Shown here: positions 1 to 64,000 of the stretch, piece by piece
How positions within the stretch are numbered: position 1 is the stretch's first letter
How the letters are laid out: every line of letters starts with the position of its first letter
From: Sulfurimonas sp.
Lineage (GTDB): Bacteria; Campylobacterota; Campylobacteria; Campylobacterales; Sulfurimonadaceae
NCBI GenBank assembly: GCA_026988315.1
Contig: JALSLJ010000095.1
Location: forward strand, 1-64,000
Length of the DNA stretch: 64,000 nucleotides
Reading direction: 5' to 3'
Notes under the pieces: generated by a model
What the model saw: only the letters and a program-made list of their open reading frames with translations
Told to the model about the DNA's origin: nothing
Database searches by the model: none
Translations under genes and position numbers: made by a program

Positions 1-26
1 GAGTTCGATTCTCCTCGGGGTCACCA
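1..26 (+). tRNA. 3' end of a tRNA (T-arm, acceptor 3' strand, CCA); isotype not determinable
   Basis: gaGTTCGATtctc T-loop motif followed by cggggtc-A-CCA; 5' part lies outside the window. Confidence 0.7.
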
Positions 27-123
27 CTTACCTTTTCTTAAAAAAACCAAAAAAACTTTATAACACAACAACTTATCAGCAAAGATTGGATAAAATTTCA
101 CAAATTATTATTTAGGAATTTTA

Positions 124-1392
124 ATGTTAAGATTTGCATCTAGTCCAACTAGTGATATGCATATAGGCAACCTGCGAGTTGCTATATTTAATTACATCGT
201 TTCATGTCAAAAAAATGAAGATCTGCTTATTAGAATAGAAGATACCGATACGCAGAGAAATATCGAAGGTAAAGATCAAGAGATATTGGATTTGCTAGCT
301 CTTTTTGGTATTGAATACTCTCATGTTGTTTATCAAAGTCAAAATTTTCGTTTTCATTCTGCTATGGCACTACAGCTTATGCACGAAAAAAAAGCTTTTA
401 GTTGCTTTTGCTCTCCTGAATGGATTGAGAAGAAAAAAGGAGAAGCAATAGAGCATGGTGTCGCTTATAGATATGATGATGCTTGTGCGAATCTTCCTGC
501 TGAACTCGTAATTGATAACATGAACCCATTTAGTATTAGAATAAAAAAATCGGAGAAACCTATTGTAATACGGGATTATATAAAGGGTGAAATTAGTTTT
601 GCATCGGATGAGCTAGAGAGTTTTGTCATTATGAATCAAGATAAAACACCTACTTACAACTTTGCTTGTGCTGTTGATGATATGCTTAGTGACATATCTC
701 TAGTTATCCGTAGTGAAGAATATATAAATAATACACCAAAGCAAGAGTTAGTGAGGAGATCTTTGGGTTATGACAAGAAGATTGAGTACGCTCATATACC
801 TACTATCCTTGGTGATACCCCGAGTGTTAAATGGCTTTTAGAGGAAGGCTACCTACCTTCATCTATCTCAAATTATTTAATATCAATTGGAAATAAGTCC
901 GAGAAAGATATTTTCACTATACAAGAGGCTATAGAATGGTTTCAACTAGAGGATGTATCCGCTTCCCCTACTCGCTTTGAAATTGATAAGCTGAAATTTA
1001 TTAATCGCCAACACTTAAAAAACTTGGACGCTAAAGAACTTTCGAGATATGTAGGCTTTGCTGATGCAGAGATAGGTGAACTTGCAAAAATTTATTTGGA
1101 AGAAGTATATACTACAAAAGAGTTGAGAGCTAAGATTAAACCAATATTTGAACCAAAAAACATCCCTCCAAAGTTTGAAAAACAAGCCTTTGGAATGTTT
1201 GCCGTTATTGCAGAAGCACCCTACTTTGAAGAGTATAATGATTTCAAAAACTATCTTATGAAAGAAACTGGTTTAAAAGATGAGAATTTCATGCAACCTC
1301 TCCGTATCCTTTTAACAGGTGCAAAAGATGGACCAGAGATTGCTGATTTATATAAATATTTAAAAAATTATATTGGGGAGATTGTTAGATGA
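124..1392 (+). CDS. gltX: Glutamyl-tRNA synthetase paralogue (GltX2-like), apparently lacking the KMSKS loop
   Basis: DMHIGNLRVAIFNYI, LIRIEDTDTQRNIEGKDQEIL, PTYNFACAVDDML, VKWLLEEGYLP; KMSKS-type motif absent between YAHIPTILG and DTPSVKWLL. Confidence 0.85.
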   Translation: MLRFASSPTSDMHIGNLRVAIFNYIVSCQKNEDLLIRIEDTDTQRNIEGKDQEILDLLALFGIEYSHVVYQSQNFRFHSAMALQLMHEKKAFSCFCSPEWIEKKKGEAIEHGVAYRYDDACANLPAELVIDNMNPFSIRIKKSEKPIVIRDYIKGEISFASDELESFVIMNQDKTPTYNFACAVDDMLSDISLVIRSEEYINNTPKQELVRRSLGYDKKIEYAHIPTILGDTPSVKWLLEEGYLPSSISNYLISIGNKSEKDIFTIQEAIEWFQLEDVSASPTRFEIDKLKFINRQHLKNLDAKELSRYVGFADAEIGELAKIYLEEVYTTKELRAKIKPIFEPKNIPPKFEKQAFGMFAVIAEAPYFEEYNDFKNYLMKETGLKDENFMQPLRILLTGAKDGPEIADLYKYLKNYIGEIVR

Positions 1393-1676
1393 GTGTTATA
1401 ATGGAAATAGTACAGGGTTTAGGATCTATCATAATCAGCTTAATTAGCGTATATATGTGGGTTATTATTATCTCAGCATTGCTTAGTTTTGTAAATCCTG
1501 ACCCATACAATCCCGTTGTTCAGTTTTTGCATAGAATTACTCAGCCCGCCTATAATTTTGTCAGAGGCTTTATTAAAACAAATTTCAACGGACTAGATTT
1601 GGCACCACTTATAATTATTGTCGCTTTGCAAATTATAACGGTAATTTTAAGTGCTGTTTTAGGTTCACTTTACTAA
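1389..1676 (+). CDS. YggT family membrane protein
   Basis: Small two-TM protein with LSFVNPDPYNPVVQFLHRITQP motif; overlaps gltX stop. Confidence 0.85.
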   Translation: MSVIMEIVQGLGSIIISLISVYMWVIIISALLSFVNPDPYNPVVQFLHRITQPAYNFVRGFIKTNFNGLDLAPLIIIVALQIITVILSAVLGSLY

Positions 1677-1690
1677 AAAAAAGTGAGCCT
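1661..1690. terminator. Bidirectional hairpin terminator between convergent genes
   Basis: AGGTTCACTTT / AAAGTGAGCCT inverted repeat (11 bp, one G-T) with A/T-rich flanks. Confidence 0.55.
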
Positions 1691-2180
1691 ATTGCTCATC
1701 TTTTTTATATTTTAACACGGCTGAAGAAGAATTACCACTTTCGAGGGTTAGGTTAAGTTTTTTTCCAATCTCTTTAAAAGCAACGATGTAGTAGCGACTC
1801 CATTCATTTTTTGTAGAGCTTAGGTGGGAAAACTGATTTTCATTTGGAAGCTGCTTTATTTTTATTGGAGTTTTTCCATTTAGCTTTAAAGCTAACTCTA
1901 TATCATCTAAAGAGTTTGGGTCATACATCTTCTTTGCATCTTTTAAATACAGATAGACATAAAAATATTCGTTTTGATTAAAAATATCTGGATATACTTC
2001 ATTTAAGTAAATTGCAGAAAATACACCATCTACTTTTTCCCCAAGTTTAATTTTACTGCTTTGCAAGCTTGACATACTCAACTCTTGCTCTTTTGTCACT
2101 CCAAATTTTGTAAAAGCATTATTATGGGAGCATCCATTAAAAAGTAAGATAAGCGTTGTTATAATAAAAAAGTATCTCAT
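1689..2180 (-). CDS. Putative lipoprotein
   Basis: Signal peptide with LLFNGC lipobox. Confidence 0.6.
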   Translation of the reverse strand: MRYFFIITTLILLFNGCSHNNAFTKFGVTKEQELSMSSLQSSKIKLGEKVDGVFSAIYLNEVYPDIFNQNEYFYVYLYLKDAKKMYDPNSLDDIELALKLNGKTPIKIKQLPNENQFSHLSSTKNEWSRYYIVAFKEIGKKLNLTLESGNSSSAVLKYKKDEQ

Positions 2181-2281
2181 CTGTATCCTATTGCTTATTT
2201 ATATAAAGAATTATATCTTATTAAACAACTTTTTAATGACTCTTTTGTATAATCTATAAAATTTTATGAGGTGCTTATATA

Positions 2282-2785
2282 TTGAGTAAAAGATTAGCAG
2301 TTGCATTTACAGGTCCATCCAACAGTGGTAAGACGACTCTTATCCTTAAAGTTGCCAGAAAATTGATTCATGAGTATTCTAAAGAGGTTGCTATTATAAA
2401 ACATGACCCAAAAGACAAGGCCAAGTTTGATGTAGAGGGTAAGGATAGTTATAAATTTAGTGATACTGGAGCAGAGGTTATTGTAACCTCCCCTACTCGA
2501 ACCACCTATTTTTCTCAACGCAATAAAGATTTAGATGAGATGATTAATCTTTTTGGTACTTTTGATATTTTGCTGGTCGAGGGGTTGAAAAATTTACCTT
2601 TACCTCGCATAAGTGTATTTAGAGATTCGCTTGATAGTGATTATTTTCCATATATGAATGCCTTAGCAATAGACGATAGTATAAAAAAAGAGAATTATGA
2701 TATACCAAATGGTGTTGATATTTTAGAGTTAAACAATCCAGATGAAGTTATATCGTGGATATTAAAAAATGCAAAGGAAGTGTAA
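2282..2785 (+). CDS. mobB: Molybdopterin-guanine dinucleotide biosynthesis protein B
   Basis: AFTGPSNSGKTTL P-loop, VAIIKHDPK, LLVEGLKNLPLPRI. Confidence 0.9.
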   Translation: MSKRLAVAFTGPSNSGKTTLILKVARKLIHEYSKEVAIIKHDPKDKAKFDVEGKDSYKFSDTGAEVIVTSPTRTTYFSQRNKDLDEMINLFGTFDILLVEGLKNLPLPRISVFRDSLDSDYFPYMNALAIDDSIKKENYDIPNGVDILELNNPDEVISWILKNAKEV

Positions 2786-3628
2786 ATGAGAGATATATTT
2801 GATGCGATTCAAAGAAGTGCAATAAGAATTAAAACGGCAATTGATGTGAAAGATATAGGGTATTCACAACAAGAAAATAGCTCTGGCGAGACACAACTTC
2901 AGCTTGACATCCAGTGTGACATGATAATTGAAGAGGAGTTTTCCAACATTCCTTCTGTCCATACGATAGCAAGTGAAGAGAAAGAGCACGAAGAGTTGAT
3001 GCATAAAGATGGAAAGTATTTTATCGCTTATGACCCACTTGATGGTTCTTCTTTAGTAGATGTTAACCTTAGTGTTGGTTCTATTTTTGGTATCTATGAA
3101 AACGGCTTTGGTGCTGAGAATATGGTTGCCGCTTGCTATGTTGTGTATGGACCAAGAGTTGAAATGGTATTTGCTGAAAACAAAACAAAACTTTATCTGC
3201 TTCAAGCTGGTGAATTTGAGTTTGTTAAAGAGATCCGCTTAAAAGAAAAAGGTAACTTAAATGCTCCTGGTGGAACGCAACAAAACTGGGCACCTTACCA
3301 CAAAGAACTTGTTGAGAGTTTTTTTGCAGATGGTTATCGTTTAAGATACTCTGGTGGTATGGTTCCAGATTTGCATCAAATCTTACTAAAAGGTGGTGGA
3401 CTTTTTAGCTACCCTGGAACATCTGACAAACCAAATGGTAAGCTTCGTAAGCTTTTTGAAGTGTTTCCTTTTGCATATATTTATCAAAAATCAGGCGGTG
3501 ATGCAATAGATGGTATAGATGACCTTATGACATTGTCGTACGATCATATTCACGATACTGCAGTATGCTTTTTTGGCTCAAAATATGAGATAGCAAGAGT
3601 GAAAGAAGTTTATGCAAGAAACTCATAA
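2786..3628 (+). CDS. fbp: Class 1 fructose-1,6-bisphosphatase
   Basis: [23 protein letters not shown] signature; [24 protein letters not shown]. Confidence 0.95.
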
Positions 3629-3818
3629 TCAAGAAAAAGATAAATTTGAGCAATATCTTGATGAGATGATATCAAAAATACAAGTTTGTCAACAAAACAA
3701 GAACTTACAAAGCTGTAGTTCTTGTGAACTATATATAAATTGTGAACTTAGGCTTGATTATGTCAAGTCTGTTTACAACAGTATGTCCAAAGGTGAAACT
3801 GGCGGATTTGAATTTTAA
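3612..3818 (+). CDS. Small cysteine-rich conserved-type hypothetical protein
   Basis: ORF overlapping the fbp 3' end; [14 protein letters not shown] cysteine cluster. Confidence 0.65.
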
Positions 3819-3841
3819 AGTTAAAACTTCAGGAATCAGCA

Positions 3842-4031
3842 ATGCCATTTTCAAAATTTAAACTTTCTTCCCAGTTACAGCTTGCATGTAAAAATAATAA
3901 CTACAACACACCTACACTTATTTAAGAAAAGGTGATTCCCCTTGTATTGCAAAGAGGAAGCTCCGCTCAAGGGCAAAGTAAAAAGTAAAAAAGATAAAGC
4001 TAGAGAAAAAGCACTAAAAGAGAGTAAATAA
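3842..4031 (+). pseudogene. Relic of a DEAD-box RNA helicase (RhlE-like): N-terminal and basic C-terminal ends only
   Basis: MPFSKFKLSSQLQLACKNNNYNTPTLI*EKVIPLVLQRGSSAQGQ (helicase Q-motif region, in-frame TAA) followed in another frame by VKSKKDKAREKALKESK*. Confidence 0.7.
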
Positions 4032-4088
4032 AAATACTATTAAGAGTATTTTGATAAAATAACATCAATTAATCATGAGGCAAAAAAA

Positions 4089-6026
4089 TTGAGTAAATAT
4101 ATAACGACACCTATATACTATGTGAATGGCGAAGCGCACATAGGCCATGCATACACAACTTTTATAGCAGATACAATGACGAGATATGAGAAGCTAAAAG
4201 GTGAAGACACTTTTCTTTTAACTGGAACTGATGAGCATGGTCAAAAGATAGAAGAATCAGCACTCAAGAGTGGTAAGCATACTCAAGAGTTTGCGAACGA
4301 AATTAGCGCAACATTTAAAAACTTGTGGGACGAATTTGAGATCAACTATTCTAAATTCATTAGAACGACTGATGCAGAGCATAAAAAAGGTGTTCAAAAA
4401 GCTTTTGAAGTTATGTATGCTAAAGGTGATATATATAAGGATTTTTACGAGGGACATTATTGTGTAAGTTGTGAAACATTTTTTCCAGAGACTCAGCTTG
4501 TTGATGGTGAGTTCTGCCCTGACTGTGGGAGAACTACAAGTGTTGTTAAAGAGGAAAGTTATTTCTTTAAACTCTCTAAGTATGAAGATAAGCTCTTAAA
4601 GCACTATGCGGATAATCCTGACTTTATTTTACCTCGTTCTCGAGCAAACGAGGTTGTCAATTTTGTAAAAAGTGGACTGAGAGATCTTTCTGTTACGCGC
4701 ACATCATTTACTTGGGGTGTGAAGATGCCTGAGTCATTAAATGATGATAAGCATGTTATGTATGTTTGGCTAGATGCACTTTTAAACTATATTACAGCTC
4801 TTGGATATGGCAAAGATGATGCAGATATGAATTACTGGCCAGCTTCAACACAGTTTGTAGGTAAAGATATTTTAAGATTTCATGCTATCTATTGGCCTGC
4901 ATTTTTAATGAGTCTTGATTTGCCACTACCAAAGCATATTGGTGCACATGGATGGTGGACTAGAGATGGTGAAAAGATGTCTAAATCCAAAGGTAATGTT
5001 GTTTCTCCAAAAGAGGTTGCAGATGCATACGGTGTCGAAAACCTAAGATATTTTATGCTTAGAGAGGTTCCATTTGGTCAAGATGGTGACTTTTCTCAAC
5101 GCGCTTTTATAGATAGAATTAATTCAGAACTCTCAAACGACCTTGGTAACTTACTAAACCGTATTATAGGGATGAGTGGTAAATACTCTGAGTTTGAGAT
5201 TGATAGTGTAGATGTTCAGAAGTATCATACAAAAGAGTTGGATGCGATGAATGAGGCACTTGGTAACCTTGATGATTTTATGCAAAACATGCAGTTTCAC
5301 AGATATTTAGAAGAGCTTTGGAAGCTATTTGCAATAGGTAATAAAGCGATAGAGGAGCATGCTCCATGGACTAAAATGAAAGAAGACAAAAAAGATGAAG
5401 CATTAGCGACTGTTGCACTCGTTGCAAATATACTAGCTAAAGCATCTATAATGCTTTCTCCTGTTATGCCTAGAACTACTGCAATTATTGCAGATGCGCT
5501 TAACTTTACAATAGATAATGATAGTTACAATGAGCTTGTAATAGATAAAAAACTATTGAAATTATTTAATATCAAAAAAGTTCCCCCTCTCTTTCCTCGT
5601 GTTGAAGAGCCTTTAATGGAAGAAGCACCAAAAGCTATGCCTGATGATAAACCAAATGATGAGATGAAAAAAGAGATAGTGGCCAAAAAAGAAGAAGACA
5701 ATCTGATAGAGATTGGTCAGTTTTTTGAAACATCATTAAAAATTGGTGTTGTTGTTGAAGCAGAGGAAGTTCCAAAGAGCAAAAAGCTCCTAAAACTTCA
5801 AGTTGATTTAGGTGAAGAGAGTCTCAGGCAAGTTGTAGCTGGAATCAAAGAGTTCTACAGTGCAGAGTCACTCATAGGTACGCAAGTATGCGTTGTGGCA
5901 AATCTAAAGCCTGCAAAACTGATGGGGATGATGTCTGAGGGTATGCTTCTTGCTGCTAAAGATGAAGATGGTTTATGTTTAGTGAGACCAGAAAAATCTA
6001 AAAAAGCGGGCACACCTATTGGATGA
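4089..6026 (+). CDS. metG: Methionyl-tRNA synthetase with C-terminal tRNA-binding domain
   Basis: AHIGHAYTT, GEKMSKSKGNVV; C-terminal EMAP-like domain. Confidence 0.96.
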   Translation: MSKYITTPIYYVNGEAHIGHAYTTFIADTMTRYEKLKGEDTFLLTGTDEHGQKIEESALKSGKHTQEFANEISATFKNLWDEFEINYSKFIRTTDAEHKKGVQKAFEVMYAKGDIYKDFYEGHYCVSCETFFPETQLVDGEFCPDCGRTTSVVKEESYFFKLSKYEDKLLKHYADNPDFILPRSRANEVVNFVKSGLRDLSVTRTSFTWGVKMPESLNDDKHVMYVWLDALLNYITALGYGKDDADMNYWPASTQFVGKDILRFHAIYWPAFLMSLDLPLPKHIGAHGWWTRDGEKMSKSKGNVVSPKEVADAYGVENLRYFMLREVPFGQDGDFSQRAFIDRINSELSNDLGNLLNRIIGMSGKYSEFEIDSVDVQKYHTKELDAMNEALGNLDDFMQNMQFHRYLEELWKLFAIGNKAIEEHAPWTKMKEDKKDEALATVALVANILAKASIMLSPVMPRTTAIIADALNFTIDNDSYNELVIDKKLLKLFNIKKVPPLFPRVEEPLMEEAPKAMPDDKPNDEMKKEIVAKKEEDNLIEIGQFFETSLKIGVVVEAEEVPKSKKLLKLQVDLGEESLRQVVAGIKEFYSAESLIGTQVCVVANLKPAKLMGMMSEGMLLAAKDEDGLCLVRPEKSKKAGTPIG

Positions 6027-7018
6027 GACTTGAAAACACTCTAGCACTTACTCATGGTACGCTGATAAATGAACCATTTGTAAATAGTTTTGAAAATATT
6101 GTTTTTGAAGCATATAGGGTAAAAAGAGGCGACCTTTTTATAGCATTTGATGAAGAAACTATAGAGGAAGCGATTTTAAATGGGGCATATGGTGTAGTAT
6201 TTGATAAGCCTACGCAAATAAGTGACAGCGAAATTGCTTGGATTAAAGTTCAAAATATTAAAGAAGCATTAATACGACTCCTTCGCTTTAGGCTTATAGA
6301 GAAAGAGGTAGTTGTTTATGAGTGTAATGAAATTATACTCAAACTTGCCCTTCAGGTTATTACAGAACCAAAATTTATAGCTCTAAGTGGAGATATAAAA
6401 CATATTTGCAATTCACTTTGGAATATAGATACTGCTTCGATAGTACTGTTTTGCCCTATTCTTAATGATAAAGATATATTTACAGATATAAAACCACTTC
6501 CTAAAACTGCAATGCTTCCTATTACTATAATGGAGCAAACTCTTTTTGAGACCTCTTTTATATACGATAATAACTTTTATGAAAGACAACTGATTTCCCC
6601 ATTTTTTATGCCATTTTTAGAAGAGTTGCTACATCTGTTTAAAACTGCAAACATAAATTTTAGATTAAGAAAATTTACACCCATAGATCATTTTGAAGCA
6701 GTTTTTACCAATAAAAACTTTGAACCTAAAGAGTTTGGAACTAGCGACAAGGTGCTTATTTTTGAGCCAAATAAATCTCTTCTAGGGATGGAGATAAATT
6801 TTTTAAAAAGGCAAGCTAATTGGGCAAAAACAATCTATATAGTCCCGTATGCTAGCGAATATGAAGATGATGAAAATATATATAGCTACAAAAATGACAA
6901 AGAGATAATCAACATACTTAAAGAAAAAAGCTTTCACTTTGCACTTATCGTTGGGGTCGATAAGTCTATACTGAGCAGACCCTTGTCGAATCAGACTCAG
7001 TTGACTCTCAATTTTTAA
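6023..7018 (+). CDS. Mur ligase-like (MurE/MurF N-terminal-like) protein lacking a canonical P-loop
   Basis: VKRGDLFIAFDEETIEEAILNGAYGVVFDKPTQ resembles the Mur ligase N-terminal domain; GxxGKTT replaced by SGDIKHI. Confidence 0.55.
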   Translation: MRLENTLALTHGTLINEPFVNSFENIVFEAYRVKRGDLFIAFDEETIEEAILNGAYGVVFDKPTQISDSEIAWIKVQNIKEALIRLLRFRLIEKEVVVYECNEIILKLALQVITEPKFIALSGDIKHICNSLWNIDTASIVLFCPILNDKDIFTDIKPLPKTAMLPITIMEQTLFETSFIYDNNFYERQLISPFFMPFLEELLHLFKTANINFRLRKFTPIDHFEAVFTNKNFEPKEFGTSDKVLIFEPNKSLLGMEINFLKRQANWAKTIYIVPYASEYEDDENIYSYKNDKEIINILKEKSFHFALIVGVDKSILSRPLSNQTQLTLNF

Positions 7019-7020
7019 GT

Positions 7021-7695
7021 TTATTTGAGAGGTTCTTGAAACCTTGTTTCTTGAAGTGTTAACACTTCACTTTTTACACCGTCGATGAATCTACTCTCTT
7101 TATGAGCTAACATAACTCCATTAAAATCTTTATACTCTTCATATACTGTTTGTAAAGTCACCTCTTTGGAATTTATGGTGATTTTTGTTGTAGTTTTATG
7201 CAAAAGGGCACTCTCTTTTGAAATATAGAACTCTACATGCAAAGAGTCTATACCGAGAGACAGTAGATAAAAATCTTCCAATGTTTTCAGTTTTAATTCA
7301 TTCAGTTTTTTTTGCAGTGCTAGTGGAGAAAGCAGACCTGCCATTTGAAACTTCATTGCATCTAATTTAGAATCAATTGCTTTATAGATAGTACCATTAC
7401 GCATAATTGTGCCATTTTTTTTATCAAGCACTGTAATCTCACTTTTGTCTAAGTACCTTAGTTTTACTCTTAGATAATCAGGCATCATTACCATACGGTA
7501 TTCACTACCGTTTAAATCACTTAGTGCTGATTCTAAAAGCCAAAATTGCTCATAAACATTCAACTGCTTTAGTTGTGCTTCCCCTCCATAACTTAGAGTC
7601 ATTTTTTCTATTAACTCTTCACTATTGAGTTCTTTGGCGTTAAGTGTTACTGATAGAAACAGTAGTATTAAAACAAATGATATTAATTTTTTCAA
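7021..7695 (-). CDS. Secreted LolA/outer-membrane-lipoprotein-sorting-like protein (paralogue 1)
   Basis: Signal peptide; SYGGEAQLKQLNVYEQFWLLES..., similar to the neighbouring ORF. Confidence 0.5.
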   Translation of the reverse strand: MKKLISFVLILLFLSVTLNAKELNSEELIEKMTLSYGGEAQLKQLNVYEQFWLLESALSDLNGSEYRMVMMPDYLRVKLRYLDKSEITVLDKKNGTIMRNGTIYKAIDSKLDAMKFQMAGLLSPLALQKKLNELKLKTLEDFYLLSLGIDSLHVEFYISKESALLHKTTTKITINSKEVTLQTVYEEYKDFNGVMLAHKESRFIDGVKSEVLTLQETRFQEPLK

Positions 7696-7710
7696 TTTTT
7701 TATTTCCTTT

Positions 7711-8424
7711 TTATGAGTTGATGTTCAATTTTACAAATTTAGAATTTTTATTTTTATGCTTAAACTGAGTGACTTGAAGTCTCATGATTGCCGTGTTTAC
7801 CTCTCCTGCATACTTTACCTCTTTATGTGGCACCATCACTCCATTTACACGCTTATAATCTTGATAGAGCGTTAAAAATTCCATTTTTTGACCACCTATT
7901 TGAAGCCTGCCGATAACCTTTTGTATTAAAAAACTTTTTTTTGATACAAAATACTCGGCAGTTAATCCGTTTTCATCTAATGAAAACATATAGTGTGTTG
8001 GCGTGAGTGATAATTTTATGTTTTTCACTCTTTTTTTAAGCTCTAGGGGATGAAAAAGTCTCATGAGTTGCAGCTTCATAGCATCGAGCATAGGACCCTT
8101 AGCTTCTATTGTTTTTTGTCCAAACTTTTTGACTCCCTTATCCCCCTCTAGTATCCTAACTTCTGATTTATGTGGATACGATAGATGTGTATAGAGATAT
8201 GAAGGGATCATAACCTCACGCAAATCTGAACCATTTGTGTCACTCACTTTAGTCTCAATATGCCACGATTGCTTGTAGTCGTTTAATTGTTTTAGGTTTT
8301 CTGCTCCACCATATGCTGCAATCATTTTATCTAGTAGTTTAGTAGCACTTGGTTCTGCCCCGTACATGGCAGTTACACTCAGTGCAACAGCCAATATTAG
8401 TTGTATCACTTTTTTCATTCTCAA
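7711..8424 (-). CDS. Secreted LolA/outer-membrane-lipoprotein-sorting-like protein (paralogue 2)
   Basis: Signal peptide; AYGGAENLKQLNDYKQSWHIET..., tandem paralogue of 7021..7695. Confidence 0.5.
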   Translation of the reverse strand: MRMKKVIQLILAVALSVTAMYGAEPSATKLLDKMIAAYGGAENLKQLNDYKQSWHIETKVSDTNGSDLREVMIPSYLYTHLSYPHKSEVRILEGDKGVKKFGQKTIEAKGPMLDAMKLQLMRLFHPLELKKRVKNIKLSLTPTHYMFSLDENGLTAEYFVSKKSFLIQKVIGRLQIGGQKMEFLTLYQDYKRVNGVMVPHKEVKYAGEVNTAIMRLQVTQFKHKNKNSKFVKLNINS

Positions 8425-8591
8425 TCATTCCTTTATTTCAAAAAAGTTAGGAATTATATCTTGATTACTTAAATATTAGGTGACATTTGTTTTTAGGTTA
8501 GTGATTTACTAGAGTTATGAAGCAATAGATTTTATTTTAAAACTACTAAGATACAATGTTACGAATATAAAATTCAAGGTAAACATAAATT

Positions 8592-9725
8592 ATGAACCGT
8601 AGAGACTTTTTAACAACAGCAACAACTGCTTCAGCTGCACTTGCACTCAGTGGATGTAATGATAGTGACCGTCAAGCTATAGACTACTCAAAACATCCCC
8701 AAAAAAAGAGTGATGAAGAAAAGCGTATAAATGTCAATTATAATAAAAAAACAGTTATAAAACTTGCTACAAGTTGGCCTGCACACTTTCCTATTATGGG
8801 GACTGGTGTTGAAAAATTTGCAAAAAGAGTAAAAGACATTAGTGGTGGCTCCTTAGAGATAAAAATATACCCTAAGAATGTTCTTATCCCTGCCCTTGCA
8901 GTTTTTGATGCATGTTCTAGCGGTCAAATTGATGCTTTTCATTCTGGACCATACTATTGGAAGGGTAAAAACTCTGCTTTTTCTTTATATAGTGGTATCC
9001 CTTTTGGTTTTACTGCAGAAGAGATTAACTCATGGATGCTTTTTGGTGGTGGTTTAGAGCTTTGGAGAGAGCAATATGCAAAATATAATCTCTATCCATT
9101 TATGGGTGGCAATACCAACATCCAGATGGGTGGATGGTTTAGAAAACCAATAAATTCTATAGAAGATATGCAAGGGTTAAAGATGCGTATCCCCGGTCTT
9201 GGTGGGGAGGTCTTTGCAAAAATGGGTGTCAACCCCATCCTTTTACCAGCGGGTGAGATATATACATCCTTAGAGCGTGGTGTTATTGATGCTACTGAAT
9301 GGGTTGGACCTGCACTTGACATTAAGATGGGATTTTATAAGGTTGCACCATATTATTACTCTGGATGGCATGAGCCAGGTTCTATTTTAGAACTTACCTT
9401 CAATAAACATTCTTGGAAAAAACTCGGGCTTGAGCACAAGGCAATGATTGAGGTGGCTTCTTCTGAGATGAACTCAAATATGACTTATGAATTTCATGCT
9501 GAGAATATACATGCCTTGGAGAAATTAAAAGAGCTAGATGTCACCCTACTCCAGTACCCTAAAGATGTTGTAGGTGCTGGCAAAGTCGCCTTGCATGAAG
9601 TAATAGAGGATTTAAGTGGAAAAAACGATGACTTTAAAAGAGTGTATGCTTCCATAGATAAGCATTTAAAATTATCTCGTGAGTGGAGCGACACAAGTTT
9701 AAAGTACTTTTTAAATGAGAGGTAA
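8592..9725 (+). CDS. TRAP transporter DctP-type solute-binding protein with Tat/lipoprotein leader
   Basis: MNRRDFLTTATTASAALALSGC leader; SWPAHFPIMGTGVEKFAKRVKDISGGSLEIKIYP, MRIPGLGGEVFAKMG. Confidence 0.9.
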   Translation: MNRRDFLTTATTASAALALSGCNDSDRQAIDYSKHPQKKSDEEKRINVNYNKKTVIKLATSWPAHFPIMGTGVEKFAKRVKDISGGSLEIKIYPKNVLIPALAVFDACSSGQIDAFHSGPYYWKGKNSAFSLYSGIPFGFTAEEINSWMLFGGGLELWREQYAKYNLYPFMGGNTNIQMGGWFRKPINSIEDMQGLKMRIPGLGGEVFAKMGVNPILLPAGEIYTSLERGVIDATEWVGPALDIKMGFYKVAPYYYSGWHEPGSILELTFNKHSWKKLGLEHKAMIEVASSEMNSNMTYEFHAENIHALEKLKELDVTLLQYPKDVVGAGKVALHEVIEDLSGKNDDFKRVYASIDKHLKLSREWSDTSLKYFLNER

Positions 9726-9777
9726 TCTTAACAAAAAGTATGTATAATTCCATTCAAAATTAACGAACGAGAATTAC

Positions 9778-10998
9778 TTGAATAAACTATTCCTAGCGAC
9801 TGCCCTCCTCCAAACACTGTTATTTGCTTCATTTAGCGGTGTAATCGTAGATAAGGACACCCTTGAACCAATAAATAATGCTATTGTCAGTGATTCAGTA
9901 CATAGTGTAAGGTCTGATGAAAACGGCTCTTTTAACATTCAAAGTGATGAATATACTTACCATGTAAAAGCTTATGGTTACAGACCATTTGAGTTTGGTT
10001 CTGATGATAATGAAACAACTCTAAAAGTAGAAGCTATAAATGTTAAAGCACTTTATTTAACTTTTTGGGGTGCTAACATAAAATCTAAAACACTCAAGCG
10101 TATTTTAAAAATCATAGACGAGAAAAATGTTAATGCTGTAATTGTTGATGTAAAAAATGAATATGGCTCTACCTCTTATAAAACTGCCTTTAAACAAGCA
10201 AATAGTTATGGTGCTTGGCACCAGAGGACTATTAAAAATATAGACCTATTTATGGCACTCATGAAAGAAAAAAACATATATACAATTGCTAGAATAGTTA
10301 CTTTTAAAGATGAACTGCAAGCTTCACACAATGTTGATTATGCTATAAAAAAAGCGGATGGTAGTGTATGGAGAAATCATGATGAGATGGCTTGGGTAGA
10401 TCCATTTGATAAGCGTGCCCATAACTACACAATCTCTATTGCGGAGGATGCCGCCAAAGTTGGATTTGATGAGATTAACTTCGATTATATCCGCTTTCCA
10501 GCAAAATCTAAACTAAAATATTCAAAAGAAAATACGCAAGAAAACAGAATCAAAGCGATTGGAACTTTTTTAGAATCTGCACAAAACAGACTGAGAAAAT
10601 ATGGTGTTTTTATCTCTGTGGATACATACGGTAATATCTGTTGGAGCAAGGATGATAACAATATAGGTCAAACAGTTACATCTTTGGCAAAACATGCGGA
10701 TTATCTTGCACCTATGCTCTATCCATCGGGATTTGCAAGTGGTTCTTTTTATTTCGAACATCCATCAGAACACCCTTATGATGTCATATACAGAAGTATA
10801 AAAAATATCAAAGATAAAATAGAGCCTATAAGAGTCAGACCTTGGTTGCAATACTTTAAAGATTATGCTCATAAAAAAAGATACTATAAAAAGTTTGAAG
10901 TAAACGAACAGATAAGAGCAAGCGAAGATACAAATACAAGTGGCTGGATGATGTGGTCACCATCGAGTAGGTATCACTTGGATTATTTTAGTGAATAA
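9778..10998 (+). CDS. Putative glycoside hydrolase (DUF4015-like) with N-terminal carboxypeptidase-regulatory-like domain
   Basis: GVIVDKDTLEPINNAIVSD N-terminal domain; NAVIVDVKNEYGS, FDEINFDYIRFPAKSK, APMLYPSGFASGS. Confidence 0.8.
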   Translation: MNKLFLATALLQTLLFASFSGVIVDKDTLEPINNAIVSDSVHSVRSDENGSFNIQSDEYTYHVKAYGYRPFEFGSDDNETTLKVEAINVKALYLTFWGANIKSKTLKRILKIIDEKNVNAVIVDVKNEYGSTSYKTAFKQANSYGAWHQRTIKNIDLFMALMKEKNIYTIARIVTFKDELQASHNVDYAIKKADGSVWRNHDEMAWVDPFDKRAHNYTISIAEDAAKVGFDEINFDYIRFPAKSKLKYSKENTQENRIKAIGTFLESAQNRLRKYGVFISVDTYGNICWSKDDNNIGQTVTSLAKHADYLAPMLYPSGFASGSFYFEHPSEHPYDVIYRSIKNIKDKIEPIRVRPWLQYFKDYAHKKRYYKKFEVNEQIRASEDTNTSGWMMWSPSSRYHLDYFSE

Positions 10999-10999
10999 T

Positions 11000-11395
11000 T
11001 TAATCTCTAAAAATAGATATGTTTCTTCCTCTGTCTTTTGCTTGATACAGGGCAATATCTGCTTCTTTTAACAAGTTGTCTAGATTTTTAGTATCCTCTT
11101 TTATACTAACAGCTATTTTATCCATATATATATTACTTTGGGATATACCTAGACCTGAAATAGTTCTAAGTACATCCATTATATTATTCGCACCCATTTT
11201 GTTTATAGTATCTTCGTCTATAACAGTAATTGAAGCTGAAGCTTTTTTAATGTTTTCTTTTACTCTTGAAGCAGAGATAACAAAGGTTTCCTCTTGTAGC
11301 CATGAGATCTCATTTTCTAATGTTAGCTCAAAAGGATTAGATAAGAGAATCGCGGGTAATATCAAAAGAGTAGCAAATCTTTTTTTCATAAGCAT
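11000..11395 (-). pseudogene. Chimeric ORF: TonB-receptor signal peptide and partial plug joined to a GGDEF C-terminal fragment
   Basis: FVISASRVKENIKKASASITVIDEDTINKMGANNIMDVLRTISGLGISQSNIYMDKIAV (plug) then SIKEDTKNLDNLLKEADIALYQAKDRGRNISIF (GGDEF end). Confidence 0.8.
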
Positions 11396-11440
11396 CCAAA
11401 TAATATTTTATTTAGCTTATCCTTTTGATGCTTAATTTAT

Positions 11441-12112
11441 TTATCTAATTGTGATAAGTTTTAGTTCTTTTCGAAACACTTTAGCATTTGGAAGATATTT
11501 TTCCACTAGATTATGAAAAGATTTTGAGTGATTCATATGCACTAAATGAGCGAGTTCATGAACTAAAACATACTCACTCAAACTCTTTTTTATTTTAATG
11601 AGTTCTGTGTTGAGTGTTATAACGCCATTAGAGCTACAACTGCCCCACCTGCTTCGCATTTTTCTAAATTTTATCTCTGTATAGTTTAAGTTCATTATTT
11701 TTGCATGATGCTGTAGTCTTGGTGTTAAATACTCTTTTGCAAGGTTTTTATAAAATTTATTGTAAGCATCAGATGTTTTTTTAGAATCCCCCACTTTGAT
11801 TTTTTGTAAAAGATTGTTTAACTCTAAAGTCTCTTGCGAATCTATACTGTAAATCTCACCAAAAAGTAAAACTTCATCTTCTAAGTTGAGTTTTTGTGGT
11901 GGGTTTTGCTCTAGTTTTGTCAGTTGTTTTCTTATCCAAGACTCTTTTTCATAAAGAAGTTCTTGGATATACCGTGAAGAGACTTTTGGTGTTTTTAAAA
12001 TAATCTTAGCGTCATGCTTAACGCTGATATAACTGTTTTTTAAACTTGGCTTACAAATATGTTCAATTCTTAAATCTCTAAACAGTATCTCATTCATAGC
12101 TGATTGGATCAT
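11441..12112 (-). CDS. YgjP-like (DUF45) zinc metallopeptidase
   Basis: YVLVHELAHLVHMNHSKSFHNLV HExxH motif; KMRSRWGSCSSNGVITLN; likely start MNEI at about 12097. Confidence 0.85.
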   Translation of the reverse strand: MIQSAMNEILFRDLRIEHICKPSLKNSYISVKHDAKIILKTPKVSSRYIQELLYEKESWIRKQLTKLEQNPPQKLNLEDEVLLFGEIYSIDSQETLELNNLLQKIKVGDSKKTSDAYNKFYKNLAKEYLTPRLQHHAKIMNLNYTEIKFRKMRSRWGSCSSNGVITLNTELIKIKKSLSEYVLVHELAHLVHMNHSKSFHNLVEKYLPNAKVFRKELKLITIR

Positions 12113-12770
12113 CTACTCCTGCAAGTTTAAAACCATTGAGTCTTAGTCTACAACTATCACAAACTCCACAAGCCTTTGTCTCATTTTTATAGCAACTCCA
12201 TGTATGACGAAGTGGTACATGGAGATCAAGTGCTTTTTGAACTATTTGTGATTTTTTGAGATGCACTAAGGGCATTTTTATCTCTATTTCTGTTTCATCT
12301 TTTGTTCCAAGGTTTATACTTTCTTGCATACTTTTAATGTAAGACTCTCTACAATCAGGATAACCACTACTATCTTCTTCAACAACACCTATAGTGATAA
12401 CCTCTGCACCCTCTTTTTCAGCAACAGCCGCAGCCATACTTAAAAAAATTCCATTTCTAAAAGGCACATAGGTGACAGGCACACCCTCTTCTATTCCGCC
12501 CGTTGGTACATCTATGCTTTTATCAGTTAAAGCAGAGGCTCCAAGTTGTTTGAAAAAATCTAGGTCTAAAACATATTTATTTGCAATATCTAAATCATTA
12601 CATATTGCATGAAAACATTCTAACTCTTTTTTCTGTGTTCTTTGATCGTAGTTAAAATGGACTGCTATTATCTCATAACCATCTTTTTTCATCATATAAG
12701 CCCCAAGTGTTGAGTCCATGCCGCCACTCATTACACATACTGCTTTTTTATTTTTTATTTTATTATTCAT
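12090..12770 (-). CDS. queC: 7-cyano-7-deazaguanine synthase
   Basis: SGGMDSTLGAYMM PP-loop motif, C-terminal CGVCDSCRLRLNGF. Confidence 0.93.
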   Translation of the reverse strand: MNNKIKNKKAVCVMSGGMDSTLGAYMMKKDGYEIIAVHFNYDQRTQKKELECFHAICNDLDIANKYVLDLDFFKQLGASALTDKSIDVPTGGIEEGVPVTYVPFRNGIFLSMAAAVAEKEGAEVITIGVVEEDSSGYPDCRESYIKSMQESINLGTKDETEIEIKMPLVHLKKSQIVQKALDLHVPLRHTWSCYKNETKACGVCDSCRLRLNGFKLAGVDDPISYE

Positions 12771-12865
12771 AAATATATTTTAGCATATATCTAATAATTT
12801 ATTTTAATCTATATCAAAACAAACTATATATATAATGTGACTACAATATAATAAAAGGAGTTGCT

Positions 12866-13066
12866 ATGGAAGTTTCATCAACAGGAAGCACAACAGCAAG
12901 TTTAGATGCTATGAAAAAAGCGACACAAGTTCAAGAGCAGGCTATCGTTAAAGTTCTAGATGGTGCGCAAGAGCAGTCTAAAAAAATTGAAGCTACTGTG
13001 CAACAACAAAATGTACAAACAGCACAAAAAACGGGAATGGGAAAAAGCTTAGACTTGATGAGCTAA
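12866..13066 (+). CDS. Small YjfB-like putative motility protein
   Basis: 66 aa ORF with AAAAGGAG Shine-Dalgarno; small Q/T/K-rich helical protein. Confidence 0.45.
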   Translation: MEVSSTGSTTASLDAMKKATQVQEQAIVKVLDGAQEQSKKIEATVQQQNVQTAQKTGMGKSLDLMS

Positions 13067-13151
13067 CCATCTCCCATCTTCTTTATTACAATGCATACTA
13101 ATTATCGTATGTGTTTACAAACTGTAAGCCTCATTCGATATAATTCCACCT

Positions 13152-13571
13152 ATGATTGAACTAGACAATAAAACCTCACTTACCGTTAATGAATCTTTTT
13201 TAAATTCTATAGCTTCAAAGTTAACAGATAAAGAGATTGAACTCATAATCACATCTAATGAAGAGATACGAGAGATAAACAAACAACACAGAAATATTGA
13301 TAAAGATACGGATGTTTTGAGTTTTCCTTATGAAGATATGCCTATGTCACCTCTTGGGAGTATAGTTATCTCCTCTTTGCATGTAGAAGAAAAAGCCGAA
13401 AGTTTAGGGCATCAATGTGATGATGAGCTTGCTCTGCTTTTTATACATGGTGTTTTACATCTCCTTGGATATGACCATGAAGTTGATAATGGTGAGATGA
13501 GAGAGGAAGAAAAAAGACTTATAGAAGAGTTTGATTTACCAAAAAGTTTAATAATAAGGAATAATGGATAA
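13152..13571 (+). CDS. ybeY: Endoribonuclease YbeY (rRNA maturation factor)
   Basis: DTDVLSFPYE; FIHGVLHLLGYDHE. Confidence 0.92.
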   Translation: MIELDNKTSLTVNESFLNSIASKLTDKEIELIITSNEEIREINKQHRNIDKDTDVLSFPYEDMPMSPLGSIVISSLHVEEKAESLGHQCDDELALLFIHGVLHLLGYDHEVDNGEMREEEKRLIEEFDLPKSLIIRNNG

Positions 13572-14506
13572 TGGATTTTTTAATTTTCTTTACCGCAATG
13601 GCTGCTTTGATATATGGTGCTGATTTTATAATAAAAGAATCAGAAAGAATAGCTCTTCATTTTAATATCTCTCACTTTGTGATTGGTGCTACACTTGTAG
13701 CGTTTGGAACTTCCTTGCCAGAGATGGCAGCTTCCATGATGGCATCATCTGCTGGAAAAAGTGATATGGCTGTAGCCAATGTTGTTGGAAGTGTTATCTT
13801 TAATATCACTATGGTTTTAGGTGTAGTATTTATGATAGCTAAAACCATGAATCCATCAAGAAACCTTTTTGCACTCGATAGTGCATGGGTTGTCGTTCCT
13901 GTTGTTTTATTTTTTATTATGATTCAAGATGGGGAGATAGGCAGAGTTGATGGTATGTTATACCTTTTGCTTATGGTTTCTTATCTTGTTTTCTTATTTA
14001 GTAGCTCTAAAGAGGATTTAGAGGGTGAAATAGATGAAGAGTTGGCAAATGAGAAGTTCAACTGGGGAAAAACAGCAATTTTGCTTATTATAGGTTTTAC
14101 CTTAACTATTGGTGGAGCAAACTTCATCATTGAAAGTGGCTCAAACATTGCAAGAGATTTTGGCGTTAGTGAATGGATAATTGGTATCTTCTTAATCTCA
14201 CTAGGTACATCTTTACCAGAGCTTGTCGTATCACTTGTTGCTGTTAAAAAAGGAAATGCTGAGATGAGTATCGGAAATATTATTGGGTCAAATGTTGCAA
14301 ACTTCTCTATGGTTTTAGGGGCTGCCTCACTTGTAAATCCATTAACAGTTAACCTTATAGATACAAAGTTTGATATGCTCATTATGGTAGCGGCTTCACT
14401 CACGCTTCTGTTTATACTTGCAAATAAACTTTACAATAAAGCTGGAGCAATTTTTTTACTGATTATTTTAGCCCTGTTTATACAAAACTCAATCGCTGCT
14501 GTATAA
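13571..14506 (+). CDS. CaCA-family Na+/Ca2+ antiporter
   Basis: Two repeats: GATLVAFGTSLPEMAAS...NVVGSVIFN and IFLISLGTSLPELVVS...NIIGSNVANF. Confidence 0.92.
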   Translation: MDFLIFFTAMAALIYGADFIIKESERIALHFNISHFVIGATLVAFGTSLPEMAASMMASSAGKSDMAVANVVGSVIFNITMVLGVVFMIAKTMNPSRNLFALDSAWVVVPVVLFFIMIQDGEIGRVDGMLYLLLMVSYLVFLFSSSKEDLEGEIDEELANEKFNWGKTAILLIIGFTLTIGGANFIIESGSNIARDFGVSEWIIGIFLISLGTSLPELVVSLVAVKKGNAEMSIGNIIGSNVANFSMVLGAASLVNPLTVNLIDTKFDMLIMVAASLTLLFILANKLYNKAGAIFLLIILALFIQNSIAAV

Positions 14507-14508
14507 GA

Positions 14509-16293
14509 TCACTTCTTGATATACCCAAGCTCTGAGAGCTTGTTGTATATACCAGAGACGATTTTACCAGCCGCAGCTCCACCATGCCCCCCATGCTCAA
14601 CCATAACCATAACGACATACTGAGGATTTTTATAGGGTCCGTATGTCGTAAACCAAGCGTGAGAACGCGTATAATATTCCATCTCATGCTCTAGCTCACG
14701 CTTTTCAATATCTTGTAAAATTCCAACAACCTGAGCTGTTCCCGTTTTACCAGCGATTTTAACTTTTGTTCTTAAATAATTAGTTGCGGTGCCTTTTGGA
14801 TGGTTACACACCTCATACATTGCTTTTTGGATGAGAGGTAGTTGCTTTAACTCTTTGTCGTTAAGCACCTCTTTAAAGGTGTTTATATATGGCTTATCAC
14901 CAATCATCTTTGCCAAATGTGGTGTAGGTAGCTTTCCTGTAGCCATTAGGGCGGTAAACTGAGCTATCTGCATAGGTGTAGTTAAAAAATCGCCTTGCCC
15001 TATAGAGGTATTAACCGTTTCACCCATATACCAAGGCTGGTTGTATTTTTTTCTTTTCCATTCACGAGAAGGGACAGTACCAATAAATTCGTTTGGTAAA
15101 TCAACTCCAGTTTTTTTACCAAGCCCATATCTACTAAGCCCTTCGCTCATCTTTTTTATGCCGAGTTTCAAACTGCCTTTATAAAAATAATCATCACAAC
15201 TCTCACGAATCGCTTTTTTGATTCCTGTCTTTTTATGACCTCTTGTTTTCCAACATCTAAATACCCTTTTTCCAAGAGGCATGGAAGCGTTGCATTCAAC
15301 AGTCCAATAGGGAGAGATATCAGTAGTTATATAAAGAAGTCCTAGACCAGTTTTTATAGTGGAACCAGGGGGATAGAGACCATTTATAAGCTTATTAGTA
15401 AAAGGTTTATCAAGATTGTTTGATAGTTTATTCCACATTTTATGAGAGATTCCAGATACAAATGTGTTTAAATCATATTCAGGATAACTCCCTGCTGAGA
15501 GGATGGAGCCATTCATATCCATAACAACCACAGCACCAGCCTTGTTTTTGAAAAAAGTGGCTATATATTTTTGCAACTCAATATCTATACTAAGAGTAAG
15601 TTTTGTATCCTCTAAGGCACTCTGATAAGACAACTCCTCTATCTCACGATTGTTGGCATTCACTTTTACCTCACGCGATCCAGCTTCCCCTTGAAGGTAG
15701 GAATTGTAATACTTCTCCACCCCTGTCTTTCCTGTATATCCTATAAGCTCAAGTGTTTTATCTTTTATGATATCTTTTTTGTTTGCGCGTGAGACATAGC
15801 CTACAATATGAGCCCCTATCTCTCCGTATGGATAAAATCTCTTAGGTGCTGGAACAACTTTTATATTTTCTCTTAAGATAAGTGTTGAGTAAACAGGGAT
15901 AATATCCTTATATGAGATAAAATCTATAATATCTATAAAATTATGATTATAGTATGAATCTTTCTTTTTATAATTTTTTACTAATTTATCTCTATTTATA
16001 TTTGGAATCAGCGAGACTATGGTGTCAATCTCTTCATCAAAGATAGTTTTATTTTTTTTAGATAAGAGGTGGGGTCGTAATTGTATTTTAAATCCAAGTT
16101 TATTTATCGCTATTGGCTTATTGTTTCTATCAACTATTTCACCTCTTACAGGTGCTATTTTTTCACTCTTTATAGTATTGTTGTGGGAAAGTTGTGTGTA
16201 GTAAGTGTTTGACTCGACAGCTAAGGAAAAGACTCTTATTATAAGTGCTAACCATATGGCTGAAAAGACAGCCAAAATAAATTTTATTTTCAT
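14509..16293 (-). CDS. mrdA: Penicillin-binding protein 2 (peptidoglycan transpeptidase)
   Basis: GEIVDRNNKPIA, GLYPPGSTIKTGLG, AGKTGTAQVV. Confidence 0.93.
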   Translation of the reverse strand: MKIKFILAVFSAIWLALIIRVFSLAVESNTYYTQLSHNNTIKSEKIAPVRGEIVDRNNKPIAINKLGFKIQLRPHLLSKKNKTIFDEEIDTIVSLIPNINRDKLVKNYKKKDSYYNHNFIDIIDFISYKDIIPVYSTLILRENIKVVPAPKRFYPYGEIGAHIVGYVSRANKKDIIKDKTLELIGYTGKTGVEKYYNSYLQGEAGSREVKVNANNREIEELSYQSALEDTKLTLSIDIELQKYIATFFKNKAGAVVVMDMNGSILSAGSYPEYDLNTFVSGISHKMWNKLSNNLDKPFTNKLINGLYPPGSTIKTGLGLLYITTDISPYWTVECNASMPLGKRVFRCWKTRGHKKTGIKKAIRESCDDYFYKGSLKLGIKKMSEGLSRYGLGKKTGVDLPNEFIGTVPSREWKRKKYNQPWYMGETVNTSIGQGDFLTTPMQIAQFTALMATGKLPTPHLAKMIGDKPYINTFKEVLNDKELKQLPLIQKAMYEVCNHPKGTATNYLRTKVKIAGKTGTAQVVGILQDIEKRELEHEMEYYTRSHAWFTTYGPYKNPQYVVMVMVEHGGHGGAAAGKIVSGIYNKLSELGYIKK

Positions 16294-16742
16294 AAGGCAC
16301 TCACTATAAAAAATTCAATTACTATATAGTAAATTATATAGTAGCTTATGCTAGGCATAGGCAATAAAAATATTTTAGCAAGTATTGCAGAAAATAGAAA
16401 AAAACCTACATATGCAAGCAATACATAGGAGATTCTAATACATGAAGCACAGGAAAAATTTTGAACAAGTTTTGGTAAAACAAATTTATAAATAAGAGCA
16501 AAATATATAATGGAACTAAAGAGTAGGTAACCTTTCTCTGCTTCAAATATAATAAGACAAAATGAGATTAAAAAAATTGCGACACCATTATCGTTTTTTA
16601 TCGCACGGGCAAATAGCACAAATAAAACAGCAAATAAAGGTGGTAAGAATAGATAGATACTACTGAGACTCTCATATATTATAAAAACTATAATATAAGC
16701 AAAGAGAGTCAAAGGTTTTTGATTAAAGATACTTCGTTGCAT
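16290..16742 (-). CDS. MreD-like membrane protein
   Basis: Multi-TM protein overlapping mrdA start; position suggests MreD role. Confidence 0.45.
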   Translation of the reverse strand: MQRSIFNQKPLTLFAYIIVFIIYESLSSIYLFLPPLFAVLFVLFARAIKNDNGVAIFLISFCLIIFEAEKGYLLFSSIIYFALIYKFVLPKLVQNFSCASCIRISYVLLAYVGFFLFSAILAKIFLLPMPSISYYIIYYIVIEFFIVSAL

Positions 16743-17170
16743 ACTGGAAAATGTTTACATTTAATGCAGTCAGCCCAGATTTTGTGTTCTGGCAATGACT
16801 CTTTTGGAATTTCAATAAAACCAAATTTTTCAAAAAAAGATTGTTTATATGTTAAACTCAGCACTTTTTGAAGCCCAAGAGATGTTGCTTCATCAAGACA
16901 GTGATTGATGAGATTTTCACCTATTTTAACACCGCGACAACCCTCTTTGACTATAAGCGACCTAATTTCTGCAAGATAAGCAGTATGTATATGTAGGGCA
17001 CAAAAACCCACTAACTCAGCATCTCTGTAAGCTAATGTATATGACCTTATGTTTGTTGCAATCTCATCTGCTGTTCTTAAAAGAATAACTCCAGATGCAA
17101 CCTCAGGTTCTACAAGCTTTTGCATAGCAGTTATGTCACTAAGTTTAGCCTTCACATACTCAATCTTCAT
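16709..17170 (-). CDS. GNAT N-acetyltransferase (short ArgA/NAGS-like)
   Basis: VGFCALHIHTAYLAEIRSLIVKEGCRGVKIGENLINHCLDEA. Confidence 0.8.
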   Translation of the reverse strand: MKIEYVKAKLSDITAMQKLVEPEVASGVILLRTADEIATNIRSYTLAYRDAELVGFCALHIHTAYLAEIRSLIVKEGCRGVKIGENLINHCLDEATSLGLQKVLSLTYKQSFFEKFGFIEIPKESLPEHKIWADCIKCKHFPVCNEVSLIKNL

Positions 17171-17777
17171 GCATCTTCTCTTGTAGAATATCGTAAATAA
17201 TTTTTACCACCTTGTGTATGTTTCTTTTTTTAGAGCTTGAAACCATCATCGCATTTGGAAACTGCTTTTTGAGTGCATTTTGCTCTTTTTGGTTAAGCTT
17301 ATCTATTTTTGTAAAAATTTGTATTATATACTGATCTTCTCTTACAGTATCAAATAAAAATTCGCTTACTGATTTGTCAATATCTAAGTGTGGATGTCTG
17401 CAATCAATAAGATGGATGAAAATTTTAATCTGCTCTCTTTGTGAGATGTAATCAGTTAAGTTCTTTTCCCAGTCACTTTTTATAGACTTTGAAACCTTTG
17501 CATACCCAAACCCTGGTAAATCAACAAATTTAGCGTAACTTTTTGTAGAATCTTCTCTATCCATTAAAGTTACATCAAAATAGTTTATTAGTCTTGTTTT
17601 TCCAGGTGTTGAAGATACTTTTGCTAAGCCTTTGTGATTTGTTAGTGCATTTAAAAGTGAGCTTTTCCCCACATTACTTCGTGCCATAAAAACCACTTCA
17701 TTTTGCTCCTCTGATTCAGGAGCCATTGTGATGTTTGGCGCAGATGTTATAAACTTTGATTCAACTATATCTATCAT
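17160..17777 (-). CDS. engB: Ribosome biogenesis GTPase YihA/EngB
   Basis: FMARSNVGKSSLLNALT, SSTPGKTRLINYF, VDLPGFGYA. Confidence 0.95.
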   Translation of the reverse strand: MIDIVESKFITSAPNITMAPESEEQNEVVFMARSNVGKSSLLNALTNHKGLAKVSSTPGKTRLINYFDVTLMDREDSTKSYAKFVDLPGFGYAKVSKSIKSDWEKNLTDYISQREQIKIFIHLIDCRHPHLDIDKSVSEFLFDTVREDQYIIQIFTKIDKLNQKEQNALKKQFPNAMMVSSSKKRNIHKVVKIIYDILQEKMHED

Positions 17778-18247
17778 TTATCTTCCTCTTTTTTGGGCAT
17801 TTCAAAAATCATAATAACTGGTTCAGACTTTGCACCTTTTGCATAAGCTTTCCCCTCTACAGTTTTTAAAACAACCTCTTCGCCAATTATCTCTTTTTTC
17901 TCATTTAGTTGCTGCAGATGAACATTTTTAAAAAAACGGTACTCTTTTTTAAGTGGTAGATAGATAACCTTGCCTGCCTCCCCTCTATAGACAGAACCAT
18001 CTAATGTTTGGATGTTAAATGAGACATCCCCTACAGCTATAAATTTTGTTGGTTGATGCTCTTTGTTTGTATATATAGTTACATTTGATGCATTTAGTTC
18101 GTCTGCTCCTTTAATGACATTGACATTGCCATCAAAAACAGAGATGCCTTTTTTCTCATCAGTATTAAAAAGATTTGCCTTAACCTGCAACTCTTCCGCA
18201 TACAAAATTTGTAGTAAAAAAATTGTTACAATTATTAAAAATTTCAT
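17774..18247 (-). CDS. lptA: LptA-like lipopolysaccharide transport protein
   Basis: LQVKANLFNTDEKKGISVFDGNVNVIKGADELNASNVTIYT OstA-like domain; signal peptide; next to lptC-like gene. Confidence 0.85.
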   Translation of the reverse strand: MKFLIIVTIFLLQILYAEELQVKANLFNTDEKKGISVFDGNVNVIKGADELNASNVTIYTNKEHQPTKFIAVGDVSFNIQTLDGSVYRGEAGKVIYLPLKKEYRFFKNVHLQQLNEKKEIIGEEVVLKTVEGKAYAKGAKSEPVIMIFEMPKKEEDK

Positions 18248-18248
18248 T

Positions 18249-18725
18249 TTAGTTTTCCTCTAGTTGATATATTGCAATAACATCTGTTATTTTTGCTTTT
18301 CTTTTTAGGTTATTGAACTTCAAAGAGGTGCCATGGATAATATCACTGCCTCTATACATAACAAAGTTCCCGTTTGAGCTTGCTACGGTTGTTTTTTTAT
18401 TGTAAGTTATCTTATCACTCTCAAATACTAAACCATCTTCTCTGGTATATAAAACATTCCCCACCAAATCCACAATGTCATTTTTATAGAGTCCATTGTC
18501 CGCTTTCATATTAGCAATAAACTCTTTAGAGTTATCAGTATAATCGATTTTTTTGACTTCATAACGGTTGCTATATTTTACAGACTCTTTCCCAGTCATA
18601 AGTGTAGTTAGCCCTTGTGTATCTAATTCATATAGGGTAAAATTATTCAAATCAAACTGTGGCACATCTATAAAGTCTTGTTCAGTAACATGAAATGGTT
18701 CAAATAAAAAATAAATCATAGACAA
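18249..18725 (-). CDS. lptC: LptC-like LPS export protein
   Basis: Membrane anchor; FESDKITYNKKTTVASSNGNFVMYRG; adjacent to lptA/kdsC. Confidence 0.7.
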   Translation of the reverse strand: MSMIYFLFEPFHVTEQDFIDVPQFDLNNFTLYELDTQGLTTLMTGKESVKYSNRYEVKKIDYTDNSKEFIANMKADNGLYKNDIVDLVGNVLYTREDGLVFESDKITYNKKTTVASSNGNFVMYRGSDIIHGTSLKFNNLKRKAKITDVIAIYQLEEN

Positions 18726-18773
18726 ACCTATAGCGATAATGATAAAAAAGATATTTATATTTATAACAGACCC

Positions 18774-19283
18774 CTATTGTTTAGAATTAATCGACCAAAC
18801 TGAAAGAAATTCTTCTTTTTGATTATTTCCATCTACTAAGATGTCTATCATCTCTCTAACTGCACCATCTCCACCATTGCAAGACAAAACAGTTTCAACA
18901 ATTTCCTTTATAACTTTTACTCCGTCATTAGGTGTAAAACTTTTTCCTGCAAGTCTAAGCATATTAAAATCATTTAAGTCATCTCCAATTGCTGCAACAT
19001 TTGAAAAATTAAGTCCGAGAGAATTAACTATCTCTTGCAAAACTCTCTCTTTATCTTTTATCCCTTGATAGAGGTGTTGTATGCCAAGTTCTTGAGAGCG
19101 TCTTTCCACCATTTTAGAGTTTCTACCAGTGATAATAGCTACCTGATTGCCAAGTTTTACCCATGTACTTATTCCAAGTCCATCTTTAACACTAAAGCTT
19201 TTACTCTCTATACCCTCTTGATTATAGGTTAGTTTTCCATCAGTTAAACATCCATCGACATCCAAAACAATAAGCTTAATCAT
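18774..19283 (-). CDS. kdsC: 3-deoxy-D-manno-octulosonate 8-phosphate phosphatase
   Basis: LDVDGCLTDGKLTYNQEG, IITGRNSKMVERR, AIGDDLNDFNMLRLAG. Confidence 0.92.
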   Translation of the reverse strand: MIKLIVLDVDGCLTDGKLTYNQEGIESKSFSVKDGLGISTWVKLGNQVAIITGRNSKMVERRSQELGIQHLYQGIKDKERVLQEIVNSLGLNFSNVAAIGDDLNDFNMLRLAGKSFTPNDGVKVIKEIVETVLSCNGGDGAVREMIDILVDGNNQKEEFLSVWSINSKQ

Positions 19284-19852
19284 AATACATCTTTAGTGCT
19301 AGGTATCCCAACTCTATCATTTTTAGCTGTAGCACGACGCAAAGCAACGGCAATAGACTTAAAAGCGGCTTCAATAATATGGTGTTTGTTTTTTCCTCTT
19401 AGGGCAACCACATGCGCACTTATTTTTGCATTTAAAACGAAGGCTCTAAAAAACTCTTCAACAAGTTCTGTGTCAAATGAACCAACTTTGCCCTCTACAT
19501 CCACCTCATATACTAAAAATGGTCGATTACTTAAGTCTAGATCACAAGATACACAAGCTTCATCCATAACAATACTTGCAGAACCAAATCTTTCCATATT
19601 TTTTACGGGGTATATTGTTTCTGCAACTAAAGCACCGAGAACAATACCAATATCCTCAACACTATGGTGGTCATCTATGTGGGTGTCACCCTTGCATTCA
19701 ATCTCTAAATCAATAAGTGAGTGCTTTGAAAAGCTTTCAAGCATATGGTCTAAAAAACCTACACCACTGTTTATATTACTCATTCCAGAGCCATCTAACT
19801 GTAATGAAATTGTTATATCTGTTTCTTTTGTTTTTCTCGTTTTACTAATCAT
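19280..19852 (-). CDS. hisB: Imidazoleglycerol-phosphate dehydratase
   Basis: GVGFLDHMLESFSKHSLIDL, DDHHSVEDIGI, GKNKHHIIEAAFKS. Confidence 0.96.
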   Translation of the reverse strand: MISKTRKTKETDITISLQLDGSGMSNINSGVGFLDHMLESFSKHSLIDLEIECKGDTHIDDHHSVEDIGIVLGALVAETIYPVKNMERFGSASIVMDEACVSCDLDLSNRPFLVYEVDVEGKVGSFDTELVEEFFRAFVLNAKISAHVVALRGKNKHHIIEAAFKSIAVALRRATAKNDRVGIPSTKDVL

Positions 19853-20681
19853 TATTTATCCTTACTATAAATGCATTTTTAAATTCACTATTGTTCTTAT
19901 ATTCTCTTGCTTCCTCTTCTGTTTTAAACCCTTTTAATAAGACCTTAAAAACTCTGCCATTATCATTCTCGACATCTTTTATTATTGTGCGATACCCATC
20001 TGTATAATCATGATTTTCTTGAGTTAGCAATGCCCCATCTATACGAGAAAAAGATGCTATTTGAAGCGCAAAATCACCAGCAACTGAGCCTCTTGAAAGC
20101 TTTCTCTTTTTATATGTTGGTTTTTTTGATTTATCTCCATAAAATCCTAAAATTTCTATCTTAACTGGTGCAGTTCCAGCACCTATCATATCAATTTTTT
20201 TGGCAGCTGTGTTAGATAAATCTATAATCCTTGAAGCAACAAATGGTCCCCTGTCGTTAATTCTCACTACAGTAGTTAAACCATTTCTCTTATTAGTAAC
20301 CTTTACTATGGTATTCATTGGTAAAGTTTTATGTGCAGCAGTCATATCATACATATTGTATGTTTCACCGTTAGATGTTGACTTACCGTGAAAATCAGGA
20401 CCATACCAACTTGCATTACCACTAAATTCATCCCCAACACTCACATCTTCAGGATAGTATCTTTTTCCAAAAACAGTATAAGGATTCATGGTCGGATGTG
20501 TACGATACTTGTCTTGCATTGTGGTTCTGTAGGCACTTTTATCTTCTGAATATGTTATGATTTTATGAGGTTTTTCATATTTGTAAGTTTTACTCTTAGA
20601 ATAGCTCTTGACCCCTCTCGTGCTACACCCAGAGAGAAAAAGTATAGCAATAATTACAATAAGTGAGATAATTTTACTCAT
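19845..20681 (-). CDS. rlpA: RlpA-family septal ring lytic transglycosylase with SPOR domain
   Basis: NASWYGPDFHGKSTSNGETYNMYDMTAAHKTLPMNTIVKVTN; C-terminal SPOR-like domain; lipobox LSGC. Confidence 0.93.
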   Translation of the reverse strand: MSKIISLIVIIAILFLSGCSTRGVKSYSKSKTYKYEKPHKIITYSEDKSAYRTTMQDKYRTHPTMNPYTVFGKRYYPEDVSVGDEFSGNASWYGPDFHGKSTSNGETYNMYDMTAAHKTLPMNTIVKVTNKRNGLTTVVRINDRGPFVASRIIDLSNTAAKKIDMIGAGTAPVKIEILGFYGDKSKKPTYKKRKLSRGSVAGDFALQIASFSRIDGALLTQENHDYTDGYRTIIKDVENDNGRVFKVLLKGFKTEEEAREYKNNSEFKNAFIVRINND

Positions 20682-21906
20682 ATATTTTTAACCTGTCACC
20701 AATTCTAATCAAATTGCTTGTAAGGTGATTTTGAAGCTTGATATTGCGCACGCTTACTCTATGTGCCTTAGAGATAGAGTCGAGAGTATCTCCTTTTTTT
20801 ACTATATGGTAAAATTTACTACTAATTTTCTTATTATTTTTATTATTGCTAATAGGGATAATAAGTTTTTGCTTTAAACTTATCATTGAATTTTTTAGCC
20901 CATTAAAATCCATGATAACCTTATAGGAAACACCATACTTCTTACCAATCTTTGAGAGGTTGTCCCCACTTTTCACTTTATGGACTTTATAGATATTTTT
21001 CATAGGCTCTTTTTTGTACTTTTGTTTAAATTCGGAAAGTTTAATATAAGGTATATGAATTTCATAACCATCTTTATAAGGTGGAACAAAGTCATATTTT
21101 AAGTGTCTGTTGAGTTTTATTAACTCTTTGAGCGGGATGTTTACAAGCTTAGAAACTCTTTTGAGAGAGTCTCCGCGTGAAAGTTTTACAGTAGAAACAG
21201 AGTATGCGCTTGCTCTATTTAAAAGGTGCCCATACTCACTCTTAAGCAAAAACTGCTCATCATGACCGATAAAAGCAAGCGCTACTATCTTTCTTATATA
21301 AAATCTACTCTCTCTAGGGATATATTTTTTCTTGGGATCAAGTAAAACTGAAAGCTCATCACTCCCCGCTCTTTTTATCGCCTTGTTTAAGCAACCACCA
21401 CCACAGTTATAGGCTATAGCTGCTAAGTACCACTTGCCAAATCTTTTATGCAGGTGGGTAAGATATTTTGCTGCTGCCTCAGTTGATTTGATAAAATCGC
21501 GTCTCTCATCAACATACTCATCGATGCGAAGTCCATATATCTTACCTGTTGCTGGCATAAACTGCCACAGTCCAGACGCTCTTTTTTTAGAATATGCTTT
21601 TGTTGAAAAATTTGATTCAGCCATAGCAAGATACAAAAATTCAGCAGGGATGTTATGTTGCGCTAGTATATTTTTGATAGCAGGTATAAATATATACGCA
21701 TTATCCATCGCTTTAAAAAAATGTTTGTTTTTGTATTTTGTGCTATTTTTTGCTTTCATATCATTCATGATTGGATCATAAATAAATGAAGGATCTATGT
21801 CAAAAGATTCTAAAACAGATATCTCTTTTGTGTGGTTTGACACATATGTTAAATTTGCAACAAGAAAAACGGGTAAAAGTAAAAGTAAAAAATATTTCAA
21901 TATCAA
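20674..21906 (-). CDS. mltD: Membrane-bound lytic murein transglycosylase D, SLT plus LysM domains
   Basis: AMAESNFSTKAYSKKRASGLWQFMPATGKIYGL; HKVKSGDNLSKIGKKYGV and HIVKKGDTLDSISKAHRV LysM. Confidence 0.93.
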   Translation of the reverse strand: MILKYFLLLLLPVFLVANLTYVSNHTKEISVLESFDIDPSFIYDPIMNDMKAKNSTKYKNKHFFKAMDNAYIFIPAIKNILAQHNIPAEFLYLAMAESNFSTKAYSKKRASGLWQFMPATGKIYGLRIDEYVDERRDFIKSTEAAAKYLTHLHKRFGKWYLAAIAYNCGGGCLNKAIKRAGSDELSVLLDPKKKYIPRESRFYIRKIVALAFIGHDEQFLLKSEYGHLLNRASAYSVSTVKLSRGDSLKRVSKLVNIPLKELIKLNRHLKYDFVPPYKDGYEIHIPYIKLSEFKQKYKKEPMKNIYKVHKVKSGDNLSKIGKKYGVSYKVIMDFNGLKNSMISLKQKLIIPISNNKNNKKISSKFYHIVKKGDTLDSISKAHRVSVRNIKLQNHLTSNLIRIGDRLKIYE

Positions 21907-22003
21907 TGCTCTGTATTAGTTTAAATTTATAGATTACATTTTATCCAAAATAGAGTAAATTTTATGTTAAAGAAAAAGTATTGCAGAATAAAACTATTTC
22001 ATA

Positions 22004-22780
22004 TTAAGAAATATAAAATAGTTTTAGAGCATTTTCTGTAGTAGTGCTCTTAACTTCTTTGAGTGAAATTTCTAAAATTTGGGAGATTTTATCTGCTACC
22101 AATGTTGTATATAGTGGTTCGTTTCTTTTTCCACGATGTGGTGTTGGAGTCAAATAGGGACCATCAGTCTCAATCAAAAGCTTTTCGCGAGGTATGTTAG
22201 AGAGTACATTGACAAGCTTTTTCGCATTTTTAAAAGTAAGTACGCCCCCTATTCCGAAGTAGAAGTTTTCATTCGCCAGACTCAAAAGCTCTTCATCTGC
22301 GTTGAAGCAGTGTAAAACTCCCCCAATCTGTGAAGCATCGTGTTTTAAAAGTAACTCTTTTGAGTCTCTTGAAGCATCTCTTATATGAACGATAAGAGGC
22401 TTTTTGTATTTTTTTGCCAGTTCTATCTGTGCTATGAAAATCTCTTTTTGTCTTCTCTTTTCATCAGCTTTCTCCTCGTCAGTCCCTTCAAGTCTAAAGT
22501 AGTCTAGACCACACTCACCAATGGCGACACACTTCTCATGAAAAACATATTTTTCAAAATCAAGTCCAGCAAAACCATCCATATCGTAAGGGTGTACACC
22601 AACTGCAAAAAACACATCAGCGTATTTTTGGGCAATTAAAACAGCCTTATCAAGAGTTCTAGGGTCCGCTCCAGGGATGATAAATCTTTTCACCCCACCC
22701 TCTCTTGCTTTATTTAAAACTTCATCTAAATCTTCATCGTATCTATTATCATCAAGGTGTATATGCGTATCAACTATCAT
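22004..22780 (-). CDS. TatD family DNase
   Basis: VDTHIHLD, AIGECGLDYFR, LHCFNADEE, LLIETDGPYLTPTPHRGKRNEP. Confidence 0.94.
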   Translation of the reverse strand: MIVDTHIHLDDNRYDEDLDEVLNKAREGGVKRFIIPGADPRTLDKAVLIAQKYADVFFAVGVHPYDMDGFAGLDFEKYVFHEKCVAIGECGLDYFRLEGTDEEKADEKRRQKEIFIAQIELAKKYKKPLIVHIRDASRDSKELLLKHDASQIGGVLHCFNADEELLSLANENFYFGIGGVLTFKNAKKLVNVLSNIPREKLLIETDGPYLTPTPHRGKRNEPLYTTLVADKISQILEISLKEVKSTTTENALKLFYIS

Positions 22781-22952
22781 TTTTTTTCTCGCTTTCTTTC
22801 TTTTTTAAATTTTTTACATCTATTATGTTTTTGATCATTAGGTATATAAAAAACATAGAAACTAAAAATGAACCAACAGAAGCTAATGTATTCTCAGATA
22901 TATAGAAATTGTAACTAAGAACTAACATCACTATAGAGATTATGAAACACAT
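22770..22952 (-). CDS. Small hypothetical membrane protein
   Basis: 60 aa ORF with two predicted TM segments between recN and tatD. Confidence 0.5.
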   Translation of the reverse strand: MCFIISIVMLVLSYNFYISENTLASVGSFLVSMFFIYLMIKNIIDVKNLKKKESEKKNDS

Positions 22953-24484
22953 CTATTTGCCTCTAGTAACTCTTTTGCAAACTTTTTAGCCTCGTTTGAA
23001 ACATTTTCTCCACTAATAATCCGTGCTATCTCTTGCACTCTATCATCAAAATCAAGCTCTTTTACAGAGGAGATGTCACCATCTTTATGTATTAAAAAGT
23101 GTTGGTCTCCCATGGATGTGAGTTGAGGCTGATGCGAGATTACAAATATCTGGAAATGCTTAGAAAGTTGTCTTAAAACCTTTGCCACACTCATAGATTC
23201 CTCACCACTTAGGTTTGCGTCTATCTCATCAAGCATCAATACGCCACCACTTTTTTGCATGAACTTAGACTTTAAAGCTAAAATGGCAAGACGGAGTCTA
23301 TTAAACTCGCCCGTACTCACTTTTTGAAGCTCTGTAGAGTTTAACTGTAATGAAATTTCATCTTTGCCATAAATTGTATAATCAGACTCATTTAAAAACA
23401 CTTGAGCATCCCGCAGATAAAGCTCTTTAAGGTAGTTATTGAGATCTTTTGTAAAAGACTCTAACTCTTTAGTTCTAAACTTAGTAAGTTTTGTCGCCAA
23501 CACTTTTAGCTCTTGTGCAAGTGCAGCCTCTCTTTTTGCTAAATCATCCTTGGTTATCTCTATATTTTCGTACTCTGCTAACTCTTTTTTCTTCTGCTCT
23601 TTATAGACTATAGCTTCTTCTATGCTTCCATATCTTCTTTTTAAGCTTCCTAAAGCTTCTATACGGTTTAAAACCTCTTCTATATCAACATCCTCGAGAG
23701 CATTAAACCTTTCTTGCGCACTATCTAATACGATTCTAAGCTCATTCATAGCATCATCAAAAAATGAGCTATCAACATCCATAAACTCTAAGGCCTGAGA
23801 GACCTGATGCTCAAAGTTAAATACCCCTTCCGCCTCAGAAATTTTTTCTTGAACTTTCTCTTTTTTAGATAGCTCTTTTTTTATTTCTATTAGTTCTATA
23901 TCTTCTGATACTTGCGGGTTAATATCTTGTATTTTTTGGATTTCAAAATTAGCGAACTCCTTAAGCTCAACAATACGCGTCTCCTCCTCTTCGATTTTAA
24001 GAAGCTCAGATTTTACTTTTTTATGCTCTATAAATGCATCTTTATAATCACTTTTTAATCTCTTTATAGAACTGTTTTTACTCTCAATTCTATCATCCAA
24101 GATAGACAAAAGGTTCTCATTTTCAAAGTCACTAAAATCTTTTAGGCTCAAATGCCTTAGATAACCAGAGTTCAACTGACCCATAGTTTTTTTGGAAACA
24201 CTTTGATTATTGATAAAGTATCTTGATTTTTCTTTTTTGATATGTTTAAAAACATTAATCTCATCGTTTTGTATTCCAAGTTTATCACCATCAAGTTCCC
24301 AAGTTACCTGCGATTCACAAAGCGAGGCGTCACATCCATCCACACCCAAAGATGAAAGCACAGAGTTCATAAGTATAGACTTCCCACTACCACTAGGACC
24401 TGTAAACACAACAAGCCCGTGCGTAAGGTTGAGCTCAACCTCATTAAAACTAAGGTAATCTTTTAAGTAAAATCTTTCTATCAT
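22940..24484 (-). CDS. recN: DNA repair protein RecN
   Basis: VVFTGPSGSGKSILMNSVLSSLG; GGVLMLDEIDANLSGEESMSVAKVLRQLS; FVISHQPQL. Confidence 0.94.
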   Translation of the reverse strand: MIERFYLKDYLSFNEVELNLTHGLVVFTGPSGSGKSILMNSVLSSLGVDGCDASLCESQVTWELDGDKLGIQNDEINVFKHIKKEKSRYFINNQSVSKKTMGQLNSGYLRHLSLKDFSDFENENLLSILDDRIESKNSSIKRLKSDYKDAFIEHKKVKSELLKIEEEETRIVELKEFANFEIQKIQDINPQVSEDIELIEIKKELSKKEKVQEKISEAEGVFNFEHQVSQALEFMDVDSSFFDDAMNELRIVLDSAQERFNALEDVDIEEVLNRIEALGSLKRRYGSIEEAIVYKEQKKKELAEYENIEITKDDLAKREAALAQELKVLATKLTKFRTKELESFTKDLNNYLKELYLRDAQVFLNESDYTIYGKDEISLQLNSTELQKVSTGEFNRLRLAILALKSKFMQKSGGVLMLDEIDANLSGEESMSVAKVLRQLSKHFQIFVISHQPQLTSMGDQHFLIHKDGDISSVKELDFDDRVQEIARIISGENVSNEAKKFAKELLEANRCVS

Positions 24485-24679
24485 TTATGTAACCTTTAAT
24501 ATTTGTCACTCTCAACTTGATTGGGAGTCTAATATATTTTGATATTATACTTTTTTATTGTTAAATGAATTTAGACTAATTGTATTGTTTTTTTAAGAAG
24601 ATGGTTGTTTTTATTGCATTTTGTCATATTGTTTTATGAAGTGAAGAGAGTAGAACTATTTTATTTTTCTAAATTTAAC

Positions 24680-24859
24680 TCAACTTTCGTACCTAAATCC
24701 AAATAAATCTTGAGTAGTGCTTCGTAATGTAGCGATTATATTATTGCTCTGTAAAACTCCATCAATTTTTGCTATTTTTTCCATAATTTCAATAAAATCC
24801 TGCATAGTAATAGAGAGTGTATGGTGTTCACACTCTAAAATTAAATCAGATGTTTCAAA
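24680..24859 (-). pseudogene. C-terminal fragment of an Lrp/AsnC-family regulator
   Basis: Stop-free 59-codon stretch FETSDLILECEHHTLSITMQDFIEIMEKIAKIDGVLQSNNIIATLRSTTQDLFGFRYES*; resembles the RAM domain end; no N-terminal HTH upstream in frame. Confidence 0.5.
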
Positions 24860-24989
24860 TCAAATTTTATGAGAAGGATAATTAGTTAGGTGTTACTGTT
24901 AGACACAACATTTAGGATATGTCTCATCTAATGATTTTCATAGTTTATATTGGATATAATGATGAACACAATACATTAAAAGGATAAAA

Positions 24990-25331
24990 GTGAAGCCACC
25001 TAAAGGTTTTGGAAAAAGGTATTTTACATTTGCAGCTATTTTAGCATATAGTGTACAAAATACTATGCAATCTTTAATAATAAAAGTGGATTATCTCTTG
25101 AAAAATAGTTTTATAAAAGAAAATGATGAATTAGATGAAAACGACCCTCCTTTAAATATATTGATGGCTTTGTTTACGGTCAATAAAAAGCCTTGTAATT
25201 GCAACTGCTTTTTTAAGCTAAAAACTATTCTTGCTTTAAAATTAAATCATTTCATACCTAGATGCCAGTACTACACAACACACTTTGCATTTAGACGAAC
25301 TGGTGTACACCCTCCTTATTTTATCACTTAA
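24990..25331 (+). CDS. Hypothetical ORF upstream of metE
   Basis: GTG start preceded by AAAAGGATAAAA; 113 aa, no recognised family. Confidence 0.3.
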   Translation: MKPPKGFGKRYFTFAAILAYSVQNTMQSLIIKVDYLLKNSFIKENDELDENDPPLNILMALFTVNKKPCNCNCFFKLKTILALKLNHFIPRCQYYTTHFAFRRTGVHPPYFIT

Positions 25332-25378
25332 ACAAAAAAATCATAAAAATTAAATATACAAATACTAAAGGATAAATA

Positions 25379-27661
25379 ATGTCAAAAAAAAATTATATAG
25401 TAGGGTTTCCAAGAATTGGAGAACAAAGAGAATTAAAAAAAATATTAGAAAGTTTTTGGGCTAAAAAAAGCTCATTTAATGAAGTATTAGATCTAGCACA
25501 TGAGCTAAAAGTACGCCATTGGAACTACCAAAAAGATGCTGGTATAGAGTATATAAGTTCAAATGATTTTAGTTTATATGACAATATGTTAGATACTGCT
25601 ATTATGCTAGGAGCCATACCTAAAAGATTTGTTAATTTACGAGAGGAAGAGTTGTATTTTGCAATGGCAAGAGGAACGAATACAAATACAGCTATGGAGA
25701 TGACAAAATGGTTTAATACAAACTATCACTATATCGTACCTGAATTATCACTTGAAGATGAATATAGATTAAATAGTTCTAAAATTATAAACGAATATAA
25801 GGAAGCAAAAGAATTAGGCATACAAACTAAGATAAATATTATAGGACCTCTGACATTTTTGGGTCTTTCAAAAAGAGTAGATCAGGGAGATACCTATGAA
25901 TTTTTAGATAAAATTATTCCTATTTATGAAAAATTATTACAAGAGATCTTACAACTTGATGATGATATTACAGTACAAATTGATGAACCGATTTTTTCAA
26001 AAGACAATGAAGAAAAAATACTAAATCTTATCAAGCCTCTATATGATAGATTGGCAAAGGTGAGTCAAAATATAAATATAATAGTTACGACTTATTTTGA
26101 GCACTCTAACGAAGCTACAAAAATTTTAGCAACAACACCTGTTTGGGGTATTGGTCTTGACTTTTTATATGGCGATGAAAACTTCAAATCTTTGGAATTA
26201 ATAAAAAATAGTGATAAAAAGTTAATTGCAGGTGTAGTAGATGGTAGAAATATTTGGAAAAATAATATTACTAAAACTATTCAACTTTTAGAAAAAATCT
26301 CAGAAGTTATCCCAAAAGAAAATATTATTGTATCTTCATCCTGTTCACTTTTACATACACCTTTTACTTTAAAGTATGAAAAAAACATGGATGCAGATAT
26401 AAAAAATTGGTTAAGTTTCGCTGTGGAAAAACTAGATGAAGTTTCTCTTGTTTCACATCTATTTTTTAATGATAGTGACACTACAGAAGATAAATATTCT
26501 CTAGCATTAGAAGCAAATAAAAAAGCAAATGAAAGTAGAAGATCATCTTTACTTATTCACGATAAAGAAGTTCAAAAAAGAGTAAAAAACTTTACAAAAC
26601 TAAGTAGAGATGGAGAATATCAAGAGAGAATTAAAATTCAAAAAGAGATTTTGAAATATGAAGATTTAGTAACAACAACTATTGGTTCATTTCCTCAAAC
26701 ACCTGAGATTAGAAAAGCTAGAAGAGAGTTTAAAAAAGGCGAGATAAGTAAGTTGAAGTATGAAGAGCAGATGAAGGATTATATCGACCATTGCATATCT
26801 TTTCAAGAAGAGTGTGGAATTGAAGTTTTAGTTCATGGAGAACCTGAACGAAATGATATGGTTGAGTACTTTGGCGAACAGCTAAAAGGTTATGGTTTTT
26901 CTCAAAATGGATGGGTTCAAAGCTATGGAAGTAGATGTGTAAAACCACCATTTATATTTGGAGATATTAGCCGTCCAAAACCTATGACAGTCGATTGGAT
27001 TACTTATGCACAAAGCAAAACAGATAAAATAATGAAAGGTATGCTTACAGGTCCTGTGACAATTTTAAACTGGTCTTTTGTAAGAGATGATAAACCAAGA
27101 AGTGAAGTTTCAAAACAAATAGCTGTAGCTTTAAGTGATGAGATAGATGACTTACAAAAATCAGGCATTAAAATCATCCAAGTTGATGAAGCTGCTTTTA
27201 AAGAAGGCTATCCTCTTAGATTTGAAAAGATTAAAATTTATGAAAAATGGGCATTAAGAGATTTTAAAATATCAGTAAGTAGTGCTAAAATTCAAACTCA
27301 AATACATACGCATATGTGTTATAGTGAATTTAATGATATTATTGAAACTATTGAAGCTATGGATGCTGATGTTATTTCAATAGAAACTGCAAGAAGTGGA
27401 AACGAACTCCTTAAAATATTTAAAAAAGTTGGATATAAGCAAGAAGTAGGTCCTGGTGTATATGATATACATTCTCCACGAATTCCTAGTGTAGATGAGA
27501 TAGTAAAACAAATCAATCTATTACTTGAAGTATTACCAAAAAGCCAACTATGGATAAATCCTGATTGTGGTTTAAAAACTAGAAAATGGGAAGAGGTAAA
27601 ACCTAGCTTACAAAATATGGTTGAAGCTGTTAAAATAATTAGAAATGAACTAAATAGATAA
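25379..27661 (+). CDS. metE: Cobalamin-independent methionine synthase
   Basis: VGFPRIGEQRELKK; TTTIGSFPQTPEIRKAR; QIHTHMCYSEF; WINPDCGLKTR. Confidence 0.97.
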   Translation: MSKKNYIVGFPRIGEQRELKKILESFWAKKSSFNEVLDLAHELKVRHWNYQKDAGIEYISSNDFSLYDNMLDTAIMLGAIPKRFVNLREEELYFAMARGTNTNTAMEMTKWFNTNYHYIVPELSLEDEYRLNSSKIINEYKEAKELGIQTKINIIGPLTFLGLSKRVDQGDTYEFLDKIIPIYEKLLQEILQLDDDITVQIDEPIFSKDNEEKILNLIKPLYDRLAKVSQNINIIVTTYFEHSNEATKILATTPVWGIGLDFLYGDENFKSLELIKNSDKKLIAGVVDGRNIWKNNITKTIQLLEKISEVIPKENIIVSSSCSLLHTPFTLKYEKNMDADIKNWLSFAVEKLDEVSLVSHLFFNDSDTTEDKYSLALEANKKANESRRSSLLIHDKEVQKRVKNFTKLSRDGEYQERIKIQKEILKYEDLVTTTIGSFPQTPEIRKARREFKKGEISKLKYEEQMKDYIDHCISFQEECGIEVLVHGEPERNDMVEYFGEQLKGYGFSQNGWVQSYGSRCVKPPFIFGDISRPKPMTVDWITYAQSKTDKIMKGMLTGPVTILNWSFVRDDKPRSEVSKQIAVALSDEIDDLQKSGIKIIQVDEAAFKEGYPLRFEKIKIYEKWALRDFKISVSSAKIQTQIHTHMCYSEFNDIIETIEAMDADVISIETARSGNELLKIFKKVGYKQEVGPGVYDIHSPRIPSVDEIVKQINLLLEVLPKSQLWINPDCGLKTRKWEEVKPSLQNMVEAVKIIRNELNR

Positions 27662-27671
27662 CAAAACAGAG

Positions 27672-27707
27672 TAGCCAATAAATTACCTAGCGGCATTTTA
27701 TTGGCTA
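27672..27707. terminator. Hairpin terminator between convergent metE and dnaE
   Basis: AGCCAATAAA ... TTTATTGGCT inverted repeat. Confidence 0.5.
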
Positions 27708-27751
27708 TCTTCAACCGTTGTTCTAATGCTTCGCATGATTTAAAATTTTAT

Positions 27752-30700
27752 TTATAAAATATCCACAGCTTCATTCCCCTCTAAAGCTTTTACGATACTT
27801 CCTTCTACCCTTATTGCTGAGTCTATTATTACATTTTGTAGTTTTGAGATGATGGTTATCTTCAGTGGTCTTCTTCCTGGATGTTGTCTGATAAGAGTAT
27901 ATAACTGTTCTAAAATAGTTGTATCTTCATCTAGTCTCACAGCAAGATTTATAGGTTCAGGTGGTTTTTCTTGAACCTCTTTTTTTACCTTCTTAGTCTC
28001 TTTTGCAGCTTGTTTTAGTGTCATGATTTTTGTCACACCTATGCGAGTAAACATCTCTGTATGAGTGATTTTTGCTTTAAAAGCTACTGGCTCATCTAAG
28101 TCCATCTCTGAGAGTTGCTCTAGCTTATCCGAAAAAAGCATAATCTCGATATTTCCATGAAAATCCATGAGACTTACTATGCCAAATTGATTCCCTTTTT
28201 TTGAAACTTTTTTTTGTATCTCTTCAACTTTACCTATAAAAATTGCATAAGAGCCATCTTTTATGTTTTCTAGCTCTGAAGAGAGAGTATAGCTTAGCTC
28301 CCCTAGTCTCTCTCTGTACTCATCAAGTGGATGTCCTGAAACATAAAAACCTAGAGTCTCTTTTTCAAACTCCAAGATCTCTTTTAGCTCATACTCATCA
28401 GAGTTATTAAGTTCAAGTTTTACAGTGGTTATCTCCTCATCGTCTCCAAAAAGAGAGCCTACTGCATTTTTCTTAGCATCACTTGCTTTTTTTGCAGTCT
28501 CCACTATCTTTTCTATTTGATCTAATAGAGCTTTTCTTGAGTAACCAAACCTATCGAAACCACCCGACTTTATACTTGATTCTATAAAGCGTTTATTTAC
28601 CTTTGAGGGGTCTATGCGGTTTACAAAATTTTCTATAGATATAAATTCACCCTCTTTCTCACGAGTCTCTATAATCGACTCAACGGCAGAAGTTCCAACA
28701 CCTTTAATCGCACCCAAACCAAATAGAATAATATCTTTTTCATCTTTGGTAGTTGCCGAAAATTCAAGATAAGAGTCATTAACATCAGGAGGAGAAAGTT
28801 CAATTCCCATCCTTTTAACCTCATCGATATAACGAACAACTTTATCCATATTGTCTTTATCAGATGTAAGAAGTGCCGCCATAAATTCGTTTGGATAGTA
28901 AGTTTTTAACCATGCGGTTTGAAAGGTAACCATTGCATAAGCTGCTGAGTGTGATTTATTAAAACCATACCCTGCAAATTTTTCAATCAAATCAAAAAGT
29001 TTTGAAGCTTCTTCGTATGGATGACCTTGTTTTACAGCACCTTTAGAAAACTCATCATTGTATGTTGCCATATCTTTTTTCTTACCCATAGCACGACGGA
29101 TAATATCTGAATATCCAAGGGAAAAACCACCAACATTTTGAACGATTTGCATTACCTGTTCTTGATAAACAATGACCCCATAAGTATTTTTAAGAATCGG
29201 TTCCATAATATCAAAAGTATATTCAATTTTCTCTCGTCCATGTTTACGCTCAACAAAACTATCAAGCATCCCCGATTCCATTGGTCCAGGTCTATAGAGT
29301 GCAAGAACGGCAATTAAATCCTCAAAATTATCTGGTTTGAGTCGTTTGTTTAAATCTTGCATCCCTGAGGACTCTATTTGGAACATCCCAACTGTCTCGC
29401 CTGTTCTTATAACCTCATATACTTTAGGGTCATTTTCATCTATCTTGTGCCACTCTATCTCTTTTTTATATCTTCTTTTTATAAGTTTTATAGCGTTATC
29501 GATAACATCAAGAGTTTTCAAACCAAGGAAGTCAAACTTGATTAAGTCAACATCTTCAAGGTAGTTTAGAGAGTATTGAGTTACAAAAGTATCTTCACCA
29601 GATGGCTTGTAGATAGGTGTTTTATACCAGAGTTCCTCGTTGCTTATTACAACACCAGCAGCATGTATGCCAGAGTTTCGCTTTAAACCTTCAAGTTTTT
29701 TAGCAAACTCCCAAACTCTCTTAGAATTTGCATCGCCCTCTATAAGTTCTTGAATCTTAGGCTCTTTTTGAAAAGCACCCTCTATAAATTTCCCTTTTTT
29801 CTCTTTACCATTGAGAGTGATTCCTAGTTCGTCAGGGATAAGTTTCGCCATCTTATCAGCTTGAGAGAGTGGCATATCAAGAACACGAGCAACATCACGA
29901 ATAACCCCTTTTGCTAAGAGTGAACCAAAGGTGATGATTTGAGCTACCTGATTTCGTCCATATTTCTCTACAACATAGTCTATAACCTCTCCCCGACGAG
30001 CTTGCATAAAGTCCATATCAATATCGGGCATACTTACTCGTTCAGGATTTAAAAATCTCTCAAAAAGTAGGTCGTACTTCATAGGGTCTATATCGGTAAT
30101 ATCAAGTGAATATGCAACAAGGCTTCCAGCAGCACTTCCTCGCCCTGGTCCAACAGCTATACCCATCTCTTTTGCAACTTTCACAAAGTCCCAAACGATA
30201 AGCATATAACCTGGAAATTTCATAGAGTTGATAATATCCATCTCAAACTTTAATCGCTCTCTATACTCTTCATGCTTAGATGCATCAACATGCTTAAGTC
30301 TCTCAACTAAACCTAGTTTGCACCTGTATGTAAAATATTCTGCATCTGATATATCTTTATCATCACTACTTAGTTTTAGTCCGTCCGTCTTTGCATATTC
30401 CGGTGTGAACTTAAAATTTGGAGGGGTTGGCGTATCTACAACTGGAACAAACTCTTCTATCTTCTCTACTATCTCTTGTGTATGGGCAAGAGCTTCGGGT
30501 ATGTCAGCAAAGAGCCTTGCCATCTGTTGGGGCGATTTTAGATAAAATTCATGAACTGAGTGACGCATACGGTTTGGGTCATCATAGAGTTTATTCATCC
30601 CTATACACATAAATGCTTCATGGTACTGAGCATCTCCTGGGTAAGTGTAGTGAGTATCATTTGTAGCGACTATTTTTATCCCTGTTTCTCGTGATATACG

Positions 30701-31300
30701 AAGAATTTCATTATCAATATAGAGTTGGTCACCAATCCCGTGTCGCATAAGCTCTAAGTAAAAATCATCTCCAAATATCTCTTTATACTCTAGTGCTACT
30801 GCTAAAGCACCATCATATCCTAAAGCTCCATTTTTTACATTTCTCTCATTTGCTAAGTTTAGATGCCAGTTTACCTCACCTTGAAGACAAGCACTAGTAC
30901 AGATCAGACCCTCACTATGAGAAGCAAGCTCTTTTTTGTTAATCCGTGGAAAGTAATACATCCCCTCTATAAAAGCCTTTGAGGAGAGATACATAAGGTT
31001 CTCATAACCCTTTTTATTTTTAGCAAATAAACAGATATGAAATCTTTGCTTAGTAGATTTATCACCAAGTGTCTCACCATTATGGATGTAGCCCTCCATC
31101 CCGATAATAGGCTTAATCCCTGCACCCTTCATCTGATGATAGAAGTCAATTGCTCCAAACATATTTCCATGGTCGGTCATTGCTACGGATGTCATCCCAA
31201 GCTCTTTTACACGAGAGACTAAGTTTGTAAGTTTATTTGCTCCATCAAGCAAAGAGTATTCAGTATGTAGATGTAAATGTGTGAAAGGTTGTGCACTCAA
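27752..31300 (-). CDS. dnaE: DNA polymerase III alpha subunit
   Basis: FTHLHLHTEYSLLDGANKL, VGPGRGSAAGSLVAY, MPDIDMDF. Confidence 0.97.
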   Translation of the reverse strand: MSAQPFTHLHLHTEYSLLDGANKLTNLVSRVKELGMTSVAMTDHGNMFGAIDFYHQMKGAGIKPIIGMEGYIHNGETLGDKSTKQRFHICLFAKNKKGYENLMYLSSKAFIEGMYYFPRINKKELASHSEGLICTSACLQGEVNWHLNLANERNVKNGALGYDGALAVALEYKEIFGDDFYLELMRHGIGDQLYIDNEILRISRETGIKIVATNDTHYTYPGDAQYHEAFMCIGMNKLYDDPNRMRHSVHEFYLKSPQQMARLFADIPEALAHTQEIVEKIEEFVPVVDTPTPPNFKFTPEYAKTDGLKLSSDDKDISDAEYFTYRCKLGLVERLKHVDASKHEEYRERLKFEMDIINSMKFPGYMLIVWDFVKVAKEMGIAVGPGRGSAAGSLVAYSLDITDIDPMKYDLLFERFLNPERVSMPDIDMDFMQARRGEVIDYVVEKYGRNQVAQIITFGSLLAKGVIRDVARVLDMPLSQADKMAKLIPDELGITLNGKEKKGKFIEGAFQKEPKIQELIEGDANSKRVWEFAKKLEGLKRNSGIHAAGVVISNEELWYKTPIYKPSGEDTFVTQYSLNYLEDVDLIKFDFLGLKTLDVIDNAIKLIKRRYKKEIEWHKIDENDPKVYEVIRTGETVGMFQIESSGMQDLNKRLKPDNFEDLIAVLALYRPGPMESGMLDSFVERKHGREKIEYTFDIMEPILKNTYGVIVYQEQVMQIVQNVGGFSLGYSDIIRRAMGKKKDMATYNDEFSKGAVKQGHPYEEASKLFDLIEKFAGYGFNKSHSAAYAMVTFQTAWLKTYYPNEFMAALLTSDKDNMDKVVRYIDEVKRMGIELSPPDVNDSYLEFSATTKDEKDIILFGLGAIKGVGTSAVESIIETREKEGEFISIENFVNRIDPSKVNKRFIESSIKSGGFDRFGYSRKALLDQIEKIVETAKKASDAKKNAVGSLFGDDEEITTVKLELNNSDEYELKEILEFEKETLGFYVSGHPLDEYRERLGELSYTLSSELENIKDGSYAIFIGKVEEIQKKVSKKGNQFGIVSLMDFHGNIEIMLFSDKLEQLSEMDLDEPVAFKAKITHTEMFTRIGVTKIMTLKQAAKETKKVKKEVQEKPPEPINLAVRLDEDTTILEQLYTLIRQHPGRRPLKITIISKLQNVIIDSAIRVEGSIVKALEGNEAVDIL

Positions 31301-31433
31301 AATAAGGTCCTAAAAATTGTAAATTATTAAAAGATTATAGTAGATTTGACTTAATTTGGAATAATTAATAATTTATTCATTAAATCTTCATAAACACAAG
31401 CTACTATTACAAAAATTTATCTTAAGGGCAAAA

Positions 31434-33353
31434 ATGCAAAACATTTCAAGTAACAGATTCCGCTTTATAAACACCACCTTTTTAATTTTCATAGTTATAT
31501 CTTTCATAACAAGAACAACACTTCTTATTAAGTCGATTGATATGATAGATATAACTTTTGTGCAACTCATCCAAGTTTACCTTATCGGTTTTTTCTATGA
31601 TTTTATAGCTATCAGCTATTTAGTTATACCTTTTGTTATCTACATACTTTTACTACCACAAAAACTTTGGCAACATAAAATAAATAAATTTATGACCTAT
31701 ATATTTACTTTTATATTACTTTTTGGGGTTGTATTTTACGCATTTAGTGAATGGTTTTTTTGGGATGAATTTAGTGTTAGGTTTAATTTTATAGCGGTTG
31801 ATTATCTAGTATATACAACTGAAGTTATTGGTAATATTCGAGAGTCTTATCCTATGGGATTACTCCTTAGCATCATTACGATTATAGCTGCTTTGATATT
31901 TTTCTTACTCTATAAATTTGATTTTTTTACATCATTATTTCAAGATAAGACAACAATAAAACAGCGTCTTAAACCAGCACTGTTTTATCTGGGCTTACCT
32001 GTTATATTTTTTATATCTATTAATCAAGATTTTACAAAAATATCAAAAAATCAGTATAACAACGAACTCTCTAAAGCTGGTCTTTACTCTTTATTTGCGG
32101 CTTTTAGAAACAACACTTTAGATTATGAAACTTTTTATATGACAGATGATGAAACAAAGGTACTAAAAAACCTAAGAGATATAATCCAAACCAAAAACTC
32201 TACATTTTTAAACAACAACGACATATATAGAGAGATACTTAATGATTCTAAAGAGAAAAATCATAATGTTATGATGATAGTTGTTGAGAGTTTAAGTGGC
32301 AAGTTCCTCGAATCATTAAATGGAAAAAAAGGGCTAACTCCAAACTTAGATGCATTAGCCAAAGAGAGCATGTTTTTTAGTAATTTTTATGCAACAGGAA
32401 CACGCACAGTAAGAGGTATGGAAGCTATAACACTTTCACTTCCACCTACGGCGGGAAGGTCGATAGTAAAAAGACCAGACAATCACAATATGTTCTCAAG
32501 TGGCTTTATATTTAAAGAAAAAGGGTATCAGACTAAATTTATCTATGGTGGTCATGGATATTTTGATAATATGAATGAATTTTTCTCTAATAATGGCTTT
32601 GATATTGTTGATAGAACTGATTTTAGCGATGAAGAGGATACTTTTCATACCATTTGGGGTGTTTGTGATGAGGATTTGTTAAACAAAACTCTCAAAGAAG
32701 CAGATAAATCATATAAACAAAACAAGCCTTTTATGAACTTTATCATGACAACTACAAACCATAGACCGTATGACTATCCCGATGGACGCATAGATATTCC
32801 ATCACATAGTGGTCGTGATGGCGCTGTGAAGTACACAGACTATGCAATAGGTGACTTTATCGCAAAAGCAAAAAAGAAACCATGGTTTAAAAACACTATC
32901 TTTGTAATTGTAGCTGATCACTGCTCTTCTAGTGCCGGAAAAACAGAGCTACCACTTGACAAGTACCATATCCCTATGATTATCTATGCACCACATATTT
33001 TAAAACCACAAGTTGTAGATAAGATAGCAAGCCAGATAGATATCATGCCTACACTCTTTAGTATATTTAACTGGTCTTATAAAAGTAAATTTTTTGGCAA
33101 AGATATCTTAAGTAGTGATTTTGAGCAAAGAGCACTTGTTGGAACTTACCAAAAACTAGGTCTTTACCAAGACAATGTACTTAGCATCTTATCCCCAGAC
33201 AAAAAAATAAAAAGCTATGAAGTGATAAGTCAAGATATTTTTCGCACAAAATACAAAGAGATTGCTAGTGATAAGAAGATGAAAGACAACACTATTGCTT
33301 ATTATCAAGAAGCGAGCATACTTCATAAGAAAAAGCTAGATAAAAGTAATTGA
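31434..33353 (+). CDS. LTA synthase/sulfatase-family membrane phosphotransferase
   Basis: N-terminal TM helices; VVESLSGKFLESLNGKKGLTPNLDALAKES, ATGTRTVRGMEAI, VADHCSSSAG. Confidence 0.88.
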   Translation: MQNISSNRFRFINTTFLIFIVISFITRTTLLIKSIDMIDITFVQLIQVYLIGFFYDFIAISYLVIPFVIYILLLPQKLWQHKINKFMTYIFTFILLFGVVFYAFSEWFFWDEFSVRFNFIAVDYLVYTTEVIGNIRESYPMGLLLSIITIIAALIFFLLYKFDFFTSLFQDKTTIKQRLKPALFYLGLPVIFFISINQDFTKISKNQYNNELSKAGLYSLFAAFRNNTLDYETFYMTDDETKVLKNLRDIIQTKNSTFLNNNDIYREILNDSKEKNHNVMMIVVESLSGKFLESLNGKKGLTPNLDALAKESMFFSNFYATGTRTVRGMEAITLSLPPTAGRSIVKRPDNHNMFSSGFIFKEKGYQTKFIYGGHGYFDNMNEFFSNNGFDIVDRTDFSDEEDTFHTIWGVCDEDLLNKTLKEADKSYKQNKPFMNFIMTTTNHRPYDYPDGRIDIPSHSGRDGAVKYTDYAIGDFIAKAKKKPWFKNTIFVIVADHCSSSAGKTELPLDKYHIPMIIYAPHILKPQVVDKIASQIDIMPTLFSIFNWSYKSKFFGKDILSSDFEQRALVGTYQKLGLYQDNVLSILSPDKKIKSYEVISQDIFRTKYKEIASDKKMKDNTIAYYQEASILHKKKLDKSN

Positions 33354-33503
33354 TTCCCTTGGACAAACACCGTGTAGCTAGTTAGAATAAAAGTTATCCT
33401 ATGAAAATTATAATAATTAAATTAAGTTGAGATTATGTTTTTGTATTGTAGAATAAAAATTATTTAAAGTGTAAATAGCTTATCACAAAGGAAGTCACCA
33501 AAG

Positions 33504-35381
33504 ATGAAAGCTTTAAAGTATTTTTTAGTACTTGGTTCATTAAACCTCTGTTTTGCTCAAGAGAGCAGTATGGATGAGCTACTTAGCACATATGAAACAG
33601 AGTCCAAACTATCAAAAATCTCTAAAATAGAATCTGCTGGATTTGTTACTACATACTCCAGAGATGACTTAGAGAGGATGCAGGCTCGCACACTTATGGA
33701 TATCCTAAGAACATTCTCCATACCAAATATATCTCGCACCGCCACAAATAACTCTTACTTCATGAAACCATCAAATAAATCTATGCCAAACTCTGCTATC
33801 CGTCTCTATATAAACGACCACGATATGGCTGCTAGCAGATTTGGAAGTGATGCGATGGTGTGGAGCGATATGAGTTTGGAATTTATAGATCACATAGTAG
33901 TTTACAAAACAAGCTCTTCCATAGAGTTTGGGAATGAGCCTGGTACTGTTATCATAAAACTCTATACAAAATCACCTGAGACAGAAGAAGGGGGGAAAGT
34001 GCGAGTGACAGCAGATCAAAAAGGGAGCGCATCCCTTAGCACTTACTATGCCCACACAACTAAAAGTGGTTTTTCTTACCTCCTTTATGCCAATAAAGAC
34101 TATATTGAAAGAGAAGCGTACTACAATCAAGCGTACGAGCTCAACAGTGACAACGACAGTGAAAATGCCTATGCAAATTTCTCTTATAAAAATTTTGAAG
34201 TGGAACTTGGGCATTATGAAAAAAACAACAATGCTTTTTTAGGAATGGGAAGTGTTTATACCCCCTCAAACACTAAAGATAACAAGCAACATAACGACCA
34301 TGACTATATACATATGAGCAAGAAGTTTGACAATGATTTAAGAGTGCAACTCTCTTATGACATCATAGATGTTGACTTAGACTATTATGATGACGGTGGC
34401 ATAAGTGCTGGAAGCATTGGCATTGTGAGTGATTATGTAGTTGATATTAAAGATAGTGTATTGTCAGCAACAATAGAAAAAACATTTAATTTTAAGAACA
34501 ATAGATTATTTATAGGTGGATTTTACAAACAAAAAACATCAGACTTTAGAGGAAGCTTCGATACAAACAGCAGCAACTTCAAAAACACTCTCAACATCTA
34601 CTCTCTCTATGGGGAAAATAGTTATAGTTTTAGTGAAAGTTTCATGTTTGTCACATCTTTAAAAGGAGATTTTTACCGTTATGACAAAGATGTAAAATCT
34701 CAGGATATGCTCATAGCAAGAGCGGGGTTGATTAAAAATATAGACAACTTTCAAATAAAAGCGTTTTACACTCAAACTTACTATGCCATACCTATGGCGG
34801 CTCTTTACAGTGGGGATACAAATACTCCTCTCAAAACAGATACTTCACTTGACTATCCCGAGCCTACACTATTGTCTCTTGGAGTTAAATATAAGAGTCG
34901 AAATCATGAACTCAATTTAAAAGGTGCGATGATTACAGTTAACAACAAAGTTGTCCCAGACCCTGCAGTGGGTTTTAGAAACTTGGATAATATCTCTTAT
35001 AACCAATACGAACTAGACTACACTTACTATATAGGTGCAAAAAATAAAATAAATGCAAGCATATATAGCGGAGAAAATGGAGAGGGCTCAGAGATGAGTC
35101 CAAAGTATGGGGTAAATATATTTAGTTTTAACAGTTGTGGTAAGTTTGATTTTTACAATCAACTTCTTTATAAAGATAGCTATGAGGCCTATGGGGTATC
35201 TATGGATAAATCTTATGATTTTACCTCCTCAGTAAAGTACAGGCATACTGATAACCTCACTTTTGGCATCAAAGGGGAAAACATCCTAGACAAAGGGCTT
35301 GAGCAAGCATATAGGAATTATTCCTCTTCAATACCTGTATTTGACAGAAAATTTTGGATAAATATGGAGTATCTGTTTTGA
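33504..35381 (+). CDS. TonB-dependent outer membrane receptor
   Basis: Signal peptide; plug domain TYSRDDLERMQARTLMDILRTFSIPNISR; beta-barrel-like C-terminus ending in F. Confidence 0.88.
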   Translation: MKALKYFLVLGSLNLCFAQESSMDELLSTYETESKLSKISKIESAGFVTTYSRDDLERMQARTLMDILRTFSIPNISRTATNNSYFMKPSNKSMPNSAIRLYINDHDMAASRFGSDAMVWSDMSLEFIDHIVVYKTSSSIEFGNEPGTVIIKLYTKSPETEEGGKVRVTADQKGSASLSTYYAHTTKSGFSYLLYANKDYIEREAYYNQAYELNSDNDSENAYANFSYKNFEVELGHYEKNNNAFLGMGSVYTPSNTKDNKQHNDHDYIHMSKKFDNDLRVQLSYDIIDVDLDYYDDGGISAGSIGIVSDYVVDIKDSVLSATIEKTFNFKNNRLFIGGFYKQKTSDFRGSFDTNSSNFKNTLNIYSLYGENSYSFSESFMFVTSLKGDFYRYDKDVKSQDMLIARAGLIKNIDNFQIKAFYTQTYYAIPMAALYSGDTNTPLKTDTSLDYPEPTLLSLGVKYKSRNHELNLKGAMITVNNKVVPDPAVGFRNLDNISYNQYELDYTYYIGAKNKINASIYSGENGEGSEMSPKYGVNIFSFNSCGKFDFYNQLLYKDSYEAYGVSMDKSYDFTSSVKYRHTDNLTFGIKGENILDKGLEQAYRNYSSSIPVFDRKFWINMEYLF

Positions 35382-35803
35382 AAAAAATATTATTATTATT
35401 TATACTAGTATCTATAACTCTTTTGGCATCCCCACAAGATACAGAAAAGAAGATCTACAAGACGATATTAAGCTCAATATTTCCAAAAAAATCTACTATA
35501 CTTGTATGGTCGGACAATCCTCAAAAACAAAAAATTCTCTCTGAGATAAAAAATGTAAAGATTGCAGACAGCGAAGAGGATGCCGATATCTTAATTATCA
35601 ACAAATCTTACGACATAAACGCAACAAACAAAAAAATCTTTGCAGATGGTTATCTTGTTTTTAAACACTACAAAGATGATATAATCGGTGGTTTTTACTG
35701 GCAAAAAGGGAGACCAAACCTCATCTTTTTGAAAAAAAATCTCATAGATCATAATATCTCTTTACCCAATACTCTCAAGAACTATATAGAGGATTATGAT
35801 TGA
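35354..35803 (+). CDS. Small periplasmic YfiR-like (DUF4154-like) protein; probable TTG start at 35378
   Basis: Signal peptide; ADILIINKSYD...GGFYWQKGRPNLIFLKKNLIDHNISLP; coupled between TonB receptor and GGDEF-EAL genes. Confidence 0.5.
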   Translation: MDKYGVSVLKKILLLFILVSITLLASPQDTEKKIYKTILSSIFPKKSTILVWSDNPQKQKILSEIKNVKIADSEEDADILIINKSYDINATNKKIFADGYLVFKHYKDDIIGGFYWQKGRPNLIFLKKNLIDHNISLPNTLKNYIEDYD

Positions 35804-37683
35804 AAGTAATTAATAAGATATATATATTTATAACACTTATCATCTTTCTCTCTATCGGCTTTTTATATCACTCGATACTTAAGATTGACGAGCAAACTAA
35901 AAACAATATAGAAAAAATACTTATCTCAAAAGCGAATTATATTTCGAAAAATGTTGATGAGGAGATTAAAAAAAAGGTAGAAAAAAACCTTTTTGAAACA
36001 CTTAAAAATAATCCAAAGCTTAGAATATGGCTTGAAGATGCTTTTTCTATATCTGTTACACCATCATTTAAGTACATTTATATACTCTACAGAGATAAGA
36101 GCGGGAACTATAGATATCTTCTTGATGGAAGCAAAGAGGATAAAGGGGAGTTCAACCAAAGACTCAATGTTGATAAGGAGAGATGGGATAAAGCCTATGA
36201 TACCAAAGAGGTGCATATAATAATGCAAAATAATATAGACAAGCTTTTTATAACCTATCTTAAGCCTATTCTCTTTAACGGGAAAGTGGAAGCTATCCTT
36301 GCTATCGATTTTTCCACAACCCTTCTTTATACCATCAACAATGCTGTTGCTCCCATAAAAAAAATATTTCTTTATATATTTGCTGCTATATTCTTTCTTC
36401 TTTTTATCTTAATCTATCAAATAATACTCAATATCTACACAAAAAAAGAGAGTATTACAGATCCCCTAACTCAGACTTACAATAGAAACTTTTTAAGAGA
36501 TTTTTTAAAAAATATAAATCTCTCAAAATATCAAATAGCGATGCTTGATATAGATTACTTTAAAAAGATAAATGATAACTATGGGCATAAAGCTGGTGAT
36601 TACATTTTAGCGCAAACAGCAGAGATAATTAGAGATTCAATAAGACCAAAGGATGTACTTGTTCGATTTGGTGGAGAAGAGTTTTTAATCTTTTTTTATA
36701 AAGAAAAAGACAAAAAAACAGATGCGTTTGAAATATCTCAAAGAATACGCAAAAGTCTTCAAGATAAAAACTTTTCCTATGAGGGTGTACGCATTAAACT
36801 AACTGCCTCTTTGGGCGTTGTCTTAAAAACTGGGCACTACAAAACAATTCATGATGCTATAAAAAAAGCTGACGAGAGACTCTATCTAGCAAAAAAACAA
36901 GGAAGAAACAAGGTTGTCGCTCAGGATAAAAATTCACTCAGCAATTCAAATAATGAATATGTCTCTATATCAGATGTCAAAGAAGCACTCGATCACAACA
37001 GAATCATTTGTCATTACCAACCCATAGTAAATTTATCATCAAGCGAGATTGTTAAAAATGAAGCTCTTGTAAGGATGATTGCTAAAGATGGAAACATCAT
37101 TTATCCAAACAGTTTTCTTGATGTTATCCACAATACTAACATCTATAATGATATGACTAAAATGGTTTTAGATATCGTCTTTTTGCAGATAAGACAATAT
37201 AAATCTAAAATAAGTATAAATCTAAATTTATCTGACATTTTAAATACAAATATATACCAAATAGTTTTAGAAGAATTGGAAAAAAATAAAAATTTGGCAA
37301 ATTATCTTACAATAGAACTCCTAGAGTATGAGCAAATAGATGAGGAGATACTGCAAGAGAGGCTATTGCATATAAAATCATTTGGTGTTAGCATCGCACT
37401 TGATGATTTTGGAAGTGGCTACTCAAATTTTTCTATCTTTCAAACTCTTCCAATTGACATTTTAAAAATAGATGGTTCTATTATCAAAAACATCAATACC
37501 TCTAAGGTTGCATTCTCTATTGTAGATTCTATAATACTTTTTTGTAAGAGATTAGATATTGAGGTTGTTGCAGAATTTGTTCATAGTGAAGAGATTTTAA
37601 ATATTGTGAAAGATTTAGGAGTTGAGAATGGACAAGGGTTTCATCTTGCAAAACCGAGAGAAAAAATGATAAAAAAACTTTAA
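35800..37683 (+). CDS. Membrane GGDEF-EAL c-di-GMP turnover protein
   Basis: VRFGGEEFLIFF; NEALVRMI, ALDDFGSGYSNFS, ILKIDGSIIKNI. Confidence 0.93.
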   Translation: MKVINKIYIFITLIIFLSIGFLYHSILKIDEQTKNNIEKILISKANYISKNVDEEIKKKVEKNLFETLKNNPKLRIWLEDAFSISVTPSFKYIYILYRDKSGNYRYLLDGSKEDKGEFNQRLNVDKERWDKAYDTKEVHIIMQNNIDKLFITYLKPILFNGKVEAILAIDFSTTLLYTINNAVAPIKKIFLYIFAAIFFLLFILIYQIILNIYTKKESITDPLTQTYNRNFLRDFLKNINLSKYQIAMLDIDYFKKINDNYGHKAGDYILAQTAEIIRDSIRPKDVLVRFGGEEFLIFFYKEKDKKTDAFEISQRIRKSLQDKNFSYEGVRIKLTASLGVVLKTGHYKTIHDAIKKADERLYLAKKQGRNKVVAQDKNSLSNSNNEYVSISDVKEALDHNRIICHYQPIVNLSSSEIVKNEALVRMIAKDGNIIYPNSFLDVIHNTNIYNDMTKMVLDIVFLQIRQYKSKISINLNLSDILNTNIYQIVLEELEKNKNLANYLTIELLEYEQIDEEILQERLLHIKSFGVSIALDDFGSGYSNFSIFQTLPIDILKIDGSIIKNINTSKVAFSIVDSIILFCKRLDIEVVAEFVHSEEILNIVKDLGVENGQGFHLAKPREKMIKKL

Positions 37684-37684
37684 A

Positions 37685-38251
37685 TTAATTTTTCTGTGAG
37701 TTAAATATATAATCCCTCAAGGAATCTAATTGCATGGAAAAAGTCTCACTCTTGAAATAACCATGTGTTAGTTTTAAAATATTACTTCTATCGTGAATCT
37801 GTATCAACCTTTGCCCATCATTTGCAAAAGCTTTTTCCCAAATATTTGGCTTATATTTTTTATATAATCTCTTATTGTTTCCATGACATAATCGGCACTC
37901 TTTGATATAAATCTCTTTAGCACTATTGTCTGCAACTTTATAGGTAAACCTTGTTGTTTGTTCTTTGCGTTTTGGCACTAGTGATGCTCCTGATGTAGGC
38001 ATTGAAACTATTTTTGGATTGATATCTATCACTTCAAAATCAACAGTTTCACCAGATTCTAAAATCACATAATCGTGTGCAAGATTTAATTCTTTTTGTC
38101 TGCTAAAAGCAGCTTTAGCATCCTCATTTTCGTCAATATTTAGCGTTATCTCTTGAACTGTTATCTCATCTGAGAGTTGTTGAAACTTTTTGGACTTTGC
38201 AGATGCTGTATCTGCAAGAAGTGCGGGTAATAAAAAAAATAATCTTCTCAT
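37685..38251 (-). CDS. Secreted c-type cytochrome-like protein
   Basis: KECRLCHGNNKRLYKKY single heme motif. Confidence 0.7.
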   Translation of the reverse strand: MRRLFFLLPALLADTASAKSKKFQQLSDEITVQEITLNIDENEDAKAAFSRQKELNLAHDYVILESGETVDFEVIDINPKIVSMPTSGASLVPKRKEQTTRFTYKVADNSAKEIYIKECRLCHGNNKRLYKKYKPNIWEKAFANDGQRLIQIHDRSNILKLTHGYFKSETFSMQLDSLRDYIFNSQKN

Positions 38252-38269
38252 ATTTTCACCATCTATAAT

Positions 38270-39265
38270 CTATTTTGGAAATACCAAAGGGATCTCTATA
38301 TCTAACTCTTTAGAGGTCAATGTCTTTAAAAAAGTTACAACAAAAGCAACCTCTTCCCCATTTAACTTTCTATCTCTAAAAAAAGGAGACCTTGATTTTA
38401 CCGGCTTTTTTCCGCCATTGCCACATATTGTAACTGCTTCATCAAGGGTTTTAACGGAACCATTATGAAAATATGGCGCCGTTTTTTCTATCTCTCTTAA
38501 AGTTGGAGTTTTAAAAGTTGCATACCAAATCTTACTCTTTTTTTCAATAATTTCATACATACCTAAATCTTTTTCATCACCAAGACCAATATTTATCATT
38601 TTCTCATTCGTAAAATTATAACTTGTATGACAAGAGCGACACCTTCCCTCATTGCTAAATATAGAATATCCTATTTTTGCTGCATCACTTATGGCATTTT
38701 CATCCCCTTGTATCCACTTATCAAAAGGAGCTTCATTACTTACAAGAGTTCTCTCAAAAGAAGCGATAGCCTGTACTATAGTGGTTTTTGTAATCCCTTC
38801 GTAAGGGAAGGCTTTAGAAAAAAGTTTTTGATACCCTTCAATCTTTTTTAGTTTTATAACTAATGTTTTTATAGGCATATTCATCTCTACTTCAGACTCA
38901 ATTGGTCCTAATGCTTGCTCCTCTAAAGATGAAGCTCTGGCGTCGTGAAAAAAATTCTTAAGATATACACTATTGATAATTGTAGGGCTATTTCTTCTGC
39001 CTACTTTACCATCATCACCGATAGCAACAGCTTTTGCATCCGCCCATCCTAATTTTGGATCATGACAAGTTGCGCACGACACCTGTTCTGATCTAGAAAG
39101 TCTTTTATCAAAAAACAGTAATTTACCAAGCTCTATTTTTTCAGCAGTCATTAAGTTGTTTTGGGGTTGCGGCAATTCAGCAGGTTTTTTCCAAACTCTA
39201 AAATCTTGTGAAAATAGTGACATAAAGATTAAAGGGATAGCAATTATTATTTTTTTATTTATCAT
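38270..39265 (-). CDS. Di-heme cytochrome c peroxidase family protein
   Basis: CATCHDPKLGWADA and CRSCHTSYNF heme motifs; RNSPTIINSVYLKNFFHDARASSLEEQ. Confidence 0.93.
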   Translation of the reverse strand: MINKKIIIAIPLIFMSLFSQDFRVWKKPAELPQPQNNLMTAEKIELGKLLFFDKRLSRSEQVSCATCHDPKLGWADAKAVAIGDDGKVGRRNSPTIINSVYLKNFFHDARASSLEEQALGPIESEVEMNMPIKTLVIKLKKIEGYQKLFSKAFPYEGITKTTIVQAIASFERTLVSNEAPFDKWIQGDENAISDAAKIGYSIFSNEGRCRSCHTSYNFTNEKMINIGLGDEKDLGMYEIIEKKSKIWYATFKTPTLREIEKTAPYFHNGSVKTLDEAVTICGNGGKKPVKSRSPFFRDRKLNGEEVAFVVTFLKTLTSKELDIEIPLVFPK

Positions 39266-39275
39266 TTATATATCC

Positions 39276-40094
39276 TTAAAAATGGTTGGACTTACATCTG
39301 TTAATATATTTTTTTCTTGTGGCCTTTGCAAAAATATTGATCTCTGTTCTCGTCAATTTGGCATGTCTTAAAACAGCTTTTTCGTTTCTCTTATCAAAAG
39401 CGATAAGCATCTCATACTCTTCACCACTACATCCGATAGATTTTTGTATGTTTTTATTAAAACAAAACCCTACCCTATTGACCCCTGAGAGTTTATCTAA
39501 ATCACTAAAGAGCCCATCAGATATATCCATACCAGAACTAAGAAATCTTCTTGTCCTTGCTATAAATTTATCTCTAAGTTTAATGGTAACAAACTTTGAC
39601 TTAACATGAACAGAACCTAGGTTTAAAAGTTTTTGTAAATCTTTTTTAGATTTACCAAGTTCCCCAGTATGAGCTAACAAATGCCCAACCTTTACTCCAC
39701 TTCTCAAAAGTGGCTTCGTTGTTTTTGAAACAATAGTAACGGTAATATCTAATTTTGTATTGCTTATGGTGTCTCCACCAATAATTTCAACACCGTATCT
39801 AAGTGCTGTGTCTTTAAATCCAGATGCCAACTCTCTCATCTGTGTTTTTGTTATACTTTTTGGCATAGCAACACTTAAAAGTGCATATTTTGGCTTTGCG
39901 TTCATAGCTATTGCATCTGAAATGTTTACTACCATCGCTTTTGATGCGATTTGATAATGGCTCATCCATTTAGTTTTAAAATGGACATTTTCAAAAAATG
40001 CATCTTTAGAGTATGTATAACCGCCTATAAGAGCGGCATCATCGCCAATATATCTGCTTGTAAACTCTTGTATAAAATAATTTTCTAAATTCAA
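39276..40094 (-). CDS. thiL: Thiamine-monophosphate kinase
   Basis: IGDDAALIG, VNISDAIAMNAKPKYALLS, IIGGDTISN, GMDISDGLFSDL. Confidence 0.9.
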   Translation of the reverse strand: MNLENYFIQEFTSRYIGDDAALIGGYTYSKDAFFENVHFKTKWMSHYQIASKAMVVNISDAIAMNAKPKYALLSVAMPKSITKTQMRELASGFKDTALRYGVEIIGGDTISNTKLDITVTIVSKTTKPLLRSGVKVGHLLAHTGELGKSKKDLQKLLNLGSVHVKSKFVTIKLRDKFIARTRRFLSSGMDISDGLFSDLDKLSGVNRVGFCFNKNIQKSIGCSGEEYEMLIAFDKRNEKAVLRHAKLTRTEINIFAKATRKKYINRCKSNHF

Positions 40095-40190
40095 TGTAAC
40101 TTCTTAAATAGAACTAAAATCCAGATTAAGTATGGATTAAAGGCTGTAGATATAAAATAATGTTATTATTATAACATTTTAGGAGCTTAT

Positions 40191-41396
40191 ATGAAACATT
40201 CGATTAAGATTATCTTTAGAAATTTATCTATTTTTTTGGCATTAACATCTATTATGGCAACAATTGCCCTTTTACTCATTGTTGAGCAAAACAACTCATT
40301 TCATAAGGTTGATAATCTCAATAACCAAAAAGTTATCATTTCTACGCTTATAAAACTAGACACAAAAGATCTTGATCTTGCTCTTATACAATATAATGGA
40401 AAAAGCAATCAATTGAAACTTGAGATAAACAAACTTCGTGACCTTTATACATATGATTATATAGGAAAATACATACTAAAAAATTCAGATGAATATTTGG
40501 CTGATTTAGACAAACTCAGTGAACTAACAAACAAATTCAATGATGCTGCTCTTAAATATTACACACAGGAAAATATTAAAAACAAGAGATTAAAAACAAA
40601 TCTAGATAACTCTTTTAATGAACTCTATGCTCAGATTAATAATATTATCTTTAAAAATCTGCTTTACAATAAAGAAAAATTTCACCTATTTAAAACAATT
40701 GCAATTATGATTTTAGTTGTCATTTTTGCTACAACAATATGGTATAGAAGAAGGTTAAATGCTATCTATCAAGACATACTGTTTTTATACTCTGTAGAAA
40801 AAAACAGAGGTGAATATACTATATTTTCATCTGAAGTTGATGCCATTGCACTGAGAATGAAAAGAAAAAGCACATCAACAGATAATCAAGCGATGATTGA
40901 TCCTGTTACAGGCATTAACAACAATAGAGGGCTTATAAACTCTTATGCAGAAAAAAAAGGGATGAAGGAGAGCAACTTTACCTCTTTAACAATTTTAGAG
41001 ATTGATAATTTTTCAAAATCCAATAGAGCGTTTTCACAAGAACTCACACAATTAATATTGAAAAAAGTTGCCTTTACAATATCCTTGCATGAACAATCAA
41101 CCGATGTTATAGCTCGAACTGACTATAATCAATTTACCATTATCTTATCAAGACCATCTAAAGAACAATCCTATAAAGACATAGAGATAATTCGCCAAAG
41201 TATCTCTGAGATTAAATTCCAAACTCATGATAGAAAACCTATACAGGTAACTGTTAGTGGTGGGTATGTCATAAAACCAAACAACATGCATCTTGATGAG
41301 ACTATTAGCCAAGCTAAAAAAGTTTTAGATTATGCAAAAAACAATGGTAGAAATAAAATTGCCCAAATAAGAGATTTAGCAGAACAAGAGCTTTAA
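40191..41396 (+). CDS. Membrane protein with degenerate GGDEF domain
   Basis: TM sensor region; DPVTGINNNRGLINSYAEK ... ARTDYNQFTIIL in place of GGDEF; YAKNNGRNKI end. Confidence 0.8.
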   Translation: MKHSIKIIFRNLSIFLALTSIMATIALLLIVEQNNSFHKVDNLNNQKVIISTLIKLDTKDLDLALIQYNGKSNQLKLEINKLRDLYTYDYIGKYILKNSDEYLADLDKLSELTNKFNDAALKYYTQENIKNKRLKTNLDNSFNELYAQINNIIFKNLLYNKEKFHLFKTIAIMILVVIFATTIWYRRRLNAIYQDILFLYSVEKNRGEYTIFSSEVDAIALRMKRKSTSTDNQAMIDPVTGINNNRGLINSYAEKKGMKESNFTSLTILEIDNFSKSNRAFSQELTQLILKKVAFTISLHEQSTDVIARTDYNQFTIILSRPSKEQSYKDIEIIRQSISEIKFQTHDRKPIQVTVSGGYVIKPNNMHLDETISQAKKVLDYAKNNGRNKIAQIRDLAEQEL

Positions 41397-41529
41397 ATAG
41401 TTTTCTAAATCTCAAGTGTCTCGAATTGTAACAAAGATGAAGTTCCTCCGCTCAAAGCCTACTTTCAACCTTTATAAAGGGATATAAAGATATAATCAGC
41501 ATTATTTTATTTTATACGAAGGAAAGCTA

Positions 41530-43242
41530 ATGAGTATTCCTATTTATACTTACGACGCGGTTATTGTTGGTGCAGGTCTTGCGGGATGTGCAGCAGCAAG
41601 AGAGTTGCAAAAAGCAGGCAAAAAAGTTGCTGTAATTACGAAACTACACCCATTGAGAAGCCACTCTGGTGCAGCTCAAGGTGGTGTTAATGCGGCATTT
41701 AGTGATGAGGATTCTATTGAACTACATGAGTTTGATACAGTAAAAGGATCTGATTACTTAGCTGACCAAGATGCAGTTGCTTTTATGTGTGAAAAAGCTC
41801 CCGAAACTATCCGTTGGGCAGAGAGGATGGGAGCAGCATTTAGCCGTACTCCAGATGGTAGGATAGCTCAACGCCCTTTTGGTGGTCAATCTTCCCCTCG
41901 TGCTTGCTATGCAAAAGACAGAACGGGCTTAACCCTGCTTCAAACTATTTATGAGCAGGCTCACCGCGCTGGTGTTAAGTTTTGGGATGAGTGGTATGCA
42001 GCTGATTTAATCTACAAAGATGGAAAAGTAAGCGGTATCGTTGCTTTTAATATCCGTGATATGCAAACAGTTATATTTAATGCAAAAAGTGTAATGTTCG
42101 CAACTGGTGGGTATGCTCGCTGTTTTAAAATCAACTCAAATGCTCATGCAAACACTGGTGACGGATTATCAATAGTTGCTCGTCATGGTCTCCCTTTAGA
42201 AGATATGGAATTTGTACAGTTTCACCCATCTGGACTTTCTGGAAACGGTGTTTTAATCTCTGAAGCTGCTCGTGGTGAAGGTGGTAAACTTATAAATTCA
42301 GAGGGTGAGAGATTTATGGAGAAATATGCTCCAAACGCGATGGAATTAGCATCTCGCGATGTTGTGTCTCGTGCAATCTTAAACGAGATTAGAGAGGGTC
42401 GTGGTGTTGGTCCAAGAAAAGACGCTGTTTACATTGATGTAACACATCTTGGAAAAGATTTGATTATGGAAAGACTCCCTGAACTTCGTGATTTAGCTAT
42501 CACATTTCTAGGTCTTGATATGATTAAAGAGCCTATACTCATCTCTGCAACTGCTCACTACTCTATGGGTGGTATCCCCGTAAATATTGCTGGTAATGTT
42601 CGTAAGAATAATGATGAACTGATAGAAGGTTTTTACGCTGCAGGTGAGTGTTCATGCGTATCTGTTCATGGTGCAAACCGTCTTGGTGCAAACTCAGTTT
42701 TAGAAGCTTTACTATTTGGTCGTTTTGTTGGTAAAACAATGGTTGAAGAGATTGATAATATTACTTTACGCCCTGCTACTCAAGAAGACGCAAAAGTTGC
42801 GTTAGATGAGATTGATTTTATATTAAACAACAATGGTGATGAAACTGTTACTGGTCTTAGAGATGAACTGCAAACATGTATGACAGAAAATGCAGGGGCA
42901 TTTAGAACAAAAGAACTCTTAGAGATAGCGGTAGAAAAAGTTAAAGAGCTACGCCAAAGATTTAAAAATATTCGTGTAAAAGATAAATCAAAACTATTTA
43001 ACACTGAACTACAAGAAGCTATAGAGTTTGGTCATATGCTAGACTATTCTGCATTTATTGTTGAGAGTGCTATTGCGAGAAACGAGAGTCGTGGTGCTCA
43101 TTATAGAGAAGACTTTAACACTCGTGATGATGAAAACTTCCTTAAGCATACAATGGCTTATATGGATAAAAATGGTGATATTTCACTTGATTACATGGAT
43201 GTTACACTTGGCAAACATGAGCTTAAAGCTAGAACATACTAG
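41530..43242 (+). CDS. sdhA: Succinate dehydrogenase/fumarate reductase flavoprotein subunit (SdhABE/MfrABE type)
   Basis: [48 protein letters not shown]. Confidence 0.95.
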
Positions 43243-43258
43243 AGAAGGATAAAAACTT

Positions 43259-44239
43259 ATGAGTACAAATTCAATAACTACACAAAAAGTAAACTTCAAA
43301 GTATTTCGTTTTAATGCGGATGATGATTACCTTCCATATTATGAAGACTATAATATGGAAGTGACTTCAGAGGAAGTTGTATTAGATATATTAAATAGAA
43401 TTAAATGGGATCACGATGGTAGTTTTTCTTACCGTCGTAGTTGTCGTCACGGTATTTGTGGCGCTTGTGCTATCAAGGTAAATGGTCGTTCTACTCTAGC
43501 TTGTAAAGAGAGCATGACAACTATGATAGAGATGTTTGGTACTGATCTTGTATTGGAGCCATTAAGTATCAAAAGATCAGTAAAAGATATGATTATTGAT
43601 AAAGCTGACTTTTGGGATAAGCATGAAGCAATTCATCCTTATCTTATTTCTGATATTGAAGAAGATCCAGAACATGAGCACCTAGTTACACCTGAACAAG
43701 CAGAAGAACTACTAGAAGCTGACTTATGTATTCAATGTGGGGCTTGTCACTATGCTTGTCCAGTTGTAGAGATTAACGAAGATTTCTTTGGTCCTGCAGC
43801 ATTTGCTAAGGCGTACCGTTTTGAAGCTGATGTTCGTGATGATGCTCACACAGAGAGACTTCTTTACCTTCATGAAGAGAAGCAAGGTCTTTGGGATTGT
43901 GTGAAGTGTTTTGAGTGTGCAGAGGTTTGTCCTAAAGAGGTAAACCCTATTGATAAAATCACTAAACTTCATCAAATGCTATTTAAAAAGGGTGTTGCTA
44001 CTTCAAATGTAGCTACTCGTCATGCTGTTGGATTTAAGCACTCTATTGTAAAACGGGGTGTTCTCGATGAGGGTCAATTAGTTCTTTATTCTGAAGGTCC
44101 TTCAATTATCAAACATATCCCTGTAGCAATAAAAATGTTTAGAAAAGGCAAAATTGCTATGCCTTGGGCAATACCAAAATCTGATAATCTTGATGAGATT
44201 CAAAAACTTGTAGAATCATCATCTACAGCAAAGTTCTAG
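43259..44239 (+). CDS. sdhB: Succinate dehydrogenase/fumarate reductase iron-sulfur subunit
   Basis: CRHGICGACAIKVNGRSTLAC; CIQCGACHYACP; CVKCFECAEVCPKEVNP. Confidence 0.95.
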   Translation: MSTNSITTQKVNFKVFRFNADDDYLPYYEDYNMEVTSEEVVLDILNRIKWDHDGSFSYRRSCRHGICGACAIKVNGRSTLACKESMTTMIEMFGTDLVLEPLSIKRSVKDMIIDKADFWDKHEAIHPYLISDIEEDPEHEHLVTPEQAEELLEADLCIQCGACHYACPVVEINEDFFGPAAFAKAYRFEADVRDDAHTERLLYLHEEKQGLWDCVKCFECAEVCPKEVNPIDKITKLHQMLFKKGVATSNVATRHAVGFKHSIVKRGVLDEGQLVLYSEGPSIIKHIPVAIKMFRKGKIAMPWAIPKSDNLDEIQKLVESSSTAKF

Positions 44240-44249
44240 GAGCAGACAT

Positions 44250-45131
44250 ATGGAAAAATTAAAATATGCACTTTTTACTGGTTGTACTGCAAAACAAAGT
44301 ACTCCAGAACAAATGATGTCAACTTTAGCGGTTGCTGAAAAATTAAATATTGAACTAGTAGAGTTAACAGAAGCTTCTTGTTGTGGTGCTTCTCATCTAC
44401 AGGATTATGATGACTTTTTATCCTTAGTTTTAAATGCTAGAAATATTGCATATGCTGAAAAACATGGCTTAACTATGGTTACTATTTGTAACACTTGTCA
44501 ACTCAACACTGCTATGACAAAACACCGCCTTGATAACAATGCAGATTTAAAAAACAAGGTCAATGAAAAACTCAAAGAGGTTGGCTTAGAGTACAAGGGT
44601 ACTTCTAATATTACTCACTTTTTATATGCAATTATAGACGATATTGGTCTTGATAAGATAAAAGAGATGGTTGTTACTCCACTAAGCCAATTTAATATTG
44701 CACCATTTTATGGTTGCCATAATATTCGTCCCTCTGAGCTTCAAAATGGATCTCATAAGACAAAAGAAGACCCTTACAACCCTACTTCACTCGATGATTT
44801 AATTATCGCTTGTGGTGGTCAAACTGTTGAGTATTTAGAAAAAAATAAATGTTGTGGTTTCCATGTGGAACTTCAAGCTCCAAAAACTGCAGCAATCCTC
44901 ACAGGTAATGCAATTGCTGGTGCTATGGATGGTAATGCAGACTGGATGGTAACACCATGTCCACTGTGTCACCTTAAACTAGATACACAAACTCATCACG
45001 CATCTGAGGCTATTGGTCGTGAAGTTGAGCTTCCAGTACTTCACATGCAACAAATGATTGGTCTTGCTCTTGGCTGTTCAGCTGACGAGTTGGGATTAAA
45101 ACATCATCTTGCAGAAGTAAACTTCGTTTAA
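44250..45131 (+). CDS. CCG-domain subunit (SdhE/MfrE-like, HdrB-related)
   Basis: ASCCGASH...CNTC and KCCGFHVE...CPLCH CCG motifs. Confidence 0.93.
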   Translation: MEKLKYALFTGCTAKQSTPEQMMSTLAVAEKLNIELVELTEASCCGASHLQDYDDFLSLVLNARNIAYAEKHGLTMVTICNTCQLNTAMTKHRLDNNADLKNKVNEKLKEVGLEYKGTSNITHFLYAIIDDIGLDKIKEMVVTPLSQFNIAPFYGCHNIRPSELQNGSHKTKEDPYNPTSLDDLIIACGGQTVEYLEKNKCCGFHVELQAPKTAAILTGNAIAGAMDGNADWMVTPCPLCHLKLDTQTHHASEAIGREVELPVLHMQQMIGLALGCSADELGLKHHLAEVNFV

Positions 45132-45147
45132 TTAGACTATTCTCTCT

Positions 45148-45170
45148 TATTCCCGCATTTTGCGGGAATA
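45148..45170 (+). terminator. Hairpin terminator after the sdhABE-like operon
   Basis: TATTCCCGCA-TTT-TGCGGGAATA 10-bp stem with T-rich 3' flank. Confidence 0.65.
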
Positions 45171-45212
45171 TATATTTATTGCTACGCAAACAATTACATC
45201 AATCATACAAAA

Positions 45213-46001
45213 ATGGAAATACAAATGTCAGATTCAATCGAAATAATATCTTGGAATGTTAATGGAATACGAGCTGTAGGCAACAAAGAAGCTTTAAAAT
45301 GGATAGATGAACGCCAGCCCAATATTCTTTGTCTTCAAGAGATAAAAGCTCTTCAAGAGCAGATACCTGAAGATTTATTTGCAAAAGAGTATCAAGATAT
45401 CATAGTAAACTCTGCAACGAAAAAAGGTTACAGCGGAACAATGACTTGGAGTGAGATACAAAATGACTATAGCTCCATTTGTGAGCATATTGATACAACA
45501 AAAGAGGGAAGAATTATAGAAACTCATTATGACGAACTCGTTCTTTTTAATGTATATTTTCCAAATGGTCAAAAAGATGAGAATCGCCTAGCGTATAAAA
45601 TGAAATTTTATGATGATTTTTTAAACTATTGTGAAAAACTTAAAAAAGATGGGAAATCAATAATAATATGTGGAGATGTAAATACAGCACACAAAGAGAT
45701 AGATCTCAAACACCCAAAAGCAAACTCTAAAAAATCAGGTTTTTTGCCTATTGAGCGTGAATGGATGGATAAACTTGTGGATTATGGATATATTGATACT
45801 TTCCGATATGTTCACGGAGATGCTATCGAAAAATATAGCTGGTGGTCATACCGTGCAAATGCAAGAACAAATAATGTGGGCTGGAGGATAGACTATTTCT
45901 TTGTATCTGAAGAGTTGGCTGAAAACTTAGAAGATGCTTTTATACTTGATGAAATCACTGGTTCAGACCATTGCCCAGTTGGAATTCGATTAAACATATA
46001 A
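45213..46001 (+). CDS. xth: Exodeoxyribonuclease III
   Basis: ISWNVNGIRAVGNKEALKWIDERQPNILCLQEIKA; CGDVNTAHKEIDLKHPKAN; GSDHCPVGI. Confidence 0.95.
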   Translation: MEIQMSDSIEIISWNVNGIRAVGNKEALKWIDERQPNILCLQEIKALQEQIPEDLFAKEYQDIIVNSATKKGYSGTMTWSEIQNDYSSICEHIDTTKEGRIIETHYDELVLFNVYFPNGQKDENRLAYKMKFYDDFLNYCEKLKKDGKSIIICGDVNTAHKEIDLKHPKANSKKSGFLPIEREWMDKLVDYGYIDTFRYVHGDAIEKYSWWSYRANARTNNVGWRIDYFFVSEELAENLEDAFILDEITGSDHCPVGIRLNI

Positions 46002-46258
46002 TATGTTTTCTTCTATCTACAATCTCACCAATATCTATCTGTTCAATTAAAGACAGTTTGGTTCGAATATCTGTTATTTCATAACTTAACATATAATTTC
46101 CTTTGTTTTAAGCTATATGTATTATACATCATACAATAGTTATTAAATCATATGATTTTCATTTAACCATTCTTTTTATGTTTATACCTTTAAAAAAATC
46201 ATTTATGGATATATTTAGGTAACTTTTGGCATAATTCCATTTCAAGTTTTAAACATAC

Positions 46259-46345
46259 GCCGCTATGGAGAAATTGGTAAACTCAGCAGATTCAAAATCT
46301 GCCGCCTTTACGGGCTTCTCGGTTCAAGTCCGAGTAGCGGTACCA
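46259..46345 (+). tRNA. tRNA-Leu (CAA anticodon)
   Basis: GCCGCTA...TAGCGGT-A-CCA acceptor; GCAGA-TTCAAAA-TCTGC anticodon arm; long variable arm; GGTTCAAGTCC T-arm. Confidence 0.93.
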
Positions 46346-46771
46346 CTAAAATAAAATCAAAAAATTTACAACGAAATAAATCAAATAATCCAGCATAGAT
46401 TATAACCTATGTCGTAAAAATGAAATAAATTTTAATATATTCCTTTCTCTCCCCAAATTTCTCATGAGCTAAACTTCTCTATTGCTAAACTCTCTTTGAG
46501 TTCTGGAAATAATGAGTTTTCAAGAAAGATTTGATGCTCTTTTTGGTACAATAGTTCTCATAAAAAGCCTTTGTTCGTATTTTTTAAAGTTGTTTTTTTG
46601 TGATGAATAATTATAACATTTATGGGATATGAAAGGCTTTTTTTAAAATTTAATTTAGCTTAAATTGCGGGTTGTTTTTTGTAATCTGCAAGTGGCTCCT
46701 ATCATTTTTTATATTTTTATAAGTCACAAAGACTATAATTGTATTAATTCTAAATAAGGTAAATAAGCCTA

Positions 46772-48778
46772 GTGAAAACATTAAACACGCTCTATATTGA
46801 CATTAACAATTTAACAAAATTCGTTACAGACAATAAAATAGCAGATAATGAAAATATTTTATTGCAAGTATTTACTGGTGTTTGTGATACTGTGTTTTTA
46901 CATGATTTACTTGCAAGCATCAAAAAACTTATTCCGCATATAAAAATCATTGGCTCAACTACTTCTGGAGAGATAATTGGCGGAGATGTAACTGAAAACG
47001 CAACTATACTCTCTTTTAGCATATTTGAAAACACCACAATCGTTACCCATGCTACTAAAAATATAAACAACGAAAGCTATGCAACTGCACAGAATCTAAT
47101 TTCGCAATTCGATAAGTCCAAAAAACCAAAGGTTGCTATCACTTTTGCTGATGGACTAAATGTCAATGGTGAAAACTACCTTAACTCTTTCTCAGACTAT
47201 GATAAAAACCTTGTTGTTGCGGGTGGACTCGCTGGAGATAATGCGACATTTACGCATACTATAGTTTTTACCGAGGAGGAAATTTCAACACAAGGTGCTG
47301 TTATAGCACTTTTTTACAATGATGATTTAATTGTTAATACAAAAGCTAGTTTTGGCTGGACAAGTATTGGTAAAACATTGACTATTACAAAAGCTATTGA
47401 CAATATTGTTTATGAGATAGACAATATCAAAGCTGTTGATATTTATGCGAAATATTTGGGAGATGATATAGCAAAAGAACTTCCAAAAACAGGAATAGAG
47501 TTTCCTCTTATCATCAAAAGAGATGGATTAAATATAGCCAGGGCAGTTCTTGGAAAAAATAGTGATGATTCTTTAGTATTTGCTGGGAATTTAAATGTTG
47601 GTGATAAAGTTACTTTTGGTTATGGAAATATAGAAACCATTATCGAAGGTGGAGAAACCGTATATAAAGATTTATCTTTATATCCAATAGAATCAATTTT
47701 CATATACTCATGTATGGCGAGAAAAGCACTGATGGGTCAAAGTATCGCAGCAGAATTTAAAACTTTAAACTCTATAGCTCCCTTGAGTGGATTTTTCACC
47801 TATGGCGAGTTTTACTATAATAATAAATCATCAAAAAACGAGCTACTCAATCAAACAAATACAATGCTAGCTTTAAGTGAGAGCAATGATATTAATCTAT
47901 CCTATACAAGCAGATTTACAGAGCAACAAAATAATATAAGACGAAGTAACCATACATTGAAAGCCTTGTCACATCTTATCTCCCAGGCAACAAATGAACT
48001 CGAGGAGGTTAATGCCTCTTTGGCATCAAGGGTAGCTCAAGAAGTTTCTAAAAACAGAGAAAAAGATAAACAAATCATGCAACAAAGCAGACTTGCTCAA
48101 ATGGGTGAGATGATAAGCATGATAGCTCATCAGTGGCGACAACCACTTGCTGCAATTAGCTCATCTAGCACAGCAATCAATCTAAAATCAAAATTAAATA
48201 AACTTGACAAAGAAACAACTATAGAATTATCAGACAACATAATCAATTATTCTAAACATCTTAGTGATACTATAAATGATTTTAGAGATTTTTTTCGTCC
48301 AAATAAAGAAAAATTGGAAACCTCTTACGATGAGCTTATAAAAAGCGTCTTAATGATTATAGAGATGTCCATAACTAACAAAAACATAAAACTTATTCAA
48401 GAGCTTGAATCTCATGAATCATTTAACACCTATCCAAATGAGCTCAAACAGGTTATTCTCAACCTCATTAAAAATGCAGAAGATGTTTTAGTTGAAAACA
48501 ATATCAAAAATCCGTATATCAAAATAAAAACATATCTGCAAAATAATAGATATATTTTAGAAGTGAGTGATAATGGAGGAGGGATAGAAGATGCTATAAT
48601 GAAGCAGATATTTGATCCATATTTTAGTACTAAAACAAAAAAAGATGGGACAGGGCTAGGGCTTTACCTCAGTAAAACTATAATAGAAAAACATTGTGGC
48701 GGGAAACTTAGTGTTTGTAATAGCTCGGATGGTGCTGTATTTAAGATAGAGTTAGTAAAAAATTTTAAAGAAGAATAA
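46772..48778 (+). CDS. FIST-domain sensor histidine kinase
   Basis: FIST-like N-terminus (VFTGVCDTVFLHDLLASIKKLIPHIKIIGSTTSGEI; FADGLNVNGENYL); ISMIAHQWRQPLAAISSS H-box; DGTGLGLYLSKTIIEKH. Confidence 0.9.
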   Translation: MKTLNTLYIDINNLTKFVTDNKIADNENILLQVFTGVCDTVFLHDLLASIKKLIPHIKIIGSTTSGEIIGGDVTENATILSFSIFENTTIVTHATKNINNESYATAQNLISQFDKSKKPKVAITFADGLNVNGENYLNSFSDYDKNLVVAGGLAGDNATFTHTIVFTEEEISTQGAVIALFYNDDLIVNTKASFGWTSIGKTLTITKAIDNIVYEIDNIKAVDIYAKYLGDDIAKELPKTGIEFPLIIKRDGLNIARAVLGKNSDDSLVFAGNLNVGDKVTFGYGNIETIIEGGETVYKDLSLYPIESIFIYSCMARKALMGQSIAAEFKTLNSIAPLSGFFTYGEFYYNNKSSKNELLNQTNTMLALSESNDINLSYTSRFTEQQNNIRRSNHTLKALSHLISQATNELEEVNASLASRVAQEVSKNREKDKQIMQQSRLAQMGEMISMIAHQWRQPLAAISSSSTAINLKSKLNKLDKETTIELSDNIINYSKHLSDTINDFRDFFRPNKEKLETSYDELIKSVLMIIEMSITNKNIKLIQELESHESFNTYPNELKQVILNLIKNAEDVLVENNIKNPYIKIKTYLQNNRYILEVSDNGGGIEDAIMKQIFDPYFSTKTKKDGTGLGLYLSKTIIEKHCGGKLSVCNSSDGAVFKIELVKNFKEE

Positions 48779-48783
48779 CAAAA

Positions 48784-50772
48784 ATGATAAGCTTAGAAGA
48801 GATAATAAAATATTCAGTAAAATTAAAACTACTCTATGTTGAAGATAATAAAGAGGCAAGAGAAGCGACTATCTCTATTTTAGAAGAATTTTTTGATGAT
48901 ATAATTATTGCCGTTGATGGAAAAGATGGAATAGCTAAGTTTAATGCAAATACTAAAAAAGAGAAGCCCATAGATATAATAATAACTGATATCAATATGC
49001 CAAATATCAACGGTTTAAAAATGATTGAAGAGATTAGAAAAATTAATAAAAAAATCCCTATATTGGTTCTTTCTGCTTATAATGAATCTGGTTTTTTTAT
49101 GGATAGCATAAAACTTGGCATAGAGGGCTACTTATTAAAACCTATAGATATAGAGCAGTTTTTAGGGGTCTTGAGTAAAGTTTTAGAAAAAATTAAATTG
49201 CAAGAGGAATCCTTGAAAAATCTTAATTTACTTTATCAATACCAAGAGGTTACGGACAAAAGTGCTATTGTCTCAAAAACAGATCCAGATGGAATGATCA
49301 CATATGTAAATGACGCCTTTTTAAATATTTCAGAGTTTTCAAAAGATGAGCTAATTGGTCAAAACCATAGTATAGTAAGACATCCAGATAATATTCCATC
49401 TGTTTATGTGGAACTTTGGGATACTATCAAAAATAAAAAACTTATATGGCAAGGAATAGTACGAAACATATCTAAAAGTGGAAAAACATACTATACAAGA
49501 ACAACAATTAAGCCTATTTTAGATCGAAATGGGAATGTTATAGAGTATATTGCGCTTAGGGATAATATCACTGATATTATGAATCCCAAAGAGCAACTTA
49601 ACGACTTAGTGTCTTCGGCTGATGAAACTGTCGTAATATATATAAAAATTGAAGAGTTCAATGATATAGAAAAATTTTATGGGCAAGAACTAGCATCAAA
49701 AATTGAAGAAAAATTTGCAAAAGATATATTTAATTATATGCCAAAAAAATGTAATTTTCAAAAAGTTTTTGTGTTGGGAGATGGTGATTATGTTTTGGCA
49801 AAAAATACAAAATATCTCACCACTAGTATTGAAAATATACAAAATAATTTAAAAATATTTCAAGAACAAATCAATAATACCAGTATAAATATAGGTGAAG
49901 TTGACTACGATATTTCTGTAATTATAAGCTTCTCTTACGGCAAAGATGCCCTTGAAAACTCAAAATATGGGATAAAAAAGCTTCTTGAGAGTAAACAAGA
50001 TTTTATCATCGCGAACAACCTCGTAAAAGAGGGTCAGAGCATTGCTGAAAAAAACTTACAAGTACTTAAGATGGTTAAAAAAGCATTAGATGATAACAAT
50101 ATCATTTCCTATTTTCAACCCATTATACACAACAAGACTAAAAAAATACAAAAGTATGAATCACTAGTTCGACTTATTGATGGGAAGGAGCAAATCATCA
50201 CCCCTTACTTCTTTTTAGATACTACTAAGAGAGGAAAATATTACGCTCAGATAACCCTTTGTGTACTTGAAAACTCTTTTCAAGCACTCGACGAAACGCA
50301 GAGTGATATAACTATAAATCTATCAGTACTCGATATAGAAAAAAGGTTTACAAGAGAAAAAATATTTTATTTACTAGAACACTATAAAGATAAAGCTACT
50401 AGGGTTGTTTTTGAACTTCTAGAAGATGAAAATGTCAAAGACTTCAATCTTGTGAAGAAGTTTATATCTAAAGTTAAAAGTATGGGTGTAAAAATAGCCA
50501 TAGATGACTTTGGTGCAGGGTATTCTAATTTTGAGAGATTACTTGATTATCAACCAGATATTTTAAAAATTGATGGCAGTTTAGTGAAGAATATAGAAAA
50601 AAATAAACTTTCTCTCTCTATTGTTAAAACTATAGTAGCATTTGCAAAAGAACAAAATATACAAACTGTTGCGGAGTTTGTAGAGAATGAAAATATATAT
50701 AATATTTTAAATGAATTGGGAGTTGATTATTCACAAGGATACTTTTTTGGAAAACCTGCTCCTCTAAACTAA
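48784..50772 (+). CDS. Response regulator-PAS-degenerate GGDEF-EAL protein
   Basis: LYVEDNKEAREAT receiver, ITDINMPNINGLKMI; PAS; LGDGDYVLAK in GGDEF position; YESLVRLI, AIDDFGAGYSNFERL, ILKIDGSLVKNI EAL motifs. Confidence 0.9.
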   Translation: MISLEEIIKYSVKLKLLYVEDNKEAREATISILEEFFDDIIIAVDGKDGIAKFNANTKKEKPIDIIITDINMPNINGLKMIEEIRKINKKIPILVLSAYNESGFFMDSIKLGIEGYLLKPIDIEQFLGVLSKVLEKIKLQEESLKNLNLLYQYQEVTDKSAIVSKTDPDGMITYVNDAFLNISEFSKDELIGQNHSIVRHPDNIPSVYVELWDTIKNKKLIWQGIVRNISKSGKTYYTRTTIKPILDRNGNVIEYIALRDNITDIMNPKEQLNDLVSSADETVVIYIKIEEFNDIEKFYGQELASKIEEKFAKDIFNYMPKKCNFQKVFVLGDGDYVLAKNTKYLTTSIENIQNNLKIFQEQINNTSINIGEVDYDISVIISFSYGKDALENSKYGIKKLLESKQDFIIANNLVKEGQSIAEKNLQVLKMVKKALDDNNIISYFQPIIHNKTKKIQKYESLVRLIDGKEQIITPYFFLDTTKRGKYYAQITLCVLENSFQALDETQSDITINLSVLDIEKRFTREKIFYLLEHYKDKATRVVFELLEDENVKDFNLVKKFISKVKSMGVKIAIDDFGAGYSNFERLLDYQPDILKIDGSLVKNIEKNKLSLSIVKTIVAFAKEQNIQTVAEFVENENIYNILNELGVDYSQGYFFGKPAPLN

Positions 50773-50783
50773 AAATAAGAGAT

Positions 50784-51665
50784 ATGATGACTCAAACTTT
50801 ACTCAAACTAATCTTTTTACTCGTTGTCCCTTTGTCTCTTTGTGCTCAAAATACTTTACAAAGTACCTATTATATTGAAGGTAAAGATATAAATATCTCC
50901 AATATAATAAAAAATATCAAAAATGATGCAATTTTATATAAATTTCAAAACAACAGATATACCAAACGCGTAAAATCAAAAGATGTTATTAAGAGCTTAA
51001 ACTCCTATGGCTATATCGATTTCACATCTAAAAGTAGATATATAAAATTCATAAAAAAAAGCCCTATCGACCTCACAAAGATACTCCATTCTATTGAAGA
51101 GTTTTATAGCAACTCTTATCCAGATATTATTATTGATAGTATTGTAGTGTTACCAAGAGGATATGTCACATCTTTACCAAAAGAGTATCTCGTACATATA
51201 AATCCTAAAAACAATTTATCAAATAAGGGAACAGTTTATCTCAAAACACAAGATAATAAAAAAATCTTTTTTGATTATAAAATAATTGCAAAAATCAATC
51301 TTTTTGTTACAAAACAAAATATACAGAGGGGTAATGAACTCTCATTTTTAAATGTGCAAAAGAAAAGTGCTCCACTAGATAGATTTCGTGCACTTCCTGT
51401 ACAAGAGATAAAAAAAGGAACATTTCAAAGCAAACATAATCTCAAGCAAGGTAAAATCATAACCATAAGAGATATTGAGACAATAAACTATGTAAAACGA
51501 AACACCATGGTGAGTGTAAGTTTAAATAATAATGCAATAGCGATTGAGTTTAATGCAAAAGCACTGCAAAATGGCAAACTAAACGATATAATTACAATTC
51601 AAAAAAACAATGGTGCAAGAATGAAAGCAGTTGTCGTAGGTAAAAGTAAAGTGGAGATAAAATGA
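50784..51665 (+). CDS. flgA: Flagellar basal body P-ring formation protein FlgA
   Basis: SAF-like C-terminus: KQNIQRGNELSFLNVQKK...LKQGKIITIRDIE...NTMVSVSLNNNAIAIEFNAKALQNGKLNDIITIQ. Confidence 0.85.
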   Translation: MMTQTLLKLIFLLVVPLSLCAQNTLQSTYYIEGKDINISNIIKNIKNDAILYKFQNNRYTKRVKSKDVIKSLNSYGYIDFTSKSRYIKFIKKSPIDLTKILHSIEEFYSNSYPDIIIDSIVVLPRGYVTSLPKEYLVHINPKNNLSNKGTVYLKTQDNKKIFFDYKIIAKINLFVTKQNIQRGNELSFLNVQKKSAPLDRFRALPVQEIKKGTFQSKHNLKQGKIITIRDIETINYVKRNTMVSVSLNNNAIAIEFNAKALQNGKLNDIITIQKNNGARMKAVVVGKSKVEIK

Positions 51666-52189
51666 AGGCTCGTAAAATAGTTATAGCAACAAGTGGTGCT
51701 AGTGGAGTTAACCTGGGAGTTAAAACTCTTGAGTTACTTCCAAAAGAGATAGACAAGCACTTTATAATGACAAAAAATTCAAAAATTGTTTTAAATCAAG
51801 AACAAAATATTAGCACTTATGATAACGAAGATATATCAGCAAGTATCGCATCTGGCTCATTTGGAGTGGATGCTATGATAATTGCACCTTGTAGTATGAA
51901 CACTCTTGCAAAAATTGCCTGTGGTATATCAGACAACCTAGTTACAAGATGTGCTAGTGTCATGATAAAGGAGCAAAAAAAGCTTATCCTTGCCCCAAGA
52001 GAGATGCCATTTTCCGTAATTGCACTAGAAAATATGCAAAAACTAGCATCACTTGGTGTAATTATTGCTCCCCCTGTTATGGCATACTACTCTGAACAAC
52101 AAACACTTCAGCAGATGGAAAATTTCATTATAGGTAAGTGGTTTGACCTCCTTGGAATCGAAAATAATTTATATAAAAGATGGGAATAA
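51662..52189 (+). CDS. ubiX: UbiX family flavin prenyltransferase
   Basis: KIVIATSGASGVNLGVKTLE; IIAPCSMNTLAKIACGISDNLVTRCASVMIKEQKKLILAPREMPFS. Confidence 0.93.
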   Translation: MKARKIVIATSGASGVNLGVKTLELLPKEIDKHFIMTKNSKIVLNQEQNISTYDNEDISASIASGSFGVDAMIIAPCSMNTLAKIACGISDNLVTRCASVMIKEQKKLILAPREMPFSVIALENMQKLASLGVIIAPPVMAYYSEQQTLQQMENFIIGKWFDLLGIENNLYKRWE

Positions 52190-52190
52190 T

Positions 52191-52682
52191 ATGCAAAAAA
52201 TAGCACTCTACCCTGGTACTTTTGACCCTGTGACAAATGGCCATTTTGATATCATTGAAAGAGCTCTTGGGCTTTTTGATGAAGTGATTGTAGCGGTTGC
52301 TATCTCACATGACAAAAAACCAATGTTTACACTCAAAGAACGCATAGAGATGACACAAGAAGCAGTAAAATATCTAAAAAATGTAAGAGTTGTAGGGTTT
52401 GATAACTTAACAGTAGAACTTGCAAAAACTCATAAAGCAAGTATTATTATACGAGGGCTTAGAGCTGTAAGTGATTTTGAATATGAACTACAACTTGGAT
52501 ATCTCAATAATTCTTTAGATGATACTATAGAAACAGTCTATTTGATGCCAAAACTCAAGCACGCTTTCATCAGTTCATCCATAGTGAGAAACCTTCTAAA
52601 ATTCAACGGAAAAACTGAGCATTTGCTTCCAAAAGATGTTCAAAAGATAATTGGGAGTATGACCTCATGTACATTACAATAG
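52191..52682 (+). CDS. coaD: Pantetheine-phosphate adenylyltransferase (start at 52191 preferred over ORF-track start)
   Basis: MQKIALYPGTFDPVTNGHFDIIERA; IIRGLRAVSDFEYELQ. Confidence 0.95.
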   Translation: MQKIALYPGTFDPVTNGHFDIIERALGLFDEVIVAVAISHDKKPMFTLKERIEMTQEAVKYLKNVRVVGFDNLTVELAKTHKASIIIRGLRAVSDFEYELQLGYLNNSLDDTIETVYLMPKLKHAFISSSIVRNLLKFNGKTEHLLPKDVQKIIGSMTSCTLQ

Positions 52683-53236
52683 AGGGGATTGACACTGCTG
52701 GAAAAAGCACACAAATAGATATACTAAAAACTCATTTTAAAGATGCAATCATTACAAAAGAGCCAGGTGCTACTTCTATAGGCAAAGAGATTAGAGAGAT
52801 GGTTCTTAATGCAAATGTGCAAAGTAAAAAAGCTGAATTTTTACTATTTTTAGCTGATCGTGCAGAACATATAAAAGAGGTCGTAGAACCAAATCTAAAT
52901 AAGATGATTATCTCCGATAGAAGTGTGGTTAGTGGTGTAGCTTATGCTTTAGTGCAAGATGAGATAAATCAAACTGCTATACTTCACCTCAACAGATTTG
53001 CTACAAATGGTATCTATCCAAAAAAAGTTTTTCTACTTAAATTGAGCAAAAAAGAGTTAGAATTCAGACTCTCTCAAAAAGAACTAGATGGAATAGAGCT
53101 TCGTGGAGTAGAGTATCTACTTAAGATTCAGGATGCACTTGTGGAGGCTACAAAACTTTTAGATATAGAGCTATTTGAGATAGATGCTACTAAAAGTATA
53201 GAGGAAATATCACAAGAGATTTTAGAAAAAATCTAA
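52667..53236 (+). CDS. tmk: Thymidylate kinase
   Basis: MYITIEGIDTAGKSTQIDILK; TKEPGATSIGKEIREM; ISDRSVVSGVAY. Confidence 0.93.
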   Translation: MYITIEGIDTAGKSTQIDILKTHFKDAIITKEPGATSIGKEIREMVLNANVQSKKAEFLLFLADRAEHIKEVVEPNLNKMIISDRSVVSGVAYALVQDEINQTAILHLNRFATNGIYPKKVFLLKLSKKELEFRLSQKELDGIELRGVEYLLKIQDALVEATKLLDIELFEIDATKSIEEISQEILEKI

Positions 53237-53242
53237 ACTGCA

Positions 53243-54493
53243 CTACACAACCATATTTCTTCCAGCAGCTTTTGCCTCATAAAGTGCCTTGTCTGCTTTT
53301 TCAAAAAAAGTTTCTTTACAGTCAAACTTTTCTAGTTGGGCGCAACCAAAACTACAAGTAACTCTATGCCCATGACTAAACTGATGGTTTTCAATCGCTT
53401 TTCTAGCAGATTCCGCCACTTTCTTTGCTCCATTAATACTTGCCCCAGGCAGTAAAAATACAAACTCTTCTCCTCCCCATCTTGCAAACAAATCACTATC
53501 TCTGGTTCTTGAAGAAACCAAAGATGCTAACTCTATTAAAACATCATCACCAACCTTGTGCCCATAAGTATCATTGAATTTTTTGAAATAGTCTATATCC
53601 ATTATTATCATTGATAATTTTACATTATATCTTTTAGCTATTGCTATCTCTTTATCAATTAGCTCATTAAAGCTTGCTCTATTTGCAATTTTTGTTAACT
53701 CATCTGTATAGGCTTTTTTATAAGTTTGTTTATGACTTATTTTCATATGGGTAATTTCTGACAAGGATATAATAGTATGCTTAGAATGCTCAGTTTTTTT
53801 CAGTGTTATCAAGAAAGCTTTTGGCTCATGTGTATGTATCTCCTCTATAGCAACAACTCTTTTGTCATCTTGTAGTGCTAGAAGTTCCTCTATAGAACTT
53901 CCAATGCCATCCTTGGGGGTATAAAAATCTGGATGCTCTATAAACAGTGAACTTGAAAATTTTATCTCTTCGTAGTTATCTACATCAAAAAAATCAAGTG
54001 TTTTGTTGTTTGCGAATACTGTATCATAGTTTTTATCTAAAACAAGAAGTAAATCATTTTGTAAATATGCTACTTCTTTTAAAATTTCAAGATGTGCATC
54101 ATATCTTTTTTTCAACTCCATCTGCTCTATATATTTTTTGAGTTTATCACCAAGCTCATCAAGGTCAACTGGCTTTATTATGTATCCATCTATTTGCATA
54201 TGTATAGATTCCATCAGATATGAACTCTCATTATGCGCAGTAGTAAAAATAACGATTTGATTTGTATCAATTTTTTTTATCTCTTTTATCATCTCTATAC
54301 CGTTCATAATAGGCATTTTTATATCCGATATGATGATTTCAGGCTTATACTTTTTGTATAATTCTAAACCTTCAGAGCCATTTGTAGCAATATGAAGATT
54401 TTTGCAAAATCTCGCTATAAACTTTGAAAGCATCTGTCTAATATTTTCTTCATCTTCTACATATAGTATCTTTATATCATTGTTATTCTTCAT
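53243..54493 (-). CDS. Response regulator-diguanylate cyclase (REC-PAS-like-GGDEF)
   Basis: ILYVEDEENIRQML, IISDIKMPIMNGIEMI; ARWGGEEFVFLLPG. Confidence 0.93.
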   Translation of the reverse strand: MKNNNDIKILYVEDEENIRQMLSKFIARFCKNLHIATNGSEGLELYKKYKPEIIISDIKMPIMNGIEMIKEIKKIDTNQIVIFTTAHNESSYLMESIHMQIDGYIIKPVDLDELGDKLKKYIEQMELKKRYDAHLEILKEVAYLQNDLLLVLDKNYDTVFANNKTLDFFDVDNYEEIKFSSSLFIEHPDFYTPKDGIGSSIEELLALQDDKRVVAIEEIHTHEPKAFLITLKKTEHSKHTIISLSEITHMKISHKQTYKKAYTDELTKIANRASFNELIDKEIAIAKRYNVKLSMIIMDIDYFKKFNDTYGHKVGDDVLIELASLVSSRTRDSDLFARWGGEEFVFLLPGASINGAKKVAESARKAIENHQFSHGHRVTCSFGCAQLEKFDCKETFFEKADKALYEAKAAGRNMVV

Positions 54494-56435
54494 TAAAATT
54501 CATCCTAAATTCTGCTCCATCTTTTGTATTATTTACACTGAGTGTAGCCTCCATATTTTCTTCAATAATCATTTTTGACATATAAAGCCCCATACCAGTT
54601 CCCTTGCCCTGCTCTTTTGTTGTAAAATAAGGCTCAAAAATTCTCTCAAGTATATCTTTTGGTATGCCCCCAGCATTATCTCTAATGGAGATAGAATTAT
54701 CTCTTAATACAATCGATATTTTTGCATTTTCAATTTTTTGTTCCAAAAGAGCATCTTTTGCATTGTTGATGAGATTTAAAATCACCTGCTGAAACTCATT
54801 TTTAAATCCATCTACTTCAAACCCTTCACCCTCTATAGACACATCTATTTTGTGACTTTCTAGTTGTGCAAGCTGCATTGATATAGTTGCTTTTATAGCT
54901 TCTTTTACATCAAAAAATTCTTTCTCTTTATCTAGCCTATAAAAGTTTCTAAAATCATCAATAGTTGTTGACATAAACCTAATAACATCTTTATTCTTTT
55001 GAATAAATTGATTTAAAAAAATCTCATCAATCAAGCCATCTTCGTAGTCATATTTTAAGTTTTGTATCCCTATGCTTAGTTCATTTAAAGGTTGTCTCCA
55101 CTGATGAGCAATAGCACCTATCATCTCACCCATGGATGCCATTTTAGATTGTTGCTGTAGTGTTTGAAGCTGTTTTATGTTTTCATCGGTTTTCTCTTTT
55201 ACAAGACTTTCAAGATTTTCATTTAGCTCTTTGAGCTCTTTTGTTCTATCTTGAACCTTCTTCTCTATCTCTTTTTTAGAGTTTTGAATTTTTTCCACCA
55301 TCGCTTCTAAAGAATCAGACAGCTCTCCAATTTCATCAGAAGTTTTTACACCCTCAAATACAACATCCTCTTCCATGTTTTTAGAAGCCACGGTTTGAGC
55401 TTTTTGCTTCAATCTTACGATAGGTGTGATAAGATATTTTACTAATAGCAAAGTTGAAAAAGCAATAATAAGTGTCGCTATTAGTATATAAATAGCAAGA
55501 AGTTTTTTATACTCATCAGATTGCTCTTTTAAAAAAACATCAGATGCACTGAGTGCAATCACAATGCTTTTATCATCTAATATATCTATTTTTTTATAAC
55601 TAAAAGCTAAATTATTATCAAAATAGGATTTTTCTTCCAAGGAAAAGTCATTTTGTAATTTCTCATCTTTTCCAAATTCAAAACCAAACACCTTGTCTTT
55701 ATCTTTATGATAGAGATAATAGCCATCTTCATTTGCTAAATAGATGTTTTTCTCAGATGAATAATTGTAGTTTATAGGTGTAAATAGTTTATATATATCT
55801 GCATTTACAATTAAAATAGCAAAAATACTATCACCATCATATACAGGTACTGCCACCCTAATTGTTGGGAGGTATGGCAAAGACAAAATACCATTTTCTC
55901 TATTTAAATTTATTTCAGATATATACACCTCATCTTTTTTTAATGTTTTTGCTTTTTTAAAATAGTCTCTTTTAGATTTATTTTGTAGATCTTCATTTTT
56001 AATAATAACAATCTCTCCCTTATTACCCTTTACTACAGTGAGTAGTTCTTTTCCATTTTTTGCATCTATTAGTCTAATATTGAAGTAAGCTTCCTTATGT
56101 TCGAGTATTGATTTTATATTTTTTTCAAATCTTTTTTTCAAACCACTGAGGGTATCGTTTGTCTTTTTATCATAACCATACTTATTTTTAGTTGCTCTTA
56201 TGATGGCTTGAATATTCTCGTCATTTGCAAACAGCTTTACATCCCCAACCATCCCTTGTATATTTTCATTTATGGTTTTTGAATACTCATCAAGCTCTAA
56301 AACTAAGGAGCTTAAAAGATTTTGTTTGAAATACTCTCTCACTTGTGTATATGATAAAAAAGCAAAGACAATAACCCCTAAACCAGCGATAACAAATGTT
56401 CCAATCGCTACCTTAGTAGATATACTAATCTTCAT
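54483..56435 (-). CDS. Membrane sensor histidine kinase with extracytoplasmic Cache-like domain and HAMP
   Basis: Two TM helices flanking a ~280 aa sensor domain; IGAIAHQWRQPLNELSIG; GTGMGLYMSKMIIEENM. Confidence 0.92.
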   Translation of the reverse strand: MKISISTKVAIGTFVIAGLGVIVFAFLSYTQVREYFKQNLLSSLVLELDEYSKTINENIQGMVGDVKLFANDENIQAIIRATKNKYGYDKKTNDTLSGLKKRFEKNIKSILEHKEAYFNIRLIDAKNGKELLTVVKGNKGEIVIIKNEDLQNKSKRDYFKKAKTLKKDEVYISEINLNRENGILSLPYLPTIRVAVPVYDGDSIFAILIVNADIYKLFTPINYNYSSEKNIYLANEDGYYLYHKDKDKVFGFEFGKDEKLQNDFSLEEKSYFDNNLAFSYKKIDILDDKSIVIALSASDVFLKEQSDEYKKLLAIYILIATLIIAFSTLLLVKYLITPIVRLKQKAQTVASKNMEEDVVFEGVKTSDEIGELSDSLEAMVEKIQNSKKEIEKKVQDRTKELKELNENLESLVKEKTDENIKQLQTLQQQSKMASMGEMIGAIAHQWRQPLNELSIGIQNLKYDYEDGLIDEIFLNQFIQKNKDVIRFMSTTIDDFRNFYRLDKEKEFFDVKEAIKATISMQLAQLESHKIDVSIEGEGFEVDGFKNEFQQVILNLINNAKDALLEQKIENAKISIVLRDNSISIRDNAGGIPKDILERIFEPYFTTKEQGKGTGMGLYMSKMIIEENMEATLSVNNTKDGAEFRMNFNEE

Positions 56436-58221
56436 AGCTGCTATCTTCTAACACTAAAGATATTGTTCTATTAGCAAGTTCAACTACACTATATACATCT
56501 GATGGAGTTTTATTTTTAACAACAGCAATACTATATACGCTTGGCTCTATTCCATAATAAACCCGTATCTCAGAGATGGTTGCACTCACTATTCTAAGTG
56601 CATTATAAACAGATGTAGGTGTGATAGTTTCATCTTTTTGAATTATTGTTTTTACAGATACAAGATTACCTCTGTCCTTGATTTTTTGCAAGCTCTCTAA
56701 AAGTTTTAATGACTCCTTAAACACATCACTAGGTTTTTTTGAGGTAGTTGTTTTCATGCTTAATTTTTTTGTATCTTTTAAAAAATAGTTTGTTAGTTTT
56801 TGTATATCATTTTGAATCTTTTCTGCTAAAACAAAGGTTTCATTTGGTGTATAATCTATGTTTAACAAAGTATCTAGTTCATAAGAAATTTTCCAAAGGT
56901 TATCATAAACATCTGATGAAGTTTTATCATTATAGTGTTTCTTATTTAGAAGCTCTCTATAAGATTCTAGGCTATATTTATTTTCTTTAGAAAATATATG
57001 TTGACTTACAAGATTTAACTCATCATCAAGTCTAATAATAAGCTCATATACCTCACTCGGTGTTATTGCAGTGCTTGGATCACTTGGACTTTGTGATGGC
57101 TTAAAACCTTCAAGCTCTTTAAATTTTGAAATTTTTTCTAGATTTTCTACCCCTTTAACATAGACATGGATAGGTTTTAAACCATAAATATAAGTAGTTT
57201 TTTTGGCTTTAAGCTTTATACCTTTTAAAATTTTTATAGATTCTATTTTATTGAGTATATATTCGCTCAAAGCATACACATCATCAGGGGTCTTTTTTAG
57301 GGTTGACTTTGGGTATTGGTTTAACTTTTTTCCAAGTTCAAAAGATGGTAAAATAGAAATAGCATACTCAAGATTCTGTACAACATCTGCAGGTGTTTTT
57401 TTCTCTTTTATCTCTTTTAGTTTAAAAGATCTCTCTACACCTAGTCTTCTTGAGATTCTATTTAGTTCTGCTGTTAGTGTTTGAATTGAATCATATACCT
57501 CTGTGGGAGAAATTATTTTTTGTTTTACATCTGGTATAGGAACAGGTTCCATCCAGAGTTTTTTTTGTATTTTATTTATTTTGTTTAAAAGCTCTATAGA
57601 TTTATACAGTGCATGGTTTGGATGTTGATGCTCTTTTCGTTTTGGTTTTTGAATATTTACTTGTTCCCTTTGGGTTGATGCCAAAAACTTAATAACTTCT
57701 ATAATTTGTTCTGTTTGAATATATACATCTGTTGGTGTAAATCCTTGTCCTAACATCTTATCAAAGGCTAAAGAGATTCCCCATAACTCCCTGTAAACAT
57801 CACTGGGTGTTTTATTTGTATATTTTTTTGGTATAAATCTTTCCTCTTTTAAGATTTTTTTATTTTTTAAGAGATGTGCTACCTCTATTTTTAATCTTAT
57901 AACATTCTCATAAACATCTTCAGGTGTTATATCTCGTGGTGGGACTGGAGGTAGAGTAATCTTCCCAAAATCATTTATCTCTCTATATTTATTTACCTTT
58001 GAGAGTATTTCGAGCGTTTTTTGAAGAACATGTCTAGGGGATTTGTTTTTTTGCTTTTCTACCTCATCAAGTTTGTCATAAATATTGTGCTCTTTTCTCA
58101 GCTCTATAACCATAGACTTCAGCACAACAGACTCAGCATAAACATCAGATGGTGTTTTTTCTTCAGCAAAAACATCCACAGATAGCAACAATAAAACTAT
58201 AATTAGTATCTTCATAAACAA
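56425..58221 (-). CDS. Secreted protein of 16 [T/S]PxDVY repeat units, unknown function
   Basis: Signal peptide MFMKILIIVLLLLSVDVFAEE; KTPSDVY-like motif recurring mainly every 38 aa; overlaps the histidine kinase start. Confidence 0.9.
   Translation of the reverse strand: MFMKILIIVLLLLSVDVFAEEKTPSDVYAESVVLKSMVIELRKEHNIYDKLDEVEKQKNKSPRHVLQKTLEILSKVNKYREINDFGKITLPPVPPRDITPEDVYENVIRLKIEVAHLLKNKKILKEERFIPKKYTNKTPSDVYRELWGISLAFDKMLGQGFTPTDVYIQTEQIIEVIKFLASTQREQVNIQKPKRKEHQHPNHALYKSIELLNKINKIQKKLWMEPVPIPDVKQKIISPTEVYDSIQTLTAELNRISRRLGVERSFKLKEIKEKKTPADVVQNLEYAISILPSFELGKKLNQYPKSTLKKTPDDVYALSEYILNKIESIKILKGIKLKAKKTTYIYGLKPIHVYVKGVENLEKISKFKELEGFKPSQSPSDPSTAITPSEVYELIIRLDDELNLVSQHIFSKENKYSLESYRELLNKKHYNDKTSSDVYDNLWKISYELDTLLNIDYTPNETFVLAEKIQNDIQKLTNYFLKDTKKLSMKTTTSKKPSDVFKESLKLLESLQKIKDRGNLVSVKTIIQKDETITPTSVYNALRIVSATISEIRVYYGIEPSVYSIAVVKNKTPSDVYSVVELANRTISLVLEDSSYED
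56428..58158 (-). repeat. 16 degenerate ~114-nt (38-aa) coding repeats in a 4x4 super-repeat
   Basis: Motif residue (P, or S in unit 12) at aa 24,62,100,139,163,201,239,277,312,350,388,435,459,497,535,573. Confidence 0.85.
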
Positions 58222-58340
58222 TCCTCATATAATATAATGATTTTATCACTGCTCCCTTTAAAATTGCCTTTACTTCTACTTTGTAATATCACATAAAAAT
58301 GGTATCCTTTCATAACAAATTATATACACAAGGTTGGTTG

Positions 58341-59552
58341 ATGATAAAATCATTAAGAGGTATGAATGATATTTTAAGTGAAGATTATGAACGCTACACT
58401 TATTTTATAAAAACTGCTTCAGATGTTGCAAGTAGATATGGCTTTCATTTTATTGAAACCCCTCTTTTAGAAGAAACTGCCCTGTTTAAACGATCAGTTG
58501 GTGAGTCTAGTGATATTGTAGGCAAAGAGATGTATCAATTCATTGATAAAGGTAAAAATGATGTTTGTCTTCGCCCAGAGGGAACCGCTGGTGTTGTTCG
58601 TGCCTTTATTCAAAAAAAACTAGATAAAGCTGGTGGAACTCATAGATTTTTCTACCATGGTTCTATGTTTAGATATGAAAGACCTCAAAAAGGGCGATTA
58701 AGACAGTTTCATCAATTTGGTGTTGAGAGTTTTGGAGTAGATAGTGTTTATGAAGATGCAACTATGATTATGATGGCAAGTGACATCCTAAAAGAGTTAG
58801 GTATTGGATATAGACTTCAACTAAACTCTTTGGGTGATAATAACTGCATGCCAGAGTATAAAAATAAGCTTATTAAATTTGTAAAAGAGGGTGAAGATAG
58901 TATTTGTGAAGATTGCGTCAGAAGGCTAGAAACAAACCCTATTCGTGTTCTTGATTGCAAAAATGAAAGATGTCAAGAACTATACAAAGATGCTCCTAAA
59001 CTACTAAACTGCTTATGTGAGAGTTGTGAAAAAGATTTTACCACACTTCAAAAAATTTTAAATGAAAATGGTGTTGCGTATGAGATAGATACCAATCTAG
59101 TTCGTGGACTAGACTACTACTCAAAAACTGCTTTTGAATTTGTAAGTGATAATATCGGAAGTCAAAGTGCTATAGCTGGTGGTGGTCGCTACGATAGACT
59201 GGTAGAGTTCCTTGATGGACGCCCTACTCCTGCTGTTGGTTTTGCTATGGGAATTGAGAGACTCATGGAACTCATAGTGATGCCTGAGAGTTTAAAAGAT
59301 GGCTATTATATTGGTGCTATAGATGAAAAAGCTATCAATTTAGTGCTACAACTTGCACAAAGAAAAAGAAAAACAGATAAGGTGACTGTTGAGTATAAGG
59401 CTAAAAATTTCAAAAATCACATCAAAGGTGCAAATAAAGTAGATGCGAAGTATTTTTGTATTGTTGGTAGTAATGAGATTGTCAATGGCACTATTGTTGT
59501 TAAAAATTTAGAAAACAAAACAGAACAAATTATTAAGCAAAAGGAATTTTAA
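58341..59552 (+). CDS. hisS: Histidyl-tRNA synthetase (start at 58341 preferred over ORF-track start)
   Basis: MIKSLRGMNDILSEDYERY; LRPEGTAGVVRAFIQ; LVRGLDYYSKTAFEF; AGGGRYDRLVE. Confidence 0.96.
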   Translation: MIKSLRGMNDILSEDYERYTYFIKTASDVASRYGFHFIETPLLEETALFKRSVGESSDIVGKEMYQFIDKGKNDVCLRPEGTAGVVRAFIQKKLDKAGGTHRFFYHGSMFRYERPQKGRLRQFHQFGVESFGVDSVYEDATMIMMASDILKELGIGYRLQLNSLGDNNCMPEYKNKLIKFVKEGEDSICEDCVRRLETNPIRVLDCKNERCQELYKDAPKLLNCLCESCEKDFTTLQKILNENGVAYEIDTNLVRGLDYYSKTAFEFVSDNIGSQSAIAGGGRYDRLVEFLDGRPTPAVGFAMGIERLMELIVMPESLKDGYYIGAIDEKAINLVLQLAQRKRKTDKVTVEYKAKNFKNHIKGANKVDAKYFCIVGSNEIVNGTIVVKNLENKTEQIIKQKEF

Positions 59553-61279
59553 TGGATTATATACATGCAGCATGGGATATATTGATAAACTTTATAGAGT
59601 TTTTTTTACTAGCGGGCATTGTTGGTCTTATAGCACTTTTCATTTATGATAAATATGTTCAAAGAAGAAGTGCTTTGCTTATAAACTATCCTGTTATTGG
59701 TAGAGTTAGATACGCTTTTGAAGCTCTCAGAGAGCCTCTTCGTCAGTATTTTGCAGAAGAAACATTTTATGAATCAAAAGATAAGGTTGATTGGGTTTAT
59801 AAGGCAGCTAAAGATTTACCAAATTATCAATCCTTCTCAGTAGCACAACCATTTTCAGGTTCAAGATTTGTTATTAAGCACTCACCAAATGTTCTAAATG
59901 AAGAGGAGGTAAGTGATGATACAAGTGTTGTATTTGGGCAAGACAGGGAGATGCCATTTGTGTCTCACACCCCCCTAATACGCTCAGCTATGAGTGATGG
60001 AGCACTAAGTCCTGAAGCAGTTCGTGCGTTTTCAATTGCAGGTGCTACATCAAATCTCACTATAAATACAGGAGAGGGCTCACTTACATCCAATCATCTT
60101 TTTACTCATAAACCAGACTTGAACAACTGTGATTACCTTGAAATTGTTAATAGTACTCCATATTCAGAATTTATATTTAAAATAGGTAACTTTTTCTTTA
60201 ACAAATCTGTAGCACTTAAATGGTACAGAACGGCTCTTTTGCATAAAAAAACTCAAAATACTTACATTTATGATACAACTTCACATGTGCTTTTTCGTGT
60301 TAACTGGAGTGCCCCAATAGAGTCATTTCCAAAAGAGGTACCAACTGATATACCAAACATGATTTTTCAAATGAGTTCAGGTCTTTATGGTGTTCGTGAT
60401 GAAAATGGAAAGTTTGACGAACTGAGATACCAAAAAGTTATGAAATTTTGCCGTATGACTGAGATTAAAATTGCTCAGGGTGCAAAACAAACTGGTGGAA
60501 AATTAGCAGCAGCAAAAGTAACTGCCGACATAGCGTACTACAGAGGTGTTAAAGAGGGAGAAAATGTATTTTCACCAAATAGATTTCCCTTTGCAGACAC
60601 AACAACTCAGCTTTTAGACTTTGTAGAAAGGCTCCAAAAACTTTCATCTAAACCTGTTGGATTTAAGATTGTTATCTCAGATGTAAACGATGTTGAAGAG
60701 ATGGTGCAAGAGATGGCACAAAGAAAAATAGATGGCAAAAGCATACCTGATTTTATCTCTGTTGATAGTGGTGAGGGGGGAAGTGCTACTGCACCACTTG
60801 AACTTATGGAAGCGGTTGGTCTTACAACCAATAACGCACTTTATATACTTGATACAATGCTTAAAAAGTATGAAATTAGGCACAATATAAAAATAATCGC
60901 AAGTGGAAAAGTTCTTACGCCTGATGATATAGTTATCACCATGAGTATGGGTGCAGATGCAATAGGAATAGCTAGAGGTTTTATGATGAGTGGTGGATGT
61001 ATCAGAGCTAGAATGTGTTCTGGTTTTGGTTCACACACCTGTCCTGTTGGTTTAGCTACGCAAGATCTTAAAAAAAGAGCGTCGTATTTAGTTGTAAAGA
61101 AGGGAAGAGAGATAGGAAACTATCATACAAATCTAATTAAAAGTTTAAAAGTTATTCTAGCTGTTATGGGTAAAAAAAGTATAAAAGAGTTAGATAAATC
61201 TTGCCTTACTTTTAAAAATCAAAATGGTGAAATATTCTTTGATATTGATAAATATTTTCATCATAAACTACACATTTAG
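59552..61279 (+). CDS. Membrane-anchored FMN-binding glutamate synthase-family protein
   Basis: N-terminal TM; PDFISVDSGEGGSATAPLELME; SMGADAIGIARGFMMSGGCIRARMC. Confidence 0.9.
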   Translation: MDYIHAAWDILINFIEFFLLAGIVGLIALFIYDKYVQRRSALLINYPVIGRVRYAFEALREPLRQYFAEETFYESKDKVDWVYKAAKDLPNYQSFSVAQPFSGSRFVIKHSPNVLNEEEVSDDTSVVFGQDREMPFVSHTPLIRSAMSDGALSPEAVRAFSIAGATSNLTINTGEGSLTSNHLFTHKPDLNNCDYLEIVNSTPYSEFIFKIGNFFFNKSVALKWYRTALLHKKTQNTYIYDTTSHVLFRVNWSAPIESFPKEVPTDIPNMIFQMSSGLYGVRDENGKFDELRYQKVMKFCRMTEIKIAQGAKQTGGKLAAAKVTADIAYYRGVKEGENVFSPNRFPFADTTTQLLDFVERLQKLSSKPVGFKIVISDVNDVEEMVQEMAQRKIDGKSIPDFISVDSGEGGSATAPLELMEAVGLTTNNALYILDTMLKKYEIRHNIKIIASGKVLTPDDIVITMSMGADAIGIARGFMMSGGCIRARMCSGFGSHTCPVGLATQDLKKRASYLVVKKGREIGNYHTNLIKSLKVILAVMGKKSIKELDKSCLTFKNQNGEIFFDIDKYFHHKLHI

Positions 61280-61288
61280 AGAAAAATT

Positions 61289-63121
61289 TTGAAAAATTTT
61301 GGTCTCGACATTTGGTCAAATAAAAACTTCATAATTGAAGATGGACAAATAAAACTTAACTATAAGTCTATGCCCTCTTTATTGCAAATAACAGAACAAA
61401 TTAGGTCTCAAGATATAAGAGGCCCGATACTACTGAGATTTCCCCACCTTATCAAGAAACAGATAAGGGGTCTCTATTCCTACTTTGACAAAGCGATAAA
61501 AATCAATAATTATCAAGGCAGTTTCAATGCTGTTTTCCCCCTGAAGGTAAATCAGTTTCCTCATGCCATAGAAGCTGTAACTTCTCAAGGGGCGCAATAT
61601 AATTATGGACTAGAAGCTGGTTCCAAAGCGGAGCTTATTTTAGCCATGAGCAAAACACCAAATGGCGCAAATATTACAGTAAATGGCTTTAAAGATAAAG
61701 AGATGATAACTCTTGGATTTATAGCGGCACAAAGTGGACATAATATTACACTTACAATAGAGGGCTTAGGTGAACTTGAGACAATTATAGAAGTTGCTAA
61801 TGAATGTAGTTTAAAAATTCCAAATATAGGGATAAGAGTAAGACTCCATAGCGTAGGTAGCGGAACATGGGCAAAAAGTGGTGGTATGGATGCCAAATTT
61901 GGACTCACTGCAACAGAAATTATAGAAGCGATAAAACTACTAAAAAGCACAAATTTGTTACAATACCTTAGTATGGTTCATTTTCATATTGGCTCTCAAA
62001 TGGCCGATATAGCTCCTCTCAAGAGAGCACTAAGAGAAGCAGGAAACATCTATGCAGAACTTAGAAGAATGGGTGCCAATGAACTCAACAGTATCAATAT
62101 AGGTGGTGGTTTAGCTGTAGAGTATGACCAACATACCCACTCCACTTCCCGCAACTACTCCATAGATGAGTTTTCAAGTAGTGTTGTATTTTTACTTGGT
62201 GAAATCATGGATGCCAAAGATGTTAAGCATCCAAATATTTTTACAGAATCAGGGAGGTTTATTGTCGCTTCTCATGCTGTACTTATCACCCCTGTACTAG
62301 AGCTTTTTACACAAGATTATCAAGAGAAATTACTTAACCTTAAAGAAAATGGTAACCCTCCCCTTATTGAAGAACTCATTGAGTTAAATAAACTTCTTAG
62401 TAATCAAAATTGTATAGAGTATCTACATGATGCCTTAGATCACATGGAATCACTTTTAACTCTCTTTGATTTAGGCTATATAGATTTACAAGATCGCTCA
62501 AACGCTGAGATACTTGTTCATAACATTATTAAAAAAGCACTGTACTTAAAATCAGCAAACCCTACGGATGAGCTTGAACAACTGCAAGTGAAGCTACAAG
62601 AAAGATACCTCATAAACGCTTCTATTTTTCAAAGCTTACCCGATTACTGGGGACTGGGTCAACACTTTCCTGTAATGCCTCTACATCATTTAAACTCAAC
62701 ACCACTAAGAGCAGCTTCCCTATGGGATATCACCTGTGATAGTGATGGCGAGATTGGTTTTAATCCCGAAAAACCGCTCTACCTACATGATGTTAATCTG
62801 GATGAAGAGGATTATTTTTTAGGCTTTTTTAATGTTGGTGCCTATCAAGAAACTTTAGGGATGAACCACAATCTTTTTACCCATCCACATGAATATACCG
62901 TAAATATCAATGATACAAATTTTGAGATTGTAAATGAAGTGGAATCAAAAAGCATTTTAAATATACTGAAATCAATAGGTTATGACAAAGAAAAAATATT
63001 AAATAAGCTTAAAACAGACCTATCAAGCAGTGATTTTATTACACAAAAAGAAAAAGATGATACACTTGCAAAACTAGAGACATTCGTTCAACAAAACGGT
63101 TATCTAAGAACAACAAATTAA
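61289..63121 (+). CDS. speA: Biosynthetic arginine decarboxylase
   Basis: FPLKVNQFPHAIEAV; YGLEAGSKAELILAM; VHFHIGSQMADI; LNIGGGLAVEYD-like SINIGGGLAVEYD. Confidence 0.96.
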   Translation: MKNFGLDIWSNKNFIIEDGQIKLNYKSMPSLLQITEQIRSQDIRGPILLRFPHLIKKQIRGLYSYFDKAIKINNYQGSFNAVFPLKVNQFPHAIEAVTSQGAQYNYGLEAGSKAELILAMSKTPNGANITVNGFKDKEMITLGFIAAQSGHNITLTIEGLGELETIIEVANECSLKIPNIGIRVRLHSVGSGTWAKSGGMDAKFGLTATEIIEAIKLLKSTNLLQYLSMVHFHIGSQMADIAPLKRALREAGNIYAELRRMGANELNSINIGGGLAVEYDQHTHSTSRNYSIDEFSSSVVFLLGEIMDAKDVKHPNIFTESGRFIVASHAVLITPVLELFTQDYQEKLLNLKENGNPPLIEELIELNKLLSNQNCIEYLHDALDHMESLLTLFDLGYIDLQDRSNAEILVHNIIKKALYLKSANPTDELEQLQVKLQERYLINASIFQSLPDYWGLGQHFPVMPLHHLNSTPLRAASLWDITCDSDGEIGFNPEKPLYLHDVNLDEEDYFLGFFNVGAYQETLGMNHNLFTHPHEYTVNINDTNFEIVNEVESKSILNILKSIGYDKEKILNKLKTDLSSSDFITQKEKDDTLAKLETFVQQNGYLRTTN

Positions 63122-63132
63122 AGGCAGATTTT

Positions 63133-63834
63133 TTGGGACTTTATGCTGAAATAAAAGATGATTTTTCAAACGCTTATAAAAATGATCCTGCACTCAACTC
63201 GAAGTTAGATTTTATTTTCAATTATCCTGGTGTATGGGCTGTGGCTTGGTATAGAATTGCTAACAAACTCTATAACTCTAATTTTAAAAGATTTGCAAGA
63301 ATCCTCATGGGGATAACTCAAATACTTACCAATATAGACATTCATCCAGCAGCTACAATAGGAAAAAGAGTTTTTATAGATCATGGTACAGGTGTTGTTA
63401 TTGGTGAGACAGCGATTATCGAGGAGGATGTATTAATTTATCAAGGTGTTACACTTGGAGGCGTATCCCTTACTCACGGCAAAAGACATCCAACTATAAA
63501 AAAAGGTGCTGTTATTGGTGCTGGTGCAAAAATTCTTGGTAATATTACCATTGGTGAGTATTCAAAAATTGGTGCAAATTCTGTTGTTGTCAAAGAGGTG
63601 CCAGACAATGCAACTGCTATTGGCATCCCTGCTCATGTTATAGAAAAAGGGAGATGTAAAGATCCCTTTATGCATAATATGCTTCCAGATATCAATAAAG
63701 AGATGTTTGAGTACCTCCTTAAAAGGGTTGCTATATTAGAACATATTTTAGTTGAAGATAATAAAAACCTTTTAGAAGAAGATTTAGAACTCGAACATAT
63801 ATATGAATCTTTCATTAAAGCTATGAAAAACTAA
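63133..63834 (+). CDS. cysE: Serine O-acetyltransferase
   Basis: IDIHPAATIGKRVFIDHGTGVVIGETAIIEEDVLIYQGVTLGG hexapeptide repeats. Confidence 0.95.
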   Translation: MGLYAEIKDDFSNAYKNDPALNSKLDFIFNYPGVWAVAWYRIANKLYNSNFKRFARILMGITQILTNIDIHPAATIGKRVFIDHGTGVVIGETAIIEEDVLIYQGVTLGGVSLTHGKRHPTIKKGAVIGAGAKILGNITIGEYSKIGANSVVVKEVPDNATAIGIPAHVIEKGRCKDPFMHNMLPDINKEMFEYLLKRVAILEHILVEDNKNLLEEDLELEHIYESFIKAMKN

Positions 63835-63908
63835 ATATTTATATAATTATAAACTTATATATACTATTCTTTTAGTATAATAACTCCAATATTTTATTGG
63901 AGGCACCA

Positions 63909-64000
63909 ATGCTAACAGACCGTATAAACACACTATCTGAATCTATAACTATCGCAATCACAACACTTGCACAAGAGTTAAAAGCTGAAGGAAAGGATAT
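63909..64000 (+). CDS. Aminotransferase (aspartate aminotransferase-like), 5' end only
   Basis: MLTDRINTLSESITIAITTLAQELKAEGKD N-terminus, ATTGGAGG upstream; truncated by window end. Confidence 0.75.
   Translation, partial: MLTDRINTLSESITIAITTLAQELKAEGKD

Follow-up and report, generated by a model that had tools for sequence, protein, structure and literature searches.

The 64,000-nucleotide stretch of Sulfurimonas sp. DNA analysed here (the window; positions 1 to 64,000 of contig JALSLJ010000095.1) carries a gene for an exported repeat protein that overlaps the gene of a membrane histidine kinase, and the question raised by this locus is what such a protein contributes to its neighbour. We propose that it acts in the periplasm as a co-sensor, docking on the sensor domain of the kinase and thereby controlling the synthesis of c-di-GMP, a reading to which we assign a probability of roughly 0.6. 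The computed basis of the proposal comprises an export signal, an operon overlap, helical repeats, conserved genomic linkage, matching trees, a conserved charged cluster and intact catalytic motifs, from which we infer the physical contact, the binding of a ligand, the direction of control and the pseudo-dimer arrangement considered below.

The repeat-protein gene lies on the minus strand at 56425..58215, stop codon included, and encodes 596 residues with 16 helical units. The open reading frame, which has minus-strand orientation at 56425-58221, had been read in an earlier note from a TTG at 58221; the ATG at 58215 is the better start, because a GAGGA lies upstream and a clean signal peptide follows. 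The predicted signal peptide (residues 1-17, 58165..58215, minus strand) is of the signal peptidase I type, judged from its sequence, and would be cleaved between MKILIIVLLLLSVDVFA and EE; pLDDT in the AlphaFold2 model described below is low over residues 9-16, within this peptide. The signal peptide has no lipobox cysteine, and the mature window protein has no cysteine at all. Inspection of aligned family members revealed a hydrophobic N-terminal signal, and the predicted product is an exported, soluble periplasmic protein, which lends support to the earlier description of the protein as secreted. In one relative (L039 604-2415, G347), an in-frame TAA interrupts the repeat gene close to the 5' end. 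No paralogue of the repeat protein was found in its own genome, and carriage of the gene on a plasmid was rejected, as no plasmid match was found.

The 16 units are marked by a conserved proline, or in one case a serine, at residues 22, 60, 98, 137, 161, 199, 237 and 275 (units 1-8) and at 310, 348, 386, 433 (Ser), 457, 495, 533 and 571 (units 9-16); these are the positions counted by hand in the earlier note, less 2 for the shorter start. The successive spacings are 38, 38, 39, 24, 38, 38, 38, 35, 38, 38, 47, 24, 38, 38 and 38 residues, so that 10 of 15 spacings are exactly 38, rather than the 11 first counted, while the two 24-residue steps (units 4-5 and 12-13) do fall at matching places. 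There are eight occurrences of the strict motif [TS]P.[DE]V[YF], as against a mean of 0.003 and a maximum of 1 in shuffled sequences, and the autocorrelation of the sequence is highest at 296, 38, 288 and 76 residues.

A nested architecture of four blocks of four units, reached by doubling from 4 to 8 to 16, had been suggested from the sequence, and is borne out by the similarity of the units and by a tree of the halves. In an alignment of 10 orthologues with the units arranged by phase, mean unit similarity is 36.9 at lag 8 and 23.8 at lag 4, compared with 8-16 at other lags, and none of 5000 phase permutations reached the observed similarity; a cross-phylum alignment of 17 sequences gave 29.1 at lag 8, 19.5 at lag 4 and 6-12 at other lags. 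Block duplication from 4 to 8 to 16 units is thus well supported by sequence comparison for the long, 16-unit form. A separate sister family consists of 8 units in approximately 305 residues, with units 4 and 5 also joined by a 24-residue step, and in this family the lag-4 (4+4) signal is weaker (permutation p = 0.04). Both sizes are found in several phyla. In the tree of halves, all N-terminal halves (100/100), all C-terminal halves (95/84) and all short proteins (100/100) form separate groups. Because each of the three forms one group, the 16-unit form most likely arose once, before spreading between phyla; the root of this tree is not fixed, and short proteins that are ancestral or that arose by loss of one half would fit it equally.

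The AlphaFold2 model of the long protein, built from the 17-sequence alignment (mean pLDDT 87.9, pTM 0.86), contains 16 helices and no strands. Each helix begins exactly at one of the listed proline or serine positions, in agreement with the earlier proposal that the T/S-P position caps a helix and that the repeats are all-helical, and the repeating helical units whose absence from such a model would have spoken against the earlier note are present. The first block (units 1-4, residues 20-158, 57742..58158) contains helices 22-42, 60-80, 98-115 and 137-155, and the second (units 5-8, residues 159-303, 57307..57741) helices 161-181, 199-219, 237-257 and 275-288. They are followed on the same minus strand by the third block (units 9-12, residues 304-454, 56854..57306; helices 310-331, 348-368, 386-411 and 433-451) and the fourth (units 13-16, residues 455-596, 56428..56853; helices 457-479, 495-515, 533-554 and 571-590). 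Each modelled unit consists of a single helix of approximately 21 residues and an extended linker of approximately 17 residues, and only the joints between units 4-5 and 12-13 are short, being 5-residue turns. A short member modelled independently (15 sequences; pLDDT 89.3, pTM 0.86) has 8 unit helices in the same pattern. Since the 17-residue extended linker could run back along its helix, helices 1-4 may lie parallel to each other in the modelled fold, with helices 5-8 antiparallel to them.

The suggestion of an alpha-solenoid-like fold was not supported as worded, as the modelled unit is one helix and not a hairpin, and Foldseek returned no solenoid match from the PDB. Like TPR, Sel1, PPR, HEAT and ARM proteins, the family is built of tandem helical repeats of 30-40 residues, but their unit is a helix hairpin, whereas here one helix and an extended linker make up the unit. 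Foldseek searches of the PDB with both models found no solved counterpart (lowest E 0.47 and 0.88, and no TM-score above 0.33 among the matches listed), and no viral predicted structure resembling the fold was found. Neither Pfam nor NCBIfam assigned the window protein to a family at cut-off, and PDB sequence searches with the protein and with the family profile gave nothing convincing, the GSK3 matches at E 0.2-1.7 being judged to be chance. Pfam scans of the window protein and of 17 long and 12 short members yielded a weak scatter over unrelated families, including, in a single member, Arm_3 at E 0.0016. Sigma70_r3 (PF04539) was rejected, having matched the last 53 residues of 1 of the 17 members at 22.5 bits, against a cut-off of 25.3. 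PexRD54_WY (PF22748), matched weakly by 4 of the 17 long and 2 of the 12 short members (E 1.2e-4 at best), was ruled out because the family profile reached only E 0.69 in the PDB, against a protein other than a WY protein, and no WY protein was among the Foldseek matches listed. No known repeat family was thus confidently assigned, and the Pfam scans and Foldseek both agree with the earlier note, whose author did not recognise the units as TPR, Sel1, PPR or HEAT repeats. No description of such a repeat partner or of PF21623, the sensor family of the adjoining kinase, was found in the literature searched, which excluded preprints and most subscription papers. The repeat family appears to be new, being absent from the protein libraries checked (Pfam, NCBIfam and the PDB), and the modelled fold is probably new, while the proposed role, that of a co-sensor of a sensor kinase, is of a known kind.

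The partner histidine kinase (650 residues, 54483..56435, minus strand) consists of a periplasmic PF21623 sensor, a HAMP domain, a HisKA domain with its H-box, and an HATPase domain, and its ATG sits inside the 3' end of the repeat-protein gene, with an overlap of 11 nt. The Cache-type PF21623 sensor domain occupies kinase residues 99-257 (55665..56141, minus strand; E 3.1e-27), and is the sole PF21623 match of the genome. The third gene of the cassette (53243..54493, minus strand) overlaps the kinase gene, also by 11 nt, and encodes a response regulator with a GGDEF domain that carries the GGEEF active-site motif and RDSD as the RxxD inhibitory-site motif. The kinase and cyclase motifs are intact in sequence, and the 11-nt overlaps at both joints are consistent with translational coupling. 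Near the cassette, the window also encodes a FIST-domain sensor with HATPase_c beside a receiver-PAS-EAL protein (46772-50772, plus strand), a second c-di-GMP-linked signalling pair. Elsewhere in the window, a 625-residue protein (33504-35381, plus strand), for which Pfam recognizes only a TonB-dependent receptor plug, adjoins a sulfatase-family gene.

The pairing of repeat gene and kinase extends far beyond this genome. In a family-level sample of 200 genomes, a PF21623 protein is encoded downstream on the same strand of all 24 complete copies (11 long and 13 short), matches to the repeat and to PF21623 being compared by coordinates; the kinase lies directly downstream in 28 of 30 testable loci of a cross-phylum set and is adjacent in 14 of 16 loci of an order-level sample, the three samples having some species in common. 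The partner kinase clearly belongs to the PF21623 (HK_sensor_dom_bact) kinases, but most PF21623 proteins of the family-level sample, in which the domain occurs in 91 of 200 genomes, have no adjoining repeat protein, and many of the partnerless proteins examined resemble sensor-GGDEF fusions, not kinases. Relatives of the repeat protein were found in Sulfurimonas, Hydrogenimonas and other Campylobacterota, in a Persephonella MAG, in Oceanospirillaceae, Thiotrichaceae, Methylococcales, Rhodospirillales and Mariprofundus, and in Magnetocorallium (Nitrospirota), Nitrospinaceae and Planctomycetota. Most of these are MAGs, so that binning errors could affect some taxon assignments, and the range is a lower bound, as the cross-phylum scan used one peptide pattern.

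The outputs encoded beside the pair differ: most long forms occur with a receiver-GGDEF protein, and many short forms with hybrid kinases bearing GAF or Hpt domains, together with a CheB/CheR fusion and a receiver. As the outputs vary while the kinase is steady, the constant partner is the sensor-bearing kinase and not the output. In short cassettes such as L077 10455-12119 and L078 11324-12799, a fused CheB-CheR and a lone receiver follow a large hybrid kinase, and the sequences suggest that short cassettes with CheB-CheR form a methylation-linked adaptation module. In an Arcobacteraceae locus (L085 4712-5974), the short repeat gene is preceded by a receiver-GGDEF gene. The linkage does have exceptions: in three loci (L073, from Thiotrichaceae, L043 and L044) no kinase adjoins the repeat gene, and an apparently short-type PF21623 kinase (L126, G160:C107:14500-18500) has no upstream repeat gene. 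At a Nitrospinaceae locus (L072 5959-7207), one of the two exceptions among the 30 cross-phylum loci, the repeat frame lacks units 4-5, ends within unit 7 and continues directly into what is left of a HisKA domain, with a receiver after it, and the sequence reads as that of a decayed cassette in which a deletion fused the repeat gene to the HisKA remnant.

Distances among the repeat proteins are correlated with those among the kinase sensor domains (r = 0.81 for long and 0.82 for short forms), and none of 2000 permutations gave a value as high. Such matching trees were not accepted as proof of contact, as they would also be expected of genes that move together. The kinase sensors sort into separate long-partner, short-partner and no-partner groups, the no-partner set having been drawn only from the family of the window organism.

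Conservation points to a possible site within the repeat protein. Among 49 module sequences (N-terminal halves, C-terminal halves and short forms from several phyla), Arg107 is invariant, Lys66, Lys73, Glu111, Asp139, Ser148 and Asp152 are at least 92% conserved, and Glu69 is 90% conserved; Arg61, Gln65 and Arg78 are invariant in N-terminal halves and short forms and often altered in C-terminal halves. All of these residues lie on helices 2-4, so that each module has one cluster and the long protein two. The cluster of module 1 (residues 61-152, 57760..58035, minus strand) comprises Arg61, Gln65, Lys66, Glu69, Lys73 and Arg78, then Arg107 and Glu111, then Asp139, Ser148 and Asp152, and its counterpart in module 2 (residues 349-448, 56872..57171, minus strand) comprises Lys354, Glu357 and Lys361, Arg395 and Glu399, and Asp435, Ser444 and Asp448. 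The cluster may merely stabilize the fold.

In the proposed mechanism, the exported repeat protein would be the soluble periplasmic input of a three-gene cassette completed by the PF21623 membrane kinase and the receiver-GGDEF diguanylate cyclase. The charged cluster in helices 2-4 of each 8-unit module would bind either a small ligand or a target in the periplasm, and docking of the protein on the kinase sensor domain would alter kinase activity, and with it the phosphorylation of the receiver and the synthesis of c-di-GMP. The 16-unit form may correspond to two 8-unit forms joined covalently as a pseudo-dimer, which would match the usual dimeric state of such kinases. The fullest version of the proposal is offered tentatively. 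In it, the repeats would be a new class with a new fold, in which a single helix and an extended linker recur with a period of 38 residues in blocks of four units, and would have evolved as a periplasmic co-sensor dedicated to PF21623 kinases. Each 8-unit module would carry one ligand site, and the 16-unit form would be a covalent pseudo-dimer that originated once and spread between phyla together with its kinase.

A different kind of control is exemplified by CpxP, a small, non-repeat protein with a helical fold and an inhibitory role. A protein acting in this manner would keep the kinase inactive until misfolded proteins or damage to the envelope titrated it away, and no small ligand would take part. 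The gene logic, an accessory protein for a sensor kinase, and the all-helical model are shared with CpxP, but the proteins described here have 8 or 16 repeats and match no solved protein in sequence or fold, and a cluster conserved residue by residue across phyla suits a specific site better than a general sensor of misfolding, which makes this explanation unlikely. We consider it more doubtful still that the array is a scaffold or tether that binds an envelope polymer, such as peptidoglycan or a polyanion, or a surface structure, and informs the kinase of contact or of mechanical state. The repeat architecture, the basic character of most long forms (pI 8.7-9.7 in Campylobacterota), and the GGDEF output, as c-di-GMP fits surface attachment, would all suit such a role, yet several long and short forms have a pI of 5.3-7.5, and the conserved residues form one cluster per module instead of recurring in each unit. 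As the basic charge is not kept throughout, polyanion binding was rejected as a trait of the family. That the protein works independently of the kinase, for example as a periplasmic chaperone or enzyme merely belonging to the kinase's regulon, would account for the three loci with no adjoining kinase but is improbable given the matching trees and a linkage (24/24 and 28/30) that persists across phyla despite outputs as different as GGDEF proteins and hybrid kinases with CheB/CheR fusions.

The co-sensor reading has precedents, as sensor kinases are activated by ligand-loaded binding proteins in the TorT/TorS, LuxP/LuxQ and XylFII/LytS systems (PMC6321045). There, as here, an exported soluble protein is genetically paired with a membrane histidine kinase, and the entry of the signal through the periplasmic domain of the kinase is proposed here by analogy. 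TorT, LuxP and XylFII have the two-lobed fold of periplasmic binding proteins, whereas the repeat protein is modelled as an all-helix array of 8 or 16 units with no PDB fold match. Membership of the periplasmic-binding-protein family was ruled out because the model contains helices only and no strands. A likeness of another kind is offered by CpxP, which serves the kinase CpxA as an accessory protein in the periplasm (PMC4160245). The repeat protein would, like CpxP, be a helical periplasmic accessory of a sensor kinase.

Since its gene nearly always lies immediately ahead of that of one particular type of membrane sensor kinase, the repeat protein probably helps the kinase to sense something outside the cell membrane. 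To our knowledge, no signal has been assigned to most Cache-domain kinases; should the kinases described here receive theirs by way of a separate repeat protein, a ligand screen run on the kinase domain alone would overlook it. In addition, the family provides a clean natural series of 4, 8 and 16 units in which the growth of repeat proteins can be followed. Since its carriers are marine and sulfur-oxidising bacteria of several phyla, the signal may matter for their switch between attached and swimming life.
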